This document shows positions 1-64,000 of a stretch of DNA of 64,000 bases, piece by piece (positions within the stretch are counted from its first letter, which is position 1; the number at the start of each line of letters is the position of its first letter). The notes beneath the pieces are model-generated. The model did not search any database. It saw only the letters and a program-made list of their open reading frames with translations, and was not told where the DNA came from. The translations under genes were made by a program, and so were the position numbers. The stretch spans positions 124,001 to 188,000 of the forward strand of contig NZ_FOXV01000006.1 of the NCBI RefSeq assembly GCF_900115815.1. The letters run 5' to 3'. The DNA is from Roseivivax halotolerans (GTDB lineage: Bacteria; Pseudomonadota; Alphaproteobacteria; Rhodobacterales; Rhodobacteraceae).

Positions 1-1383
1 GAGCACCTCGGCATCGTCTTTGGAGACGTTCTTCGGCGGGATCCGCGCGATCTTGGCGACGACGGCCTCGATTTCCTTCGTGCCGATGGATTTGCGGCGC
101 TTCGATTCCGCCAGAAGGTGCTGAGCCGCGCCAGCCTCGTCGATCACGTCGATCGCCTTGTCGGGCAGCTTGCGGTCGTTGATGTAACGCGCCGACAGCT
201 CGACCGCGGTCTTGATCGCGTCGTTCGTGTACTTGATCGCGTGGTGCTTCTCGAAATAAGGCTTGAGGCCCTTGAGGATCTTCACGCTGTCCGCGACCGT
301 CGGCTCGTTCACGTCGATCTTCTGGAACCGGCGCGACAGGGCGCGATCCTTCTCGAAGTGCTGACGGAACTCCTTGTAGGTGGTGGACCCCATCGTGCGA
401 AGCTTGCCGCCCTGAAGCGCGGGCTTCAGGAGGTTCGAGGCATCCATCGCGCCGCCCGAGGTCGCGCCCGCACCGATCACGGTGTGGATCTCATCGATGA
501 ACAAGACCGCATCGGGATGCTCTTCGAGTTCGGTCACGACGGCTTTCAGACGCTCCTCGAAGTCGCCGCGATAGCGGGTGCCGGCGAGCAGCGCGCCCAT
601 GTCGAGCGAGAAGATCGTGGTCTTGGAGAGAACCTGCGGCACCTCGCCCTGCACGACCTTGCGCGCGAGACCCTCGGCGATGGCGGTCTTGCCTACGCCC
701 GGATCGCCCACGAGGAGCGGGTTGTTCTTGCGGCGGCGGCAAAGCACCTGGATGCAGCGCTCCACTTCCTGCTCGCGGCCGATCAGCGGGTCGACATCGC
801 CCTTGCGCGACTTCGCGTTGAGGTCGACGCAATACTTGGCGAGCGCGGATTCCTTACCATCGTCGGACGGCGCAGCATCGGCTGTCTGGGCATCCTCGTC
901 ATCGCTCGATCCCTGGACGGGACGGCTTTCGCCGTAAGCGGGGTTCTTCGCGACACCATGCGCGATGAAGTTGACCGCGTCATATCGGGTCATGTCCTGC
1001 TCTTGCAGGAAGTAGGCCGCGTTCGACTCGCGTTCGGCAAAGATCGCGACGAGGACGTTCGCGCCCGTCACCTCTGTCCGGCCGGAGCTTTGCACGTGGA
1101 TTGCCGCGCGCTGGATTACGCGCTGGAAGGCCGCAGTAGGCACGGCTTCGGAGCCTTCGATGTCGGTGACGAGGTTCGACAGATCATCGTCGATGAACTC
1201 CACCAGCGTTGTGCGCAGCTCTTCGGTATCCACGTCGCAGGCTTTCATCACGCGGGCCGCGTCTGGCTCGTCGATAAGGGCCAGCAGGAGATGCTCCAGC
1301 GTGGCGAACTCGTGGCTGCGCGAATTGGCAAGCGCCAGCGCCGCGTGGATGGACTGCTCAAGAGAGTTCGAGAATGAAGGCAC
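1..1383 (-). CDS. clpA: ATP-dependent Clp protease ATP-binding subunit ClpA (5' part; gene continues past the left edge)
   Basis: Hsp100 AAA+ unfoldase that feeds substrates, including N-degron proteins delivered by ClpS, into ClpP. The 461 codons seen here cover the N-terminal double Clp_N repeat (about residues 1-140), an acidic linker and the first AAA+ module, with Walker A GDPGVGKTA near residue 224 and Walker B VLFIDEIH near 294. The gene starts at GTG (1383), preceded by AAGAGGAGC at good spacing; no ATG fits the conserved beginning PSFSNSLEQ. The C-terminal half, including the second AAA+ module and the ClpP-binding loop, lies outside the window. No clpS is present in the 154 bases upstream, where it often sits in relatives. 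Confidence 0.96.
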   Translation of the reverse strand, partial: MPSFSNSLEQSIHAALALANSRSHEFATLEHLLLALIDEPDAARVMKACDVDTEELRTTLVEFIDDDLSNLVTDIEGSEAVPTAAFQRVIQRAAIHVQSSGRTEVTGANVLVAIFAERESNAAYFLQEQDMTRYDAVNFIAHGVAKNPAYGESRPVQGSSDDEDAQTADAAPSDDGKESALAKYCVDLNAKSRKGDVDPLIGREQEVERCIQVLCRRRKNNPLLVGDPGVGKTAIAEGLARKVVQGEVPQVLSKTTIFSLDMGALLAGTRYRGDFEERLKAVVTELEEHPDAVLFIDEIHTVIGAGATSGGAMDASNLLKPALQGGKLRTMGSTTYKEFRQHFEKDRALSRRFQKIDVNEPTVADSVKILKGLKPYFEKHHAIKYTNDAIKTAVELSARYINDRKLPDKAIDVIDEAGAAQHLLAESKRRKSIGTKEIEAVVAKIARIPPKNVSKDDAEVL

Positions 1384-1537
1384 GGGCGGTGCTCCTCTTG
1401 TCTGCGCCGAGGCGGTTTCCCCAGCATTGCCTCTTGAAGTTAAAGTTTGGTCGATTGCCGCACTGCTTCAAGTTTTTTCTGTGGCCTTGATGGTCACAAA
1501 TCCGGAACTGTCATGCAATCGCCCGCATCACAGGCGA

Positions 1538-2305
1538 TCAGAATGAATCCTTCCGGCGTCGTATTTCAGCGAAGACCTCCGCCGCAGGCGCATCTGTCAT
1601 TCCGAGGTTTTCCCGGACTTGGGCGTCGCCCGCACGCAAGAAGGGGTTGGTGGCCAATTCTTCCGACAGACGCGAGGGAACAGTCGGCTCACCCTTCGCA
1701 CGGGCCGCTGCCACCGCGTCTACACGAGATTTAAGCGCATCGCTGTCCGGTTCAATAGTGAGCGCGAAACGTCCGTTCGCTTCGGTGTACTCATGGCCCG
1801 AGCAGATCGTCGTCTCGGGTGGCAGTTTCGCGAGCTTGGAAAGGCTCTCCCACATCTGCTCCATCGTGCCCTCAAAAACACGCCCGCAGCCGAGCGCCAT
1901 GAGGCTGTCGGCGGTGAAGGCGATTTCCTCTTGCGGCAGATGGAAGGCGATATGCCCGATTGTATGGCCGGAGACATCCATGACATGCACTTCGCGGCCG
2001 GCGAAATCGAAGCTGTCGCCATCGCCGACCTTGCGATCGAGATCGGGAAGGCGGTGAGCGTCGGCGCCTGCACCCGTCACCGTGGCGGATCGCCCGTCGA
2101 GCAGCGCGCCCAGCCCCTGGACATGGTCTGGATGGTGGTGCGTGATCCACACCTCCGACAGGGTCCAGCCCCGGCTGTCGAGCGCTTCCGCGAGGGGCGC
2201 TGCCTCGGGCACGTCGATCACGGCGGTCGCGCCGCTATCGGGATCGTGCAAGAGGTAGGCGTAGTTGTCCGAAAGGCAGGGCACGGTCACGAGCTCAAGG
2301 GGCAT
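1538..2305 (-). CDS. gloB: Hydroxyacylglutathione hydrolase (glyoxalase II)
   Basis: Hydrolyses S-lactoylglutathione to lactate and glutathione, the second step of methylglyoxal detoxification in the cytoplasm. The protein has the metallo-beta-lactamase signature THHHPDH near residue 55, the later metal ligands SGHTIGH and CSGHEYT, and the glyoxalase II C-terminal domain ending in RRRKDSF. At about 255 residues it has the normal length. I chose ATG 2305 because the family begins MPLE-VTVPCLSDNYA and GGAAAAC precedes it; GTG 2320 or ATG 2317 would add four or five residues. It is transcribed away from the methyltransferase at 2369, sharing about 60 bases of promoter space. GloB-methyltransferase head-to-head pairs are familiar in Rhodobacterales (recalled, not checked). 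Confidence 0.95.
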   Translation of the reverse strand: MPLELVTVPCLSDNYAYLLHDPDSGATAVIDVPEAAPLAEALDSRGWTLSEVWITHHHPDHVQGLGALLDGRSATVTGAGADAHRLPDLDRKVGDGDSFDFAGREVHVMDVSGHTIGHIAFHLPQEEIAFTADSLMALGCGRVFEGTMEQMWESLSKLAKLPPETTICSGHEYTEANGRFALTIEPDSDALKSRVDAVAAARAKGEPTVPSRLSEELATNPFLRAGDAQVRENLGMTDAPAAEVFAEIRRRKDSF

Positions 2306-2368
2306 GGCGTTTTCCATCACTCTTTGTCAGGGTTCTCTTAAGGCTAGGACGGCGGCAGGGGCCCGGCA

Positions 2369-3106
2369 ATGCATCTCGACGTGCGCGATCTGAAGGACTT
2401 CTATTACAGAAGCGCGCTCGGCCGCGAAGTGCAGAAGGTGATCCGCACACAGGTGCGCGCCACCTGGCCCAATACTCACGGTCACACCGTTGCAGGCTAC
2501 GGGTTCGCCGCGCCGCTTCTACGACCGTTCCTCTCGGACAGCCGCCGTGTCGTGGCACTGATGCCAGCGCCGCAGGGCGTGATCTCCTGGCCGGCGGGAC
2601 TGCCGAATGTTTCGGTCCTTTGCGAAGAAACGCGCTGGCCGCTCGAGACGGGCCATGTGGACCGGCTCGTCGTCATGCACGGGCTCGAGACATCCGATGA
2701 TGCCTCGGCGCTCCTCGATGAATGCTACCGCGTGCTGGGGCCGGGAGGCGAGGCGCTGTTCATCGTGCCAAATCGCACGGGGCTCTGGGCGCGGTCCGAC
2801 CGGACACCCTTCGGATATGGCCGCCCCTATTCGCTGAGCCAGCTCGAGAACCTTCTTTCCTGGCACGATTTCGTGCCGGACGATCACGTCTCGCTGCTCT
2901 ACCAGCCGCCCTCTACCCGGCGATTCTGGATGAAGACCGGCGCAATGTGGGAGCGGATGGGCCGCGCCATTCCGGCGGTGATGGCGGGCGGCGTCATGGC
3001 GGTGCGCGCGGTCAAGCGGCATCCTCCGCGTCCGCGCGGCACGCAAGAACGGGTGCGCGCGCCCCTTGGCGCGCTGGCGCCCAAACCGTTGGCAAAGCCG
3101 GTCTGA
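2369..3106 (+). CDS. Class I SAM-dependent methyltransferase domain protein
   Basis: A 245-residue protein with the core of a type-11 methyltransferase: the acidic/hydrophobic strand [12 protein letters not shown] (about residues 90-101) and the post-motif [19 protein letters not shown] (about 112-130), which is the usual helix-strand around motif III. The glycine-rich SAM-binding motif I is poorly preserved; the nearest candidate is VAGYGFAAP near residue 43. The tail is rich in Arg, Pro and Lys and probably disordered. Substrate unknown. It is divergent from gloB and not obviously in an operon with the ATP synthase genes, which start about 290 bases downstream. Confidence 0.75.
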
Positions 3107-3271
3107 CCGCAATTGGGGCCGGGCAGATCGCGGGAATCGTTTCAAAAGGTTGAAATTTCGTTGCCGCTCAGGGGGTTCGGAGCGGCACAGAAGGTCGCAC
3201 CTGGCGATGTCTCGGGCTAAGTCCTTGGATTCACAGGAAACGGCGGTTTTCTCTAAAAGCGCCCTAGCATG

Positions 3272-3333
3272 TTGCGGGGTCGGGTATGCTCTGCTACATC
3301 CGCGCTGATTTCAGCGCCCCGGCTCCTGCCGGG
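3272..3333 (+). promoter_or_regulatory. Candidate atp operon promoter and 5' leader with two adjacent hairpins
   Basis: A weak sigma70-like pair, TTGCGG at 3272-3277 and TACATC at 3295-3300 with a 17-base spacer, is followed at once by two stem-loops: GCGCTG/CAGCGC (3302-3307 and 3312-3317, loop ATTT) and CCCGGC/GCCGGG (3318-3323 and 3328-3333, loop TCCT). Both would lie at the very 5' end of the atp mRNA, where stems often protect transcripts from decay. The hairpins are directly visible; the promoter assignment is a weak inference. Confidence 0.4.
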
Positions 3334-3398
3334 AGACAAAAACGCCTCCGGGTCCGCATCGCGACGGGCCACGGGGGCTTGATAGCGGAAGGATGGAC

Positions 3399-3959
3399 GT
3401 GTCTGAACCAGCTTCGATTTCCTCCGGCATCGCAGAGCGCTATGCAGCGGCCGTCTTCGAACTCGCCCGGGAGGCTGATGCGCTCGACACGCTCGAAGCC
3501 AATCTCGACGATCTCGCCCAGGCTCATGCGGACAGCAGCGATCTGCGCGACCTGATCCACTCGCCGGTCTACAGCCGCTCCGTTCAGGAGCAGGGCATCC
3601 GGGCCGTGGCCGACAAGATGGGCCTGATGGATACTCTCAAGAACGCGCTCGCGCTGATGGCTTCGAAGCGGCGCCTCCTCGTGCTGCCCGCGCTCATCGT
3701 GCAGCTGCGCGAGATGATTGCCGATGCCAAGGGCCTCGTGACCGCCGACGTGACCACTGCGGTGGAACTGTCGAGCGAGCAATCCAAGAAACTTGCCGAA
3801 ACGCTCAAGGCCTCCGTCGGCCGCGACGTCCAGATCAAGACGACCGTCGACGAGAGCCTCATCGGCGGTCTTATCGTTAAGGTGGGCTCGAAGATGATCG
3901 ATACCTCGATCCGCTCGAAGCTCTCCTCCCTACAGAATGCAATGAAAGAGGTCGGATAA
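3399..3959 (+). CDS. atpH: F1 ATP synthase subunit delta
   Basis: Stator subunit that joins the F1 head to the peripheral b-stalk of the F1Fo ATP synthase at the inner membrane. The 186-residue protein shows the N-terminal six-helix domain ([19 protein letters not shown]) and the conserved C-terminal stretch [20 protein letters not shown] prefer GTG 3399 over ATG 3393: GGAAGG at 3387-3392 is six bases from the GTG but directly touches the ATG, and relatives begin (M)SEPASIS. It is the first gene of atpH-atpA-atpG-atpD-atpC, and its stop codon directly precedes the atpA start. Confidence 0.97.
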
Positions 3960-5498
<1,539 letters not shown>

Positions 5499-5510
5499 GG
5501 AGAGAGCCTC

Positions 5511-7833
<2,323 letters not shown>

Positions 7834-7848
7834 TCCGCATGGAACATT

Positions 7849-7910
7849 GGGGCGGGCTCGCGTCCGCCCCGGTATGGCATGGCTTCTCGAGCCGGACGTT
7901 CTCCGGCTCG
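7849..7910 (+). promoter_or_regulatory. Two stem-loops between atpD and atpC
   Basis: Two perfect stems lie in the 101-base gap: GGGGCGG/CCGCCCC (7849-7855 and 7864-7870, 8-base loop) and CGAGCCGG/CCGGCTCG (7888-7895 and 7903-7910, 7-base loop). Neither is followed by a T-run, so they are unlikely to be simple terminators. RNA processing, stabilisation of the upstream message or tuning of epsilon translation are possible; the second stem ends 25 bases before the atpC start. Confidence 0.6.
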
Positions 7911-7934
7911 CCGACGGCCTGAAAGGAACGAGAC

Positions 7935-8369
7935 ATGGCAGACACGATGCAGTTCGACCTCGTCAGCCCTGAACGGCGACTTCTGCAGGCCGAGGTCACA
8001 TCGGTGCAGATCCCCGGTGCGGATGGCGACATGACCGCGATGCCGAACCACGCGCCGCTCATCACGACGCTGCGCCCCGGTATCCTGACCGTGGAGACCA
8101 CCAACGGCACCGAGGAATTCGTCGTCACCGGCGGCTTTGCCGAGATGGGCGAAGGGCTTTCGGTTCTCGCGGAACGCGCCTTGCCGCGCGGTGACATGGA
8201 CCAGGAGACCTACGACAAGCTCGTAGAGGACGCCGAGACCGAGTACCGCAAGGCGAAAGAGACGTTCAAGAACGAGCCGGGCCCGGTTGACGATGCCGCG
8301 AAACTCCTCGCGGACATGGTCGCGGTCGGCACGCATATCGGTCTTTCGACCAAGCAGCCGAACCTCTGA
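7935..8369 (+). CDS. atpC: F1 ATP synthase subunit epsilon
   Basis: Regulatory rotor subunit at the foot of gamma. The 144-residue protein has the beta-sandwich N-domain with the signature [20 protein letters not shown] (about residues 25-44) and a short C-terminal helical part; the family ranges from about 130 to 145 residues. It starts at ATG 7935 after GAAAGGAACGAGAC. It is the last gene of the F1 operon and is followed by a clear intrinsic terminator. Confidence 0.97.
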
Positions 8370-8395
8370 TCCGGCTGACTTTCGACGCAATCCTG

Positions 8396-8426
8396 CCCCC
8401 GGCCGCTCGGTCGGGGGTTTTTCTTT
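8396..8426 (+). terminator. Rho-independent terminator of the atp operon
   Basis: A G+C stem CCCCCGGCC/GGTCGGGGG (8396-8404 and 8409-8417, one G-U pair, four-base loop) is followed by TTTTTCTTT. It lies 27 bases after the atpC stop codon. Confidence 0.9.
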
Positions 8427-8532
8427 GCGGACAATCTGCGCGACACACGCCGTGAGGTCGCTTTAAACCGGTCTTTCGTCCGCCACGGGAATTCCCCATT
8501 ATCGCTCAACACCTTTGCTATCGAGCGGCTCC

Positions 8533-8883
8533 ATGAAGAAACTCGCATCCCATCTTGTCGGCATTGATCAGGGCGAGGTCGAGCTGTTCTCGGATTTCGC
8601 CTCTGGCGGCGACATGTGGACGGGAGACGGCTCCCGCGAGCGCCGCAAGCGCGTGACCTTCTCCGAGCCCTTCCGCGAGCCGCCCAGCGTGCAGGTCGCG
8701 CTGTCGCTCTGGGACATCGACAGCAGCGCCAATATCCGTGTCGATCTCGGAGCGCAGAAAATCGACACGAAAGGCTTCGACATGGTCTTCAGAACATGGG
8801 GCGACAGCCGCATCGCGCGCGTGCGAATGAGCTGGACCGCCTTCGGCGAGGTGAAAAGCGACGACGACTGGGACCTCTATTGA
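8533..8883 (+). CDS. H-type lectin domain protein
   Basis: A 116-residue protein that is essentially one H-type lectin domain, the fold of snail agglutinin and discoidin C-terminal domains. Supporting motifs are the paired strands VTFSEPFREPPSVQVALSLW (about residues 41-60), DTKGFDMVFRTWGDSRI and the final VRMSWTAFG. These lectins bind N-acetylgalactosamine in eukaryotes; the bacterial ligand is unknown. There is no signal peptide. ATG 8533 is preferred over the in-frame TTG 8515, although the ribosome site is weak. It stands alone between the atp terminator and the oppositely oriented prs. Confidence 0.8.
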   Translation: MKKLASHLVGIDQGEVELFSDFASGGDMWTGDGSRERRKRVTFSEPFREPPSVQVALSLWDIDSSANIRVDLGAQKIDTKGFDMVFRTWGDSRIARVRMSWTAFGEVKSDDDWDLY

Positions 8884-8887
8884 GGCC

Positions 8888-9898
8888 TCAGAGAATCCCC
8901 TCGTAGATTGGCCCGAGCGTGTCGATCTCGAACAGGGACGAGACCGACGTGCCGTTCCAGATGTTCAGGATGGCCTGCGCGAACATGGGCGCGGTCGGCA
9001 CGACGCGGATATTCGGTGCGGCTTCGGCTTCTTCAGTGCGAGCGATGGAATCGGTTATGACCAGCGACTTCATCACGCTGCCCTTGATCCGCTCGACCGC
9101 CGGGCCCGAGAGGACGCCGTGGGTGATGTAAGCGTGAACCTCGGTGGCGCCGTGCCCCATGAGGATTTCCGCCGCCTTGCACAGCGTGCCCGCCGTATCG
9201 CAGATGTCGTCCACGATGATGCACTTCTTGCCTGCGACATCGCCGATCACCGTCATCTCCGCGACTTCGCCGGCCTTCTCGCGCCGCTTGTCGACGATGG
9301 AGAGCGGCGCGTTGATGCGCTTGGCCAACTCGCGGGCACGGGCGACGCCGCCCACATCCGGCGAGACGACCATCAGATCGTCCATCGACCCTTTGAATTG
9401 CGATTTCACGTCGAGCGCGAAGATCGGCGAGGCGTAGAGGTTGTCGACCGGGATGTCGAAAAAGCCCTGTATCTGAGCCGCGTGCAGATCCATCGTCAGA
9501 ACCCGCTCAATGCCGGCTGAGACCATCATGTTCGCCACGAGCTTGGCGGTAATCGGCGTGCGCGCCTTGGTGCGCCGGTCCTGACGGGCGTAACCGAAAT
9601 AGGGGATCACGGCAGTGATCCGCGCTGCGGAGGACCGGCGCAGCGCGTCGGCCATGATCAGAAGTTCCATCAGGTTGTCGTTGGCAGGGTTCGACGTCGG
9701 CTGGATCACGAACATGTCCTCGCCGCGCACGTTCTCGAACACTTCGACGAAGATTTCCGCGTCGTTGAACCGTTCGATACGGGCATCCACGAGTCCGACG
9801 GACATGCCTCGGTAGAGGGACATGCGGCGGGCGATGGATTTCGCCAGATCGAGATTGGCGTTGCCCGAGATGAGCTTGGGTTCGATGACGGTGGGCAT
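8888..9898 (-). CDS. prs: Ribose-phosphate pyrophosphokinase (PRPP synthetase)
   Basis: Makes 5-phosphoribosyl 1-diphosphate from ribose 5-phosphate and ATP for nucleotide, histidine and tryptophan synthesis. Recognisable features are the flexible-loop region [17 protein letters not shown], the ATP/Mg site [18 protein letters not shown] and the PRPP-binding motif [13 protein letters not shown]. At 336 residues it is some 20 longer than the E. coli enzyme, which is common in alphaproteobacteria. No strong ribosome site is visible before ATG 9898. The stop is four bases from the end of the H-lectin gene, so the two are convergent. Confidence 0.97.
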
Positions 9899-9989
9899 GG
9901 AGGCGCTGTCCCTTTGGGATTCGATATTGCCGGGGCCTTAGCATGGGCTAGGCTGGGCAGGGAAGCGCGACGCCCGAGGACCATTGAAG

Positions 9990-10589
9990 ATGCCGCATAT
10001 CGATTACTATTTCGCCACGATTTCCCCCTTCACCTATCTCGCGGGCACGAAGCTCGAGGAGTTGGCGAAGACCCACGGCTGCACGATCACGTACAAGCCG
10101 CTCGACATCATCACGCTCTTCTCGCGGACCGGCGGCACGCCACCCAAGGACCGGCACCCGTCGCGGCAGGAATATCGTGCGCAGGATCTGCCACGGCAGG
10201 CGAAGAAGGCGGGGCTGCCGCTGACCCTTCATCCCGCGCATTGGCCTACGAACCCCGCGCCGTCCTCCTACGCGATCATCGCGGCGCAGCAGGCGGGGGG
10301 CGGCGATCTCGGCGGGCTTGTCCACGGAATCTTGCGCGCCTGCTGGGCCGAGGAAAAGGACGTCGCCGAAGACGAGGTGATCCGGGCCTGCCTCTCGGAT
10401 GCCGGGTTCGATCCGGACCTGACGAATAGCGGTCTTCTGTCGGGGGCGGAGACCTATGGCCGCAATCTCGAAGAGGCAGTCGCGGCCGGCGTGTTCGGGG
10501 CGCCGTTCTACGTGCTCGACACCGGACAGAAGTTCTGGGGCCAGGACCGGCTTGAAGATCTCCAGATGCATCTCGAAGGCAAGCTCTGA
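9990..10589 (+). CDS. 2-hydroxychromene-2-carboxylate isomerase family protein (DsbA fold)
   Basis: A 199-residue thioredoxin/DsbA-fold protein of the HCCA isomerase (NahD) / kappa-class GST group. The start HIDYYFATISPFTYLAG carries the family's conserved serine-proline site in place of a CXXC motif, and the C-terminal GVFGAPFYVL with cis-proline is typical. NahD uses glutathione to isomerise an aromatic breakdown intermediate, but most family members in marine bacteria have no known substrate. ATG 9990 follows GAGGACCATTGAAG. Its stop overlaps the next gene by one base, so it probably forms an operon with the hydrolase. Confidence 0.85.
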   Translation: MPHIDYYFATISPFTYLAGTKLEELAKTHGCTITYKPLDIITLFSRTGGTPPKDRHPSRQEYRAQDLPRQAKKAGLPLTLHPAHWPTNPAPSSYAIIAAQQAGGGDLGGLVHGILRACWAEEKDVAEDEVIRACLSDAGFDPDLTNSGLLSGAETYGRNLEEAVAAGVFGAPFYVLDTGQKFWGQDRLEDLQMHLEGKL

Positions 10590-11404
10590 TGCCCAAGGAC
10601 TTGCGGGACGGCGCATCCGTTCACTGGATCGAGCTTGGCGACGAGAGCGGCGCACCCGCGCTCGCGCTGCATTGCGCCCTTGCTCATTCCGGCGCCTGGG
10701 GCGGCTTGGCCAAGGCGCTTGGCGGACGACTGTCGATCATCGCGCCCGACATGCCCGGTCATGGCCAGAGCGCTGATTGGGACGGGCCCGAAAGCGGCGA
10801 TTTCCACGACAACGTGACCGGGATAGCCGAGACCTTCCTCGAGGACGGCATGACGCTGATCGGTCATTCCTTCGGTGCGACCGTGGCCCTTCGGCTCGCC
10901 GAGACCCATCCCGACAAGATCCGCCGCGTTATCCTGATCGAGCCGGTGCTCTTCGCTGCCGCTCGGGAAAGTGCGCCCAAGCTTTTCGCCGAGCGCCGGG
11001 AAGCCGCGCGCCCGATGATGGAAGCGCTCGAGCATGACGATCCCGAGACCGCGGCGCGGGCCTTCACCGGCACATGGGGCGTGGGGCGCAGCTGGCACGA
11101 CATGAACGACCGGGCCCGCCGTCAGATCATGCGCCAGATGCGGATCGTGCAGAACACCGAGACTGCGCTGACATGGGATGGTGCGGGTCTGTTGCATGAC
11201 GGGCGTCTCGAGGCCTGCACGATGCCGGTGCTCTTTGTCCGCGGGGAACAGACCGAGCCGATCCTGGCCGAGATCCACGCCACGCTGATGTCGCGGTTGC
11301 CCGACGCGCGCGAAGCGGTGATCGAAGGTGCAGGGCACATGTCGCCGATTACCGCGCCGGACGCGGTCGGACAGGCGATCGCGGCGTTCCTGGACGAAAG
11401 CTAG
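10589..11404 (+). CDS. Alpha/beta hydrolase
   Basis: A 271-residue alpha/beta-hydrolase with the oxyanion region LHCALAHSGAWGGLA, the nucleophile elbow GHSFGA (Ser near residue 94), a likely acid in VRGEQTEPI and the catalytic His in GAGHMSPIT near residue 251. It is cytoplasmic (no signal peptide). The substrate is unknown; pairing with an HCCA-isomerase-like gene suggests an ester or ring-cleavage product, but this is only inferred. Its stop codon overlaps that of plsY by three bases on the opposite strand. Confidence 0.85.
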   Translation: MPKDLRDGASVHWIELGDESGAPALALHCALAHSGAWGGLAKALGGRLSIIAPDMPGHGQSADWDGPESGDFHDNVTGIAETFLEDGMTLIGHSFGATVALRLAETHPDKIRRVILIEPVLFAAARESAPKLFAERREAARPMMEALEHDDPETAARAFTGTWGVGRSWHDMNDRARRQIMRQMRIVQNTETALTWDGAGLLHDGRLEACTMPVLFVRGEQTEPILAEIHATLMSRLPDAREAVIEGAGHMSPITAPDAVGQAIAAFLDES

Positions 11405-12009
11405 GGCTTCTGCCCGACCTTGGGCTCGGTCCCTGCGCGCAGCCGCGCGATGTTCTGGCGGTGCCGCCAGTAGATCAGCAGCGTCATGAGAATTCCGAGG
11501 AGAAGCGTTTCTGGCCGCGCCAGGAGGATCATCCAGATCGTGGAGCTTGCCGCCGCCAGGAGCGCGCCCATCGACGAGATCCGTGTCAGTGCGAGACCCG
11601 CGATCCAGACCGCGCAGGACAACAGGCCGACCACGAAGTTGAGGGCCAGCAACAGCCCGAGGAAGGTGGCGACGCCCTTGCCGCCACGAAACCGCAGCCA
11701 GATGGGATAACAATGGCCGATGAAAGCGGCGAGCGCCGCGATCTGAGCGGCGTCCTCTCCGGCGAGGAACCGCGCGAGTAGAACGGCTGCGACGCCCTTC
11801 AGCGCATCGAGCAGCAGGGTCAGCGCCCCTGCCGCCTTGGAGCCGGTCCTCAGCACGTTCGTCGCGCCGATATTGCCTGACCCGATCCCGCGCGGATCCT
11901 GAAGGCCCATCGCTTTCGTGACGACCAGTCCAAAGGGGATCGAGCCCAGAAGGTAGCCGATCAGAGCCCAAAGCCCCAGGATCAATGACGTGTTTTCGAT
12001 CAGTGGCAT
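11401..12009 (-). CDS. plsY: Glycerol-3-phosphate acyltransferase PlsY
   Basis: Integral membrane enzyme that transfers the acyl group of acyl-phosphate to glycerol 3-phosphate, the first step of phospholipid synthesis. The three PlsY motifs are present: GSIPFGLV, GSGNIGATNVLRTG with the following LLLDALKG, and FRGGKGVATFLG. The 202 residues contain about five membrane spans. It lies 106 bases downstream of the pyrX-like gene on the same strand and may be part of that transcript. Confidence 0.97.
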   Translation of the reverse strand: MPLIENTSLILGLWALIGYLLGSIPFGLVVTKAMGLQDPRGIGSGNIGATNVLRTGSKAAGALTLLLDALKGVAAVLLARFLAGEDAAQIAALAAFIGHCYPIWLRFRGGKGVATFLGLLLALNFVVGLLSCAVWIAGLALTRISSMGALLAAASSTIWMILLARPETLLLGILMTLLIYWRHRQNIARLRAGTEPKVGQKP

Positions 12010-12115
12010 GATTGGCTCCGGTCCCGGTCGGTATCTGGCGCGACATTACAGCGCGCCGACGGGCGGTCAAACCGGTAGAGCAGCCCGTGGAAACGCGGAC
12101 GGCAATCGTGGCAGA

Positions 12116-13408
12116 TCAGGCCCGGTAGACCGCCTTGCCGCCGACGAATGTCGCGAGCACCCGGCCTTGCAGGCGGGCATTGTCGAACGGTGTATTCTTG
12201 GATTTCGACAGGAGCTTGAACCGGTCAAGGATGAAGGGCTTGTCGGGGTCCAGCAGCACAAGGTCCGCCGGAGCGCCCTTGGCCATGCGCCCGCTTTCAA
12301 GCCCGAGCCGCTTTGAGGGGTTCAGCGACAGCGCGCGGAACAGTGTCGGCAGATCGAGATCGCCTGAATGATAGAGCCGCAGCAGCACCGGCAGCAGGGT
12401 TTCGAGCCCTACCGCGCCGCTTGCCGCCTCCTCGAAGGGCAGGCGCTTCGATTCCTCGTCCTGCGGCGTGTGCATCGACGAGATCACGTCGATCAGGCCC
12501 GAGCGCACCGCCTCGATCACAGCCTGGCGGTCTTCTTCGGCGCGGAGCGGCGGCTTCACCTTGAAGAAGGTCCGGTAGTCCGAGACGTCTAGCTCGTTCA
12601 GCGTCAGGTGATGGATCGAAGTGCCGGCTGTCACGTCGAACCCGTTGTTCTTCGCGCGTTCCAAGGCGGGCAGGGCGCGCATCGCGGTGATCTGGTCCGC
12701 GTGGTAGCGCGCGCCTGTCATCTCGACCATCGCGATGTCGCGGTCGAGGCCCATCCGCTCGGCCATCGGCGAGACGGCGGGCAATCCGCGCAGCGAAGCG
12801 AATTTGCCCGAGGTCGCCGCCGCCCCCGCCGAAAGGCCGGGCTCCTGCGGATGGCCGATGATGAGCGCGCCGAGAGCCTTGGCATAGGTCATCGCCCGGC
12901 CGAGCACCTTGGTGTCGCGCACGGGACGGTCGCAATCGGTGAAGGCGACGGCACCCGCATCGAGAAGAAAGCCGATCTCGGTCATCTCTTCGCCGGCGCG
13001 ACCCTTGGTGAGTGCAGCCATTGGCAGAACCCGCACAGGAGCGACTTCGCGGGCACGGCGGCGGATGAACTCGAGCGCTTCGGGCGTGTCGACCGCCGGA
13101 TCCGTATCGGGCCGCGTGACCATCGTCGTGACGCCGCCCGCCGCCGCGGCAGCCCCGGCGGTCTTATAGCTTTCCTTGTGCCGCTCACCGGGCTCGCACA
13201 CCTTCACGCCGATATCGACGATGCCAGGGGCCAGCACTTTGCCGTTCGCATCGATGCGGTTCTCGGGCGCGGCGCGTGCGCGCAGACCCTCTCCGCTCTC
13301 GGCGGTGATCTCCGTGATGACGCCCTTCTCGATCAGGACGTGGCCTTCGGTGACGCTCCCAGCTTCGGGGTCGACGATACGCGCATTCTCGATCAGCGTT
13401 GCGATCAT
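12116..13408 (-). CDS. pyrX: Non-catalytic dihydroorotase-like protein (PyrC'/PyrX type)
   Basis: A 430-residue amidohydrolase closely related to class I dihydroorotase but lacking key ligands. The DxHxH metal motif reads DIGVKV at residues 65-70, with Gly and Lys in place of both histidines, and the catalytic TDHAP motif near residue 311 reads SMHTP. Elsewhere the fold is intact (for example the IHHLTL segment and GLETLLP). In Pseudomonas such a dead subunit (PyrC') is needed to assemble aspartate carbamoyltransferase, and the linkage to pyrB here fits that role. A working dihydroorotase must then be encoded elsewhere. ATG 13408 has GAGGCCAGGC before it; an in-frame GTG at 13420 is less likely. 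Confidence 0.85.
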   Translation of the reverse strand: MIATLIENARIVDPEAGSVTEGHVLIEKGVITEITAESGEGLRARAAPENRIDANGKVLAPGIVDIGVKVCEPGERHKESYKTAGAAAAAGGVTTMVTRPDTDPAVDTPEALEFIRRRAREVAPVRVLPMAALTKGRAGEEMTEIGFLLDAGAVAFTDCDRPVRDTKVLGRAMTYAKALGALIIGHPQEPGLSAGAAATSGKFASLRGLPAVSPMAERMGLDRDIAMVEMTGARYHADQITAMRALPALERAKNNGFDVTAGTSIHHLTLNELDVSDYRTFFKVKPPLRAEEDRQAVIEAVRSGLIDVISSMHTPQDEESKRLPFEEAASGAVGLETLLPVLLRLYHSGDLDLPTLFRALSLNPSKRLGLESGRMAKGAPADLVLLDPDKPFILDRFKLLSKSKNTPFDNARLQGRVLATFVGGKAVYRA

Positions 13409-13416
13409 GCCTGGCC

Positions 13417-13968
13417 TCACCCGAACAGCACGTAGAAGAGAACACCGAGAAGCGCCGCGCCGATGACGATCAGAATCGCCCTCAAAAGCGGCGAGCCGCC
13501 CTTGGCGAGAGGGTCTTCCGGCCCCTCGCCGCGTGGCACCGCGCCCTTGACGCTCTGGCTGCGGATGGGCTGGGCCTCGGTCTCCGGCTCGACTTCCGAG
13601 AAGGTGCCGATCCAGCGCAGGGGGCTCGCGACGGTCAGGGTCTGGCTGGTATTTCCGAAAGCCTGGCTCGGCAGGATCACCACGTGCCCCTTGAGCCCGT
13701 CGATCTGCGGGCGCAATCGCGCGAAGTCCTTCCCGGTCACACCATGCGCCTCGGCAAGGTAATCGGACAGCCGCATCTGCCCAAGAACCTTGATCGCGAC
13801 GGTTTCCACGAAGCTGGGGCGCAGCTTATCGGCCCCGAGCGCGTAGGAAAGCGGCCATTCCCCGGTGCCCGCCTGTGTGGTGAAGCGATCGACGGCCTCG
13901 GGGGGCAGGTCGAGATGAAACAGGCGGGTGACGCCGGTCTCCGTGCCCTTGATGTCCATCTTGGTCAT
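13417..13968 (-). CDS. Tail-anchored protein of unknown function between pyrB and pyrX
   Basis: A 183-residue protein not matched to a named family. Residues 1-115 look globular ([36 protein letters not shown]); residues 115-155 are charged and proline-rich, probably disordered; and residues 163-182 form one hydrophobic segment, [20 protein letters not shown], at the very C-terminus. That is the layout of a tail-anchored inner-membrane protein with its bulk in the cytoplasm. It overlaps the end of pyrB by ATGA and lies eight bases before pyrX, so all three are probably made together. Function unknown; a link to carbamoyltransferase assembly is only suggested by position. Confidence 0.8.
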
Positions 13969-14915
13969 GCCATCACCTCGTTCGGTCGCGCGCGCAGGTT
14001 CCGGGCGAGCAGATCGAGCGCGGCCATACGCACCGCGACCCCCATCTCCACCTGCTCCTGGATGACGGAGCGGTTGATGTCGTCGGCAATGGTCCCGTCG
14101 ATCTCGACGCCGCGATTCATCGGTCCGGGATGCATCACGATCGCGTCGGATTTGGCGAAGGCCAGCTTTTCCGCGTCGAGACCGTAGCGGTGGAAATATT
14201 CCCGTTCGGAGGGGATGAAGCCGCCATCCATGCGCTCTTTCTGAAGGCGCAGCATCATCACCACATCGGCGTCGCGCAGTCCTTCGGCCATGTCGTGATA
14301 GACCTCGACGCCGAACTCCCCGATGCCGGCGGGCATCAGGGTCGGCGGGCCGATCAGGCGCACGCGGTTTTCCATCTTGTGAAGAAGCAGAAGGTTCGAC
14401 CGCGCGACGCGGCTATGCGCGATGTCGCCGCAGATGGCGACGGTCAGCCGGTGGAGCCGCCCCTTGGCCCGCCGGATCGTCAGCGCATCAAGCAGCGCTT
14501 GCGTGGGGTGTTCGTGCCGCCCGTCGCCAGCGTTCAGAACCGCGCAGTTCACTTTCTGCGCCAGAAGATCCACCGCACCCGAATTGGGGTGCCGCACGAC
14601 CAGAAGGTCGGGATGCATCGCGTTCAGCGTCAGCGCCGTGTCGATCAGGGTCTCGCCCTTCTTGAGCGAGGAGGCCTCCATCGCCATCGACATCACGTCC
14701 GCGCCGAGCCGCTTGCCCGCCAGCTCGAAACTCGCCTGCGTGCGCGTCGAGTTCTCGAAGAACATGTTGATCTGCGTGAGGCCCGACAGGATGCCCGACC
14801 GCTTCTGCCGTGAGCGGTTGAGCGTGGCATAGCGATCCGCGAGGTCCAGAAGCGTTGTGATCTCGTCAGGGCGCAAGGGCTCGATGCCGAGAAGGTGACG
14901 CTGGTCGAAACGCAT
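13965..14915 (-). CDS. pyrB: Aspartate carbamoyltransferase catalytic subunit
   Basis: Condenses carbamoyl phosphate with aspartate, the committed step of pyrimidine synthesis. Hallmarks are the carbamoyl-phosphate motif [13 protein letters not shown] near residue 52, the HPTQALLDA segment near 136 and the late [11 protein letters not shown] motif. At 316 residues there is no long N-terminal extension. No pyrI regulatory subunit is visible; instead a dead dihydroorotase lies two genes downstream, as in dodecameric class A enzymes. First gene of its cluster on the minus strand. Confidence 0.97.
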
Positions 14916-15046
14916 CGGGGAAGGTGCTCCGCTCGGGGGTGATCGTGGCGTTATAGGAAGCCCCTGTCACGGCAGCAAGAGGGCGAAACCCGATCGGAAA
15001 TTCGCCGCCTTCCTGCCGCCTTCGGCGAGGTCTATGCTGCCTTCCG

Positions 15047-15835
15047 ATGGATTCGCTCGATTGGCATAGCGCGCAGGCGATGCTCGCCTGGCAGGCGGAG
15101 ATGGGCGTGACCGAGACGATCTCGGAAATGCCCGTCGACCGGTTTGCCGCCGCGGAGGCCGCGCTGGCCGAGACCGCGGCAAAAGCGACCGCTGCGGTGG
15201 CGGGCGCCAGCGTTGCCGAGGCCGAGGTCGACCCCGTGGGTCTGGCGCGGCAGGCGGCGGCATCGGCTGGGGATCTTGCCGCGCTGAAGGCCGCTCTCGG
15301 GGCATTCGAGGAATGCGAGCTGAAGCGCGGCGCGCGGAATCTCGTGTTCGCGGATGGCATGCCGGAGGCCCGCGTGATGATCGTCGGCGAGGCGCCGGGG
15401 CGCGATGAGGATCGCGAGGGGCGTCCCTTCGTCGGACGCGCGGGACAACTGCTCGACCGGATGCTGGACGCCATCGACATGGGCCGCGGGAAGGATGGTC
15501 CGAAAGGTGTTTACATCACGAACGTCCTGCCCTGGCGGCCGCCGCAGAACCGCGAACCCACGACCGAGGAAATCGCGATGATGCTGCCCTTTTTGGAGCG
15601 GCACGTCGCCTTGGCTGATCCCGACATCCTGATCGTGATGGGCAATATCTCCGCATCCGCGGTTCTTGGTAAGCGCGGCATCACCCGGCTCAGGGGCCAG
15701 TGGACAGAAGCGATGGGACGGCCTGTCTTGCCGATGTTCCATCCGGCATACCTCTTGCGGAACCCGCAGATGAAACGCGAGGCCTGGGCCGACCTCTTGG
15801 AATTGCAGGCGAAACTGGAGACGACAGCGACATGA
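15047..15835 (+). CDS. Uracil-DNA glycosylase, family-4-like, without iron-sulphur cysteines
   Basis: Removes uracil from DNA. Motif A GEAPGRDEDREGRPFVGRAG begins near residue 113 and motif B FHPAYLLRNP lies near residue 230, both typical of family 4. However, the 262-residue protein contains a single cysteine (residue 90), whereas family 4 and 5 enzymes use four to hold a 4Fe-4S cluster. Residues 35-75 are an alanine-rich linker. A Bradyrhizobium glycosylase (BdiUng) has been reported as a family-4-like enzyme lacking the cluster, as I recall; this may be a relative. It ends overlapping moaB by four bases. Confidence 0.88.
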   Translation: MDSLDWHSAQAMLAWQAEMGVTETISEMPVDRFAAAEAALAETAAKATAAVAGASVAEAEVDPVGLARQAAASAGDLAALKAALGAFEECELKRGARNLVFADGMPEARVMIVGEAPGRDEDREGRPFVGRAGQLLDRMLDAIDMGRGKDGPKGVYITNVLPWRPPQNREPTTEEIAMMLPFLERHVALADPDILIVMGNISASAVLGKRGITRLRGQWTEAMGRPVLPMFHPAYLLRNPQMKREAWADLLELQAKLETTAT

Positions 15836-16374
15836 ACCGTATCGACGAGACGCGCGACTTCATTCCCGTCCGCATCGCGGTGCTGACCGTGTCGGATACG
15901 CGCCAGGTCGAGGACGACCGCTCGGGCGACACGCTTGTGGCACGCATCGAGGCGGCCGGGCATGTCCTTGCGACCCGCGCCATCGTGCCCGACGAGCGTG
16001 AGATGATCGCGGGCAAGCTCCGCGAATGGTGCGAGAACCCTGATATCGACGTGGTGATCTCCACCGGCGGCACCGGCCTGACCGGGCGCGACGTGACCGT
16101 CGAGGCGCATCGCGATGTCTACGAGAAAGAGATCGACGCCTTCGCAATCGTCTTCACCCATGTCTCGATGGCCAAGATCGGCACCTCCGCCGTTCAGTCC
16201 CGTGCCACGGGCGGCGTTGCGATGGGAACCTACCTCTTCGCGCTGCCGGGAAGTCCCGGCGCTTGCAAGGATGCCTGGGACGAGATCCTGTCGTTTCAGC
16301 TCGATTACAGGCACCGTCCATGCAACTTCGTGGAGATCATGCCGAGGCTCGACGAGCATATGCGCCGGAAGTAG
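15832..16374 (+). CDS. moaB: Molybdenum cofactor biosynthesis protein MoaB
   Basis: MoaB/Mog family protein that adenylates molybdopterin before molybdenum insertion (some MoaB proteins have lost this activity). The 180-residue protein has the signature VISTGGTGLTGRDVT near residue 82 and LPGSPGACKDAWDE near 140. ATGA overlap with the glycosylase stop codon. The remaining cofactor genes in this window (fdhD, mobA, mobB, moeA) lie 13 kb away. Confidence 0.93.
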   Translation: MNRIDETRDFIPVRIAVLTVSDTRQVEDDRSGDTLVARIEAAGHVLATRAIVPDEREMIAGKLREWCENPDIDVVISTGGTGLTGRDVTVEAHRDVYEKEIDAFAIVFTHVSMAKIGTSAVQSRATGGVAMGTYLFALPGSPGACKDAWDEILSFQLDYRHRPCNFVEIMPRLDEHMRRK

Positions 16375-16489
16375 CGCGCCCGGCCGAATTTTTTTCGACG
16401 GATACCGGTGTCCGCTTCGTAAAAGGGTGGTGAGGTGCGGTCCCGACGCTTTGGAAAAGGTCTCGGGACGGCTACCTTTTAACCAGTGC

Positions 16490-16504
16490 GGAGGATGATC
16501 CTCC
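16490..16504 (+). promoter_or_regulatory. Perfect hairpin containing GGAGGA just upstream of the RND adaptor gene
   Basis: GGAGGA (16490-16495) and TCCTCC (16499-16504) flank TGA. The stem would hide a Shine-Dalgarno-like sequence that is not in position for the adaptor gene (whose site is GAGGTGCC just before ATG 16523). It may be chance or a leader structure. Confidence 0.35.
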
Positions 16505-16522
16505 GGTCCACGCCGAGGTGCC

Positions 16523-17989
16523 ATGCGGTTTCTAAGACGTTCTCTGACCGGACTTTTTCTCCTGGCAGCCACGCTGGGCCTCTTGGTCTATGCCGGTGCG
16601 CTTGTCTGGGGTGCCGTCGAGACGCGCATGGCCGACGAGCCGCGCATCCCCGATGCCGAGGAGCGCGTCTTCTCGGTCAACGTGGTCGAAGCGACGCCGC
16701 GCACCGAAACGCCGGTCCTGACGGCCTATGGGTCGGTCGAAAGTCGCCGCACGCTCGAAATCCGGACCGAAGCCGCCGGGCGGATCGTGGAGCTTGCGGA
16801 GGATTTCGACGCCGGTCGCCAGGTCGAGGCAGGTCAGCTTCTGGCGCGCATCGACCCTGCGGATGCGGAAGCGGCGCTCGATCGGGCGCGGTCGGCCCTC
16901 ACCGATGCCCGCGCGGAGGCTCGCGATGCGCGCCGCGCGGTGGAGCTCGCCCGCGAGAACCTGGCCGCCGCCGAGGAACAGGCCCAACTTTACGAGCGCG
17001 CATTCACCCGGCAGCAGGATCTCGTGGACCGCGGTGTCGGCAGCGCCTCGGCGGCGGAGACCGCGGAGCTGCAGGCTTCGACCGCCCGCGCCGCGGTGAT
17101 CCAGCGCCGCCAATCGCTCAGCGATGCGGAGGCGAGGGTCAGCCAAGCCGAGACCGCCATCTCCCGCACCGAGATCGATGTGGCCGAGGCCGAGCGCCGG
17201 CTCGAGGCGACCGAGATCCGTGCGGATTTCGCAGGTGTTCTCAGCGACGTTTCTGTGGTCGAAGGCCGACTCGTCTCGACCAATGAACAGATCGCCACCC
17301 TGATCGATCCCGACGCGCTCGAAGTGGCCTTCCGTGTCTCGACCCAAGGCTTTGCGCGCCTTCTGAACGAATCCGGCCGGGTGCGCCCCGCCCCGGTGAC
17401 CGCGACGCTCGATGTCTACGGCACCGACCTTGTTGCCGAAGGCAGGATCGACCGCGCGAGCCCGCAGGTCGGCGAAGGCCAGACCGGACGGCTCGTCTAT
17501 GCCCGCCTGACCTCCTCGGCAGGCTTCCAGCCAGGTGATTTCGTCACGGTCCGGGTCGATGAGCCCGATATCGAGAACGTGGTGCGTCTGCCCGCTACGG
17601 CTCTTGGCCCGAACGGAGATGTGCTGCTCGTGGGCGCGGATGATCGCCTTGAGGCCGCTGCCGTGGAACTCGTTCGCCGCCAGGGCGACGACATCCTGGT
17701 GAGTGCCGGAACGATCACAGGCCGTCAGGTCGTCGCTCAGCGCACCCCGCTTCTGGGGTCGGGCATAAAGGTGCGGGCGCGCAGCATGGCGCCGCCGGAG
17801 GACGCCGAAGCGCGCGTCGAGGACGACCTGATGGACCTCTCCGAAGAGCGCCGCGAACGCCTTCGGGCGTTTGTCGAAGGCAGCGACCGGATGCCGGATG
17901 CGGCCAAGGAACGTATCCTGGCCCAGCTTAGCGAGCCGCGCGTGCCGGCGGCGATGGTCGCCCGGCTCGAAGCGCGGATCGGGGGCTAG
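16523..17989 (+). CDS. RND efflux periplasmic adaptor subunit (HlyD/MFP family)
   Basis: Periplasmic linker of a resistance-nodulation-division pump. The 488-residue protein has one N-terminal hydrophobic anchor (about residues 9-30), the lipoyl-like half-motif RRTLEIRTEAAGRIVELAED, a long alpha-hairpin coiled coil (about 115-220) and the second lipoyl half EIRADFAGVLSDVSVVEG. The last 60 residues form an unusual charged helical tail (LSEERRERLRAFVEG) beyond the normal end of the family. It is followed after three bases by the pump gene. No outer-membrane factor gene is adjacent. Confidence 0.93.
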   Translation: MRFLRRSLTGLFLLAATLGLLVYAGALVWGAVETRMADEPRIPDAEERVFSVNVVEATPRTETPVLTAYGSVESRRTLEIRTEAAGRIVELAEDFDAGRQVEAGQLLARIDPADAEAALDRARSALTDARAEARDARRAVELARENLAAAEEQAQLYERAFTRQQDLVDRGVGSASAAETAELQASTARAAVIQRRQSLSDAEARVSQAETAISRTEIDVAEAERRLEATEIRADFAGVLSDVSVVEGRLVSTNEQIATLIDPDALEVAFRVSTQGFARLLNESGRVRPAPVTATLDVYGTDLVAEGRIDRASPQVGEGQTGRLVYARLTSSAGFQPGDFVTVRVDEPDIENVVRLPATALGPNGDVLLVGADDRLEAAAVELVRRQGDDILVSAGTITGRQVVAQRTPLLGSGIKVRARSMAPPEDAEARVEDDLMDLSEERRERLRAFVEGSDRMPDAAKERILAQLSEPRVPAAMVARLEARIGG

Positions 17990-17992
17990 GGT

Positions 17993-20900
17993 ATGGACCG
18001 TAGCAGAACGCCCTTCTTCGGTCTGTTCTCATACTTCACGCGTCACCGGACCCTGGCGAACCTCCTTCTGGTGTTGATGATCGCCGCTGGCGCCTTTGCG
18101 GTGCCGAACATGCGCGCGCAGTTTTTCCCGGACGTCATCGTCGACGAGATCGACATCTCCGTGCGCTGGGACGGCGCGGGCGCGGAGGACGTGGATCAGG
18201 GTATCGTGCAGCTTCTGGAGCCTGCGCTTCTGGCGGTGGAGGGCGTCGAGTCGAGCGAGGCGCGATCGCGCGAGGGATCGGCCCGGATCGAGCTCGAATT
18301 CCAGCCCGGCTGGGATATGGGGCGCGCGACCAACGATGTCCGGCAGGCGGTCGACAGCGTCACGCAGCTCCCCGAGGAGGCCGATGAGCCCGAGATCAGC
18401 CGCTCGACCTGGTTCGACCGCGTGACCGACGTGGTGATCCAAGGCCCGGTCGCGCCGGAGCAGCTTGCCAATTACGCCGATCTGTTCGTCAATCGTCTCT
18501 TTGCGGAAGGCGTGACGAATACGACGATCCGGGGCCTCTCCGCTCCGCAGACCATCGTGGAGGTGCCCTCCACCAATCTCATCGCTCACGATGTGACGCT
18601 GCGCGAGATCGCGGCGGCCATCGGCGGCGAGGTCGACGCCGATCCGGCGGGTGAGGTGGACGGTGCCAATGCCCGCGTGAGGACCGGGACCGAAAAGCGG
18701 AACGCCGACGAGATCGAGACCATCGTCCTGCGCTCCAATCCGGACGGCACGAAGCTGACCGTGGGCGATGTCGCCAATATCCGCGTCGAGGGCGTGACCC
18801 GCGAGCGCAGCTATTTCGTGGGCGAGAACCCCGCGATCTCGATTCGCGTCGACCGCACGGCCCAAGGGGATGCCATCGCGATCCAGCGGCAGGTCGAGGA
18901 AGTTGCGGCGGAATTGCAGGCGGAGATGCCGGAGGGGTCCTCCATCGACCTCATTCGTACGCGGGCCGAGGCGATCTCGGGGAGGCTCAACATCCTTGTC
19001 GACAACGGGCTGATGGGCCTCGGCCTCGTCGTTGTGCTCTTGTTCCTGTTCCTCAATGCCCGCATCGCTTTCTGGGTCGCGGCGGGCATACCGACGGCGA
19101 TGCTGGCTGCCATCGCGCTGATGTATGTGGGCGGGCTCACGATCAACATGATCTCGCTTTTTGCGCTGATCATCACGCTCGGGATCGTGGTCGACGATGC
19201 CATCGTCGTGGGCGAACATGCCGATCACCTCGCGCGGCGCGGGCTCGGACCGGCCGAGGCTGCGGAGACTGCCGCCGCGCGCATGGCGATGCCGGTATTC
19301 TGCGCGACCCTGACGACGCTCATCGCCTTCTTCGGGCTCGTGGCCATCGGCGGGCGCTTCGGCGGTCTGATCGCCGACATCCCCTTCACGGTGATCGCGG
19401 TCCTGATCGCAAGCCTCGTCGAGTGCTTCCTGATCCTGCCGAACCACATGCGCCATGCGCTGCACCATGCGAATGCGCGCCACTGGTACGATGCGCCGTC
19501 GCGCGTGGTGAACCGGGGTTTCCGCTGGGTTCGTGAACGGCTGTTTCGCCCGTTGATGGCGGGGGTCATCGCGGGCCGCTACGTCGTTGTCGCCGCCGTG
19601 ATCGCGCTTCTGGCGAGTCAGGCCGCGCTCCTGATCAAGGGCGATGTGCCGTGGCGCTTCTTCAACGCGCCAGAGCAGGATTCCGTGACCGGCAACTTCG
19701 CGATGGCGCCGAGCGCGGGCCGCGAGGACAGCATCGAGCAGATGCGCGCGATGCAGGCGGCGGTGAACGATCTCGCCGCCGACTACGAGGAGCGCTACGG
19801 CCGCAGCCCGGTTGCTTACGTCCTGTCGGAGATCGGCGGCAATTCGGGGCGGGGCCTGGCGGGCAGCGATACGAAAGAGCCCGAACAACTCGGCTCCATC
19901 GCGATCGAGCTCATTTCGGCGGACCTGCGCCCCTATTCCGCCTTCCAGTTCGTCGGCGAGTTGCAGGACCGCGTGGAGCAGCATCCGCTTGCCGAGACGA
20001 TCAGTTTCCGCGGCTGGCGGTCGGGTCCGGGGGGCGACGCACTCGACGTGCAGTTCTTCGGCGCTGATGCCGACACCCTGAAGGGCGCGGCCGAGGATCT
20101 GAAGACCGCGATGGCACGGTTTCCGGAAGTCTCTGCCGTCGAGGACGACCTTGCCTACGACAAGGACGAGCTGGTGCTCGATCTGACGGCGCGGGGGCAG
20201 GCGCTGGGCTTCGACATCGACTCTCTCGGTCAGACGCTTCGTGCGCGGCTTGGCGGCGTCGAGGCGGCGACCTATCCGGTGGGCCCGCGCTCCGCCGCGA
20301 TCCGGGTGGAGCTGCCCGAGAGCGAGCAGACGGCTGATTTCCTCGAACGGATGCAACTCCGCACACCGGAGGGGCAATACGTGACACTCGCCGATATCGT
20401 GCAGGTGGAGCGGGAGGTCGGATTCTCGACCGTCCGGCGCGAGAACGGGATCCGGCTCATCTCGGTCAACGGGGATATCTCGGAGGACGACCCGGCCGCC
20501 GCCGCCGAGGTCATGCAGGCGCTCGAGGACGAGATCCTGCCGACAATCGCCGCTGAGCGGCAGGTCGATTACCGGCTCTCGGGCCTCTCCGAGCAGGAGG
20601 ACGAGTTCCTGGCTGACGCGCTCGCCGCCTTGGTGATGGTGCTCCTTGGAATTTACCTCGTCCTCGCCTGGGTCTTCGCGAGCTGGTCGCGTCCGATGGT
20701 CGTGATGGCGATCATCCCCTTCGGCCTTGTGGGCACGATTTACGGCCATGCGCTCTGGGACGTGCCGATGTCGATGTTCACGGTGGTCGGCCTTCTCGGC
20801 ATGACTGGAATCATCATCAACGACTCGATCGTGCTGGTGACGACCATCGATGAATATGCCGCGGATCGGGGCATTCTGCCGGCCATCATCGACGGCGCGG

Positions 20901-21379
20901 CAGACCGGCTGCGGCCCGTGCTTCTGACGACACTGACCACGGTTCTCGGCCTCGCGCCGCTTCTCTACGAAGGGTCGAGCCAAGCGGAGTTCCTGAAGCC
21001 CACCGTCATCACGCTGGTCTACGGGCTCGGCTTCGGCATGGTCCTGGTGCTGCTGGTGGCGCCCGCCCTCATCGCCATCGGAGAGGATTTCGCGCGTGCC
21101 AAGGCCAGTGTCCGCAGGGGCCTTCGCTACCGCGATGCGCGGGTGCGCGGCGGGTATCTCGCGGGGCTTGCCGCGCTTGTTGCCTGGCTGGGCGTCACGC
21201 TCGGATGGCATGTCGCGACGGGCGCGCTGCCGGTGCCGCTGTCGGCGCTCGTTCCGGGTGCCGGCCTGTCCGCAGCCTTCGCGATCTTCCTGGCGGGGGC
21301 CGCGCTGGCCGTGCTCGTCGCCTATGCCGTCGCGGCGCTTCTGATCGGGCTTGGCCGGAGAAGGCGCGCCGCGGGCTGA
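17993..21379 (+). CDS. RND efflux permease subunit (AcrB/MexB superfamily)
   Basis: Proton-driven inner-membrane transporter that works as a trimer with the preceding adaptor. The 1128-residue protein shows the proton-relay motif GIVVDDAIVVGEHAD near residue 400, the two large periplasmic loops and the GMTGIIINDSIVLVTTIDEY motif in the second half. It is about 90 residues longer than AcrB because of two extra hydrophobic segments at the C-terminus (about residues 1057-1077 and 1095-1120), implying 14 membrane spans. Substrate unknown. Ends four bases from the oppositely oriented DsbD-like gene. Confidence 0.93.
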   Translation: MDRSRTPFFGLFSYFTRHRTLANLLLVLMIAAGAFAVPNMRAQFFPDVIVDEIDISVRWDGAGAEDVDQGIVQLLEPALLAVEGVESSEARSREGSARIELEFQPGWDMGRATNDVRQAVDSVTQLPEEADEPEISRSTWFDRVTDVVIQGPVAPEQLANYADLFVNRLFAEGVTNTTIRGLSAPQTIVEVPSTNLIAHDVTLREIAAAIGGEVDADPAGEVDGANARVRTGTEKRNADEIETIVLRSNPDGTKLTVGDVANIRVEGVTRERSYFVGENPAISIRVDRTAQGDAIAIQRQVEEVAAELQAEMPEGSSIDLIRTRAEAISGRLNILVDNGLMGLGLVVVLLFLFLNARIAFWVAAGIPTAMLAAIALMYVGGLTINMISLFALIITLGIVVDDAIVVGEHADHLARRGLGPAEAAETAAARMAMPVFCATLTTLIAFFGLVAIGGRFGGLIADIPFTVIAVLIASLVECFLILPNHMRHALHHANARHWYDAPSRVVNRGFRWVRERLFRPLMAGVIAGRYVVVAAVIALLASQAALLIKGDVPWRFFNAPEQDSVTGNFAMAPSAGREDSIEQMRAMQAAVNDLAADYEERYGRSPVAYVLSEIGGNSGRGLAGSDTKEPEQLGSIAIELISADLRPYSAFQFVGELQDRVEQHPLAETISFRGWRSGPGGDALDVQFFGADADTLKGAAEDLKTAMARFPEVSAVEDDLAYDKDELVLDLTARGQALGFDIDSLGQTLRARLGGVEAATYPVGPRSAAIRVELPESEQTADFLERMQLRTPEGQYVTLADIVQVEREVGFSTVRRENGIRLISVNGDISEDDPAAAAEVMQALEDEILPTIAAERQVDYRLSGLSEQEDEFLADALAALVMVLLGIYLVLAWVFASWSRPMVVMAIIPFGLVGTIYGHALWDVPMSMFTVVGLLGMTGIIINDSIVLVTTIDEYAADRGILPAIIDGAADRLRPVLLTTLTTVLGLAPLLYEGSSQAEFLKPTVITLVYGLGFGMVLVLLVAPALIAIGEDFARAKASVRRGLRYRDARVRGGYLAGLAALVAWLGVTLGWHVATGALPVPLSALVPGAGLSAAFAIFLAGAALAVLVAYAVAALLIGLGRRRRAAG

Positions 21380-21383
21380 CCCC

Positions 21384-22193
21384 TCAGCGGCTGCAGCCTT
21401 CGATCTCGACGGCGTGGCTCGATCCGAGGACCGTGAAGGTCAGGCTCGAGCGGTCGAGGGCGAAGGGCCGCTTCTCGACGTGCCGCACTTCGGCGCGGGT
21501 CACGAGCGTGTCGCCCTCGCGGCGGCTTCGCGGCTCTGAGACCCAGAGAAGCGGATTGCCGGTTTCGATCACGACATCCTCACGTGTGCCGGCAGGGTCG
21601 ACGGCGATCTCGGCGGTCAACGTCATGCCCTTCTCGGAAGGATCGACGCGGCACTCTGCCGACGCGCCACCGACATCTGCCGCCGTGAACGGGCGATCGG
21701 CGAGCGCGGCCACGATGGCCGGATCGCGTGGCGACGGAGCGGCGGGCAGCACGGCCGAGAAACTCAGCTCGTGCGGCATGCAGATGTCCTTGCAGATGCC
21801 GAGCCGCATATCGCCCGCAAGCCGCACGTCGCCACCCGACGCGGGCCGGATCGCAAGCGGCAGGATCACTTCGTCATGGTAGCCGATGCTGCGCATGCCG
21901 CCCTGCTCGAACACGTCCGGGCGCGGCCAGACCACCGACACGCCCGAGAGGTTCGCCGAACCGCGCCAGCCGAATTCAGGGGGAATGCCCGCATCGCCGG
22001 GCGCACGCCAATAGGTCTTCCACCCCGGTGCCAGCTTCAGATGCAGCGCGGCCATATGCGTGCCGTCGGCCTGACGCCAACCCGGCCGCAGCTCGGCAGA
22101 GACAACCCGGTCGATATCCTGCGCGCCAGCGATACGCGGCGCGGCGGAGAAGAGGCAGGCCGCAGCGGCGGCAAGGCAGAGCGATCTGAACAT
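21384..22193 (-). CDS. Periplasmic DsbD N-terminal-domain-like protein
   Basis: A 269-residue exported protein with a signal peptide (cleavage likely after AAPRIAGA) and an immunoglobulin-like DsbD alpha / DsbC-like domain. The conserved signature LGICKDICMPHELSF (about residues 130-144) contains the redox CxxxC pair. In DsbD this domain hands electrons to periplasmic thioredoxin-like partners; here it stands alone, with no DsbD transmembrane part next to it. Related freestanding proteins are common in Rhodobacterales and assumed to serve cytochrome c or thiol homeostasis. Confidence 0.82.
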   Translation of the reverse strand: MFRSLCLAAAAACLFSAAPRIAGAQDIDRVVSAELRPGWRQADGTHMAALHLKLAPGWKTYWRAPGDAGIPPEFGWRGSANLSGVSVVWPRPDVFEQGGMRSIGYHDEVILPLAIRPASGGDVRLAGDMRLGICKDICMPHELSFSAVLPAAPSPRDPAIVAALADRPFTAADVGGASAECRVDPSEKGMTLTAEIAVDPAGTREDVVIETGNPLLWVSEPRSRREGDTLVTRAEVRHVEKRPFALDRSSLTFTVLGSSHAVEIEGCSR

Positions 22194-22290
22194 CCAACTT
22201 CTGTGCCCCGGTCGTCCTGAAATGAAAAGTCACGTCTCAGCGAAGGTGGCGGACTTGCCACGCGCCCGGTCGCGCCCCATCCTTGCATGG

Positions 22291-22881
22291 ATGCAGGATT
22301 CCGAGCCCGACACCAGCGACAGCGATCTCACCGGCCGCATGCTGATTGCCATGCCCGGCATGGGCGATACGCGATTCGACCGCGCGGTCGTTTTCCTGTG
22401 CGCCCATTCGGCGGACGGGGCGATGGGCCTCATCGTGAACAAGCCTGCGCCGGGACTCGAGATCGCAACGCTTCTCGAGCAGCTCGAGATCGTGAGCGAA
22501 GAGGATCGGGCGATCGGATTCGAGCCCGTCTTCTTCGGCGGTCCGGTCGAGACGGGGCGGGGATTCGTCCTGCACAGCCGCGATTTTCAATCCGACGTGA
22601 CCTCGCTCGACGTGAACGAGGGCGTGTCGATGACCGCCACGCTCGATATTCTGGAGGAAATCGCCGCCGGACGGGGCCCCGAGCGGCGGCGCATGTGTCT
22701 TGGCTATGCTGGCTGGGGGCCGGGGCAACTCGAGGAAGAGCTGCAGCAGAATGGCTGGCTCGTCTGCGATTCTTCCGACGCGCTGATCTTCGGCCAGGAT
22801 GCGGATGGGATATGGGAGGCCGCGCTCGGCTCTCTCGGTGTCTCCTCGCTGATGCTGTCGGAGGAAGGCGGACAGGCGTAG
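22291..22881 (+). CDS. YqgE/AlgH family protein (DUF179)
   Basis: A 196-residue protein with all signatures of the family: LIAMPGMGDTRFDRAVVFLC near the start, GAMGLIVNKP, FFGGPVETGRGFVLH and GYAGWGPGQLEEEL. The biochemical role is unknown; the gene is widely conserved and next to yqgF in other bacteria. An in-frame ATG at 22222 would add 23 residues of unconserved, basic sequence; ATG 22291 gives the usual length, although neither start has a good ribosome site. Its 3' end is two bases from that of the tRNA-modification gene on the other strand. Confidence 0.88.
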   Translation: MQDSEPDTSDSDLTGRMLIAMPGMGDTRFDRAVVFLCAHSADGAMGLIVNKPAPGLEIATLLEQLEIVSEEDRAIGFEPVFFGGPVETGRGFVLHSRDFQSDVTSLDVNEGVSMTATLDILEEIAAGRGPERRRMCLGYAGWGPGQLEEELQQNGWLVCDSSDALIFGQDADGIWEAALGSLGVSSLMLSEEGGQA

Positions 22882-22883
22882 GC

Positions 22884-23819
22884 CTAGCGCGGTGCTGCCG
22901 CGCGGCTCAGCCGGTCGTTGATCGCGATGCCGAGGCCGCGATGTGGCACGGGCGCCACCGCGATGACCTCCCGCCCGGAGCGGTCGAGGGCGTGCAGATG
23001 CGCGAAGAGATTCGCCGCTGCTTCGCTCAGATCCTCGCTTTGCGACAGATTTAGATCGCAGGGCATATCGCCGAACCCGAGCGTCGCCTCCCCGTCCTGC
23101 CATTCGGCCGCGTTTAGGCGGAGCGTTGCGCGCGGCGCATAATGCGAGGGGGTCTGGCCGGGCGCGGAGATTGCCTCGGTATCGCGGCGGGTGAAGACAT
23201 GCGTGCCAAGCGTGCCCACGAGCGCCTCGGCGGTGATACCGCCGGGCCGCAGAAGCGTCGGTTTACCGGTCAAGCCAAGGATCGTCGATTCGAGACCCAC
23301 CTGCGATGCGCCGCCCGCGACCACCGCATCGATCCGCCCGTCGAGCGTGTCGAGCACATGCTCGGCCCGCGTCGGGCTGATCCGGCCCGAGCGATTAGCG
23401 GACGGCGCCGCGACACCGCGGCCGAAGGCGGTCAGCAGGCGGCGCGCGACGGGATGCGCGGGCATTCTTATCCCGATCGTGTCGAGCCCCGCCGTCACCA
23501 GCCCGGAGACGGGCGCGCCATCGCGCAGCGGCAGGACCAGCGTCAGGGGGCCGGGCCAGTATGCAGCCGCGAGCGCCTCGGCCCGGTCGCTCCACACTGC
23601 GAGCGCCTTGGCCTGGTCGAGGCTGGCCACATGGGTGATGAGCGGATTGAAACTCGGCCGGTCCTTGGCGGCGAAGATCGCCGCAACGGCTTTGTCGTTG
23701 CCGGCATCGGCACCGAGGCCGTAGACCGTCTCGGTCGGGAAGGCGACGAGGCCCCCTGCGCGCCAGATCTCCGCAGCGCGCACGATGTCCGCCTCGGCCA
23801 GGGTCAGACGTTCGGTCAT
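22884..23819 (-). CDS. L-threonylcarbamoyladenylate synthase (Sua5 type)
   Basis: Makes the threonylcarbamoyl-AMP used for the universal t6A37 modification of tRNAs reading ANN codons. The YrdC domain occupies residues 1-200, with the start GGLVAFPTETVYGLGADA, the KDRPSFNPLITH motif and RSGRISPT. The extra C-terminal Sua5 domain (residues 230-311) carries the linker motif APGQTPSHYAPRA. At 311 residues it is of the long Sua5 type rather than short TsaC. Confidence 0.95.
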   Translation of the reverse strand: MTERLTLAEADIVRAAEIWRAGGLVAFPTETVYGLGADAGNDKAVAAIFAAKDRPSFNPLITHVASLDQAKALAVWSDRAEALAAAYWPGPLTLVLPLRDGAPVSGLVTAGLDTIGIRMPAHPVARRLLTAFGRGVAAPSANRSGRISPTRAEHVLDTLDGRIDAVVAGGASQVGLESTILGLTGKPTLLRPGGITAEALVGTLGTHVFTRRDTEAISAPGQTPSHYAPRATLRLNAAEWQDGEATLGFGDMPCDLNLSQSEDLSEAAANLFAHLHALDRSGREVIAVAPVPHRGLGIAINDRLSRAAAPR

Positions 23820-23968
23820 GGTTCTGTCTCCGACGCTCGTGACGCGGCGTTTGTATTGCCCGGACCAGATGGCCGGGCCACCCTTCGCTGCGAAAACATG
23901 CGCTATCCTGGCGCGGCGTGGTACTGGATGACCGCCCCGTTGCCAAGATGCGAGAGGAAGCGAAGCCT

Positions 23969-25684
23969 ATGCCCTATACCGCACCCGTTGCCGATTTCCG
24001 ATTCCTGTTCGAACATGTCGTGGACCTCGGGCAGGTCACCTCGCAGGACCGCTACGCCGATGCCACGGCGGACGTCATCGACGCGATCCTCACCGAGGCG
24101 GGGCGTGTCTGCGAAGAGGTGATCGCGCCGACCCGCCGGGCGGGCGACACCGATCCCGCGCGCCTCGAGAACGGCGTCGTTCGTACGAGCAAGGGGTTCA
24201 AGGAGGCATATGCCGCGCTGGCCGAGGGCGGCTGGGTGGCCGTTGCGGCCGGGCAGGAGCATGGCGGCATGGGCTTGCCGCAAGCGATGGCGACGGCCGT
24301 CAACGACATGCTCTCGGCAGCCAATCTGTCGTTGCAGCTCTGTCCGCTTCTGACGCAAGGCCAGATCGACGCGCTCGAAGCCTGGGGCACCGAGGAGCTG
24401 AACGCGCTCTACCTGCCGAAGCTGATTTCCGGCGAGTGGACCGGCACGATGAACCTCACCGAGCCGCAGGCAGGCTCAGACGTGGGCGCGGCGCGGGCGA
24501 AGGCAGAGCCCAACGGCGATGGCAGTTTCGCGGTGTCGGGTCAGAAGATCTACATCTCCTGGGGCGATCACGACGTGGCCGAGAATGTCTGCCACCTCGT
24601 CCTTGCGCGACTGCCCGATGCGGCACCGGGCACAAAGGGTCTGAGCCTCTTCATGGTGCCGAAATACATCCCGAACGAGGATGGCAGCCTCGGACCTGTG
24701 AACGATCTGCGGGTCGTCTCGCTCGAGGAAAAGCTCGGTCTGCATGGCTCGCCCACGGCGGTCATGGAATATGACGGCGCAAAGGGCTGGCTCGTCGGCG
24801 AGGAGCATGGCGGCATCAAGGCGATGTTCACGATGATGAACAATGCCCGGCTCGGGGTCGGCGCGCAGGGCGTGGGCGTGGCTGATGGCGCCTACCAGCA
24901 CGCGCTGGCCTACGCACAGGACCGCACCCAGGGCAAATCCAAGATCGAAGGGGCGACGGGCAGCATCGTCGATCACGCCGATGTCCGCCGGATGCTCGCT
25001 TCGATGAAGGCCGACACGTTCGCGGCGCGAGCCATTGCGCTGGCTTGCGGTGTCGCGATCGACATGTCCCGCGCCACGGGCGAGGCCGAATGGGAGGCGC
25101 GCGCGCAGCTGCTGACTCCGATCGCCAAGGCCTTCGGGACCGAAACCGGCATCCGCGTCGCCAACGAGGGCGTCCAAGTTCACGGCGGAATGGGCTTCGT
25201 CGAGGAGACGGGCGCGGCGCAATTCCTGCGCGATGTGCGGGTGACCGCGATCTACGAGGGCACGAACGGCATTCAGGCGATGGACCTCGTGGCGCGCAAG
25301 ATGATGGATGGCGGCGAGGCGGCGTTCGCGCTTCTCGATGAGATCGAGGCCTTCGCAGAGACAGCCCGCGCGGACATGCCCGACCTGGCCGAACCTGTCT
25401 GGCAGGCGACAGAGACCCTGCGCGAGACGGTTGAATGGCTGGTCGCGACGGAGGACATGAATGCGCGCTTCGCAGGCTCCATGCCCTTCCTGATGGGCTT
25501 TGCCCGCGTGCTCGGCGGCTATTACCACCTGCGCGCAGCCAAGGCCGATCCGGAGGGCAGCCATGCGCGGCTCGCGCGGTTCTACATCACGCGGCTTCTG
25601 CCGGAGCATACGGGCCTTCTGGCTCATGCGCGCGGCGGCGCGGACGACCTCTACGCGATCACGCCCGACGATCTCGCGGCATGA
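23969..25684 (+). CDS. Acyl-CoA dehydrogenase, DmdC-like
   Basis: FAD enzyme of 571 residues, the long type with an extra C-terminal domain (LLPEHTGLLAHARGGADDLY). The start MPYTAPVADFRFLFEHVV, the motif SGEWTGTMNLTEPQAGSDVG and the catalytic-base region AIYEGTNGIQAMDL match 3-methylmercaptopropionyl-CoA dehydrogenase (DmdC) of the DMSP demethylation pathway. Roseobacters carry several paralogues, and no dmdA, dmdB or dmdD is adjacent, so the substrate may be another acyl-CoA. ATG 23969 is preceded by GAGAGGAAG; in-frame upstream starts (23918, 23948) lack such a site. Its stop overlaps the MBL gene by ATGA. Confidence 0.9.
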   Translation: MPYTAPVADFRFLFEHVVDLGQVTSQDRYADATADVIDAILTEAGRVCEEVIAPTRRAGDTDPARLENGVVRTSKGFKEAYAALAEGGWVAVAAGQEHGGMGLPQAMATAVNDMLSAANLSLQLCPLLTQGQIDALEAWGTEELNALYLPKLISGEWTGTMNLTEPQAGSDVGAARAKAEPNGDGSFAVSGQKIYISWGDHDVAENVCHLVLARLPDAAPGTKGLSLFMVPKYIPNEDGSLGPVNDLRVVSLEEKLGLHGSPTAVMEYDGAKGWLVGEEHGGIKAMFTMMNNARLGVGAQGVGVADGAYQHALAYAQDRTQGKSKIEGATGSIVDHADVRRMLASMKADTFAARAIALACGVAIDMSRATGEAEWEARAQLLTPIAKAFGTETGIRVANEGVQVHGGMGFVEETGAAQFLRDVRVTAIYEGTNGIQAMDLVARKMMDGGEAAFALLDEIEAFAETARADMPDLAEPVWQATETLRETVEWLVATEDMNARFAGSMPFLMGFARVLGGYYHLRAAKADPEGSHARLARFYITRLLPEHTGLLAHARGGADDLYAITPDDLAA

Positions 25685-26718
25685 ACGCGCCCGCCCGCGG
25701 CATACGTTACCCTTGGGAGACGCCGCCTGCCGAGGGCGAGGCGATCGAGGTTGCCGACGGTATCCTTTGGCTGCGCCTGCCGCTGCCGATGGCGCTCGAC
25801 CACGTCAACGTCTACGCTCTTGACGACGGTGAAAGCTGGACCCTGATCGATACGGGCGTGCATTCGCGCCGCTCGGTCGCGCTTTGGGAGAAGATCCTCG
25901 CGGGTCCGCTCAGGGGGAAACCCGTCACCCGCTTGATCCTGACCCACCACCATCCCGATCACGTGGGCATGGCCGGCTGGTTCATGGCGCGCGGAGCCGA
26001 GCTTGTGACGACGCGCACGGCGATGCTGATGTCGCGGATGCTGACGCTCGATGAGCAGGAGCGCCCGACGCCCGAGACGCTGCGTTTCTGGCGGCATTGC
26101 GGGATGGAGCGGCGGATCTACGATGAACGCGCCGAGACGCGCCCCTTCAACTTCGCCGACATCGTGCACCCGATCCCGCTCGGATATACGCGGATCAAGG
26201 AAGGCGACCGCCTTCATGCTGCGGGGCGTGACTGGGACGTGCGGATCGGCAACGGCCACGCACCCGAGCACGCGACGCTATGGTCGACGGACGGCACGTT
26301 GATCCTTGCAGGCGACCAGATCCTGCCCTCGATCAGCTCGAATATCGGTGTCTACGCGACAGAGCCCGAAGCCGATCCGGTCAGCGACTGGATCGAAGCC
26401 TGCGAACGGCTGAGCACCCATGCCACGACCGAGCAGCTCGCGCTCGGCGGGCACAAGCTGCCGTTCCGCGGGGTGCCGACGCGGCTGCGCCAGCTCATCG
26501 ACAACCACCACGGCGCGCTCTCGCGGCTCGAGGACTTCCTGTCTGAGCCGCGCACGGCTGCGGAGTGCTTCCCGCCGCTCTTCATGCGCCGGATTTCAGA
26601 CGGCGAATACGGGCTCGCTCTCGTGGAAGCGATGGCCCATTGCCTGCACCTCTGGCACGAGGGCCGGGCCGAGCGGATCGTCGGCGAGGACGAGGCGTGG
26701 CGGTTCCGCGCCATCTGA
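25681..26718 (+). CDS. MBL-fold metallo-hydrolase
   Basis: A 345-residue metallo-beta-lactamase-fold hydrolase with the dinuclear metal motif LTHHHPDHVGMAGW near residue 82, a second His site in GNGHAPEHATLW, the aspartate in LAGDQILPS and a C-terminal winged-helix-like extension (about residues 250-345), as in the LACTB2/glyoxalase II-like group. Translationally coupled to the preceding acyl-CoA dehydrogenase, which suggests a thioester or lactone hydrolysis step in the same acid degradation route (inferred). Confidence 0.87.
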   Translation: MNAPARGIRYPWETPPAEGEAIEVADGILWLRLPLPMALDHVNVYALDDGESWTLIDTGVHSRRSVALWEKILAGPLRGKPVTRLILTHHHPDHVGMAGWFMARGAELVTTRTAMLMSRMLTLDEQERPTPETLRFWRHCGMERRIYDERAETRPFNFADIVHPIPLGYTRIKEGDRLHAAGRDWDVRIGNGHAPEHATLWSTDGTLILAGDQILPSISSNIGVYATEPEADPVSDWIEACERLSTHATTEQLALGGHKLPFRGVPTRLRQLIDNHHGALSRLEDFLSEPRTAAECFPPLFMRRISDGEYGLALVEAMAHCLHLWHEGRAERIVGEDEAWRFRAI

Positions 26719-26810
26719 CGGGCCTGCGGCGGAATGGCCGCGCGCGGTATCGTGACACGCGCGCTCGAATCCGCTAATCCCCGCCCGAACGACATTTGGA
26801 AGGACGCGTC

Positions 26811-26945
26811 ATGGCTGAGCACAAGCACGGCGAGATGGATACAACCGAGCAGCAGAAGACCTTCGACGGGTTCGTGACCTTCACGATCCGCACGGTCATC
26901 GTCATCCTCGTGGCGGTGGTTCTCCTGGCGATTTTCAACGCCTGA
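26811..26945 (+). CDS. aa3-type cytochrome c oxidase subunit IV
   Basis: A 44-residue single-span protein: a charged start MAEHKHGEMDTTEQQKTFDG, then FVTFTIRTVIVILVAVVLLA as the one transmembrane helix. It matches the small bacterial aa3 oxidase subunit IV first seen in the Paracoccus enzyme. A very good ribosome site, GGAAGGA, ends eight bases before the ATG. The other oxidase subunits are not nearby. It stands between the MBL hydrolase and a lipoprotein gene on the same strand; a location remote from ctaC/D/E is normal for this gene. Confidence 0.88.
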   Translation: MAEHKHGEMDTTEQQKTFDGFVTFTIRTVIVILVAVVLLAIFNA

Positions 26946-26959
26946 GGATTCATCGCGCA

Positions 26960-27577
26960 ATGATCCGTTGCTTACGTCTCGGGCTGGCCGCCCTCGGTTT
27001 GGCGGCCCTTTCCGCCTGTGCGCCGCAGGGGCAGGGGCCGGATGCGAGCCTTGAAGAGGTCAGCCGCGCGGTCTATCGCCATGACGGGCCGCCGGCGCTG
27101 ACGCTCTACACGATGGTGTCGAACCGGTCGGGTGAGGGCGCGCATACCAGCCTGATGATCAATGCCTCGCAGCGGGTGATCTTCGATCCCGCAGGATCCG
27201 TGTCGAGCGATCGCATCCCCGAACGGGGCGATGTCCTTTACGGGATTACGCCGCAGATCGAGGATTTCTACGAACGCGCCCATGCCCGCGAGACCTATCA
27301 CGTGGTGATCCAGCGCGTCGAAGTGCCCCCAGAGGTCGCGGAGCAGGCGCTGCAACTTGCGATGCAGAACGGCCGGGTGGGGCAGATGTTCTGCACCTCG
27401 GCCACGGCTGGTATCCTGAAACAGCTTCCGGGGTTCGACGGCATCCGCTCGACCTTCTTCCCGACCGCCCTTTCAGAGCAGTTCGCGAAGCTGCCGGGCG
27501 TCGAGACACGGCGGGTCTACGAGACCGATGGCGACGACAAAGGCGAAGCCATCGCCGAGTTCGAGGCCGAACTCTAA
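26960..27577 (+). CDS. Lipoprotein of unknown function, possible permuted NlpC/P60-like fold
   Basis: A 205-residue predicted lipoprotein: hydrophobic signal and lipobox LSAC with the lipidated Cys at residue 20. I do not recognise a named family. Two features suggest a cysteine peptidase-like fold of the permuted NlpC/P60 (LRAT/YiiX) type: a histidine starting a strand in GAHTSLMI (His62), followed by FDPAG, and a cysteine at a helix start, GQMFCTS (Cys145), in the H-then-C order of that group. This is inference from pattern only. It begins 14 bases after the oxidase subunit and may share its transcript. Confidence 0.8.
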   Translation: MIRCLRLGLAALGLAALSACAPQGQGPDASLEEVSRAVYRHDGPPALTLYTMVSNRSGEGAHTSLMINASQRVIFDPAGSVSSDRIPERGDVLYGITPQIEDFYERAHARETYHVVIQRVEVPPEVAEQALQLAMQNGRVGQMFCTSATAGILKQLPGFDGIRSTFFPTALSEQFAKLPGVETRRVYETDGDDKGEAIAEFEAEL

Positions 27578-27580
27578 GGC

Positions 27581-27913
27581 TCAGCCGAAAAGGCCGAGCC
27601 CGATCCCCAGGATCGCCGCGCCCGTCAGCATCGCCGCGATGACGTTTTTCGTGACGTAAGCCACGGCCAGCGTCGCCATCCCTGCGGAAAAGCGCACCGG
27701 TTCGAATTCGCCGCCCGCGCCCCGCGGCCAGAGGATCAGCGGCGCAATCAGAGCGGGCAGGATCGCGACGGCCGTGTACCGCAGGTGCCGCAGCGCCCAT
27801 TCGGGCAATTCGCGGTCGCCGACGAGGCCCAGGAATACGAAGCGCAGCCCGAAGCTGCCGATCCCGAGCCCTGCGATGATGAGCCAGAGGGTCGTTCTGT
27901 CGATCTCGATCAT
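27581..27913 (-). CDS. azlD: AzlD-type branched-chain amino acid export subunit
   Basis: A 110-residue membrane protein with three to four hydrophobic segments and the family signature LRHLRYTAVAILPALIAP. With AzlC it forms an exporter shown in other bacteria to expel branched-chain amino acids and analogues. ATG 27913 overlaps the azlC stop codon by ATGA; the gene ends three bases from the lipoprotein gene on the other strand. Confidence 0.9.
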   Translation of the reverse strand: MIEIDRTTLWLIIAGLGIGSFGLRFVFLGLVGDRELPEWALRHLRYTAVAILPALIAPLILWPRGAGGEFEPVRFSAGMATLAVAYVTKNVIAAMLTGAAILGIGLGLFG

Positions 27914-28623
27914 GCCAGCTTCCTCTGCATCATGCGCCGTTCGGCTTCGGCCCCGGCGATCATGCCCGACAGGCCGCCCGCGATGAGGCCGAGATTGAAG
28001 GGCAGCCAGGCAAAGAGGATCGCGGCCAGCGCGCCGACCAGCGCCGCGACTACGTGCGGCCCGGTGCGGAGCATCGGTCCGATCATCGCAAGAAACGCGA
28101 TGGGCAGTGCGAAATCGAGCCCGTATCCGGTCGAGATCGCCCCGCCCGCCAAGGCTCCGATCAGGGTCGCGACGTACCATATCGGGCAGATCGGCGTGAC
28201 GACCCCCATGAAGTAGGCGAACCGCTGTCCGGCGCTTTCCGCAGGGTGGCGTTCATAGTCGAGCGCGGCGCAGGCATAGACCTGGTCGACAAGGAAATAG
28301 GCCGCGATGGCGCGCTTCCAGATCGGCAGCTTGCCGAGATAGGGCGTCATCGACGCCGAATACATCGCCATCCGAAGATTGATCGCGAGCGCCGAGCCGA
28401 GCACGATGAAGGTCGGCGCTTCGTCCTGCAGAAGCTGCAGCGCGGTGAACTGCGCCGCGCCCGCGATCACCACGACCGAAAAACCGAGCGCCTCGGCGAC
28501 CGACAGGCCCGCCTCGGTCGCCAGAACCCCGAAGAGCATGCCGAACGGCACGATGACCAGCAGGAACGGCAGTCCGTCCCGGACGCCGCGCCGATAGCTT
28601 GACATTGCGTCTGAACCCGCCAT
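27910..28623 (-). CDS. azlC: AzlC family exporter large subunit
   Basis: A 237-residue membrane protein with the AzlC motif RRGVRDGLPFLLVIVPFGML near the N-terminus and GAAQFTALQLL further on; about six spans. ATG 28623 has GGCAGGAG two bases upstream; a start at ATG 28605 (MSSYRRG) is also possible. It is divergent from fdhD, and on the start chosen for fdhD the two genes are 55 bases apart. Confidence 0.9.
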   Translation of the reverse strand: MAGSDAMSSYRRGVRDGLPFLLVIVPFGMLFGVLATEAGLSVAEALGFSVVVIAGAAQFTALQLLQDEAPTFIVLGSALAINLRMAMYSASMTPYLGKLPIWKRAIAAYFLVDQVYACAALDYERHPAESAGQRFAYFMGVVTPICPIWYVATLIGALAGGAISTGYGLDFALPIAFLAMIGPMLRTGPHVVAALVGALAAILFAWLPFNLGLIAGGLSGMIAGAEAERRMMQRKLA

Positions 28624-28678
28624 GACTCCTGCCCCGATCCTGCGCCTCGTTTGGAGGCTTACGCCCGCGACAGGGAAT

Positions 28679-29572
28679 GTGCAATTGCCAGGCAAGCTCG
28701 ACCATCAAAGCCGCTATATCATCGCCCCCGACCCCGGTCGCGCGGGTCTCACGAGGCGGTTGACCGGCACCGATCAGACCGGCGCGGAGGTCGAGATCCC
28801 GGTCGTCGAGGAACGCCCCCTGACGATCTATCTCAATTCTCAGGAAATCGTGACCGCGATGACGATCGGGGATTATCCCGAATATCTTGCGGTCGGTTTC
28901 CTGCGTAATCAGGGCATGCTCGCGGACGCGGAGACGATCACCGGCATCGACTTCGACGAGGAACTGGAAACGGTCGTCGTTCGCACCGCCTCCGCGACAA
29001 GCTACGAGGACAAGCTGAAGAAGAAGACCCGCACCTCGGGATGCGCCGTGGGCACTGTCTTCGGCGACATGATGGAGGGGCTGGCGGATGTGACGCTGCC
29101 GGCGACGGAGCTTCGCACGTCGTGGCTCTACGCGCTGGCCCACGAGATCAACACGACGCCGTCGCTATACCTTGAGGCGGGCGCGATCCACGGCACGGTG
29201 CTTTGCCACCAGGACCGGCCGCTCGTCTACATGGAGGATGTCGGACGGCACAACGCGGTCGACAAGATCGCGGGCTGGATGTTCCTCGAGGATGTCGATC
29301 CGGCGGACAAGATCCTTTACACGACGGGCCGGCTGACGTCCGAGATGGTCATCAAGACCGCGCTCATGGGCATCCCGGTTCTCGCGTCGCGGTCCGGCTT
29401 TACGGCCTGGGGCGTGGAGATCGCGCGCGAAGTGGGGCTGACCTGTATCGGCCGGATGCGCGGCAAGCGCTTTACCTGCCTCTCCGGGGCGGAGCGGCTC
29501 CTGCGTGATGCCGACCCTGACGCCGTGCCCGAGGAAAGCGCGAAATCGCGCCGCAAAGGCGCAAGCGCATGA
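28679..29572 (+). CDS. fdhD: Formate dehydrogenase accessory sulfurtransferase FdhD
   Basis: Transfers sulphur from the cysteine desulfurase to the bis-MGD cofactor of formate dehydrogenases. Typical motifs: EERPLTIYLNSQEIVTAMTI, YMEDVGRHNAVDKIAGW and LTSEMVIKTALMGIPVLASR. The usual redox pair CxxC reads CAVG in TSGCAVGTVFGD, so only the first cysteine remains. I chose GTG 28679 (VQLPGKLDH, 297 residues); ATG 28622 would add 19 residues that look non-coding and overlap the azlC start. First gene of a chain of overlapping genes with mobA, mobB and moeA. Confidence 0.93.
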   Translation: MQLPGKLDHQSRYIIAPDPGRAGLTRRLTGTDQTGAEVEIPVVEERPLTIYLNSQEIVTAMTIGDYPEYLAVGFLRNQGMLADAETITGIDFDEELETVVVRTASATSYEDKLKKKTRTSGCAVGTVFGDMMEGLADVTLPATELRTSWLYALAHEINTTPSLYLEAGAIHGTVLCHQDRPLVYMEDVGRHNAVDKIAGWMFLEDVDPADKILYTTGRLTSEMVIKTALMGIPVLASRSGFTAWGVEIAREVGLTCIGRMRGKRFTCLSGAERLLRDADPDAVPEESAKSRRKGASA

Positions 29573-30045
29573 CCGCGCCCCGAGGCGGAGCCGCCGAGCA
29601 GCACGCAGAGACGATGCCGCGTCTTGATCCCGCGCATCAGGAGGCGGTGGGAGCCGCGCTTGTCTTCATCGCGGAGAAGCAGCGGGGCGACTGGCACTCG
29701 GTGGCCTCGGTGGTGCTGACCGCCTCGGGCGCGCGGTATCTCGGTCTCAATCTCGACAGCACATTGCCCCGTGCGAGCGTTTGCGCCGAACCGGTCGCGC
29801 TCGGCATGGCGATGGCGGCGGATCCGGACGATCCCGTGACCTTCGTCGCGGCGGTCAATCGGCGCGGCGAGGTGATCCCGCCCTGCGGGCCATGCCGCGA
29901 GCTGATGCTCGACTACGCGCCGCGCGCGCTGGTCGCGATCCCCGAAACCCACGGGCCGGAGACGCGCGGGCCCGGGCGGTTCGTGGCGGTCGAGATGGCG
30001 GCGCTGATGCCGACCGCCTACAAACACGACCGGAGAAAGCCGTGA
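29569..30045 (+). CDS. Cytidine deaminase-like zinc protein in the molybdenum-cofactor operon
   Basis: A 158-residue member of the cytidine deaminase fold. The zinc site is clear: CAEPVALGMA (proton-shuttling Glu) and PPCGPCREL. It resembles blasticidin-S deaminase-like and unassigned CDA-family proteins more than housekeeping Cdd, which has the FNVENASYG signature absent here. It overlaps fdhD by ATGA and mobA by GTGA, so it is translated as part of the cofactor operon. Substrate unknown; CMP or cytidine released from MCD-type cofactors is one possibility (inferred). Confidence 0.8.
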   Translation: MTAPRGGAAEQHAETMPRLDPAHQEAVGAALVFIAEKQRGDWHSVASVVLTASGARYLGLNLDSTLPRASVCAEPVALGMAMAADPDDPVTFVAAVNRRGEVIPPCGPCRELMLDYAPRALVAIPETHGPETRGPGRFVAVEMAALMPTAYKHDRRKP

Positions 30046-30650
30046 GCGCGCCGCTTGGTGTCATTCTCGCCGGCGGTCGCGCAACGCGCATGGGCGGCGG
30101 CGACAAGGGCCTGCTCAAAGTTTGCGGACGCACGCTCCTCGCGCATGTGATGGAGAGGCTCGCGCCGCAGGTCAGCGGCATGGCACTTAATGCCAACGGC
30201 GATCCGTCGCGGTTCGGTGCGCTGGGCCTCGATGTGCTGCCGGACACCGTGTCGGACTATCCCGGCCCGCTCGCGGGTGTTCTCGCCGGGCTCGACTGGG
30301 CCGCGGGGAAGGGTGCGGACCGGATCGTGACCGTCGCTGCCGATACGCCCTTCTTTCCCCGCGATCTTGCCGCGCGTCTCGAAGACACGGGCACTGGCAT
30401 GGCGCATCCGCTCGTCCTTGCGGCGACGCCCGATCCAGACCGGGGGCAAGTGCGGCACCCGACCTTCGGCCTCTGGCCGGTGGCGCTCCGCGACGATCTG
30501 CGCGCCGCGCTGGAAGACGGTGTGCGAAAGGTCGTGATCTGGACCGACAGGCACGGTGGGCGCGAGGCGCTGTTCGACGGAGAGGGCGAGCCGTTCTTCA
30601 ACGTCAACACGCCCGAAGACCTCGTGCGCGCCGGGGAGATCGCGCCATGA
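30042..30650 (+). CDS. mobA: Molybdenum cofactor guanylyltransferase
   Basis: Joins GMP to Mo-molybdopterin to give the MGD cofactor of the DMSO-reductase family. The N-terminal signature GVILAGGRATRMGGGDKGLL and the DTPFFPRDL region are diagnostic; 202 residues is the usual length. GTG 30042 overlaps the stop of the preceding gene (GTGA), and the gene's own stop overlaps mobB (ATGA). Confidence 0.95.
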   Translation: MSAPLGVILAGGRATRMGGGDKGLLKVCGRTLLAHVMERLAPQVSGMALNANGDPSRFGALGLDVLPDTVSDYPGPLAGVLAGLDWAAGKGADRIVTVAADTPFFPRDLAARLEDTGTGMAHPLVLAATPDPDRGQVRHPTFGLWPVALRDDLRAALEDGVRKVVIWTDRHGGREALFDGEGEPFFNVNTPEDLVRAGEIAP

Positions 30651-31138
30651 AGCTTTACGGTGTCACGGGTTGGAAGAATTCCGGCAAGACGGGCCTGATG
30701 GAGCGGCTCGTCGCGGAGATCACGGCACGGGGCTTTTCCGTCTCCACCGTCAAACACGCGCATCACAGCTTCGACGTCGACCAGAAAGGGCGTGACAGCT
30801 ATCGCCACCGGGAGGCCGGCGCGCGCGAGGTGCTGCTGTCCTCGCGCAACCGCGTCGCGCTCATGACCGAACTCAGGGGCGAAGAGGAGCCCACGCTCGA
30901 GGCTCTGCTCCAGCGTCTCGCGCCCGTCGATCTTGTGCTGATCGAAGGCTACAAGCGGGACCGCCATCCCAAGATCGAAGCGCATCGCGCCGAGACCGGG
31001 CAGCCGCTGATCGCCCCCGAGGACGAGACGATCCGCGCCGTCGCCTCGAATACCCGCCCGGACGTGGACCGTCCGCTTTTCGATCTCGACGACACGGCGG
31101 CGATTGCGGATTTCATCCTTCGCGAGGTGGGGCTGTGA
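30647..31138 (+). CDS. mobB: Molybdopterin-guanine dinucleotide biosynthesis adaptor protein MobB
   Basis: GTP-binding helper of MobA. The P-loop GWKNSGKTGLMERL begins near residue 6, and VDLVLIEGYKRDRHPKIE is the family's second motif. 163 residues. Overlaps mobA by ATGA and the next gene by GTGA. Confidence 0.95.
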   Translation: MKLYGVTGWKNSGKTGLMERLVAEITARGFSVSTVKHAHHSFDVDQKGRDSYRHREAGAREVLLSSRNRVALMTELRGEEEPTLEALLQRLAPVDLVLIEGYKRDRHPKIEAHRAETGQPLIAPEDETIRAVASNTRPDVDRPLFDLDDTAAIADFILREVGL

Positions 31139-33231
31139 CGGGCTTTGACACATTTCTCGTTGCCGATTGGTCAGCGGCGCAGGGAGTCCGCCGGGCTGGA
31201 AAGGACGCAATTTGGATCGCCCTTGCCCAAGACGGGGCTGTGAAGCCTGCACGTCATTTCTCGACGCGGCTCGACGCCGAGGCATGGATCGCGGAGACAA
31301 TCCGCGCAGAGATCGCCGCAGGTCGCAGGGTCATGGCTGCCTTCGACTTCCCTTTTGGATATCCCACAGGCGTTGTGGAGATCATCTGCGGTGCTGCTGA
31401 TCCGCTCGCACTCTGGGATTGGCTCGCGGCGCGAATTACAGACGATGCGCGTGGGCGCAACAACCGCTTTGCCGTCGCCGAAGAGATCAACGCGCTTTTC
31501 CCGGGCGAGGGGCCATTTTGGGGAAAGCACAATCGCGACGCATATCCCGGCATCCCCTATGGCGGGCGGTCCCGTACCGCCGAAGTGAGTGAGAAGCGGG
31601 CTTGCGATATTTCGGCCAAGGCTTCCTCGTCAGTTTGGCAATTGGCATTCCCGCCAACGGTTGGAGGTCAGGCGCTCATGGGCATGCCGATGCTCTCACG
31701 CCTGCGCCGGATACAGGGCTGCGCCGTTTGGCCTTTCGAGGCATGGCAGGAGGCGCAGGCGGTCCTGACCGAGATTTGGCCGGGGCTTATCGAACCGGCC
31801 GTGCGCGCGTCAGACGATTTGCGCGACCGTGCTCAGGTTGAGGGCCTGGCGCGCGCTCTTTCTCGACTGCCGTTAGCCGAGCTTGAGCGGATGATGGACA
31901 TTGATGCGCCGGAGGAGGGCTGGATCCTTGGTGCGGGACACGGCGAAAGATTGACCGATCTCGCCCGTCCCAATTCGCTCCGCCCGCCGCCCTTGCGCAA
32001 CGATTGCTTTGCCTTGCCCGCCGGTGTCGACTGGACGCCGGTCGACACAGCGCTCGCTCTTCTACGAGAGCGCCTGCATCCGGTAACGGGGACAACGAAG
32101 TCGGGGCTCTTCGAGGCGGAAGGACGCATCCTTGCCGAGGACGTGATCGCCCGCCGCGCGAACCCGCCGCATCCCAACACCGCCGTGGACGGCTACGGGT
32201 TCGCCGCGGCATCGGTCGGTGAAGGGGACGCGGTGCTGCCTCTCGTCCAAGGACGGGCGGCCGCTGGCGCGCCGTTTGAGGGGCCGGTGCCCAGAGGCTC
32301 GGCGCTCCGCGTTCTGACCGGCGCGGATCTGCCCGCGGGCGTCGATACGGTCGTCCTCGACGAGGATTGCAGCGTCGGAGATGGCCGCGTCGCGTTTCGG
32401 GGCGGGGTCAAGCCCGGTGCGAATACCCGCAAGGCCGGCGAAGACGCAGGCGAGGGCGACCGCGTGCTGAGCGCAGGGCGGAAGCTGACCGCGCCCGATC
32501 TCGCTCTTGCCGCCGCTGTGGGCCACGGCACCCTCCCGATCCGCGAGAAGCTGCGCGTTGCGGTTCTGTCCACCGGGGACGAGTTGACCGAGCCCGGCGA
32601 CGTGCCGGGTGCGGGAGGTATCTTCGACGCGAACCGGCCGATGCTTCTGTCGACGCTTGCGCGTTGGGGGCATGTGCCCGTCGATCTCGGACGTATCCCC
32701 GATGACCGCTCTGCGGTTGCCGCCGCATTCGACCGCGCGGGCCGGGACGCGGACGTTCTTCTGACGTCTGGCGGCGCGTCGGCCGGGGACGAGGACCATG
32801 TCTCTGCGCTCCTGCGCGAGGCCGGGGCGATGCAGGAATGGCGGATCGCGCTGAAACCGGGGCGCCCGCTTGCGCTTGGCCTCTGGAACGACATTCCCGT
32901 GTTTGGCCTGCCGGGAAATCCCGTCGCCGCTTTCGTCTGCACGCTGATCTTCGCGCGGCCCGCCTTGACGGTTCTTGCAGGCGGCAATTGGGCCGAGCCC
33001 CAGGGGTTCGAAATCCCCGCCGCTTTCGAAAAGCGCAAAAAGCCCGGACGGCGGGAATACCTGCGCGCGCGGATGCGCGACGGGTGTGCCGAAGTCTTCC
33101 CGTCCGAAGGGTCGGGCCGCGTCTCGAGCCTTTCCTGGGGCGAAGGGCTCGTCGAGATCGAGGATGGCGAGCGCCATATCCGGCCCGGCGATCCGGTCAG
33201 GTTCATCCCTTACGGATCGTTCGGCCTCTGA
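31135..33231 (+). CDS. moeA: MoeA (molybdopterin molybdotransferase) fused to an N-terminal domain of unknown function
   Basis: A 698-residue fusion. Residues from about 295 to the end are MoeA, which inserts molybdate into adenylated molybdopterin: NTAVDGYGFAA, the STGDELTEPG motif, TSGGASAGDEDHV and GLPGNPVAAFVC are all present. Residues 1-285 are an extra domain absent from E. coli MoeA. It has an acidic first strand FLVADWSAA, a later AAFDFPFGYP strand and a C-terminal helix SDDLRDRAQVEGLARAL, an arrangement like RNase H-fold proteins of the DUF429 kind (inferred). The first 850 bases look less GC-rich at third codon positions than the rest. GTG 31135 overlaps the mobB stop. No frameshift or internal start is evident, so it appears to be a true fusion. 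Confidence 0.88.
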   Translation: MTGFDTFLVADWSAAQGVRRAGKDAIWIALAQDGAVKPARHFSTRLDAEAWIAETIRAEIAAGRRVMAAFDFPFGYPTGVVEIICGAADPLALWDWLAARITDDARGRNNRFAVAEEINALFPGEGPFWGKHNRDAYPGIPYGGRSRTAEVSEKRACDISAKASSSVWQLAFPPTVGGQALMGMPMLSRLRRIQGCAVWPFEAWQEAQAVLTEIWPGLIEPAVRASDDLRDRAQVEGLARALSRLPLAELERMMDIDAPEEGWILGAGHGERLTDLARPNSLRPPPLRNDCFALPAGVDWTPVDTALALLRERLHPVTGTTKSGLFEAEGRILAEDVIARRANPPHPNTAVDGYGFAAASVGEGDAVLPLVQGRAAAGAPFEGPVPRGSALRVLTGADLPAGVDTVVLDEDCSVGDGRVAFRGGVKPGANTRKAGEDAGEGDRVLSAGRKLTAPDLALAAAVGHGTLPIREKLRVAVLSTGDELTEPGDVPGAGGIFDANRPMLLSTLARWGHVPVDLGRIPDDRSAVAAAFDRAGRDADVLLTSGGASAGDEDHVSALLREAGAMQEWRIALKPGRPLALGLWNDIPVFGLPGNPVAAFVCTLIFARPALTVLAGGNWAEPQGFEIPAAFEKRKKPGRREYLRARMRDGCAEVFPSEGSGRVSSLSWGEGLVEIEDGERHIRPGDPVRFIPYGSFGL

Positions 33232-33237
33232 CGCGCG

Positions 33238-34245
33238 TCAGTCGAAGGTGCCCGTCACCCGCCCGATGAGCATGAACGCCCGCGCGCTGCGCGTATCGGC
33301 GAGGGCTTGAATGTCGGTGTCGCTGGCCTCGGGCTCGAACCGCGCAAGCCCCTTGTCGAAGAGCCGCAGGAAATGATGGGCGGCGTCGCGGAAGATCGCG
33401 TCTTCCTTCATCCGTGTATTGGTAAGCGCCAGGGAAGTGCGATCCCGCACGCCCCCGAGCGCCGCGACGGCGCGTCCGCGTTCGCCCTGGGCGAAGCGGC
33501 GCCAGAGTTCGGGCCGCGCCATGTCCGGGCGCAGGTCGTCCATGTAGATGCCGTCCTGGCTCAGAAGGGTCAGCACGTCCTGACTCGCCTGGACGAGCTG
33601 TGCCGATGGCCGATGCTTGAGCGCCCGGCGGAGCGCCGCGAACCCAACCTCGTCCTCGGCGGTATCGGGGAAGTTCAGCGCACGAATGAAATCGCCATTG
33701 GACAGCGGCTTGGCGAAGGCTTCGGCGGGGGTGCCAAGCGCGAGATCCTGCTGATCGGTCTCATTATGTGCCGGGCCGCCGGGGCTCTGGCGGCTTGTCA
33801 CGGCCTCTCTCGCGCGGGTCGATGTGAACATCGCGAGCGCCGTCTCGGTCTTCTTCTGCGTCGCTGCGATCTCGTCGAGTTTCTTGGCGATGGCCGCGCT
33901 CGTCTCGGGCGCGGCATCGCGCGTCTGCTGGACATAAGCCTTGCGAAGCGCGTCGACCGCTGTTTCGAGCCGCTGCGCCTCGATCCGCATCACCCGCGTC
34001 GCCCGAAGCGCCATTGCGGCGACCCAGATCATCGCCACGGGAAGGAACACCACCATCAGCGTCAGAAGGAAACGCAGACCGCCTTCGCCATCGATGCCGA
34101 CGAGCAGGAAGAAACCGACGGCGATCAGCAGCCACAGACCGCTGAGGCCGACCGCCATGCGTTCCACTCCGGTGACGCCGGGCATGTCGCGGGCGGGCGG
34201 TGCCACCTGAGCGGTCGGGCGGCTCTGTCTGGGATCGACGGCCAT
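33238..34245 (-). CDS. Membrane protein of unknown function with two spans and a coiled coil
   Basis: A 335-residue protein not matched to a named family. Residues 30-55 and 60-82 are hydrophobic and form a hairpin of two membrane spans; residues 85-130 are predicted coiled coil (MRIEAQRLETAVDALRKAY); the remaining 200 residues are soluble and helical. The N-terminal 30 residues are cytoplasmic-like and proline-rich. It lies 20 bases downstream of greA on the same strand, and its stop faces that of the moeA fusion. Similar proteins occur beside greA in Rhodobacterales as far as I recall; role unknown. Confidence 0.75.
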   Translation of the reverse strand: MAVDPRQSRPTAQVAPPARDMPGVTGVERMAVGLSGLWLLIAVGFFLLVGIDGEGGLRFLLTLMVVFLPVAMIWVAAMALRATRVMRIEAQRLETAVDALRKAYVQQTRDAAPETSAAIAKKLDEIAATQKKTETALAMFTSTRAREAVTSRQSPGGPAHNETDQQDLALGTPAEAFAKPLSNGDFIRALNFPDTAEDEVGFAALRRALKHRPSAQLVQASQDVLTLLSQDGIYMDDLRPDMARPELWRRFAQGERGRAVAALGGVRDRTSLALTNTRMKEDAIFRDAAHHFLRLFDKGLARFEPEASDTDIQALADTRSARAFMLIGRVTGTFD

Positions 34246-34265
34246 CTGCCGGTGCCCTCGCGCTG

Positions 34266-34736
34266 TCAGATGTAGTCGATCGAGAGGATCTCGTAGGACT
34301 TGTCGCCACCGGGCGTCCGCACCTCGACGCTGTCACCCTCTTCCTTGCCGATCATGGCACGGGCAATGGGCGATTTCACGTTGAGCAAACCCTTCTCGAT
34401 GCTGGCCTCGTGTTCGCCCACGATCTGCCAGGTCTTTTCCTCGTCGGTGTCCTCGTCGACGACCTTCACGGTCGCGCCGAACTTCACCGGGCCCGAGAGA
34501 GTCTTGGGATCGACAACCTCGGCGAGGCCAAGCACGCTCTCGAGCTCCTTGATCCGGCCCTCGATGAAGCCCTGTTTCTCACGCGCGGAATGGTATTCCG
34601 CGTTCTCCTTGAGATCGCCAAGCTCGCGCGCTTCCGCGATCGCCTGAATGATCGCCGGGCGCTCTTCGGACTTGAGCTGCTTCAATTCGGTTTCGAGCGC
34701 GGTGTAACCCGCGCGGGTCATCAGTATCTTTTCCAT
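34266..34736 (-). CDS. greA: Transcription elongation factor GreA
   Basis: Rescues backtracked RNA polymerase by stimulating transcript cleavage. The 156-residue protein has the antiparallel coiled-coil tip with the acidic pair ([18 protein letters not shown], about residues 38-55) and the C-terminal FKBP-like domain. ATG 34736 ([11 protein letters not shown]) is the standard start; an upstream ATG at 34790 would add 18 unconserved residues. Confidence 0.97.
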
Positions 34737-34855
34737 GGTGCCGTCCGAACGTCTTTGGTCCTGGGCCCGGTTCCCTGCGAAACTGCCCAATTGTTATGAA
34801 ATACCTGACGCGAGCGGCGTTCGATTGCAAGGGGCGCGCGCCGCATCACGTCACG

Positions 34856-36457
34856 CTACCAGAGCCAGATCACCATGCCCGTCGTCGCGATCAGAAGCAC
34901 TAGACCCCAAAGCAGCGGGCTCGTGTACACGGGAGTCCCGACTTTCGTCAGCAGCTCGCGCGCTTCGGCGGAGGACCATACCAGCTCGTCCACGCCCTCT
35001 TTCTTCGGCTGGCGGGTCGCGGCGGAGATCCCGAGGTTGAGGGCGATACCGACGAAGAACAGGATCGTGCCCATCACGGTGTAGTGGATGTCGGGCAGGC
35101 CGATGCCATCCCAGACGCCCGTGACCTCCTTCAGGATGAAAGTCGGAATGCCGACGGCCAGCCCGAAGATGATCGTCCAGAACGCACCTGTGCCGTTCGC
35201 CCATGTCACCCCGAGGCCCACCATGTAGGTCGCGACGATCGTCGGCACGATGTAGCTCAGCGAGGACTGGAAATAGCCGAAGAGCGTGCCGAACGACCCG
35301 ATGAAGGGCGCATAGACCGCCGCGAAGGCAAGGAACCCGCCCGTCGCGATCTGGCCGATGATGACGAGCCGACGCTCGCTCATCTCGGGGTTCATGGGCT
35401 GCACGAAGTCCTTCACGACGAGGGAGGACAGTGCCGTCGCAGCCGAGTCCACCGAGGACATGATCGCCGCGATCAGCGCCGCCATGATGATGCCCCGGAT
35501 GCCGATGGGCATGAGTTCGAAGGCGAGCTTGGGAAAGGCGAGGTCCGGCGTTTCGAGGTCGGGATAAAGCTGTAGCGCGATAAGCCCGGGAATGATCATA
35601 ATGAAGATATTCGGCAACTTCAGAAAGCCCGCGAACACTGCGCCGAGCCGACCGTTCTTGAGGTCTTTCGCCGCGAGCGTCCTCTGGGCGACGAACTGGT
35701 TCATGGTCCAGAGGTAGAAGCTCAGGAGCGTCACGCCCCAGAGCCCGTGCCACGGCGTGAAGTCGTTCTCGCGCGGCAGGATGAGATGCTGCTTGGACTC
35801 CTCGACATTCCAGATCTCGCTCCAGCCGCCGATTTCCTGCAGGCCGAGCCAAAAAATCAGGAGACCCCCGAGGATGAGCAGGATCGACTGAACCGTGTCG
35901 GTCACGACGACCGCCGCGAGACCCCCGAGAACCGTATAGATCCCCGCGATCAGCGCAAGAATCGCCGCGGCGGTCCAGATGTTGAGGAACGAAAAGGTGT
36001 TGGCGATGACGAGTCCGCCCGCATAGAGCGCACCCGCCACGTCGATCAGCATCACCGCGAGGATGGTGAAGATCGAGTAAGCCTTTCGGGAGCGCACGTC
36101 GAACCGCAATTCGAGGAATTCCGGCGTCGTCGCGATCTTGGCGCGCAGGTAGGACGGCAAGATGAAGATCGCGAAGAGGATGAGGACGATCGCCGCCGTC
36201 CATTCGTAATTGTAGATGGCGATGCCGTTCTCGTAAGCGCCGCCCATCAGGCCCACGAAGCTCGAACCGGACATGTTCGAGGCGAAAAGCGAGAAACCGA
36301 TGACGAACCAGCCTAGATTGCGGCCCGCGAGGAAATAATCGTCAGACTCACCGCCCCGCTTCTTCGAAACGTAGACGCCATGCGCGATGATGCCCACGAA
36401 ATAAACAACGACGATCAGGGAATCGATCAGATGGAGCTCGAATTGCGCTTCGCCCAT
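34856..36457 (-). CDS. Sodium/solute symporter (SSS family, SGLT-like)
   Basis: A 533-residue transporter of the LeuT fold with about 14 spans. Diagnostic segments are DDYFLAGRNLGWFVIGFSLF near the N-terminus, SNMSGSSFVGLMGGAYENGI, and the long SSS motif VLGGLAAVVVTDTVQSILL. It resembles sodium/galactose (vSGLT) and related sugar symporters. Start ATG 36457 (MGEAQFELH); an upstream start at 36496 is possible. It is a lone gene and is not part of the xylose locus 5 kb away. Confidence 0.9.
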   Translation of the reverse strand: MGEAQFELHLIDSLIVVVYFVGIIAHGVYVSKKRGGESDDYFLAGRNLGWFVIGFSLFASNMSGSSFVGLMGGAYENGIAIYNYEWTAAIVLILFAIFILPSYLRAKIATTPEFLELRFDVRSRKAYSIFTILAVMLIDVAGALYAGGLVIANTFSFLNIWTAAAILALIAGIYTVLGGLAAVVVTDTVQSILLILGGLLIFWLGLQEIGGWSEIWNVEESKQHLILPRENDFTPWHGLWGVTLLSFYLWTMNQFVAQRTLAAKDLKNGRLGAVFAGFLKLPNIFIMIIPGLIALQLYPDLETPDLAFPKLAFELMPIGIRGIIMAALIAAIMSSVDSAATALSSLVVKDFVQPMNPEMSERRLVIIGQIATGGFLAFAAVYAPFIGSFGTLFGYFQSSLSYIVPTIVATYMVGLGVTWANGTGAFWTIIFGLAVGIPTFILKEVTGVWDGIGLPDIHYTVMGTILFFVGIALNLGISAATRQPKKEGVDELVWSSAEARELLTKVGTPVYTSPLLWGLVLLIATTGMVIWLW

Positions 36458-36848
36458 GCCGTTCGTCCTTCGCGCGATGCTGGCGTTGCCACTCAACCCT
36501 GCTGAGAAAGTGCAGTTCCGTCAGCAACTTATGCCGCAGCGCGGAAAGTCGGCGCGGCGCCGACAATCGTCTTTGATAACCAACATCTTAAACTCATCAA
36601 AAATATTTTGGTGCGGGCGGGATGGCGACACGCTGTCAGGGCGGCTCATCGGTCGGGCGCCGCCAAGCGACCATTCGCGGAACGGGTCGCGAACGCCGCT
36701 TTCGGTACATTCCGGTGCATGAAATCGGGGCAAAAGCCGCGCAAAGAGGCCATCGGGACGCGGTGTCACAATTGACCCCCGCCCCTTGCGCCCTTTAATC
36801 CACTGCAGGTTTTCACGAAAAGGGGCCTCCGGCCCCGAAGGGAGCGAC
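36458..36848. other. 391-base divergent control region between the symporter and etfD
   Basis: No gene seen. The left third contains a short AT-rich block (36575-36612) that stands out in this GC-rich genome and includes a near-perfect palindrome, CAAAAATATTTTGG at 36598-36611, a candidate operator for the symporter gene. The right third contains a good etfD promoter (separate entry). The middle shows no convincing structure. Confidence 0.5.
36772..36836 (+). promoter_or_regulatory. Candidate sigma70 promoter and leader hairpin of etfD
   Basis: TTGACC (36772-36777) and TTTAAT (36794-36799) are separated by 16 bases. A GGGGCC/GGCCCC stem (36822-36827 and 36831-36836, loop TCC) follows in the 5' leader, directly before the AAGGGAG ribosome site of etfD. 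Confidence 0.55.
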
Positions 36849-38501
36849 ATGACCGAGATCCAGCGCGAGGCGATGGAATATGACGTGGTGATCGTGGGCG
36901 CAGGGCCGGCCGGCCTTTCTGCCGCGATCCGCCTGAAGCAACTCGATGCGGACCTGAACGTGGTCGTGCTCGAGAAAGGCTCCGAGGTCGGCGCGCATAT
37001 CCTCTCGGGCGCGGTGCTCGATCCCGTCGGGCTCGATGCGCTCATCCCTGACTGGAAGGAAAAGGGTGCGCCGCTCAATACGCCGGTGAAGGAAGACAAT
37101 TTCTATCTCCTCGGCGAGGAGGGCAAGGTGCGCGTGCCGAACTGGCCGATGCCTCCGCTCATGAACAATCACGGCAATTACATCGTCTCGATGGGGAATG
37201 TCTGCCGCTGGATGGCCGAACAGGCCGAAGAGCTGGGAGTCGAGATCTTCCCGGGCATGTCCTGTTCCGAACTCGTCTATGGCGAGAACGGCGAGGTGAA
37301 AGGCGTGGTCGCGGGCGTCTTCGGGCTCGAGGCTGACGGCTCCTACGGGCCGAACACCGAGCCGGGCATGGAGCTTCACGGCAAGTATGTCTTCCTTTCC
37401 GAAGGCGTGCGTGGATCGCTCTCGAAAGAGGTGATCGCCAAATACGATCTGGCCAAGGACAGCGAGCCGCAGAAATTCGGTCTCGGCATGAAGGAAATCT
37501 GGGAGATCGACCCGGAGAAGCACCGCGAGGGCACGGTCACCCATACGATGGGCTGGCCGCTTGGCAAGAATGCGGGCGGCGGCTCGTTCATCTACCACCT
37601 CGAGAACAACCAGGTTTATGTCGGCTTCGTGGTGCATCTCAACTACGAGAACCCGCACCTCTACCCCTACATGGAGTTCCAGCGCTTCAAGCATCACCCA
37701 ATGGTCGCCGAGCTTCTGGAGGGCGGCAAGCGGGTGGCCTATGGCGCTCGGGCGATCTCCGAAGGCGGCTACCAATCGATGCCCAAGATGGTCGCGCCGG
37801 GCGTGGCGCTGCTCGGCTGCTCCGTGGGGATGGTCAACGTGCCGCGCATCAAGGGCAATCACAACGCGATGCTTTCGGGCAAGGCGGCGGCCGAGGCGGC
37901 CCATGCGGCGCTGGCCGGAGGTCGCGCCTCTGACGAGCTGACGGCCTACGAGACCGAAGTGCGGACCGGCGCAATCGGCGAGGATCTCAAGAAGGTCCGC
38001 AACGTCAAGCCGCTGTGGTCGAAATACGGGCTCACCACGAGCCTCGTCGCGGGCGGGCTCGACATGTGGACGAACACGCTCGGCTTCTCGTTCTTCGGGA
38101 CGGTCAAGCACGGCAAGTCCGACGCCGAGGCGACCGGCAAGGCCAAGGATCACAAGAAGATCGATTATCCCAAGCCCGACGGGAAACTGAGTTTCGACCG
38201 GCTGACCAATGTCTCCTTCGCGGCGACGAACCACGAGGAAAGCCAGCCGTCGCATCTCAAGCTGAAGGACGAGAAGACGCCGGTGGCCGTCGATTGGACC
38301 GAGTATGCTGGACCGTCGCAACGCTACTGCCCTGCTGGCGTTTACGAGTTTGTCACGCCCGACGAGGGCGGCGAGCCGAAGTTCGTCATCAACTTCCAGA
38401 ACTGCGTGCACTGCAAGACCTGCGACATCAAGGATCCCGCGCAGAACATCGTCTGGACGGTTCCGCAGGGCGGCGACGGACCGAACTATCCCAACATGTG
38501 A
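36849..38501 (+). CDS. Electron transfer flavoprotein-ubiquinone oxidoreductase
   Basis: Membrane-associated flavoprotein (EC 1.5.5.1) that passes electrons from ETF, and thus from acyl-CoA dehydrogenases like the one at 24-25.7 kb, to ubiquinone. The 550-residue protein has the FAD motif DVVIVGAGPAGLSAAIRLKQ near residue 13, the membrane-surface ubiquinone region in the middle, and at the C-terminus the 4Fe-4S ligands CPAGVYEF and CVHCKTCDIKDP. ATG 36849 follows AAGGGAG; an in-frame ATG 36786 would add 21 unconserved residues. Confidence 0.96.
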   Translation: MTEIQREAMEYDVVIVGAGPAGLSAAIRLKQLDADLNVVVLEKGSEVGAHILSGAVLDPVGLDALIPDWKEKGAPLNTPVKEDNFYLLGEEGKVRVPNWPMPPLMNNHGNYIVSMGNVCRWMAEQAEELGVEIFPGMSCSELVYGENGEVKGVVAGVFGLEADGSYGPNTEPGMELHGKYVFLSEGVRGSLSKEVIAKYDLAKDSEPQKFGLGMKEIWEIDPEKHREGTVTHTMGWPLGKNAGGGSFIYHLENNQVYVGFVVHLNYENPHLYPYMEFQRFKHHPMVAELLEGGKRVAYGARAISEGGYQSMPKMVAPGVALLGCSVGMVNVPRIKGNHNAMLSGKAAAEAAHAALAGGRASDELTAYETEVRTGAIGEDLKKVRNVKPLWSKYGLTTSLVAGGLDMWTNTLGFSFFGTVKHGKSDAEATGKAKDHKKIDYPKPDGKLSFDRLTNVSFAATNHEESQPSHLKLKDEKTPVAVDWTEYAGPSQRYCPAGVYEFVTPDEGGEPKFVINFQNCVHCKTCDIKDPAQNIVWTVPQGGDGPNYPNM

Positions 38502-38697
38502 TGCGCTTGCGTTATGATGCATGACGCCTGGGGCGGTCTTTCGGGGCCGCCCTTTTCGTATTCTGCGCTCTGCAAAGCAGCCCTCACCGCATCGTGCGAG
38601 CCTGTGCAGATCCCTGTGGCGCTGTCCGCATTGCAAGCCGGGGCGGGGCAGGGTTAGTCTTATGGGAAATACGAGGCCCGAGCCGAAGGATATGCCA

Positions 38698-40422
38698 ATG
38701 ACCGGCCCCACCACGCATTGGACGAAAGCCGCGCTGGCGTCACTGGCGCTTGCCCTGCCCATCGGCGCAGAGGCGCAAGGTGTCGCGGGCGATTACCTCG
38801 CCGCCCGCCATGCCGGCATGAGCGGCGATTTCGAAGCCGCCGCGCGGTATTTCGATCGCACGCTGATGCATGACCCCGAGAGTCTCGAATTCCTGGAGCG
38901 CTCCGCCCTGGCGCATATGTCCCTCGGCAATGTCGAGCGCGCCGCGGACCTCGGAGAACGCATTCTGGAGACCGGCCAGAATACGCAAGTCGGGCAAATG
39001 GCGGTGCTCGCCGCGGACATGGAGCGCGAAAACTACGCCGCGGTCCTTGCGGCGATCGATAACGATCGTGGCGCGGGCCCGCTCGTCGATGGCCTGATCC
39101 GTGCCTGGTCGCTGTTGGGGCAGGGCGACATGTCATCTGCGCTGAACGCCTTCGACGCGGTGGGCGAGACGCAAGGACTGGCGCCGTTCGCGGCCTATCA
39201 CAAGGCGCTGGCGCTCGCCTCCGTCGGCGATTTCGAAGGGGCGGATGCGCTCTTTTCCGGCGAGATGGGCGGCGGTGTCGATTTCACCCGCCGCGGCATT
39301 CTTGCGCGCACCGCCATCCTCAGCCAGCTCGACCGCAACGAGGAAGCGCTCGCGCTGATCGACCAGAGCTTCAATTCCGGGCTCGATCCCGAACTGCGTG
39401 ACCTAGTCGCTCGGCTGGACGCCGGTGAGACAGTGCCGTTCGACATGATCCGCGGCGCGAAGGACGGGCTTGCGGAGACGTTCTTTACCATCGGCTCTGC
39501 GCTGACGACGGATGCGAGCGAGGATTTCACCCTTCTCTATGCGCGTGTCGCCCAGCATCTCAAACCGGACTTCGCGGATGCGACCCTCATGGCTGCCGAG
39601 CTGCTGCGCGCGCTCGAGCAATACGAGCTGGCCGCCGAGACCTATGACACCGTCCCGCGCGACGATCCTGCCTTTCATGCCGCCGAGATCGGCCGCGCCG
39701 AGGCGCTGCGCGAGATCGGCCGCACCGATGCCGCGCTCGAAGCGCTGCAGAGCCTCGCGGAGACCCATGGCGATTTGCCCGTCGTGCAATCGACCCTCGC
39801 GGATTTCCTGCGCCGCGAAGAGCGGTATGACGAGGCGATCGCGGCCTATACCCGCGCGCTCGACAGCTATGAAAAGGAAGCGCGCGAGCAATGGTTCCTC
39901 TACTATGCCCGCGGTATCGCCTATGAGCGCTCTGGCAATTGGGAGCAGTCCGAAGCCGATTTCCGCGCCGCGCTGGAGCTTAACCCCGAACAGCCGCAAG
40001 TTCTCAACTACCTCGGTTATTCGCTGGTCGAGCAACAGGTGAAACTCGACGAGGCGCTCGACATGATCGAACGTGCCGTCGCGGCGCGCCCGGATGCGGG
40101 CTACATCGTCGACAGTCTCGGCTGGGTCTACTACCGGCTCGGCCGCTACGAAGAGGCGGTGGATCAGCTCGAGCGCGCCGCCGAACTCATGCCCATCGAT
40201 CCGGTCGTGAACGACCATCTCGGCGATGCCTACTGGGCCGTGGGGCGCGAGCTTGAAGCCGAATTCATGTGGAAGCGCGCGCTTTCCTTCGTCGATTTCG
40301 AGAACGTCTCCGAGGATGCCGATCCCGAGAGGATCCGCCGCAAGCTCGAGGTCGGGCTTGACCGGGTTCTCGAAGAGGAAGGATCCGCGCCCCTCGACGT
40401 GGCCGTTGGCAATGGTAATTGA
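38698..40422 (+). CDS. Secreted/periplasmic TPR-repeat protein
   Basis: A 574-residue protein with a signal peptide (cleavage after IGAEA) and at least eight tetratricopeptide repeats, clearest at the C-terminal end (GDFEAAARYFDRTLMHDPES, YDEAIAAYTRALDSYEKEA, GRYEEAVDQLERAAELMPID). Such proteins act as scaffolds in envelope assembly; the partner is unknown. ATG 38698 has GAAGGA seven bases upstream. Its last 11 bases overlap ispE in another frame, so ispE is probably translated by coupling. Confidence 0.87.
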   Translation: MTGPTTHWTKAALASLALALPIGAEAQGVAGDYLAARHAGMSGDFEAAARYFDRTLMHDPESLEFLERSALAHMSLGNVERAADLGERILETGQNTQVGQMAVLAADMERENYAAVLAAIDNDRGAGPLVDGLIRAWSLLGQGDMSSALNAFDAVGETQGLAPFAAYHKALALASVGDFEGADALFSGEMGGGVDFTRRGILARTAILSQLDRNEEALALIDQSFNSGLDPELRDLVARLDAGETVPFDMIRGAKDGLAETFFTIGSALTTDASEDFTLLYARVAQHLKPDFADATLMAAELLRALEQYELAAETYDTVPRDDPAFHAAEIGRAEALREIGRTDAALEALQSLAETHGDLPVVQSTLADFLRREERYDEAIAAYTRALDSYEKEAREQWFLYYARGIAYERSGNWEQSEADFRAALELNPEQPQVLNYLGYSLVEQQVKLDEALDMIERAVAARPDAGYIVDSLGWVYYRLGRYEEAVDQLERAAELMPIDPVVNDHLGDAYWAVGRELEAEFMWKRALSFVDFENVSEDADPERIRRKLEVGLDRVLEEEGSAPLDVAVGNGN

Positions 40423-41236
40423 GGAACGCGCACCAGCCAAACTCAACCTCTCGCTACACATCACCGGACGACGGGCCGACGGATATCACCTCCTCGACAG
40501 CCTTGTCGTGTTCGCCGATCTTGGCGACGTGGTGCGGGTTGAGGCAGCCGAGGATCTGTCGCTCGATGTGACAGGTCCAATGGCGGATGGCGTGCCGGAT
40601 GGCGAGGACAACCTTGTCTTTCGGGCGGCGCGGTTCCTGGATCCAGTACGCGGGGCGAAGATCACGCTTGAAAAGCACTTGCCGAGCGCAGCCGGGATCG
40701 GCGGCGGATCGTCGGACGCCGCGGCTGTCTTGCGGGCCCTGTCCGAGCTCTGGGGCATGCCCCTGCCGCGTCAGGCGATGGCGCTTGGCGCGGATGTGCC
40801 GATGTGCCTCGATCCCAAGGCGCAGCGCATATCGGGCGCAGGCGAGGCGATCCGGATCGTGCCGGGCTTGCCGAAGATACCCGCCGTTCTTGTCAATCCG
40901 GGTGTCGGCGTGTCGACGGCGGAGATCTTCAGGACTTTGACGGCGCGAGAAAACCCGCCGATGCCCGAGACCTGGCCCGAAACGCGCGATGTCGCCGATG
41001 TCGCCGATTTCCTTTCCGGCACACGGAACGATTTGACCGCGCTAGCCATAGCCGCCGCGCCCGAGATCGAAACCGCGCTCGCGGCGCTGGACGATGCGCT
41101 TTTCGCACAGATGTCGGGATCGGGCGCGACCTGTTTCGGAATCTATACCGATGCAGGGGCCGCCGACGCGGCGGCAAACCGGATCTCAGCCGCGCAGGGC
41201 AATTGGTGGGTTCGGGCCGTAACGCTCAACCCGTGA
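40412..41236 (+). CDS. ispE: 4-diphosphocytidyl-2-C-methyl-D-erythritol kinase
   Basis: ATP-dependent kinase of the non-mevalonate isoprenoid pathway (GHMP superfamily). The motifs APAKLNLSLHITGRRADGYH at the start, LPSAAGIGGGSSDAAAVL (phosphate loop) near residue 89 and MSGSGATCFGI near the end are diagnostic; 274 residues. The ATG at 40412 lies inside the end of the TPR gene. The isoprenoid chain-length enzyme of the same pathway is at 51.5 kb. Confidence 0.95.
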   Translation: MVIEERAPAKLNLSLHITGRRADGYHLLDSLVVFADLGDVVRVEAAEDLSLDVTGPMADGVPDGEDNLVFRAARFLDPVRGAKITLEKHLPSAAGIGGGSSDAAAVLRALSELWGMPLPRQAMALGADVPMCLDPKAQRISGAGEAIRIVPGLPKIPAVLVNPGVGVSTAEIFRTLTARENPPMPETWPETRDVADVADFLSGTRNDLTALAIAAAPEIETALAALDDALFAQMSGSGATCFGIYTDAGAADAAANRISAAQGNWWVRAVTLNP

Positions 41237-41239
41237 AGG

Positions 41240-41300
41240 GCGAGGGGCGCTGCCCCTCGCGCTCCCCGCGGTATTTGAGCCAACCCAAAGAAGGGGAGCG
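41240..41300. repeat. Intergenic palindromic element between ispE and xylA
   Basis: Two inverted repeats are packed into the 69-base gap: GCGAGGGGC/GCCCCTCGC (41240-41248 and 41252-41260, loop GCT) and CGCTCCCC/GGGGAGCG (41260-41267 and 41293-41300) enclosing GGTATTTGAG and CCCAAAGAA. The GC-stem, GTATTTG, AAAGAAG layout matches a dispersed intergenic repeat that I recall from Rhodobacteraceae genomes. It also serves as a barrier between the two convergent genes. Only one copy is visible in this window. Confidence 0.6.
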
Positions 41301-41305
41301 GCGTC

Positions 41306-42598
41306 TCAGACGAACCGGTTCACCAGGTTCTCGAGGCGTTCTTGACGCCCCGAACGCGGGCTTGGATTGATGTTCTCTTCCAGAACCCGCTCGTAGAGCG
41401 TGCCGAGGTCCTGGCCGAGGACATCAGAGCTGTCATAGCCCGCGTAGCGCGCCACTCTCGCCTCTTCGAGCGAGCCGTCCTCGAGCATCGCCCAGGCCGC
41501 CTTGAAGCCGCGTGCGCAGGTGTCCATTCCGCCAACATGCGCCAGGATCAGGTCTTCCGCATCAAGCGATTGGCGGCGCAGTTTGGCGTCGAAATTGGTG
41601 CCGCCCGAAACGAACCCGCCTGCTCGCAGCACCTCGTAATAGGCCAGCGCGACTTCGGGCACGTTGTTCGGGAACTGGTCGGTGTCCCAGCCCGATTGGT
41701 AATCGTTCCGGTTCATGTCGATCGATCCAAGAATACCGAACGCCGCCGCCATTGCCAGCTCGTGTTCAAAGCTGTGGCCCGCCAGGATCGCGTGACCCTG
41801 CTCGATATTCATCTGCACCTCGTTCTCGAGGCCGAATTCCTTGAGGAAGCCGTAGACCGTGGCCACGTCGTAATCGTACTGGTGCTTGGAGGGCTCCTGG
41901 GGCTTCGGCTCGAGAAGGATCGCGCCCTCGAAGCCGATCTTCTTCTTGTAGTCGACCACTGCGTTCAGGAACCGTCCGGCCTGCTCACGCTCTCGCTTCA
42001 GGTCGGTGTTCAGCAGCGTCTCGTATCCTTCGCGCCCGCCCCAGAGCACGTAATTCGCGCCGCCGAGCTTCTTGGTGGCATCCATGCAGGATTTCACCGT
42101 CGCTGCCGCATAGGCGTAGACATCGGGGTCGGGGTTGGTTGCCGCGCCCGACATCCAGCGGCGATGGGTGAACATGTTGGCCGTGCCCCAGAGAAGACGC
42201 GTGCCGGTCTCGTCCATTTTCTGCCCGAGATAATCGGTGATCTCTTCAAGGTTGCTCAGGCTTTCCGCGAAGGTCTCGCCCTCGGGACGCACGTCGACAT
42301 CGTGAAAGCAGAAGAAGGGCTGGCCGAGGATGCGGAACATCTCGAAGGCGGCGTCGGCCTTCATCTTGGCAGCGTCCATCGTGTCTCCGAACCAGGGCCG
42401 CTCGAAGGTCTGGCCGCCGAAGGGATCGCCGCCCTCCCAGGCGAAGGAATGCCAGTAGGCGACCGAGAAGCGCAGATGCTCGGCCATGGTCTTGCAGCCC
42501 AGCGTTTCGGACGGGTCGTAATGGCGGAAGGCGAATTCCGTGTCGCTCTCAGTTCCCTCGAAGCGGATTGGCGGGATGTCCTTGAAGAAATCAGTCAT
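41306..42598 (-). CDS. xylA: Xylose isomerase
   Basis: Converts D-xylose to D-xylulose. The 430-residue class II enzyme shows the catalytic FCFHDVDV motif near residue 100, the metal-binding [17 protein letters not shown] segment and [18 protein letters not shown] with [22 protein letters not shown] 42598 overlaps the xylB stop by ATGA. Last gene of the xylF-xylH-xylG-xylB-xylA operon. Confidence 0.98.
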
Positions 42599-44022
42599 GT
42601 CAGGTCCTTGAGTGCGTGGTAGGCCGCGCGGTAGCGGGCATGTGCATCGGCGAAGGCATCGCGAAGCGCGGGGTCGGGGGCGAAGACGCGGTCGGTCTCT
42701 GGCGGTTGGGCGATATCCGCGCTCGCACCATCGGCCATCATTGCAAGCCGCGCCGCGCCGAAGGCACCGCCGAAATCGCCCGAGACGGGCCGTTCGACCG
42801 AAAGATCGAGCGAGGTGGCCAGCGCCGACAGCCAGTAGTCGGACCGCGCGCCGCCACCCACGGCGATCAGCTTTTCGATCCGTGTGCCCGTGGCGGTCAG
42901 CGCATCGAAACAATCGCGGATGGCGTGGGTCACGCCCTCCAGGACCGCGCGCGTCAGCGCGGCCTGGTCGGAGGCGTGATCGAGATTGAGGAACGCACCG
43001 CGAATGCGCGCATCGTTATGCGGGGTCCGCTCGCCGCCGAGATAGGGGAGAAACAGCGTTCGCGCCGGAGGTTCGAGCGCCCCGAGCGCGCCGGTCAGCG
43101 CCGAAGCCTCTTTGCCGGTCGTACCCGCATACCAGTTGAGCGCATCGGTCGCGGCAAGGATCACGCCCATCTGGTGCCAGGTGCCGGGCAATGCGTGGCA
43201 GAAGGTGTGAACCGCCGTTTCCGGCGCGGGCTGGTAGGCATCGGCGGCCGCGAAGAGGACGCCGGACGTGCCGAGCGAGACAAAGGCTTCGCCTGCGCGC
43301 ACCACACCGCAGCCGATGGCCGAGGCCGCGTTGTCGCCACCCCCGCCCGCAACGGTGACGCCTTCGGGCAGGCCCCAGCGGCTGGCAAGTTCGGGCCGGA
43401 CGATGCCGGAAGGCTCCGACCCTTCCACGAGGCGCGGCATGTGTCCGCGCGAAAGCCCTGTCAGCGACAAGAGCTCGTCCGACCAGTCCCGCGCGCCGGT
43501 ATCGAGCCACGACGTCCCCGCCGCATCGGACATCTCGGCCACGGCCTCGCCGGTCAGCCAGAGGCGCAGGTAATCCTTCGGCAGAAGGACGCGCTTGGTT
43601 GCGGCGAAGGCTTCGGGCTCGTGACGGGCGGCCCAGACAAGTTTCGGCGCCGTAAAGCCCGGAAAGACGATATTGCCGGTGATTTCGCGCCAGCGCGGGT
43701 CCGCATCCAGTTCCGCGGCCTCTTCGCTCGCGCGCGTGTCGTTCCAAAGGATTGACGGGCGCAGCGCGCGGTCATCCGCGCCGACAAGCGTCGCGCCGTG
43801 CATCTGCCCCGAGAGCCCGATCGCGCGTACGGCAGAGAGATCGCCAAGCCCGGCCATCGCCTGATCCGCCGCCTCGCACCAGCTTTCGGGATCCTGTTCG
43901 GACCAGCCGGGCGCGGGGCGGGCGACGGTGAGCGGGACGGTCTTTTCCGCGCGAATCGTTTGCGTGTCGTCGACGAGAACGGCCTTCAGGCCCGACGTTC
44001 CGAGGTCCAGTCCGATATACAT
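42595..44022 (-). CDS. xylB: Xylulokinase
   Basis: FGGY-family sugar kinase that phosphorylates D-xylulose for the pentose phosphate pathway. Signatures: [18 protein letters not shown] at the start, [30 protein letters not shown] and a late phosphate-loop [13 protein letters not shown]. 475 residues. Follows xylG by eight bases on the minus strand. Confidence 0.96.
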
Positions 44023-44030
44023 GAATTACC

Positions 44031-44786
44031 TCAGGCGACCGCTTTTTCGCGAGGATTCTTGCCAAGGATGATCATCGACAGGATGTCGTCCTCGGTCACG
44101 TCCTCGACCCGTTCGGTGCCGATCAGCTGGCCGTTCTTCATCACCGAGACGCGGTCGCAGAGCTCCATCATCTCGCGCGTGTCATGGCTGATGAGGAAGA
44201 TACCCAGACCTTGCGCCTTCAGCTCCTTGATGAGGTCGGCGACCATCTGCGTTTCGTGGACCCCGAGCGCGGCGGTCGGCTCGTCCATGATCAGGATCCT
44301 GGCGTTGAAATAGACCGCGCGGGCGATGGCGACAGACTGGCGCTGGCCGCCCGAGAGCGCCGAGACCGGCTCGGTGATCTTTTTGAAGTTGGGATTGAGC
44401 CGCTTCATGATCTTGCGCGTCTCGGCTTCCATGCGCGCATCGTCGACGAGGCCGAAGACGTTGGTCAGCTCGCGTCCGAGAAAGAGGTTCGACGGTGCAT
44501 CGAGATTGTCGGCCAGCGCGAGGGTCTGGTAGATCGTCTCGATGTTGTGTCGGCGCGCATCGCGGGTGGAGGAGATGTCCACCTTCTCGCCGTTGATACG
44601 GATCTCGCCGGAATCCATCTTGTAGGCGCCCGACAGGATCTTGATGAGCGTCGACTTGCCCGCGCCGTTGTGGCCGAGGAGGCCGAGGACCTCGCCGGGC
44701 ATCAGGCTGATGGACACATCGTCCACCGCCTGCACGCCGCCGAAGGCGATCGAGATGTTCTTGAGTTCGACCAGGGGAGTCGTCAT
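44031..44786 (-). CDS. xylG: D-xylose ABC transporter ATP-binding subunit (single domain)
   Basis: Walker [10 protein letters not shown] near residue 39, signature [18 protein letters not shown], Walker [12 protein letters not shown] and the switch histidine in [10 protein letters not shown]. At 251 residues it has one nucleotide-binding domain, whereas E. coli XylG is a tandem of about 510; the short form must act as a homodimer, as in FrcA-type systems of rhizobia. Overlaps the permease stop codon by ATGA. Confidence 0.93.
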
Positions 44787-46084
44787 TTTCCTTCTCCCGT
44801 CCATTTGCGGTACTGGATGTCGATCCACACGGCGAGGACCAGGACGCCGCCCACGACGATGTTCTGGAACGGCGCGTCGACGCCCATCATCGCCATGCCC
44901 GATTGTAGCGATTGCATGATGAGCGCGCCGAGGATCGCGCCGTAGATCGTGCCGATCCCGCCCGAGAGCGCGGTGCCCCCGATCACGGCGGCTGCGATGA
45001 CGCGCAGCTCGTCGAGCGTGCCGATATCGTTGGTGTGGTTGGCAAGGCGTGCAGAGGCCACGACCGCGGAGATCGCGCAGAGCGCGCCGAGGATCGCGAA
45101 GACCTTTACCGTGAGAAGCTTGGTGTTGATGCCCGACAGCTCCGCCGCGTCCGGGTTGCCGCCGGTTGCGAAGATGTAGCGGCCTAGGCGCGTGCGCGTT
45201 GCGATGATCGTCATGACGATGGCGACCGCGATCAGGACGAGGACCGAGAATGGCAGGCCGTAGGACGCGGTATAGCCTTCGGGCAGAACGCGGCCCGCGG
45301 CTTCGAAGTCGCGCTCCAGCACGCGCTGGGGGATCTCGTAGGAGGTCAGGATCCAGACGAAGCCGAGGATGCCGCCCGCGATGATCGCCGCGACCACACC
45401 TTCGGCCCAGAGCGGCTTGACCGGGAAGTCGTGCGCGACCTTGTTGCGGCGTGCGGACCATAGGCCGACGAGTGCCGCCGCGACGGCGATGAGGCCGACG
45501 ACCCAGCTCCAGAACGAGCCGAGAGTGCCCTGGATGCCGCCGAAGGCGGAGTAGGTCTCGTTGAGTGGCCCGATTGTCTGTCCGTCCGTGAGATACCAGG
45601 CGACGTTTCGCCAGACGAGCAAGCCTCCGAGCGTCACGATGAAGGCCGGGATGCCTTGGTACCCCGCGAGCCAGCCCTGGAAGGCGCCGATGATCGTGCC
45701 GACGATGATGCCCGCGCCGATGGCGAGCCAGGGCAGAAGCGGATGGCCGAGATCGAAGCCCAAGTCGAGCAGCCAGCGCGTCTGCATCATTGCCATGACC
45801 GCCGAACAGGTCGCCAGAAGCGCGCCGACCGAAAGATCGATGTGCCGGGTGACGATGATGAAGACCATGCCGGTCGCCATGATCGCGACCGAGACCGTCT
45901 GGATCGTCAGGTTGAAGATGTTGCGCGGCGTCAGGAACCGCCCGCCCGTCATGATGTTGAAGATGACCGCGATGGCGATGAACGCCCCGATCATGCCGAG
46001 GAGGCGTGGGTCGATCTCGAGGCTCTTCCAGATGGATCGGCGCTGCCGTCCGCCGGAGGAGGAGGCTTGGGTCGTGTCGCTCAT
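44783..46084 (-). CDS. xylH: D-xylose ABC transporter permease
   Basis: A 433-residue membrane protein of the ribose/xylose BPD_transp_2 type with about 11-12 spans. Motifs include [19 protein letters not shown] near residue 78, [20 protein letters not shown] and [18 protein letters not shown]. The gene lies 128 bases after xylF, the gap containing a long perfect hairpin. Confidence 0.93.
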
Positions 46085-46166
46085 GGGATTGGCTCGTCTC
46101 GGGGCTCGGACCGGGCGCGGCGCGTGAGGGGCGTCCGGGCGGTGCGATTGGGGGCTTGAAGTGAAA

Positions 46167-46194
46167 GTCCCGCGGCGGCTGTCCGCCGCGGGAC
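46167..46194 (-). promoter_or_regulatory. Strong hairpin between xylF and xylH
   Basis: A perfect 12-base stem, GTCCCGCGGCGG/CCGCCGCGGGAC (46167-46178 and 46183-46194) with a four-base loop, lies 19 bases after the xylF stop codon. On the transcribed strand it is followed by TTTCACTTC, a poor T-run. It probably acts as a partial terminator or 3' end stabiliser so that more binding protein than permease is made, as in many sugar ABC operons (inferred). Confidence 0.75.
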
Positions 46195-46212
46195 GTGTTC
46201 AGATCGTCAGGA

Positions 46213-47241
46213 TCAGTTGCAGGGCGCGGGGCCGTTCTCGACGCCCTGGCAGAGCGCTTCCTGCTCGATCCAGCCGGCATCGACGACAACGGAGAGGTTG
46301 TCCGCCGTGACCGGGACCGGCTCGAGGAACTCGGCCCAGAGCGTCGTGCCCGCGGGCGACGTCCACTCTTCGGCGCCTTCGATCTCGGACATCTCGGTGC
46401 CGCCAGCGAGCGACAGGGCGATCTCGCCCGCGCGGTTTCCGAGGTCGCGGGCGTCTTTCCAGACGGACACGGTCTGCGTGCCTTGCGCGATGCGGTTCAG
46501 CGCGGCGTGGTCGCCGTCCTGGCCGGAGACCGGGATACCCTCCATGCCCTGAGCGGTGAGCGCTGCGACAGCGCCGCCGGCGGTGCCGTCATTGGAGGCG
46601 ACGACCGCATCGACGTTGTTGTCCTGCGCGGTCAGGATCTGCTCCATGTTACGCTGCGCGTTCGCGGGGAGCCACTGATCGGTATAGGCCTCGCCGACGA
46701 TGGTGATGTCACCCGCGTCGATGGCTTCCTGCAGGACTTCCTGCTGACCGCCGCGCAGGAAATCCGCGTTGGGGTCGGTGGGCGAACCCTTGATCATCAC
46801 GTAATTGCCGGTGGGCGCTTCTTCGAGCACGGCACGGGCCTGCATCCGGCCGACTTCGACGTTGTCGAAGGTCAGGTAGAAGGCGCGGTCGTCCTCGATC
46901 AGACGGTCATAGCCGACGACCGGAATGCCTTCCGCGAAGGCTGCGTCGATGGCGGGGCCGATGGCCTGTGAATCCTGCGCGAGAATGATGAGCGCGTCGA
47001 CGCCCTGCGCGATCAGGCTCTCGACATCCGAGAGCTGCTTGGCGGACGAGGATTGCGCGTCGGTCGAGACATATTCTGCGCCAGCCTCGTCGAGTGCGGA
47101 CCGGATCGCCGCCTCATCGGTCTTCCAGCGCTCTTCCTGGAAATTCGACCAGCTCACGCCCACGGTCAGGTTGTCCTGGGCGATGGCTGCCGAACTGAAG
47201 CCGACCGTCGCGACGACGGCGGCAAGCAATGCCTTATGCAT
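46213..47241 (-). CDS. xylF: D-xylose ABC transporter substrate-binding protein
   Basis: Periplasmic binding protein of the Peripla_BP_4 type, 342 residues, with a signal peptide ending in FSSAAIAQ. Features shared with XylF are [37 protein letters not shown] and [20 protein letters not shown] 47241 is preceded by AGGGAGGAAGAC; upstream in-frame starts lie inside the regulatory region. First gene of the xyl operon. Confidence 0.95.
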
Positions 47242-47326
47242 GTCTTCCTCCCTATGCGTGTCGCCCGCCTCTCCAGGACGGACGCCGAGTCTTGTGACCC
47301 TGACCAAGGAAGATGCGTTTATTATC

Positions 47327-47364
47327 TTCACGTGTCAAAATAAAATTGACAGGATATACGTGAA
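47327..47364. promoter_or_regulatory. Candidate xylR/xylF operator region
   Basis: In the 176-base gap between the divergent xylF and xylR genes an AT-rich patch carries two nested inverted repeats: TTCACGT/ACGTGAA (47327-47333 and 47358-47364) and TGTCAA/TTGACA (47333-47338 and 47346-47351). TTGACA could also serve as a -35 box on either strand. Such a position is right for binding of the ROK repressor encoded next to it; binding itself is inferred. Confidence 0.6.
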
Positions 47365-47417
47365 AATGTCGAAATCGGCGGCGGGGAGAGACAGTCTTGC
47401 GCTGGAATGAGGAAAGT

Positions 47418-48725
47418 ATGGCCGACGAGCAGACCGCTTATATTCGAGATGTAAAGAAATTCGGTGCGCCATCAGCGCTTGATGCGGGTGGCGATTCGCT
47501 TATGGCCGAGGGGTGCGGCCCGCTCCTGCGCGGTGACAATGGCGAGGCGAAACCGCTGCGGCAACAGGTATTCGAGCATGTGCGTGCGCGAGGGCGGGCC
47601 ACCCGCGCCGAGACCGCCCGCGATGTCGGGATCAGTGCCGGCTCGGTCACGCAGATCTCGGCGGATCTGATCGCGCGCGGACTGCTCGAAGAGGTCGAGG
47701 AAACGGATCGTGCCGCCGTTCGGGGCCGCCCACCCATCGCGCTCAGTGTCGTCGGGTCTTCGGGCTGCGTTCTCGGTGTGAAGCTCTCGGACCAGATCCA
47801 CTCCGCGATGATCTCGGACTTCGCGGGGGCGGAGCTTGGCGCGCTCACGTCCGAGGCGCGCGCCGGTCGGCGCCCGATGGCGGAGCGGGTCGACGAGGTC
47901 GCCGCGCTGGTCGAGAGGACACTGACACAGGTCGGACTTGATCTATCCGCGCTTTCGGCCCTGGCGGTAGGATTGCCGGGGCTTGTCGATCACGATCGCG
48001 GCCACGTGCTCTGGTCGCCCCTGATGCGCGAGACCGACATCGATCTCAAAGCAGCGCTCGAGGCGCGGCTCGGTCTTCCGGTCCATCTCGACAACGACGT
48101 CAACATGCTCGGCCTCGCCGAGCTCTGGTTCGGCGCGGGCCGCGCGAAAAGCGACTTCGCCGTCGTCACGATCGAGCAGGGCGTCGGCATGGGCATGGTC
48201 CTCGGCAACCGGCCGTTCCGCGGCTCGCGCGGGATGGGCCTCGAACTTGGTCACACGAAGGTGCAGCTCGACGGCGCGCTCTGCCGCTGCGGCAAGCGCG
48301 GCTGTCTCGAAGCCTATGTCGCCGATTACGCGCTCGCCCGCGAGGCCGCGATCGCGCTCGACCACGGACCGGAGACCATTGCCGCGCCGCACCGCGCCAT
48401 CGAGGCGCTGTTCCAGGAGGCGCGCGCCGGCAACCGGGCCGCCCGCACGATCTTCTCCCGCGCCGGGCGCTACCTCTCGCTCGGCCTGTCGAACGTCGTG
48501 CAGCTCTTCGATCCCGAACTCATCATTCTATCGGGCGCGCGCATGCGCTACGATTACCTCTATGCCGACGAGGTGCTGGCCGAAGTCGCCGCGCTCTCGC
48601 TCAACGAGGGGCGCACGCCCGCGCGCATCGAGATCCACGCCTGGGGCGACCTTGTCTGGGCGCGCGGCGCGACGGCGCTGGCCCTCTCGGCAGAGACGGA
48701 CCGCATTCTCGGAGGCGCGGCATGA
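47418..48725 (+). CDS. xylR: ROK-family transcriptional regulator of the xylose locus
   Basis: A 435-residue protein with an N-terminal winged helix (about residues 45-100; LRQQVFEHVRARGRATRAE, GISAGSVTQISADLI) and a sugar-kinase-like ROK domain. The ATP-site glycines, the acidic strand VHLDNDVNMLGLAELWFG and the zinc-binding signature CRCGKRGCLEAY near residue 292 are present. It is divergent from xylF and most likely represses the xyl operon until xylose binds. ATG 47418 follows GAGGAAAGT. Its stop overlaps the FG-GAP protein gene by ATGA. Confidence 0.92.
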   Translation: MADEQTAYIRDVKKFGAPSALDAGGDSLMAEGCGPLLRGDNGEAKPLRQQVFEHVRARGRATRAETARDVGISAGSVTQISADLIARGLLEEVEETDRAAVRGRPPIALSVVGSSGCVLGVKLSDQIHSAMISDFAGAELGALTSEARAGRRPMAERVDEVAALVERTLTQVGLDLSALSALAVGLPGLVDHDRGHVLWSPLMRETDIDLKAALEARLGLPVHLDNDVNMLGLAELWFGAGRAKSDFAVVTIEQGVGMGMVLGNRPFRGSRGMGLELGHTKVQLDGALCRCGKRGCLEAYVADYALAREAAIALDHGPETIAAPHRAIEALFQEARAGNRAARTIFSRAGRYLSLGLSNVVQLFDPELIILSGARMRYDYLYADEVLAEVAALSLNEGRTPARIEIHAWGDLVWARGATALALSAETDRILGGAA

Positions 48726-50191
48726 GGACCATCCTGGCCGTGGCGCTGATCGCCAGCCCTGCATTCGGCGAGCCGCGATTCGAGCGGATCGACACTCCGC
48801 TCGATGACCATGTCTATTCCGGCGGATGGGAGCATTTCGTGGGCGGCGGCGTCGCGGTCTTCGATTGCAACGACGACCGTTTGCCCGAACTCTTCGCCGC
48901 CGGTGGCGAGACCCCCGCGGCGCTGTTTCTGAACGAAGGGGGCATGCAATTCGCAAAGGGCGACCTGCCGGAACTGACGGGAGTGACCGGAGCCTATCCG
49001 CTGCATCTCGATGATGACGCGGAGATCGACCTCTACGTGATGCGCGTCGGCCCCGACTTGGCCCTTCTGGGCGATGGGGATTGCGCGTTTCGCGACGGCA
49101 CCGAAGAGATCGGCCTGCCACAGACGGATCAGTGGACAACGGCCTTCACCGCATGGTTCGAACCCGGCGAGGACCGGCCGACGCTGGCAGTGGGTCACTA
49201 TGTCGACCGCAGCGATCCGGACGGCCCGTTCGAGGTCTGCGACGCCAACGCGATCCTGCGGCCTGGCCCAAACGGTTACGAGGCCGAGGAATTGACGCCG
49301 GGCTTCTGCCCCTTGTCGATGCTCGCCGCGAAGGATTGGCGCCGCGAGCCCACGCTGCGTATCTCCAATGACCGGCATTATTACGTGCGCGGCGGGGCCG
49401 AGCAGATGTGGGATATTGGCGAGCGGCGCTTTCTGACCGAAGCGGATGGCTGGGATGGCCCGCAGCTCTGGGGCATGGGCATCGCCGCGCGCGATCTGAC
49501 CGGGGACGGGCGCGCGGAAGTCATGCTCACCTCGATGGGCGACCAGCTTTTGCAGATCGCGGGTCGGGATGGCTACAAGGCCGCCCCGTTCGAGATCGGC
49601 ACCTACGCGCAGCGGCCCTTCACCGGCGGCGATGGCCGACCCTCGACCGGCTGGCACGCGGAGTTCGGCGATGTGAACAACGACCGGCTCGACGATCTCT
49701 TCATCGCGAAGGGCAATGTCGACCAGATGCCCGGCATGGCGATGGACGATCCCAACAACCTGCTGATGCAGGAAGAGGACGGCACGTTCGTTGAGCATGG
49801 CGAGAGCGCTGGCATTGCGACGCTGGACCGTGCGCGGGGTGCGGCGCTCAGCGATCTCGATTTCGACGGCCGGCTTGATCTCGTCGTGGTCAATCGGCGT
49901 GCCGGGATGGAGCTATACCGCAACGTGACCGAGGAGACCGGGAACTGGATCGCCATAGATCTCGTGCAGCCCGGTCCAAATCCCGGCGCCGTCGGTGCCG
50001 AGGTTCGGGTGAACGGCCGCTTGCAGGAAGTCACGGTTGGCGGCGGCCATGCCGGCGGCGATGCCGGGCCTCTGCATTGGGGCCTTGGGGATGCCGGCTC
50101 GGCACGGGTCGAAATCACTTGGCCCGACGGCACGCAGGCCGGCCCGCTGCGGCTCAGGCTGAACGGGCTCCACCGCCTCGTCAGGGAGTAG
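48722..50191 (+). CDS. Secreted FG-GAP/VCBS repeat protein of the CRTAC1 type
   Basis: A 489-residue exported protein: signal peptide with cleavage near SPAFG, then a beta-propeller of FG-GAP repeats with calcium-loop motifs (VAVFDCNDDRLPELF, FGDVNNDRLDDLFIAKG, SDLDFDGRLDLVVVNR), and an ASPIC/UnbV C-terminal domain (VGAEVRVNGRLQEVTVGGGH, VEITWPDGT). Function unknown. ATGA overlap with xylR puts it in the regulator's transcript. Its last 11 bases overlap the di-heme peroxidase gene on the other strand, a pairing that suggests a shared extracytoplasmic role. Confidence 0.87.
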   Translation: MRTILAVALIASPAFGEPRFERIDTPLDDHVYSGGWEHFVGGGVAVFDCNDDRLPELFAAGGETPAALFLNEGGMQFAKGDLPELTGVTGAYPLHLDDDAEIDLYVMRVGPDLALLGDGDCAFRDGTEEIGLPQTDQWTTAFTAWFEPGEDRPTLAVGHYVDRSDPDGPFEVCDANAILRPGPNGYEAEELTPGFCPLSMLAAKDWRREPTLRISNDRHYYVRGGAEQMWDIGERRFLTEADGWDGPQLWGMGIAARDLTGDGRAEVMLTSMGDQLLQIAGRDGYKAAPFEIGTYAQRPFTGGDGRPSTGWHAEFGDVNNDRLDDLFIAKGNVDQMPGMAMDDPNNLLMQEEDGTFVEHGESAGIATLDRARGAALSDLDFDGRLDLVVVNRRAGMELYRNVTEETGNWIAIDLVQPGPNPGAVGAEVRVNGRLQEVTVGGGHAGGDAGPLHWGLGDAGSARVEITWPDGTQAGPLRLRLNGLHRLVRE

Positions 50192-51491
50192 GCACGGGCA
50201 GGCCGCTCGGGACCGATCCCGGAATACCGAGACGACCTTCGCGCGCCGCAGGATCGGTCAGGGCCTCGAGGAAGGCGACCAGCGCTGCGATCTCGCCCTC
50301 GCCGAGAGGGGCGGGCGCGCGATGAACCGCGGCTGCAATCGCGGCGCGCTCGTCGCTGTCCGAGAGAATCCGCCAATCCTCCGTCTGAAGCGCGGGCAGC
50401 ACCGCACTTGTCTCGTAGCTTTCCAGCTTTGCGCGCGGGTCGACATGATGACGAAGATACGCGGCAAGCTCGTCATAAGCGCCCGCGTGACCGTAAGGCG
50501 ACGTCAGCGCGACATTGCGAAGGGAGGGCGTGCGAAACGCGTAGGCGTCGGCCGGATCGCCGGTCACGCGCATGCGTCCCTCATCGCGCGCGTGGCTTTC
50601 GAAAGCGGCGGCCTTGCCCGGGCCGAGCTGCACATCCCCCATCGCGTGGAACCCGTGATCGGTCTGGAATTTGCCCGAATGACACTCCGCGCAGCCTGCC
50701 TCGCCGTAAAACAATTCCATGCCGCGCTCCGCTTCGGTGCTCAGGGCATCCTCGCCGCGCAGGTAGGCGTCGAACGGGCTCTGATCCGAGCGCCATTCGA
50801 ATTCGATGAAGGCGGCGATCGCGTCCGAGATACGGGTGAAGGTGATGTCCTCGGGTGTCTCGATATCCGCATAGACCGCCGGGAAGCTTTGCGCGTAGCC
50901 CTCAACCCCCGCGACACGCCGGGCGATGAGATCCCAGGCCCCGCCTTCGCCGGTCAGGCGACCTTGGCGCACGGCGGTCGAGATCTCGTTTTCCTGGTGA
51001 TGCCCGGCCATTTCATCGGCCGACAGGACAGGAAACATGGTCTGCGCGGAGAGGAGCGAGGCGAAATCCTCAACCATGTCCTGCCCAAGCGGGGTGCGGA
51101 TGGAGCCATCCTCGCGGATCTCGACGCGGCCATCGTGGAACATCACCCGGAACTCGTGAGCCCCGAGGTTCCACAGCGCCTGGGCGTTGCGGGGAATACG
51201 CTGCTCCGGCATGTTGTCAGGGTTGGGCGTGCGCTTCGGCCCCATCCCGATGCCGCCATCGCCGAGCCCGAGCGAGAGCCCGTCACCGGTTCCGAACTCC
51301 GGATGGTGGCAGGACGCGCAGGCCACTTCACGGTTGCCCGACAGGATCGGATCGTAAAAGAGCTGCTGGCCGAGCCAAGCCTCGGAGATCCTGACCGGGC
51401 GGTAGTCGTCGTCTGTGACGGGCGCAGGCAGATCGGCCGCGACAAGCGCGGTCGGGATCAGAAGCGGGGCGAGGATCGTGGAGCGGCGCAT
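50181..51491 (-). CDS. Di-heme cytochrome c peroxidase / MauG-like protein
   Basis: A 436-residue periplasmic protein with a signal peptide (ending TALVAA) and two heme c sites, CASCH near residue 58 and CAECH near residue 272. The motifs RNAQALWNLG and FRTPSLRNVALTSPYGHAG place it in the bacterial CcpA/MauG superfamily. Members either reduce hydrogen peroxide or oxidise protein side chains using a bis-Fe(IV) state; which applies here cannot be told. It is convergent with, and overlaps, the FG-GAP gene. Confidence 0.9.
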   Translation of the reverse strand: MRRSTILAPLLIPTALVAADLPAPVTDDDYRPVRISEAWLGQQLFYDPILSGNREVACASCHHPEFGTGDGLSLGLGDGGIGMGPKRTPNPDNMPEQRIPRNAQALWNLGAHEFRVMFHDGRVEIREDGSIRTPLGQDMVEDFASLLSAQTMFPVLSADEMAGHHQENEISTAVRQGRLTGEGGAWDLIARRVAGVEGYAQSFPAVYADIETPEDITFTRISDAIAAFIEFEWRSDQSPFDAYLRGEDALSTEAERGMELFYGEAGCAECHSGKFQTDHGFHAMGDVQLGPGKAAAFESHARDEGRMRVTGDPADAYAFRTPSLRNVALTSPYGHAGAYDELAAYLRHHVDPRAKLESYETSAVLPALQTEDWRILSDSDERAAIAAAVHRAPAPLGEGEIAALVAFLEALTDPAAREGRLGIPGSVPSGLPVPTP

Positions 51492-51551
51492 GAGAAACCA
51501 GTCAATCGCTTTGCCCTCAGCGTGGCTGAGCCTTGCCCCTCTGGCAAGGCC

Positions 51552-52553
51552 CTAGCTGATCCGCGCGACCACGTAATCCGCCAGATCGATCAGCATCTCG
51601 CGCAGATCGCTTCGCGGAAGTTTGGACATCGCGTCCTTTGCCTTCGCCGACCAGCCGAGCGCATCGTCTCGCGTCGCCTCGAGCGCGCCGTGCCGGTCGA
51701 GCAGCATCAGCGCATGATCGAGATCGCCGTCTTCCTGCTTGCCCTTCTCGATGACGCGAGACCAGAAGGCACGCTCTTCGGCGTCTGCCTGAGCGACGGC
51801 CTTTATGACCGGCAGCGTCAGTTTGCGCTCGCGGAAATCGTCGCCGACATTCTTGCCGGTGGCCTTCGTATCGCCTTGGTAGTCAAGCAGATCATCGACG
51901 ATCTGGAAGGCGATGCCGAGCGCGTCACCGTAGTCGAAAAGCGCCTCAACCTGCGCCTCGTCGACGCCCGCGATCACGCCGCCGACCTCGGTCGCCGCCG
52001 AGAAGAGCGCGGCGGTCTTGCCGCGCACGACCTTGAGGTAGATGGACTCGTCTGTCCGAAGATCCTGCGCGGCGGAAAGTTGCAGCACCTCACCTTCGGC
52101 GATCGTCGCAGCGGCGTTCGACAGGATGTCGAGCACGCGCAGATTGCCTGTCTCGACCATGAGCTGGAAGGAGCGGGCGAAAAGGTAGTCGCCCACCAGA
52201 ACGCTCGACTTGTTGTCCCAGAGAAGGTTTGCGGTCGGCCGCCCGCGCCGCTGGGCGCTCTCGTCCACGACGTCGTCATGCAAGAGCGTCGCGGTGTGAA
52301 TGAACTCCACCGTCGCGGCGAGATGCACGTGGTAGGGACCGGGATACCCGCACATCTTCGCCGCGGCGAGCGTCAGCATCGGGCGCAGACGTTTGCCGCC
52401 CGCTTCAACAAGATGCGCGGTGACTTCGGGGATGCGCGGCGCATGTTCAGAGGCCATCCGCGTGCGGATGAGCGTGTTGACCTCGCCCATCTCTGACTCG
52501 AGAGCGGCGGCGAGGCGGTCATGCGGTTTCTGCGCGGGGTGATCCAGGCTCAT
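51552..52553 (-). CDS. Polyprenyl diphosphate synthase (octaprenyl/decaprenyl type)
   Basis: Trans-prenyltransferase that makes the ubiquinone side chain. The 333-residue protein carries both aspartate-rich motifs, LLHDDVVDESAQRRG near residue 83 and FQIVDDLLDYQGD near 212, and GGKRLRPMLTLAAAKM. Alphaproteobacteria usually make Q10, so decaprenyl diphosphate is the likely product. ATG 52553 has GGAG at good spacing; further upstream starts overlap the divergent DUF2007 gene. Confidence 0.94.
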   Translation of the reverse strand: MSLDHPAQKPHDRLAAALESEMGEVNTLIRTRMASEHAPRIPEVTAHLVEAGGKRLRPMLTLAAAKMCGYPGPYHVHLAATVEFIHTATLLHDDVVDESAQRRGRPTANLLWDNKSSVLVGDYLFARSFQLMVETGNLRVLDILSNAAATIAEGEVLQLSAAQDLRTDESIYLKVVRGKTAALFSAATEVGGVIAGVDEAQVEALFDYGDALGIAFQIVDDLLDYQGDTKATGKNVGDDFRERKLTLPVIKAVAQADAEERAFWSRVIEKGKQEDGDLDHALMLLDRHGALEATRDDALGWSAKAKDAMSKLPRSDLREMLIDLADYVVARIS

Positions 52554-52604
52554 GGGGTCTCCGGGCTCTCGACACTCGAAATAGCAGAAGGTTAACTCGC
52601 GCCC

Positions 52605-52820
52605 ATGGAAGAATTGCTGCGCACGAATGACATCACGCTGATCCCCCTGGCTCGAGCCATACTCGACGACGAGGGTATAGAGAGCTTCGAGTTGGACGTA
52701 AACATGAGCGTCCTCGAAGGCTCCATCGGCATTTTGCCGCGCCGCCTTATGGTGCGCTCGAGCGACCTGGCGCGTGCGAGGACGGCACTTTGGGAAAACG
52801 GGGTCAAGCTTGACGGCTGA
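52605..52820 (+). CDS. DUF2007 domain protein
   Basis: A 71-residue protein matching the DUF2007 (putative signal-transducing PII-like) family: MEELLRTNDITLIPLARAIL and IGILPRRLMVRSSDLARA. Function unknown. It is divergent from the polyprenyl synthase (51-base gap) and overlaps the start of the next gene by 11 bases. Confidence 0.85.
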   Translation: MEELLRTNDITLIPLARAILDDEGIESFELDVNMSVLEGSIGILPRRLMVRSSDLARARTALWENGVKLDG

Positions 52821-53598
52821 CGGGCTCGGCTTCGCCGAGGCGGAGCTGAGCCATGACGCGTTTCTTGGCGGACGGATCACGCTTTATCAGCCGAAATCGG
52901 GATACCGCGCGGGGATCGACCCGATTCTCCTGGCCGCCTCCGTGCCCGCGCGCCGAGGCGAGCGGGTGCTGGACCTTGGGTGCGGGGCGGGGCCGGCACT
53001 TCTGGCGCTGGGCGCGCGTGTGCCTGGCCTGTCGCTGACCGGGCTGGAGCGACAGGCGGCCTATGCCGACCTTGCGGTGCGAAACGCTGCGGCGACGGGC
53101 ATCGCCGCGCGGATCTTCGCGGCGGATTTGCGGGAGATGCCGGCCGAGCTCCGGGCCGAGAGTTTCGATCATATCATTGCCAACCCGCCCTATTTTCAAG
53201 CGGCTGACCGGACCGCCGCGCGGGATGCGGGCCGGGAGGCCGGACGCGGCGAGGAGGCCCCGCTTGCAGATTGGGTACGCGCGGGATCGAAGCGCCTCGC
53301 GCCAGCCGGGCGTCTTACGATGATCGTCCGGGCCGAGCGCCTGCCGGAGCTTTTGGACGCGATGCAGGGCTTGCTTGGCAGCCTCGAAGTGCAACCTCTC
53401 GCGCCGCGATCAGGCCGCGCGGCGCGGCTCGTGCTCGTGCGAGGCCGCAAGGGCGGACGCGCGGAGTTTCGCCTTCACGCGCCGATCGTCCTCCATGAAG
53501 GCTCGCGTCACGTCCGAGATGGAGAAGACTATGCCCCGCGCATACGTGCGGTGCTCCGCGAGGCGGCTGCGCTCCATTTCGGGGCATCCGATCAATAA
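52810..53598 (+). CDS. TrmN6-like N6-adenine methyltransferase
   Basis: Class I methyltransferase related to tRNA1(Val) A37 N6-methylase (YfiC/TrmN6): GYRAGIDPILLAA, motif I VLDLGCGAGPALLAL near residue 58 and the N6-methylation motif NPPYF near residue 123. About 262 residues. No ATG exists near the conserved start; TTG 52810 (inside the DUF2007 gene) gives the best match, and GTG 52774 is an alternative. The initiation codon is therefore uncertain, and translation is probably coupled to the upstream gene. Confidence 0.85.
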   Translation: MTADGLGFAEAELSHDAFLGGRITLYQPKSGYRAGIDPILLAASVPARRGERVLDLGCGAGPALLALGARVPGLSLTGLERQAAYADLAVRNAAATGIAARIFAADLREMPAELRAESFDHIIANPPYFQAADRTAARDAGREAGRGEEAPLADWVRAGSKRLAPAGRLTMIVRAERLPELLDAMQGLLGSLEVQPLAPRSGRAARLVLVRGRKGGRAEFRLHAPIVLHEGSRHVRDGEDYAPRIRAVLREAAALHFGASDQ

Positions 53599-53705
53599 AA
53601 TTACAATCGGCGGTGTTTTGCTTTGCGGATTTTGCGCCTGCAGCGTGACTTCCTATGTCTCTTATGCTCCACTTCGGAGTCTCACATCAGTCTAGGAGGT
53701 CTACC

Positions 53706-53882
53706 ATGAGCCTGAGTTCGCACCTGTCGGAGCTGAAGAAAAAGCATGCGATCCTGTCGGACAAGGTGGAGGCGGCCCAGCGCTCTCCCGGGACGGACGG
53801 TCTTCGCGTGGCTGAGCTCAAGAAGCAGAAGCTGCGGCTCAAGGAGGAAATCTCGCGTCTGTCCGCGCATCCCATGCACTGA
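53706..53882 (+). CDS. YdcH family protein (DUF465)
   Basis: A 58-residue, highly charged, coiled-coil protein: HLSELKKKHAILSDKVEAAQ and ELKKQKLRLKEEISRL, the pattern of the YdcH/DUF465 family. Function unknown. TAGGAGGT ends five bases before ATG 53706, an unusually strong ribosome site that implies high expression and fixes the start over the in-frame ATG at 53655. Confidence 0.87.
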   Translation: MSLSSHLSELKKKHAILSDKVEAAQRSPGTDGLRVAELKKQKLRLKEEISRLSAHPMH

Positions 53883-53902
53883 CGCGGCGCGATGATCCTT
53901 TT

Positions 53903-53927
53903 CGGCACCGCGCGATCCGCGGTGCCG
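53903..53927. terminator. Perfect 10-base hairpin after ydcH
   Basis: CGGCACCGCG/CGCGGTGCCG (53903-53912 and 53918-53927) with a five-base loop stands between the convergent YdcH and hydrolase genes. No T-run follows on either strand, so it is a weak or Rho-assisted terminator, or an mRNA 3' end protector. Confidence 0.55.
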
Positions 53928-53948
53928 GACAGTTGAGGACTTGTTCAG

Positions 53949-54551
53949 TCAGGACAGAAATTCGGACAGAGCCTCGATCTCGGAATGCGCGATCTCGTGA
54001 CCGCCGGGATGCCAACGTGCGGTGACATCCGCGCCTTGGTCTCCAAAGTAATCAACGAGTGCCTGTGTCTTCGGTTCGGGACAGATCGGATCGCGCTCGC
54101 CCGCGCTGATCAGGATGCGCCGGCCCGAGAGACCCGGCTGCGAGGCAGGGGCCCACGGAATCAGCGGGTGCAAAAGCGCCAAATCGGTAAAGATCTCGGG
54201 CGCTTCGAGCGCAACCGCCGCGACGATATTCGCGCCGTTGGAGTACCCGAGCGCTATAACGCTGCGCGCCCCCAGCCGAGAGACGTGAGCCTTCAGAAAT
54301 CCCGTCATCGCGGCGCGTCTCTGCGCCAGATCTTCCATGTCGTAGACGCCTTCGCCCGTTCGACGGAAGTAGCGCAGGGCGCCATGTTCCGAGACATCGC
54401 CGCGCGGCGAGATGACATGCGCTCCCGGCACGAGGTCCGAGGCGAAACGGTGGAATTGCTGCTCGGTCCCGCCGGTGCCGTGAAAAGTGAAGACGAGGGG
54501 CGCACCGGGTGCGCCCTCCGTTTCTGCGAAGGTATAGGCCGCCTCAGTCAT
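53949..54551 (-). CDS. Alpha/beta hydrolase, carboxylesterase type (MhqD-like)
   Basis: A 200-residue carboxylesterase/phospholipase-type hydrolase with the oxyanion segment FTFHGTGGTEQQF, nucleophile elbow GYSNGAN near residue 105, acid ERDPICP and catalytic HPGGHEI. It overlaps the end of the ring-cleaving dioxygenase-like gene by eight bases. The same pair occurs as MhqO and MhqD in the Bacillus MhqR regulon, where both protect against quinones; a like role here is an inference. Confidence 0.85.
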   Translation of the reverse strand: MTEAAYTFAETEGAPGAPLVFTFHGTGGTEQQFHRFASDLVPGAHVISPRGDVSEHGALRYFRRTGEGVYDMEDLAQRRAAMTGFLKAHVSRLGARSVIALGYSNGANIVAAVALEAPEIFTDLALLHPLIPWAPASQPGLSGRRILISAGERDPICPEPKTQALVDYFGDQGADVTARWHPGGHEIAHSEIEALSEFLS

Positions 54552-55476
54552 GGATCGGCTCCAGATACCGGCTTTCGAGCGCGGCGCGCAGGTGCTCATG
54601 CTGGCTTGGCAATTTCAGCGCTTCGCCGAGATGCGCGGTATCCTCGTCTCGGTCGAAGCCGGGCTCGTTGGTCGCCACTTCGAAGAGCACGCCGCCGGGC
54701 GTGCGGAAGTAGATCGCCCAGAAATAATCCCGGTCGATCACCGGCGTGACCTGATATCCCGTGTCGGAAAGCGCCCGGCGCACTTCGAGTTGCGTCTCGC
54801 GGTCCTCGACGGCGAATGCGACGTGGTGGACCGAACCAGCCCCCTGATCGGCATGTGGCGCGGCGATCTTGGTAAGGTCGATCGTGTTGGCGTCGTTGCC
54901 GCCCGGAATGGCAAAGCGCGTGACTTCCCCCTGCGCGTCCACCTTCTCATAGCCCATGAAGGTCAAAAGCTCCGCCGTCGCAGCGGTGTCGGTGAGCCGC
55001 ATATCAGTTGAGTGGAAGCCGCGGATGGCCACATCCGCCGGCACGCCGTGACCCGTCCAGGGCGTGCGGCTGTCGCTGTCGACCTCAGCGAGCGCGAAGC
55101 CGTCGCCGTCGGGCCCCGCGAAGCGCAGCCTTTCTTGGCCGAAGCGGCTGTCACGGGTGAGGTTGGGAGTGCCAGCGGCAGACAGCCTTTCTTCCCAATA
55201 GCCAAGGGCGCCTTTCGGCACGGAAAACACGGTTGTTCCGACCTCTCCGGTACCGGCGCGGCCGCGGCGGGCGTTAGGGAAAGGGAAATAGGTCATGACC
55301 GTACCGGGCGTGCCGATCTCGTCACCGTAATAGAGGTGATAAACCTCGGGCGCGTCGAAATTCACCGTCTTCTTGATCCGGCGAAGGCCGAGCGTCTTGG
55401 TGAAGAAATCGTTGTTCGTCTGGGCGCCCGATGCCAGCGAGGTGACATGGTGCAGGCCTTGGATGTCCTTGATCAT
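54544..55476 (-). CDS. VOC-family ring-cleaving dioxygenase-like protein (MhqO-like)
   Basis: A 310-residue protein with two glyoxalase/extradiol-dioxygenase modules: GLHHVTSLASGAQTNNDFF at the start, and VHHVAFAVED and PGGVLFEVATNEPGF in the second half, which give the His and Glu iron ligands. Similar to MhqA/MhqO hydroquinone-specific dioxygenases. ATG 55476 follows GGAGGGACATCCC. It is transcribed separately from phbB because a terminator lies between them. Confidence 0.87.
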   Translation of the reverse strand: MIKDIQGLHHVTSLASGAQTNNDFFTKTLGLRRIKKTVNFDAPEVYHLYYGDEIGTPGTVMTYFPFPNARRGRAGTGEVGTTVFSVPKGALGYWEERLSAAGTPNLTRDSRFGQERLRFAGPDGDGFALAEVDSDSRTPWTGHGVPADVAIRGFHSTDMRLTDTAATAELLTFMGYEKVDAQGEVTRFAIPGGNDANTIDLTKIAAPHADQGAGSVHHVAFAVEDRETQLEVRRALSDTGYQVTPVIDRDYFWAIYFRTPGGVLFEVATNEPGFDRDEDTAHLGEALKLPSQHEHLRAALESRYLEPIHD

Positions 55477-55560
55477 GGGATGTCCCTCCATCTCTGTTCG
55501 CGGCAAAGATAGGCGCGCAGATCTGCGCGTAAATGCGAGTTTACGCGCGACGTCTGTGCG

Positions 55561-55600
55561 AAAAAGCAAGAGCCCCGACCGAGGGGACGGGGCTCTTTCG
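55561..55600 (-). terminator. Intrinsic terminator of the phb transcript
   Basis: AGAGCCCCG/CGGGGCTCT stem (55569-55577 and 55588-55596, 10-base loop). On the minus strand it is followed by TTGCTTTTTC. It lies 32 bases after the phbB stop codon. Confidence 0.85.
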
Positions 55601-55627
55601 CCCTTGCGGGCGGCATTGCAGCGGAGA

Positions 55628-56350
55628 TCAGACGAAGAACTGAGCGCCGTTGGCGGAGATCGTCGAGCCGTTGATGAATTGCGAGTCGTCCGAGGCGAGG
55701 AAGGTCACGCAGCGCGCGATCTCCTCGGGCTCGCCGAGGCGGCCTGCGGGGATCTGGCCGATGATCGCTTCGCGGACCTTCTCGGGGACGGCCATGACCA
55801 TTTCTGTCGCGATGTAGCCGGGGCAGATCGCGTTGGCGGTGATGCCCTTGCCCGCGCCTTCCTGCGCCAGCGACTTGACGATGCCGAGATCGCCCGCCTT
55901 GGTCGCGGCGTAATTGACCTGCGCGAACTGGCCTTTCTGACCGTTGATCGAGGAGATGACGATGATCCGGCCGAAGCCGCGCTCGCGCATGCCCGGCCAG
56001 AGCGGGTGGACCGTGTTGAAGACGCCGGTAAGGTTGGTGTCGATGACCTCCTGCCATTGCTGGGGCGTCATCTTGTGGAAGGGCGCATCGCGGGTGATGC
56101 CGGCATTGGCGACGACGACCTCGATCGGGCCGAGATCGGCCTCGACCTGGGCGAGGCCCTCCTTGGAGCTCTCGTAGTCGGCAACGTTCCACTTGTAGGT
56201 CTTGATGCCGGTCTCGTCGGTGAAGGCCTTGGCCTTCTCGTCATTGCCGGCATAGGTCGCCGCAACTTCGTAACCTTCGGCTTTCAGCGCTTTCGAAATT
56301 GCCGCGCCGATGCCCCGGCTACCGCCAGTGACCAATGCTACACGTCCCAT
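55628..56350 (-). CDS. phbB: Acetoacetyl-CoA reductase
   Basis: NADPH-dependent short-chain dehydrogenase that makes (R)-3-hydroxybutyryl-CoA for poly-hydroxybutyrate. GRVALVTGGSRGIGAAISKAL at the start, catalytic YAATKAG near residue 150 and the PGYIATEMV motif are all present; 240 residues. It follows a patatin gene and phbA on the minus strand with an 80-base gap that may contain its own promoter. Confidence 0.96.
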   Translation of the reverse strand: MGRVALVTGGSRGIGAAISKALKAEGYEVAATYAGNDEKAKAFTDETGIKTYKWNVADYESSKEGLAQVEADLGPIEVVVANAGITRDAPFHKMTPQQWQEVIDTNLTGVFNTVHPLWPGMRERGFGRIIVISSINGQKGQFAQVNYAATKAGDLGIVKSLAQEGAGKGITANAICPGYIATEMVMAVPEKVREAIIGQIPAGRLGEPEEIARCVTFLASDDSQFINGSTISANGAQFFV

Positions 56351-56430
56351 ATGTCTTCCTCCTCGCTTGGTAATAGTGTTGCTATCGCGCGCCCCTCACG
56401 CGCAACATTATTTCATGTGTCGAGAGACCA

Positions 56431-57276
56431 TCAATCCAGCTTGCCGTCAAGCCACCGCCGCGCATCGGCCTCGCCCTGCTCCCAGGTCAATCGCAGTTTC
56501 TGTGGATCGGTGAAGTCGATCTTGTCGGCGGGTGTCGCCTCGCTCGGTGCGATATAAGTCAGACGATCCTCGTCTCGCAGGTTCCGGTAGCGCCGGGTCA
56601 GAAGGATCGTCGTGTCGCCTTCGTCGGGATCGGGCATCGGGGCCTGGTCGGCCATGCCGCCGTCGATCACCGGCTTGTCGTCCCATTGTGGCGGCTTGAA
56701 CACCGGGGGGATCGTCGCCGCTGCGCAGACGAGATGCACGAGCTTGCCCTCGCGTGCGGCCTTGTTCGCATCGACGAGCGAATAGGTCAGACCCATCTTC
56801 TCGGCCCAGCCGAAATGCGGGCTCGACTTGATGTAGAGCTCGGCCTGATAGGCCATCGCCATCGCTGCGCCCGTCGTGGCCGGCGCCTTCGAAGCGGGCG
56901 GATGGGCGATCAGGATCTGCAGCTGCGGACCGTCGGCAATGCGCCGCTCCGCCTCCGCATCGATGGCGTTCTCGACCACCTTGCAGTAGATTTCCTGATG
57001 CGGGGTCAGCCCGCCTTCCTTCTCGTCGAAGAGCGAGTCGGCATTGTGGTTGCGGTGCTGTTCCTCGAAGGCGGCGCACATCTCGTCATAGAGATCGTGT
57101 TCGCGGCCCGAGAGGAACCCCACCGCCGAGAGCGCGCCGCCCGACACGCCGGTGACCCGCTTGGGCGCGATCTCGTGCTCCTTGCAGACGACCTCGAGAA
57201 AGCCGCCCTGCCAGAAGCAGCGCAGACCGCCTCCGGAGAAGACGAGTTGCGTGGGGGGCATGAACGCGTGCGCCAT
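56431..57276 (-). CDS. Patatin-like phospholipase/lipase between phbA and phbB
   Basis: A 281-residue patatin: oxyanion GGGLRCFW near residue 15, nucleophile GVSGGAL (Ser near 45) and the catalytic Asp in VIDGGMADQAP near residue 200. It lacks a signal peptide, so it acts in the cytoplasm, perhaps on lipids or the surface of hydroxybutyrate granules (inferred from position). No ribosome site is visible before ATG 57276, which directly follows the T-run of the phbA terminator; ATG 57261 is an alternative start. Confidence 0.87.
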   Translation of the reverse strand: MAHAFMPPTQLVFSGGGLRCFWQGGFLEVVCKEHEIAPKRVTGVSGGALSAVGFLSGREHDLYDEMCAAFEEQHRNHNADSLFDEKEGGLTPHQEIYCKVVENAIDAEAERRIADGPQLQILIAHPPASKAPATTGAAMAMAYQAELYIKSSPHFGWAEKMGLTYSLVDANKAAREGKLVHLVCAAATIPPVFKPPQWDDKPVIDGGMADQAPMPDPDEGDTTILLTRRYRNLRDEDRLTYIAPSEATPADKIDFTDPQKLRLTWEQGEADARRWLDGKLD

Positions 57277-57305
57277 GAAAAAAGGCGGGGAGTTTGACCC
57301 CCGCC
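57277..57305 (-). terminator. Intrinsic terminator after phbA, touching the patatin start codon
   Basis: GGCGGGG/CCCCGCC stem (57284-57290 and 57299-57305, eight-base loop), followed on the minus strand by six T residues and then C and the ATG at 57276. It begins eight bases after the phbA stop codon. Confidence 0.85.
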
Positions 57306-57312
57306 CGCTCTT

Positions 57313-58488
57313 TCAGTCGCGCTCGACGCAGAGGGCGACGCCCATGCCGCCGCCGATGCAGAGTGTCGCGAGTCCCTTCTTGGCGTCGCGGCGCTTCATC
57401 TCGAAGAGAAGCGTATTCAGAACGCGCGCGCCCGAAGCGCCGATCGGGTGGCCGATGGCGATTGCGCCTCCGTTGACGTTCACGATCTCGGGGTCCCAGC
57501 CCATGTCCTTGTTGACCGCGCAGGCCTGTGCCGCGAAGGCCTCGTTCGCTTCGACGAGATCGAGATCTTCCGGTTTCCAGCCTGCCTTCTCGAGCGCCTT
57601 GCGCGACGCGTAGATCGGACCGACGCCCATGATCGACGGATCGAGGCCCGCGGTCGCGTAAGACGCGATGCGCGCCAGCGGCTCGATGCCGCGCTTTTCA
57701 GCATTCTCGGCGGTCATCAGAAGCGCGCCGGCAGCACCGTCATTGAGACCCGAGGCGTTGCCCGCGGTGACGCTGCCATCTTTCGTGAAGGCGGGGCGCA
57801 GCTTCTGCATGTTGTCGATGGTCGCGCCGAGGCGGATGTACTCGTCCTTGTCCACCACGATATCGCCCTTGCGGGTCTTGACCGTGAAGGGGATCACCTC
57901 GTCGTCGAAGCGGCCAGCCTTTTGCGCGGCTTCGGCCTTGTTCTGGGAGGCGAGGGCGAATTCGTCCTGCTGCTCGCGGCTGATCTGCCACTTCTCGGCG
58001 ACATTCTCGGCAGTCTGGCCCATGTGGTAGCCGTTGAACGCGTCCCAAAGTCCGTCGCGGATCATCGTGTCGATATACTTGACGTCGCCCATCTTGTGGC
58101 CGGCGCGCAGATGCGCCGCATGGGGGCTGAGAGACATGCTTTCCTGACCGCCGGCGCAGATGATCTCCGCATCACCGAGCATGATGTGCTGCGCGCCGAG
58201 CGCAACGGCGCGAAGACCCGAGCCGCAGACCTGGTTGATGCCCCAGGCCGCGCTTCCTTCAGGAAGGCCAGCGTTAATGTGCGCCTGTCTTGCTGGGTTC
58301 TGGCCTTGGGCCGCCGTGAGAACCTGGCCGAGGATCGTCTCCGAGACTTCGGACTTGTCGATGCCCGCACGCTCCACCAGCGCCTCCAGAACGGCGGCGC
58401 CCAGATCGTGGGCCGGAGTGGCGGCGAAACTGCCGTTGAAGCTGCCGACGGCTGTCCGTGCGGCGGATGCGATCACGATATTGGTCAT
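57313..58488 (-). CDS. phbA: Acetyl-CoA acetyltransferase (beta-ketothiolase)
   Basis: Condenses two acetyl-CoA to acetoacetyl-CoA for poly-hydroxybutyrate synthesis. Nucleophile Cys in [11 protein letters not shown] near residue 88, the [20 protein letters not shown] histidine motif and the final [10 protein letters not shown] cysteine are present. 391 residues from ATG 58488; an in-frame upstream start adds 24 unconserved residues. The polymerase phbC is not in the window. Confidence 0.97.
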
Positions 58489-58623
58489 GGCCCATTCTCC
58501 TCTCGTGCATGGGTCGCTCGGGCCCGCACCAGAGGCGCACGGGCCGTGCGCGTTGCCCAACTCGTATCGGATGCATCCGGGCTCGGCAACAGACCTGCAC
58601 CACGTGCCAAGGGACTGTTAGCG

Positions 58624-59448
58624 TCAGTCACGGCTGTTTTTCCATGCTGTCGCGCGCCAGGGCGGCTCGAGCGTGGGCGCGGCGAAGAAATACCCCTGCA
58701 GGCAATCGATCCCGGCATCGCGGGCGAAAAGAGCGTCTTCAAGCGTTTCGATGCCTTCCGCGACGGTGAACAGATCGATCTCCCGTGCCATGGCGAGGAT
58801 CGCGCGCAGAAGCGATTGCCGGTCAGGATCGGCGCCGACGCCCCTGATGACGGTCCCGTGGACCTTTATGATGTCGAACGGAAACCGCGTCAGCATGCCC
58901 AGATCGCTGGGCCCCTGGCCGAAATTGTCGAGTGTGAAGGAAATGCCGGTCCTCGCGTATCGGTTCATGAAATCCCAAACGAGTTCGGGGATGCGCTGTA
59001 CCGAGGCATCGCGCAGCTCGAGGATCAACCGCTCTGCTATCGTTGGGTCGTCACCGAGGCCCTGCTCGAGAATACGCGCGTATTTTCTGTAGCCGACGGA
59101 CCGCGCCGATAGGTTGAGAGCGAGGCGGACGCCCGGATTGCGCGCCAGGATGCCGAGCCCCTCGCTCAGCACTACGCAATCGAGGGCACGGCCTGCCTCC
59201 TCCTCTTCTATGACGCGGATGAAATCGGCGGCGGGCAGGCTGCGGCCATGAGGATCCTGCACGCGGGCAAGCGCCTCGTGATAGGCGATGCGGTCCTGCG
59301 CGGCCGCCTGCACGACCGGCTGGAAGGCGAGCTTGACACGCCGGTGCCGGATCGCGTCCCGCGCCAGCGCAGGGGCGTCGCGCACCCGCGCCTGAACGGC
59401 GACGTCGAGCGCGTTTCGCGGCTGGTCGATATCAGTGAGCCGGGACAT
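58624..59448 (-). CDS. EAL-domain protein with degenerate active site
   Basis: A 274-residue protein that is one EAL (c-di-GMP phosphodiesterase) domain. The EAL motif (HEALAR) near residue 58, the NLS asparagine and AEGIET remain. However, the DDFGTG motif reads DNFGQG, so the second metal aspartate is Asn, and the KID motif reads KVH. Activity is therefore doubtful; it may bind c-di-GMP without cleaving it. ATG 59448 is preferred, ATG 59496 possible. Stands alone between phbA and rpsD. Confidence 0.85.
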   Translation of the reverse strand: MSRLTDIDQPRNALDVAVQARVRDAPALARDAIRHRRVKLAFQPVVQAAAQDRIAYHEALARVQDPHGRSLPAADFIRVIEEEEAGRALDCVVLSEGLGILARNPGVRLALNLSARSVGYRKYARILEQGLGDDPTIAERLILELRDASVQRIPELVWDFMNRYARTGISFTLDNFGQGPSDLGMLTRFPFDIIKVHGTVIRGVGADPDRQSLLRAILAMAREIDLFTVAEGIETLEDALFARDAGIDCLQGYFFAAPTLEPPWRATAWKNSRD

Positions 59449-59579
59449 GCGGCGGACTCCGAAGACTGCGGTGTCGCGCCAGATTTCACGCAACATCTTA
59501 CCGCGGCCCTAACGATACAGCGCGCCACGGCAGGAAAAGCCCGCTCAATGCGATTGAATTCGTTGGGGCACGGCATGTG

Positions 59580-59607
59580 TTGACTCACGGCCAAAGGCCG
59601 ATATAAC
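59580..59607 (+). promoter_or_regulatory. Promoter of rpsD
   Basis: TTGACT (59580-59585) and TATAAC (59602-59607) with a 16-base spacer form one of the best sigma70-type promoters in the window. The spacer contains a palindrome CGGCC-AAA-GGCCG (59588-59600). A start near 59614 would give a leader of about 125 bases. Confidence 0.75.
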
Positions 59608-59630
59608 CGCGCCTTCATTGGTGTTGGTGG

Positions 59631-59738
59631 CCCCCGCAAGGGGATGCCTGTCAGGGTGCAAAGCACCCAGAGGACAACGCCCTTCACAGATGCCGGGCCG
59701 ACCACCCGTCTGGCATCGCATCAGAAGGAGATCAGACG
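59631..59738 (+). promoter_or_regulatory. Structured rpsD leader RNA (candidate ribosomal-protein autoregulatory element)
   Basis: Three structures occur in a row: CCCC/GGGG closed by a GCAA (GNRA) tetraloop (59632-59643), GGGTGC/GCACCC with an AAA loop (59654-59668), and GATGCC/GGCATC (59689-59694 and 59712-59717), the last ending just before the AAGGAG ribosome site. A second GATGCC (59643-59648) could pair with the same GGCATC, giving two alternative folds. S4 is a known translational repressor of its own operon in E. coli and of rpsD in Bacillus, so autoregulation is plausible. I do not recognise a named RNA family. Confidence 0.6.
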
Positions 59739-60359
59739 GTGACCAAACGCACCTCTGCCAAGTACAAGCTCGACCGCCGGATGGGCGAAAACATCTGGGG
59801 TCGTCCGAAATCCCCGGTCAATCGCCGTGAATACGGCCCCGGCCAGCACGGCCAGCGCCGCAAGGGCAAGATGTCCGACTTCGGCCTTCAGCTTCGCGCC
59901 AAGCAGAAGCTCAAAGGCCATTACGGCGATCTGACAGAGAAGCAGTTCCGCCGCATCTTCGCCGAAGCCGAGCGTCAGCGCGGCGATACCGGCGAGATCC
60001 TCATCGGCCTTCTGGAGCGCCGCCTCGACGCGGTCGTCTACCGCGCGAAGTTCGTGGCGACCGTCTTTGCCGCGCGCCAGTTCGTGAACCACGGCCACGT
60101 CCTCGTGAACGGCCGCAAGGTGAACGTGCCGTCCTACCGCGTGAAGGAAGGTGACGTGATCGAGGTTCGCGAGAAGTCCAAGCAGCTCGCATCCGTGATC
60201 GAAGCCTCCCAGCTGCCCGAGCGCGACGTGCCCGATTACATCGAGGTCGACCACTCCAAGATGACGGCGACCTATCTGCGTCAGCCGGGCCTTTCGGACG
60301 TGCCGTTTGCCGTTCAGATGGAACCGAACCTCGTCATCGAATTCTACGCGCAGAACTGA
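59739..60359 (+). CDS. rpsD: 30S ribosomal protein S4
   Basis: Primary 16S rRNA-binding protein that starts assembly of the small-subunit body. The 206-residue protein starts [20 protein letters not shown] and has the S4 RNA-binding domain ([22 protein letters not shown], then [20 protein letters not shown]). Starts with GTG 59739, preceded by AAGGAGATCAGACG. Monocistronic, with its own promoter, leader and terminator. Confidence 0.98.
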
Positions 60360-60387
60360 TTTTTCCGTTCTGCCTCAGCGCATTCGA

Positions 60388-60417
60388 AAGCCGCGTCCCG
60401 AGGGGCGCGGCTTTTTT
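60388..60417 (+). terminator. Intrinsic terminator of rpsD
   Basis: AAGCCGCG/CGCGGCTT stem (60388-60395 and 60406-60413) followed by TTTTTT, 28 bases after the stop codon. Confidence 0.9.
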
Positions 60418-60513
60418 GCATTACTCCCGAACGAATTTTTTTCCTCAATCAATTTCCGGAACACAAATCTGCAAATTCGGGTTTCTTGTTCATCCAATCG
60501 CAGGGAGCCAGTT

Positions 60514-60642
60514 ATGACACCGTTTCTCGTTTTTTGCCTGATGGCGATTACCGTGGTCGCGTCCTTCGCGACCTGGGGTGCGATCTTGTCGATCGTGGAC
60601 CGCAAGGCGCGTCTGGCAGAGATCCAGGACATCCGCACCTGA
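60514..60642 (+). CDS. Small single-span membrane protein
   Basis: A 42-residue protein of unknown family: MTPFLVFCLMAITVVASFAT followed by WGAILSIVDRKARLAEIQDI. Residues 3-27 form one membrane helix; the charged C-terminal end probably lies in the cytoplasm. Support for it being real: a good ribosome site AGGGAG eight bases before the ATG, a clear hydrophobic-then-charged pattern, and a strong terminator 14 bases after the stop codon. Upstream in-frame starts run through the rpsD terminator and are rejected. Confidence 0.7.
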   Translation: MTPFLVFCLMAITVVASFATWGAILSIVDRKARLAEIQDIRT

Positions 60643-60656
60643 TCCCGCCCGGCATC

Positions 60657-60691
60657 AAAAAAACCGCTCCGGACTCCGGAGCGGTTTTTTT
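60657..60691. terminator. Bidirectional intrinsic terminator
   Basis: A perfect 12-base stem, AAACCGCTCCGG/CCGGAGCGGTTT (60661-60672 and 60676-60687, loop ACT), with further A residues on the left and T residues on the right. It serves both the small membrane protein (plus) and the DUF1127 gene (minus). Confidence 0.92.
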
Positions 60692-60711
60692 CATGTCGAT
60701 CCGACGCGATT

Positions 60712-60924
60712 TCAGGCGAACATGATGTCCCGGAAAACGTGCCGGGCGATATCTTCGCGGCGCAGACCGCGCTCGGCGAGCTGTTCATCGGACATGGCGT
60801 GCAGGGCCTGTGCCTGTTGCACGCGCCTGTTGTTCTCTCCGATCCAGATCATTCCATCGAGGATGCGAGCGAAGATGTTCTTGGATTTGCCCGTGCGGTG
60901 GGCGTGGATGTCGGCGAATGCCAT
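60712..60924 (-). CDS. DUF1127 domain protein
   Basis: A 70-residue protein whose second half has the DUF1127 pattern QAQALHAMSDEQLAERGLRREDIARHVF. Some short arginine-rich DUF1127 proteins in alphaproteobacteria affect RNA turnover and phosphate or stress responses; the role of this longer form is unknown. It ends 20 bases from the shared terminator. Confidence 0.85.
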   Translation of the reverse strand: MAFADIHAHRTGKSKNIFARILDGMIWIGENNRRVQQAQALHAMSDEQLAERGLRREDIARHVFRDIMFA

Positions 60925-61020
60925 TTTGGATCTCCGTGCGGTTATCTACGGTTCGATCCTCCCTTGGCTTGAGAGATACGCCCGGCCTCTTGAGGCTTCC
61001 AGCGCCAGAATGGAAACCCC

Positions 61021-61082
61021 GCATCCCTCTGGATGCATGGCTCGCGTCGCATGAAAGTGGGGGGCAGCAGATGCCGCCCCCC
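61021..61082. repeat. Two hairpins between DUF1127 and the LacI-type regulator
   Basis: GCATCC/GGATGC with loop CTCT (61021-61026 and 61031-61036) and GGGGGGC/GCCCCCC (61059-61065 and 61076-61082, 10-base loop). Both lie downstream of the regulator gene on the minus strand. No T-run follows, so termination is uncertain. The rest of the 276-base gap (60925-61200) must hold the DUF1127 promoter; I see no clear -35/-10 pair in it. Confidence 0.45.
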
Positions 61083-61200
61083 GATAATCGAAACACAGAG
61101 AATGAATAGCCGGGTAGGTCGTTCGGAAGTCACGATGCACGTCGGAGCGACCAGGAAACATGGGTTGGTTACAGCGAGTCGGTGACAGCTGCGTGACGAT

Positions 61201-62232
61201 TCAGCGTTTCTTGAGCGTATCGCCCGGTTTGACGCGGGGCGTCAGTTCCACGATCCGGTCGATCTGGGCGTCAGGGGTCTCGACAAGGGTCGCGACGATC
61301 TTCGCCGCGGCGCGTCCGATCTCGGCGCGGCCGGCATCCATGGTCGCCAGCCGGCGGGGAAGGCCATCCAGAAGCTCGACGCCGTTGAACCCGGCCAGCC
61401 CGATCTCGCCCGGAATGTCGACGCCCTTCTCGAGCAGGTAGAGCATCCCGCCAGCGCCGATCATGTCATTGGAATAATAAAGAAAGTCGAGCTCGGGCGT
61501 GCGCGCCAGCATGGCTTCGGTCAACTCGCGCCCTTTGGCGAGAGAGGAGCCGCCGGAATAGAACTCGCGGTCGATGATCTCGACCCCGGCCTTCGCCAGT
61601 GTCTCGGTGAACCCTTCGAACCGTTTCCGCGCCCGGTGATCCAGCGGCATCTTCGTGCCCATGAAGCCGATATTCGTGTAGCCGGCCTTCAGAATCGCCT
61701 GCGCCATCTCGCGTCCCGCGCGGCGGTGCGAAATCCCGACCATCGCGTCAATCGGCGTGCCATCGGTGTCCATGATCTCGACGACGGGAATGCCGGAGGC
61801 CGCAAGCATCGCACGCGAGGCGTCGGAATGTTCGAGTCCGGCGATAATGACCGAAGAGGGCCGCCAGGACAGCATCTCGTAGAGGACGCGCTCTTCCTTC
61901 TCGGGCAGGTAATCCGTGACGCCGACGACCGGTTGAAGCTCCGTATCCTCGAGAACCGCGCTGATCCCCGACATGACCTCCGGAAAGACCATGTTGCGAA
62001 GGCTCGGGATGATGACGGCGACGAGGTTGACGCGCTGGCTGGCGAGGGCACCGGCGATCTTGTTGGGCACGTATCCCAGCGATTTCGCGGCCTCGAGAAC
62101 CTTCTCGCGGGTCGCCACACTCACGTCGCCCCGATTGCGAAGGACGCGCGAGACCGTCATTTCGGAGACGCCGGACGCTTCTGAGACGTCGCGCAGGGTC
62201 AAGGGTCGCGGGGGTGTCGGCGCCAAGGGCAT
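61201..62232 (-). CDS. LacI/GalR-family transcriptional regulator
   Basis: A 343-residue regulator with the N-terminal LacI helix-turn-helix and hinge (LTLRDVSEASGVSEMTVSRVL, GYVPNKIAGALASQR) and a periplasmic-binding-protein-like sensor domain. It resembles the GntR (gluconate) subgroup. ATG 62232 follows GAATGAGGAC. No sugar catabolic or transport genes adjoin it in this window, so its target is unknown. Confidence 0.92.
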   Translation of the reverse strand: MPLAPTPPRPLTLRDVSEASGVSEMTVSRVLRNRGDVSVATREKVLEAAKSLGYVPNKIAGALASQRVNLVAVIIPSLRNMVFPEVMSGISAVLEDTELQPVVGVTDYLPEKEERVLYEMLSWRPSSVIIAGLEHSDASRAMLAASGIPVVEIMDTDGTPIDAMVGISHRRAGREMAQAILKAGYTNIGFMGTKMPLDHRARKRFEGFTETLAKAGVEIIDREFYSGGSSLAKGRELTEAMLARTPELDFLYYSNDMIGAGGMLYLLEKGVDIPGEIGLAGFNGVELLDGLPRRLATMDAGRAEIGRAAAKIVATLVETPDAQIDRIVELTPRVKPGDTLKKR

Positions 62233-62342
62233 GTCCTCATTCTGCCGTGTTGCGAGAAGGTTAGCCCAAAGCCCGTGCCGGTCACAAGCGGGCTCGTCGA
62301 CGGGTGACAGCCGCGCGCGGGACGGCTACAAGGCTGGCAAGC

Positions 62343-62419
62343 GGCCCCGTGGCTCAACTGGATAGAGCAGCCCCCTCCTAAGGGGCAGGTTGCAGGTTCG
62401 AATCCTGCCGGGGTCGCCA
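62343..62419 (+). tRNA. tRNA-Arg (anticodon CCT)
   Basis: A complete cloverleaf of 77 bases: acceptor GGCCCCG pairing with CGGGGTC (one G-T pair), D-stem GCTC/GAGC, anticodon stem GCCCC/GGGGC with loop CTCCTAA (anticodon CCT at 62377-62379), T-arm GCAGG-TTCGAAT-CCTGC, discriminator G and an encoded CCA. It reads the AGG codon. Confidence 0.97.
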
Positions 62420-62441
62420 TTCGCCGCCTTGCCCGTCCGCG

Positions 62442-63206
62442 TCAGCGTGGTGTCGCGCCGGGCGCTCCCGTGGCAGTATCCTTCCTGCAGATATAGGCGA
62501 TGTCATTCCACATACCGAAATAGGCCATGTCTTGAGCGCTCAGGAGATCTGCAACGGTCAGGGGCTCAACGTGAAAACCCGCATAGGTGATCCGTTGGGC
62601 GATGTCGGTGCCGTAGCGTCGAACGTGATCGAACTGGCCGAAGCGGCGCTTTCTTTCCTCGGGGTCTGCAAGCGACGTATCCTCGACTGTTGCCGTGGCA
62701 TCCTGATCGACGGGAACTTGCAGAACGAGCCGCCCGTCCGGTCGCAGGATCCGATAGAGTTCAGCGAACCCTGCCGCGTCATCGGCCACATGTTCCATGA
62801 CATGCGAGCAGAGGATCAGATCGAAGCTGTCGCTCGGTGCGTCGATGGCCGTGATATCCCAGTGTCTGTCGACGCCCGGCGCGGAATAATCGGCGGTGGT
62901 CAGGTGGACCGAAACCTTCTGCGCGAGCCACTTCTGCACACCCCAATCCGGGGCGAAAAACAGCACCTCGGTGGCCGGTCCCGGATCGCGGGCCAGAAAC
63001 CGGTCGAGCCAAAGAACGAGCAGCTTGTGACGCGTCGCGGAACCGCAATAGAGGCAGGGTTCCTTGCGCGCGTGACCGGCCCATCTCTTGGTGCATACCG
63101 GGCAATGGAAATGGTCGCCGCGATAGGCAACGGCGCGATATTCCCGCCGCACGATCCGCACAGCGTCCGAAATCAAGGGAATGTACCTGTAGGGCGACGC
63201 CCGCAT
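62442..63206 (-). CDS. SAM-dependent methyltransferase with N-terminal zinc ribbon
   Basis: A 254-residue protein. Residues 33-62 hold two CxxC pairs (CPVC and CLYC), a likely zinc ribbon; residues 75-200 are a type-11 methyltransferase with the strand VLFFAPDWGVQKWLA, the CSHVMEHVADD segment and LYRILRPDGRLVLQVP. This layout is common in enzymes near surface polysaccharide genes, but none occur here. It lies just beyond tRNA-Arg on the opposite strand. Confidence 0.8.
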   Translation of the reverse strand: MRASPYRYIPLISDAVRIVRREYRAVAYRGDHFHCPVCTKRWAGHARKEPCLYCGSATRHKLLVLWLDRFLARDPGPATEVLFFAPDWGVQKWLAQKVSVHLTTADYSAPGVDRHWDITAIDAPSDSFDLILCSHVMEHVADDAAGFAELYRILRPDGRLVLQVPVDQDATATVEDTSLADPEERKRRFGQFDHVRRYGTDIAQRITYAGFHVEPLTVADLLSAQDMAYFGMWNDIAYICRKDTATGAPGATPR

Positions 63207-63300
63207 GGCCTGACCGTCATCGTCTGCGCCGATACGTGACGCTAGATCATCGCGAGACGCCCATCAATGGCGGCTGTGGCTCGATCCGAACCGCGATAGA

Positions 63301-64000
63301 TCAGATCACTTCAATTACGTCCTTGTCGACGGCGAGCATGTAGCCGCGTTTCGCGATGGTTTTGACCAAGAGCTCCGAGACGATCTGGTTGCCGAGCCCG
63401 TCTCTCAGGCGCTTGACGCGCGTTGCACCGGCCGCCTCGTCGCAATCGCTTGCGTCGCGCCCCGAGATCATCGCCTCGATCTGCGTGCCGGTCAGCATCT
63501 CCTCGTCGAGACGTGCTTCGGCGAGGATGGCCAGCGTCTCCATCATCGCCTCTGTGAGGTGAAAGCCCATCGTGTTGAGGTAGACGGTGTTCTCGCTTCG
63601 GCTGATGATAAGCGAGCGCACCTCGATCCCCGACCGTTCGATTGCCGCCATGCGCCGGTTGAGTCCGACCAGCATCACCAGGAAGATCAGCGCAGCCAGC
63701 AGCAAGGCCGTGGCGAAGACGAGAAGAACGAAGATCGTCAGGCGGTAGCTTTCAAGCGTCTCGGCAAAGGCCGTGCCCGATTGCGCGAGGATCTCGAGCA
63801 GCTTCACTTCGGCCTGTGCCGTCAGGTCGTCATTCTCGATGAAGAGCCGCTCGACGCGATCGTTGAAGGCCCCGGCCTCCGGCAGGGTGACGAACAGCCA
63901 GATCCCGGCCAGCACAAGAAGCGCGACGATGGCCGCGATTCCGAACGTTACGACACGGGTGCCCGACCGGCGCGCGTCAGTAACGGAGAAAGTTCTGTCC
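63301..64000 (-). CDS. Membrane protein with C-terminal OmpR-type winged helix (5' end beyond the right edge)
   Basis: The frame is open to the window edge, so at least 232 residues are seen without the start. From the N-terminal side: a basic segment, one span (VTFGIAAIVALLVLAGIWLFV), about 55 residues likely in the periplasm, a second span (LTIFVLLVFATALLLAALIF), then a cytoplasmic C-terminal domain. The latter resembles the OmpR/PhoB effector domain: HLTEAMMETLAILAEARLDE, then RVKRLRDGLGNQI and IAKRGYMLAV at the end. ToxR and CadC have the reverse order, with the DNA-binding domain at the N-terminus. DNA binding is inferred from pattern only. Confidence 0.7.
   Translation of the reverse strand, partial: DRTFSVTDARRSGTRVVTFGIAAIVALLVLAGIWLFVTLPEAGAFNDRVERLFIENDDLTAQAEVKLLEILAQSGTAFAETLESYRLTIFVLLVFATALLLAALIFLVMLVGLNRRMAAIERSGIEVRSLIISRSENTVYLNTMGFHLTEAMMETLAILAEARLDEEMLTGTQIEAMISGRDASDCDEAAGATRVKRLRDGLGNQIVSELLVKTIAKRGYMLAVDKDVIEVI

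What the first reader, a model, noticed from the sequence alone, without database searches (positions are those of the whole stretch)
59631..59738. Structured leader with two competing stems before rpsD
A good promoter is followed by a GNRA-capped hairpin, a second hairpin, and a GATGCC/GGCATC stem right before the ribosome site. GATGCC appears twice (59643 and 59689), so two mutually exclusive folds are possible, the usual design of a translational switch. S4 regulates itself in other phyla through unrelated leaders.
Basis: partly seen in the sequence, partly recalled or inferred. Interest (0 to 1): 0.55.

Follow-up and report, generated by a model that had tools for sequence, protein, structure and literature searches.

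The report
Structured mRNA leader of rpsD
The messenger RNA for ribosomal protein S4 in this bacterium and its relatives begins with a conserved folded RNA whose last helix hides the ribosome-binding site, most likely so that surplus S4 can switch off its own production; such leaders are known in other bacteria, but this one looks undescribed.

Summary
The conserved part is a three-way junction at 59620-59681. P1 is GGUGUUG/CAACGCC, P2 is the GNRA hairpin, and P3 is a variable hairpin. A short fourth helix, P4 (CUUC/GAAG), pairs with the Shine-Dalgarno (SD) sequence. A covariance model finds the junction in 390 of 390 genomes searched in the order (140 genera). rpsD follows directly in 63 of 64 loci checked; the other is cut by a contig end. 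Relatives in other alphaproteobacterial families rewrite P1 yet keep it paired: 6 of 7 pairs change on both sides, though the middle pair is often open. P4 changes together with the SD. A promoter-like pair sits 11-13 nt before the junction in 78 of 140 leaders, the window included. No Rfam family matches the leader, and no alphaproteobacterial S4 leader turned up in the papers searched. Best reading: a new S4 autoregulatory leader acting on translation. S4 binding is inferred, not shown.

The parts
59580..59607 (+). promoter-like pair: -35 TTGACT (59580-59585), 16-nt spacer, -10 TATAAC (59602-59607); predicted transcription start about 59613-59616
   Evidence: Sequence. A -35/-10 pair scoring 8 or more of 12 was found in 121 of 140 leaders, 11-13 nt before the core in 78 and 30-46 nt before it in 43; none in 140 control windows 200-330 nt upstream. 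The start itself is inferred.
59620..59681 (+). conserved core: three-way junction of P1, P2 and P3
   Evidence: Covariance model R1 matches 390 of 390 genomes searched in the order; pair counts.
59620..59626 (+). P1 5' strand GGUGUUG
   Evidence: Pairs with 59675-59681; 6 of 7 pairs change on both sides across 56 distinct leaders of several families, the middle pair being unpaired in 26 of 56.
59629..59648 (+). P2 hairpin with GCAA loop (59636-59639); its 3' end CC begins the conserved CCUGUC (59647-59652)
   Evidence: The GNRA loop is a feature of the Rhodobacterales form; the leaders of another order read have other P2 loops.
59651..59674 (+). P3: UC/GA next to the junction, one-sided internal loop (A, then AGAG on the other side), variable hairpin GGGUGC-AAA-GCACCC (59654-59668); AGAGGA at 59669-59674 belongs to the conserved core
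   Evidence: All four outer P3 pairs change on both sides. UC/GA never varies, so it is untested.
59675..59681 (+). P1 3' strand CAACGCC
   Evidence: Variants CAGCACC, AAGCACC, GAACGCC and GGGCGCG go with changed 5' strands or keep the pairing by G-U.
59681..59685 (+). P4 5' arm (C)CUUC, the anti-Shine-Dalgarno arm, directly 3' of P1
   Evidence: Pairs 1-4 form in 130, 130, 128 and 115 of 131 distinct leaders; pair 4 is C-G 98, U-A 15; pair 3 is U-A 120, C-G 6.
   Evidence: In the minimum-energy fold; complement of the own hexamer in 2 of 140 leaders.
59724..59730 (+). GAAGGAG: P4 3' arm (59724-59728) overlapping the Shine-Dalgarno sequence AAGGAG (59725-59730)
   Evidence: Sequence; predicted unpaired probability around the GGA of the SD is 0.26 in the whole leader and 0.74 in the tail alone, means over 138 leaders.
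59739..60359 (+). rpsD, ribosomal protein S4, 206 aa, GTG start
   Evidence: NCBIfam NF003717 E 3.5e-80, TIGR01017 E 4.9e-71.
60390..60417 (+). terminator-like GC-rich hairpin (with a bulged T) and run of six T after rpsD, which suggests a one-gene transcript
   Evidence: Read directly from the sequence. The tool's consensus scan did not list it.

Best explanation
The leader is a cis-acting RNA that lets ribosomal protein S4 repress its own translation. Shown by comparison: the mRNA carries a conserved three-way junction (P1, P2, P3) with a near-invariant core (GNGG...CCUGUC...AGGA), and directly 3' of P1 an anti-Shine-Dalgarno arm that pairs with the SD sequence of rpsD as helix P4. P4 has only 4-6 pairs in 113 of 131 leaders and often closes a long loop, so it should be marginal without help. 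The SD is then hidden and rpsD translation falls. When 16S rRNA draws S4 away, P4 opens and translation resumes. S4 as the ligand, and repression as the sign of the effect, are inferred from the exclusive link to rpsD and from the known self-regulation of S4 in other bacteria.
For: The covariance model matches 390 of 390 genomes searched in the order at E 1e-20 to 1.7e-7. In the 30 genomes looked at more closely, further matches were weak (E 0.0067 or worse), except a second copy on another contig of one assembly. rpsD lies directly downstream in 63 of 64 loci, the other being cut by a contig end. Compensatory changes: P1 6 of 7 pairs, P2 6 of 7, P3 4 of 6; covariation score 0.479 against 0.170 +- 0.011 in shuffles and at most 0.128 when slid. 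P4 changes together with the SD: 556 of 655 cells paired against 527 +- 5 when the arms are dealt among leaders (highest of 2000 deals 545). In other families both arms are rewritten, mostly as UUUCC/GGAAA and in two as UUCCU/AGGAA; an exact complement was found in 24 of 31 scored. The fixed promoter distance puts the junction at the start of the mRNA in 78 of 140. Outside the family, 8 of 8 class matches with E<1e-5 precede S4, and 9 of 9 weaker ones have no S4 in their locus. S4 self-regulation through unrelated leaders is experimentally confirmed in Gammaproteobacteria and Firmicutes (PMC7247131, section 10).
Against: No binding or expression data. No primary-sequence likeness to 16S rRNA beyond chance, so mimicry of the S4 site is not shown. 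When a typical 12-nt start region is added, thermodynamic folding displaces P1 (mean P1 probability 0.07, 0.5 or more in 4 of 138); without it the mean is 0.53 (0.5 or more in 78 of 138). P1 never varies within the 78 nearest leaders, so its support comes from divergent members; two divergent forms keep only 6 and 5 of 7 pairs. A4 was fitted to the structure it supports. The tree-based test of P4 has too few supported independent pairs (same way 3.3, opposite 0.0 of 8; median p 0.25). In the register used, P4 pair 4 is C-A in 10 of 131 leaders and P4 is 3 pairs or shorter in 18; the C-A cases I looked at pair in a register shifted by one. In 7 of 31 other-family leaders no exact complement of the 5-nt arm was found.
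Confidence: 0.77

Rival explanations
1. The leader is a translational switch of the kind drawn by the first reader: two GATGCC copies compete for one GGCATC, so that two exclusive folds exist.
For: Both copies and GGCATC are present in the window, and the downstream stem is in the minimum-energy fold.
Against: Only 2 of 140 leaders (the window and L040) carry a complement of their own hexamer in the tail. The stretch between P1 and the SD varies in length and sequence, and the hairpin nests inside P4 instead of competing with it.
Confidence: 0.02
2. A long-range switch: the 5' strand GUGUUGGUGGCC pairs either with CAACGCC (P1) or with the start codon and codons 2-4 (GGUGACCAAACGC), hiding the start codon.
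For: With a typical start region appended, P1 reaches 0.5 in only 4 of 138 folds, and the five folds printed pair the 5' strand with the region around the start. GTG starts in 127 of 142 and AAA at codon 3 in 133 of 142 against 30% elsewhere in rpsD. Codon 3 is AAG in the 4 Rhodobacterales leaders whose P1 5' strand reads GGCGUUC, GGCGUCC or GGCACCC and in 32 of 34 loci of other families.
Against: The pairing is no stronger than synonymous recodings of the same start region: mean z 0.15, median 70% of recodings at least as strong in 50 distinct cases. Leaders with GGUGUUU show no matching change of codon 2. Several leaders with standard P1 have starts that cannot form it (ATG ACA AAA AGA in 4).
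Confidence: 0.08
3. The leader binds a ligand other than S4 (a small molecule, another RNA-binding protein or a small RNA) and controls rpsD in response to it.
For: The near-invariant core is long, and no likeness to the 16S rRNA was found. No binding data exist.
Against: The strong matches checked sit only before rpsD, one strong copy per genome apart from one duplicated contig, and the gene seems to be transcribed alone in the window; a metabolite sensor would be expected before other genes too. Leaders of this kind usually bind a product of their own operon.
Confidence: 0.13

Closest known systems
S4 r-leaders of Bacteroidia, Clostridia, Flavobacteria and Fusobacteriales (Eckert and Weinberg 2020, PMC7247131; sections 5, 9, 10 and passages read)
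   Same: Structured 5' leaders consistently upstream of an S4 gene or operon, supported by covariation, S4 inferred as ligand.
   Different: None is listed for Alphaproteobacteria. The Bacteroidia and Flavobacteria motifs are hairpins; the Fusobacteria motif holds the GUAA sequence. The present RNA is a three-way junction with a CCUGUC...AGGA core and no conserved GUAA.
E. coli alpha-operon S4 site (pseudoknot over the rpsM start)
   Same: S4 represses translation of its own mRNA.
   Different: Different position (rpsM, first gene of the operon) and a pseudoknot that lets the 30S subunit bind but blocks initiation (PMC10931766, passages read). I identified no pseudoknot here (none was searched for by program), there is no Rfam match, and rpsD has its own promoter-like pair.
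Firmicutes (B. subtilis) rpsD leader
   Same: S4 leader under autogenous control (PMC7247131 section 10 read; the primary papers were seen only as references).
   Different: Carries the 16S-like GUAA according to PMC7247131; here the loop is GCAA or GCGA in all 78 leaders of A1 and is replaced in another order.
Alphaproteobacterial S15 (rpsO) leader (PMC4137082, passages read)
   Same: Same class and two-part design: a conserved helix thought to bind the protein, followed by a less conserved helix whose 3' side typically holds the ribosome-binding site.
   Different: Different gene and protein; its RNA was not compared with this one by alignment.

Membership tests
ribosomal protein leaders (kind) | conserved RNA secondary structure supported by compensatory changes | tested here: met
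ribosomal protein leaders (kind) | lies in the 5' leader of a ribosomal protein gene, consistently | tested here: met
   390 of 390 genomes searched in the order have the RNA; rpsD directly downstream in 63 of 64 loci; that it is transcribed rests on the promoter distance.
ribosomal protein leaders (kind) | bound by the encoded ribosomal protein, which lowers expression | not testable with these tools
   Needs binding and reporter experiments.
E. coli alpha-operon S4 site | match to the family's covariance model | tested here: not met
   No Rfam match over the window's leader at E up to 5, nor at E up to 0.5 over the leaders of the ten relatives with this RNA among the 20 loci. That Rfam holds this family is recalled, not checked.
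Firmicutes and Fusobacteria S4 leaders | conserved GUAA that imitates the S4 site of 16S rRNA | tested here: not met
   The loop is GCAA or GCGA in the 78 leaders of A1; GUAA was seen in L139 only among the divergent leaders printed. The longest word shared with the own 16S rRNA (8 nt) is within chance.
S4 leaders of Bacteroidia, Clostridia and Flavobacteria | same secondary structure and conserved letters | not tested
   Their alignments are in supplements that could not be opened; only the text was read. Whether Rfam 15 holds them was not checked.
any described RNA family in Rfam 15 | match at or near the gathering score | tested here: not met
   no match overlaps the leader; the few matches listed lie elsewhere in the stretches searched.

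The most novel reading that the evidence does not exclude
S4 leaders are ancestral in Alphaproteobacteria. The junction described here and the second leader type seen before rpsD in many other alphaproteobacterial families (motif B: UUCCNGA-GAAYGYGG...P2...CCCGUC...P3...CUA-UCNGGA-CAAC) are diverged forms of one S4-binding three-way junction, in which P1 was rewritten and shifted while the S4-contacting core near GYGG/CCYGUC stayed. The class would then hold a natural series showing how an RNA-protein contact is kept while the scaffold around it is rebuilt.
Probability: 0.3. Interest if true: 0.65.

Novelty: new member of a known kind. Interest (0 to 1): 0.5.

Why it matters
It fills a gap: S4 self-regulation is confirmed in Gammaproteobacteria and Firmicutes and S4 leaders are predicted in Bacteroidia, Flavobacteria, Clostridia and Fusobacteriales (PMC7247131), but no S4 leader for Alphaproteobacteria turned up in the papers searched. 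It adds another RNA scaffold to the list that S4 seems to read, in a form that can be tested at once in genetically tractable marine and photosynthetic bacteria. The near-invariant core marks a candidate S4 contact site, and the swap of the anti-Shine-Dalgarno arm between families gives natural compensatory mutants.

Tried and rejected
The long-range pairing of the 5' strand with the start codon region: looked attractive but is no stronger than synonymous recodings; the AAA at codon 3 and the GTG start stay unexplained. Mimicry of 16S rRNA in primary sequence: shared words of 7-8 nt are within chance (mononucleotide shuffles). A leader peptide starting at the ATG of GGGGATGCC: many relatives have no ATG there (AAC, ATT, AGG and others after GGGG do not give one); judged by eye, not counted. 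A MAFFT alignment of the core over several families failed on the 5' side (A3) and was not used for counts; A4, made with the covariance model, replaces it, and its pair counts lean towards the model's structure because it was fitted to it. RNAalifold prefers CCU/AGG (34-36 with 89-91) over the P2 base plus UC/GA; these letters never vary in A1, so the choice is open. The tree-based sign test for P4 has too few supported pairs.

Rows left out: L035 and L121 (no upstream DNA), L093 (my regular expression missed its AUGG junction; by eye it has the standard P1), and L082 (left out of the 143-locus set by oversight; L083 is the window itself). In the other-family set, L190 is truncated, and L195, L200, L203, L149 and L152 escaped the regular expression; L200, L203 and L152 were not scored (31 of 34 scored). 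Of 108 genomes outside the family with an S4 match, I read the upstream DNA of 88; 20 were not fetched. Of the 8 matching f174 genomes, 7 went into A4. The first motif B scan was too strict (13 of 88) and was replaced (30 of 88; 1 to 7 of 88 in 20 mononucleotide shuffles; at least 3 of the 30 look spurious). The class search with R3 misses two genomes of the own family that have the RNA, so its tally is a lower bound; genome searches of more than 40 genomes use stricter filters.

Full report
What is there. The window holds rpsD (59739-60359, S4) behind its own promoter-like pair. The nearest long upstream open reading frame that I take for a gene is on the other strand (58624-59496), so the 5' leader seems to belong to rpsD alone; a terminator-like hairpin follows the gene (60390-60417, read, not listed by the scan). 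The leader folds alone with z -2.0, which by itself proves little.

Comparison. The S4 protein brought in 80 loci from related genomes. 79 have upstream DNA, and 79 of 79 carry a near-identical core: GGUGUUG, G, U/C/A, GG, a CCCC-GCAA-GGGG type hairpin, CCUGUC, a hairpin of free sequence, GGA, CAACGCC, CUUC or a variant, a stretch of variable length, then in nearly all a GGAG-type SD and the start codon. Alignment A1 holds 78 distinct cores, the window's included. The covariance model R1 finds the RNA in 390 of 390 genomes searched in the order, 140 of 140 genera. Among 385 genomes of the class it found 5, all of the own family. In 30 genomes chosen for weak or multiple matches, all further matches were at E 0.0067 or worse, except a second copy on another contig of one assembly (G671). 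Of 64 loci fetched (one is the window's own), rpsD follows in 63 and a contig end cuts off the other.

Structure. Within the nearest 78 leaders P1 never varies, so the divergent members decide. Those found read GGUGUUG/CAGCACC, GGUGUUU/AAGCACC, GGUGUUU/AAGCAUC, GGUGUUU/AAGCGCC and GGCGUUC/GAACGCC, fully paired, and GGCGUCC/GGCCGCC and GGCACCC/AGGGGCC with 6 and 5 of 7 pairs. In 99 distinct leaders (A2), 13 of 20 pairs change on both sides. R2, built from A2, was run on 28 other-family rpsD loci and found relatives upstream of rpsD in 5 (L149, L152, L153, L154, L163; E 1e-7 to 0.006). In the order of one of them (G009), the RNA is visible by eye in the 28 new loci with enough upstream DNA (29 fetched, L190 truncated), and R2 matches 25 of 25 short stretches from it (E 0.005 or better in an 11-kb search). 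There P1 mostly reads CGCACCC/GGGCGCG (27 of 34 other-family loci). A further family (f174) matches in 8 genomes at E 0.0012-0.0021, upstream of S4 in the 2 checked; 2 matches of similar E in other classes (G964, G856) have no S4 near them. R2 over the 385 class genomes gave 10 matches: 5 of the own family, one more before S4 (G323, E 2.6e-4), and 4 weak ones (E 0.014-0.039) without S4 in the locus. A4 combines 24 Rhodobacterales, 25 f10, 7 f174 and 4 other leaders. In it P1 has 6 of 7 pairs with changes on both sides, 94.4% of cells pair, and the covariation score is 0.479 against 0.170 +- 0.011 shuffled and at most 0.128 slid. The middle P1 pair is broken in 26 of 56 rows: the other families mostly have an unpaired A or U there. 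A4 was fitted to the structure, so its counts lean that way. R3, built from A4, gives 8 matches with E below 1e-5 outside the own family in 337 class genomes, 8 of 8 before S4, and 9 weaker ones, 0 of 9 with S4 in the locus; it misses two own-family genomes. The letters shared by all families in A3 are C.GUC and AGGA (A3 is misaligned on its 5' side); GNGG is close to invariant by eye.

The helix on the ribosome site. Directly 3' of P1 lies an arm complementary to the SD. In 131 distinct Rhodobacterales tails, pairs 1 to 4 form in 130, 130, 128 and 115. The changes include U-A to C-G (6) at pair 3 and C-G to U-A (15) at pair 4; the helix is 4-6 pairs long in 113 and 3 or fewer in 18 in the register used. 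556 of 655 cells pair against 527 +- 5 when the 3' arms are dealt among leaders; this control ignores relatedness. On a tree of rpsD the two arms need at least 26 and 22 changes; in supported independent pairs they go the same way in 3.3 of 8 and the other way in none, which is not significant. In the other families the arm and the SD are both rewritten (UUUCC/GGAAA in most, UUCCU/AGGAA in two); an exact complement was found in 24 of 31 scored, 34 given. Predicted SD accessibility is 0.26 in whole leaders against 0.74 in the tail alone, means over 138.

Start of the RNA. A -35/-10 pair was found upstream of the core in 121 of 140 leaders: 11-13 nt before GGUGUUG in 78 and 30-46 nt before it in 43; in 140 control windows, none. 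In the window it is 12 nt. The mRNA therefore most likely begins at the junction or a few tens of bases before it. The control windows probably lie mostly in coding sequence, so the contrast may be partly one of composition.

The tail holds the complement of the leader's own hexamer in 2 of 140 leaders. It is not a conserved design. Another exclusive fold appears when first codons are added: with a typical 12-nt start region appended, P1 drops to a mean probability of 0.07 in 138 leaders, and the five folds printed pair the 5' strand with the region around the start. Codon 3 is AAA in 133 of 142 Rhodobacterales against 30% elsewhere in rpsD, and AAG in 32 of 34 loci of other families. In a crude set of 47 genes of the window AAA is not favoured near starts (2 of 10 Lys codons). 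But the pairing is no stronger than synonymous recodings and does not follow the GGUGUUU change of P1. I do not count it as a selected switch.

Mechanism. Shown by comparison: junction, P4, and one strong copy per genome before rpsD; the position at the mRNA start is inferred from promoters. Also inferred: S4 is the ligand, its binding favours P1 stacked on P4, the SD is hidden, and translation falls. S4 control of its own mRNA is confirmed in Gammaproteobacteria and Firmicutes (PMC7247131 sections 5, 9 and 10 read; PMC10931766 passages read). The alphaproteobacterial S15 leader has a similar two-part design (PMC4137082 passages read). No likeness to the 16S rRNA was found in primary sequence; a three-dimensional likeness is not excluded.

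Known or not. Rfam 15 gives no match over the window's leader at E up to 5, nor at E up to 0.5 over the leaders in 20 loci, ten of which carry this RNA. Seven full-text searches showed, in their listings and in the papers opened, no S4 leader of Alphaproteobacteria. Table 1 of PMC7247131 lists S4 leaders only for Bacteroidia, Clostridia, Flavobacteria and Fusobacteriales, and its text adds Gammaproteobacteria and Firmicutes. PMC2864571 and PMC11109978 do not mention rpsD in the main text, and the passages of PMC2704228 that name S4 or rpsD are general remarks or references. Two relevant papers are not held and supplements could not be opened, so novelty is probable, not proven.

Second leader type. 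Among 88 rpsD upstream regions of other families (88 of 108 available), 30 fit a different pattern (motif B) with covarying P1 such as UCCCGA/UCGGGA, UCCUGA/UCAGGA, UCCGGA/UCCGGA and UUCUGG/CCAGAA; shuffles give 1 to 7 of 88, and at least 3 of the 30 look spurious. R2 matches none of the 60 regions at E below 0.1 (one at 0.15). Whether the two types share an ancestor is open.

Noticed in passing
L162, L164, L168, L170-L173, L211-L213, L215, L219, L220, L224, L228, L231, L234, L243, L250, L260 (upstream of rpsD): A second, different conserved rpsD leader in many other alphaproteobacterial families: UUCCNGA-GAAYGYGG...CCCGYC...CUA-UCNGGA-CAAC, with a covarying closing helix (30 of 88 regions against 1-7 of 88 in shuffles; at least 3 of the 30 look spurious); no Rfam match over the leaders of the seven of these given.
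   Followed up: partly
window 59739-59750 and the same place in L001-L145: Codon 3 of rpsD (Lys) is AAA in 133 of 142 Rhodobacterales loci although AAG prevails elsewhere in the gene (70%), and the start codon is GTG in 127 of 142; the 34 loci of other families start with ATG and use AAG in 32. Pairing with the leader does not explain it.
   Followed up: partly
L002, L003, L019, L021, L037, L072, L123, L124, L128, between P1 and the Shine-Dalgarno sequence: Long insertions (tails of up to about 130 nt) sit inside the P4 loop, several with a shared palindrome-like stretch close to GGGAACCGGTTTTCGG; they look like a dispersed repeat tolerated there.
   Followed up: no
L005, L015, L016, L047, L049, L109, L111 and others, between the -10 box and the core: 43 of 121 leaders with a promoter-like pair have 30-46 nt instead of 11-13 nt between the -10 box and the core; the extra stretch often looks like a GC-rich hairpin (seen by eye).
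   Followed up: no
L062, second GGTGTTGG about 320 nt upstream of the leader's own: A second copy of the 8-base word GGTGTTGG; not examined further.
   Followed up: no
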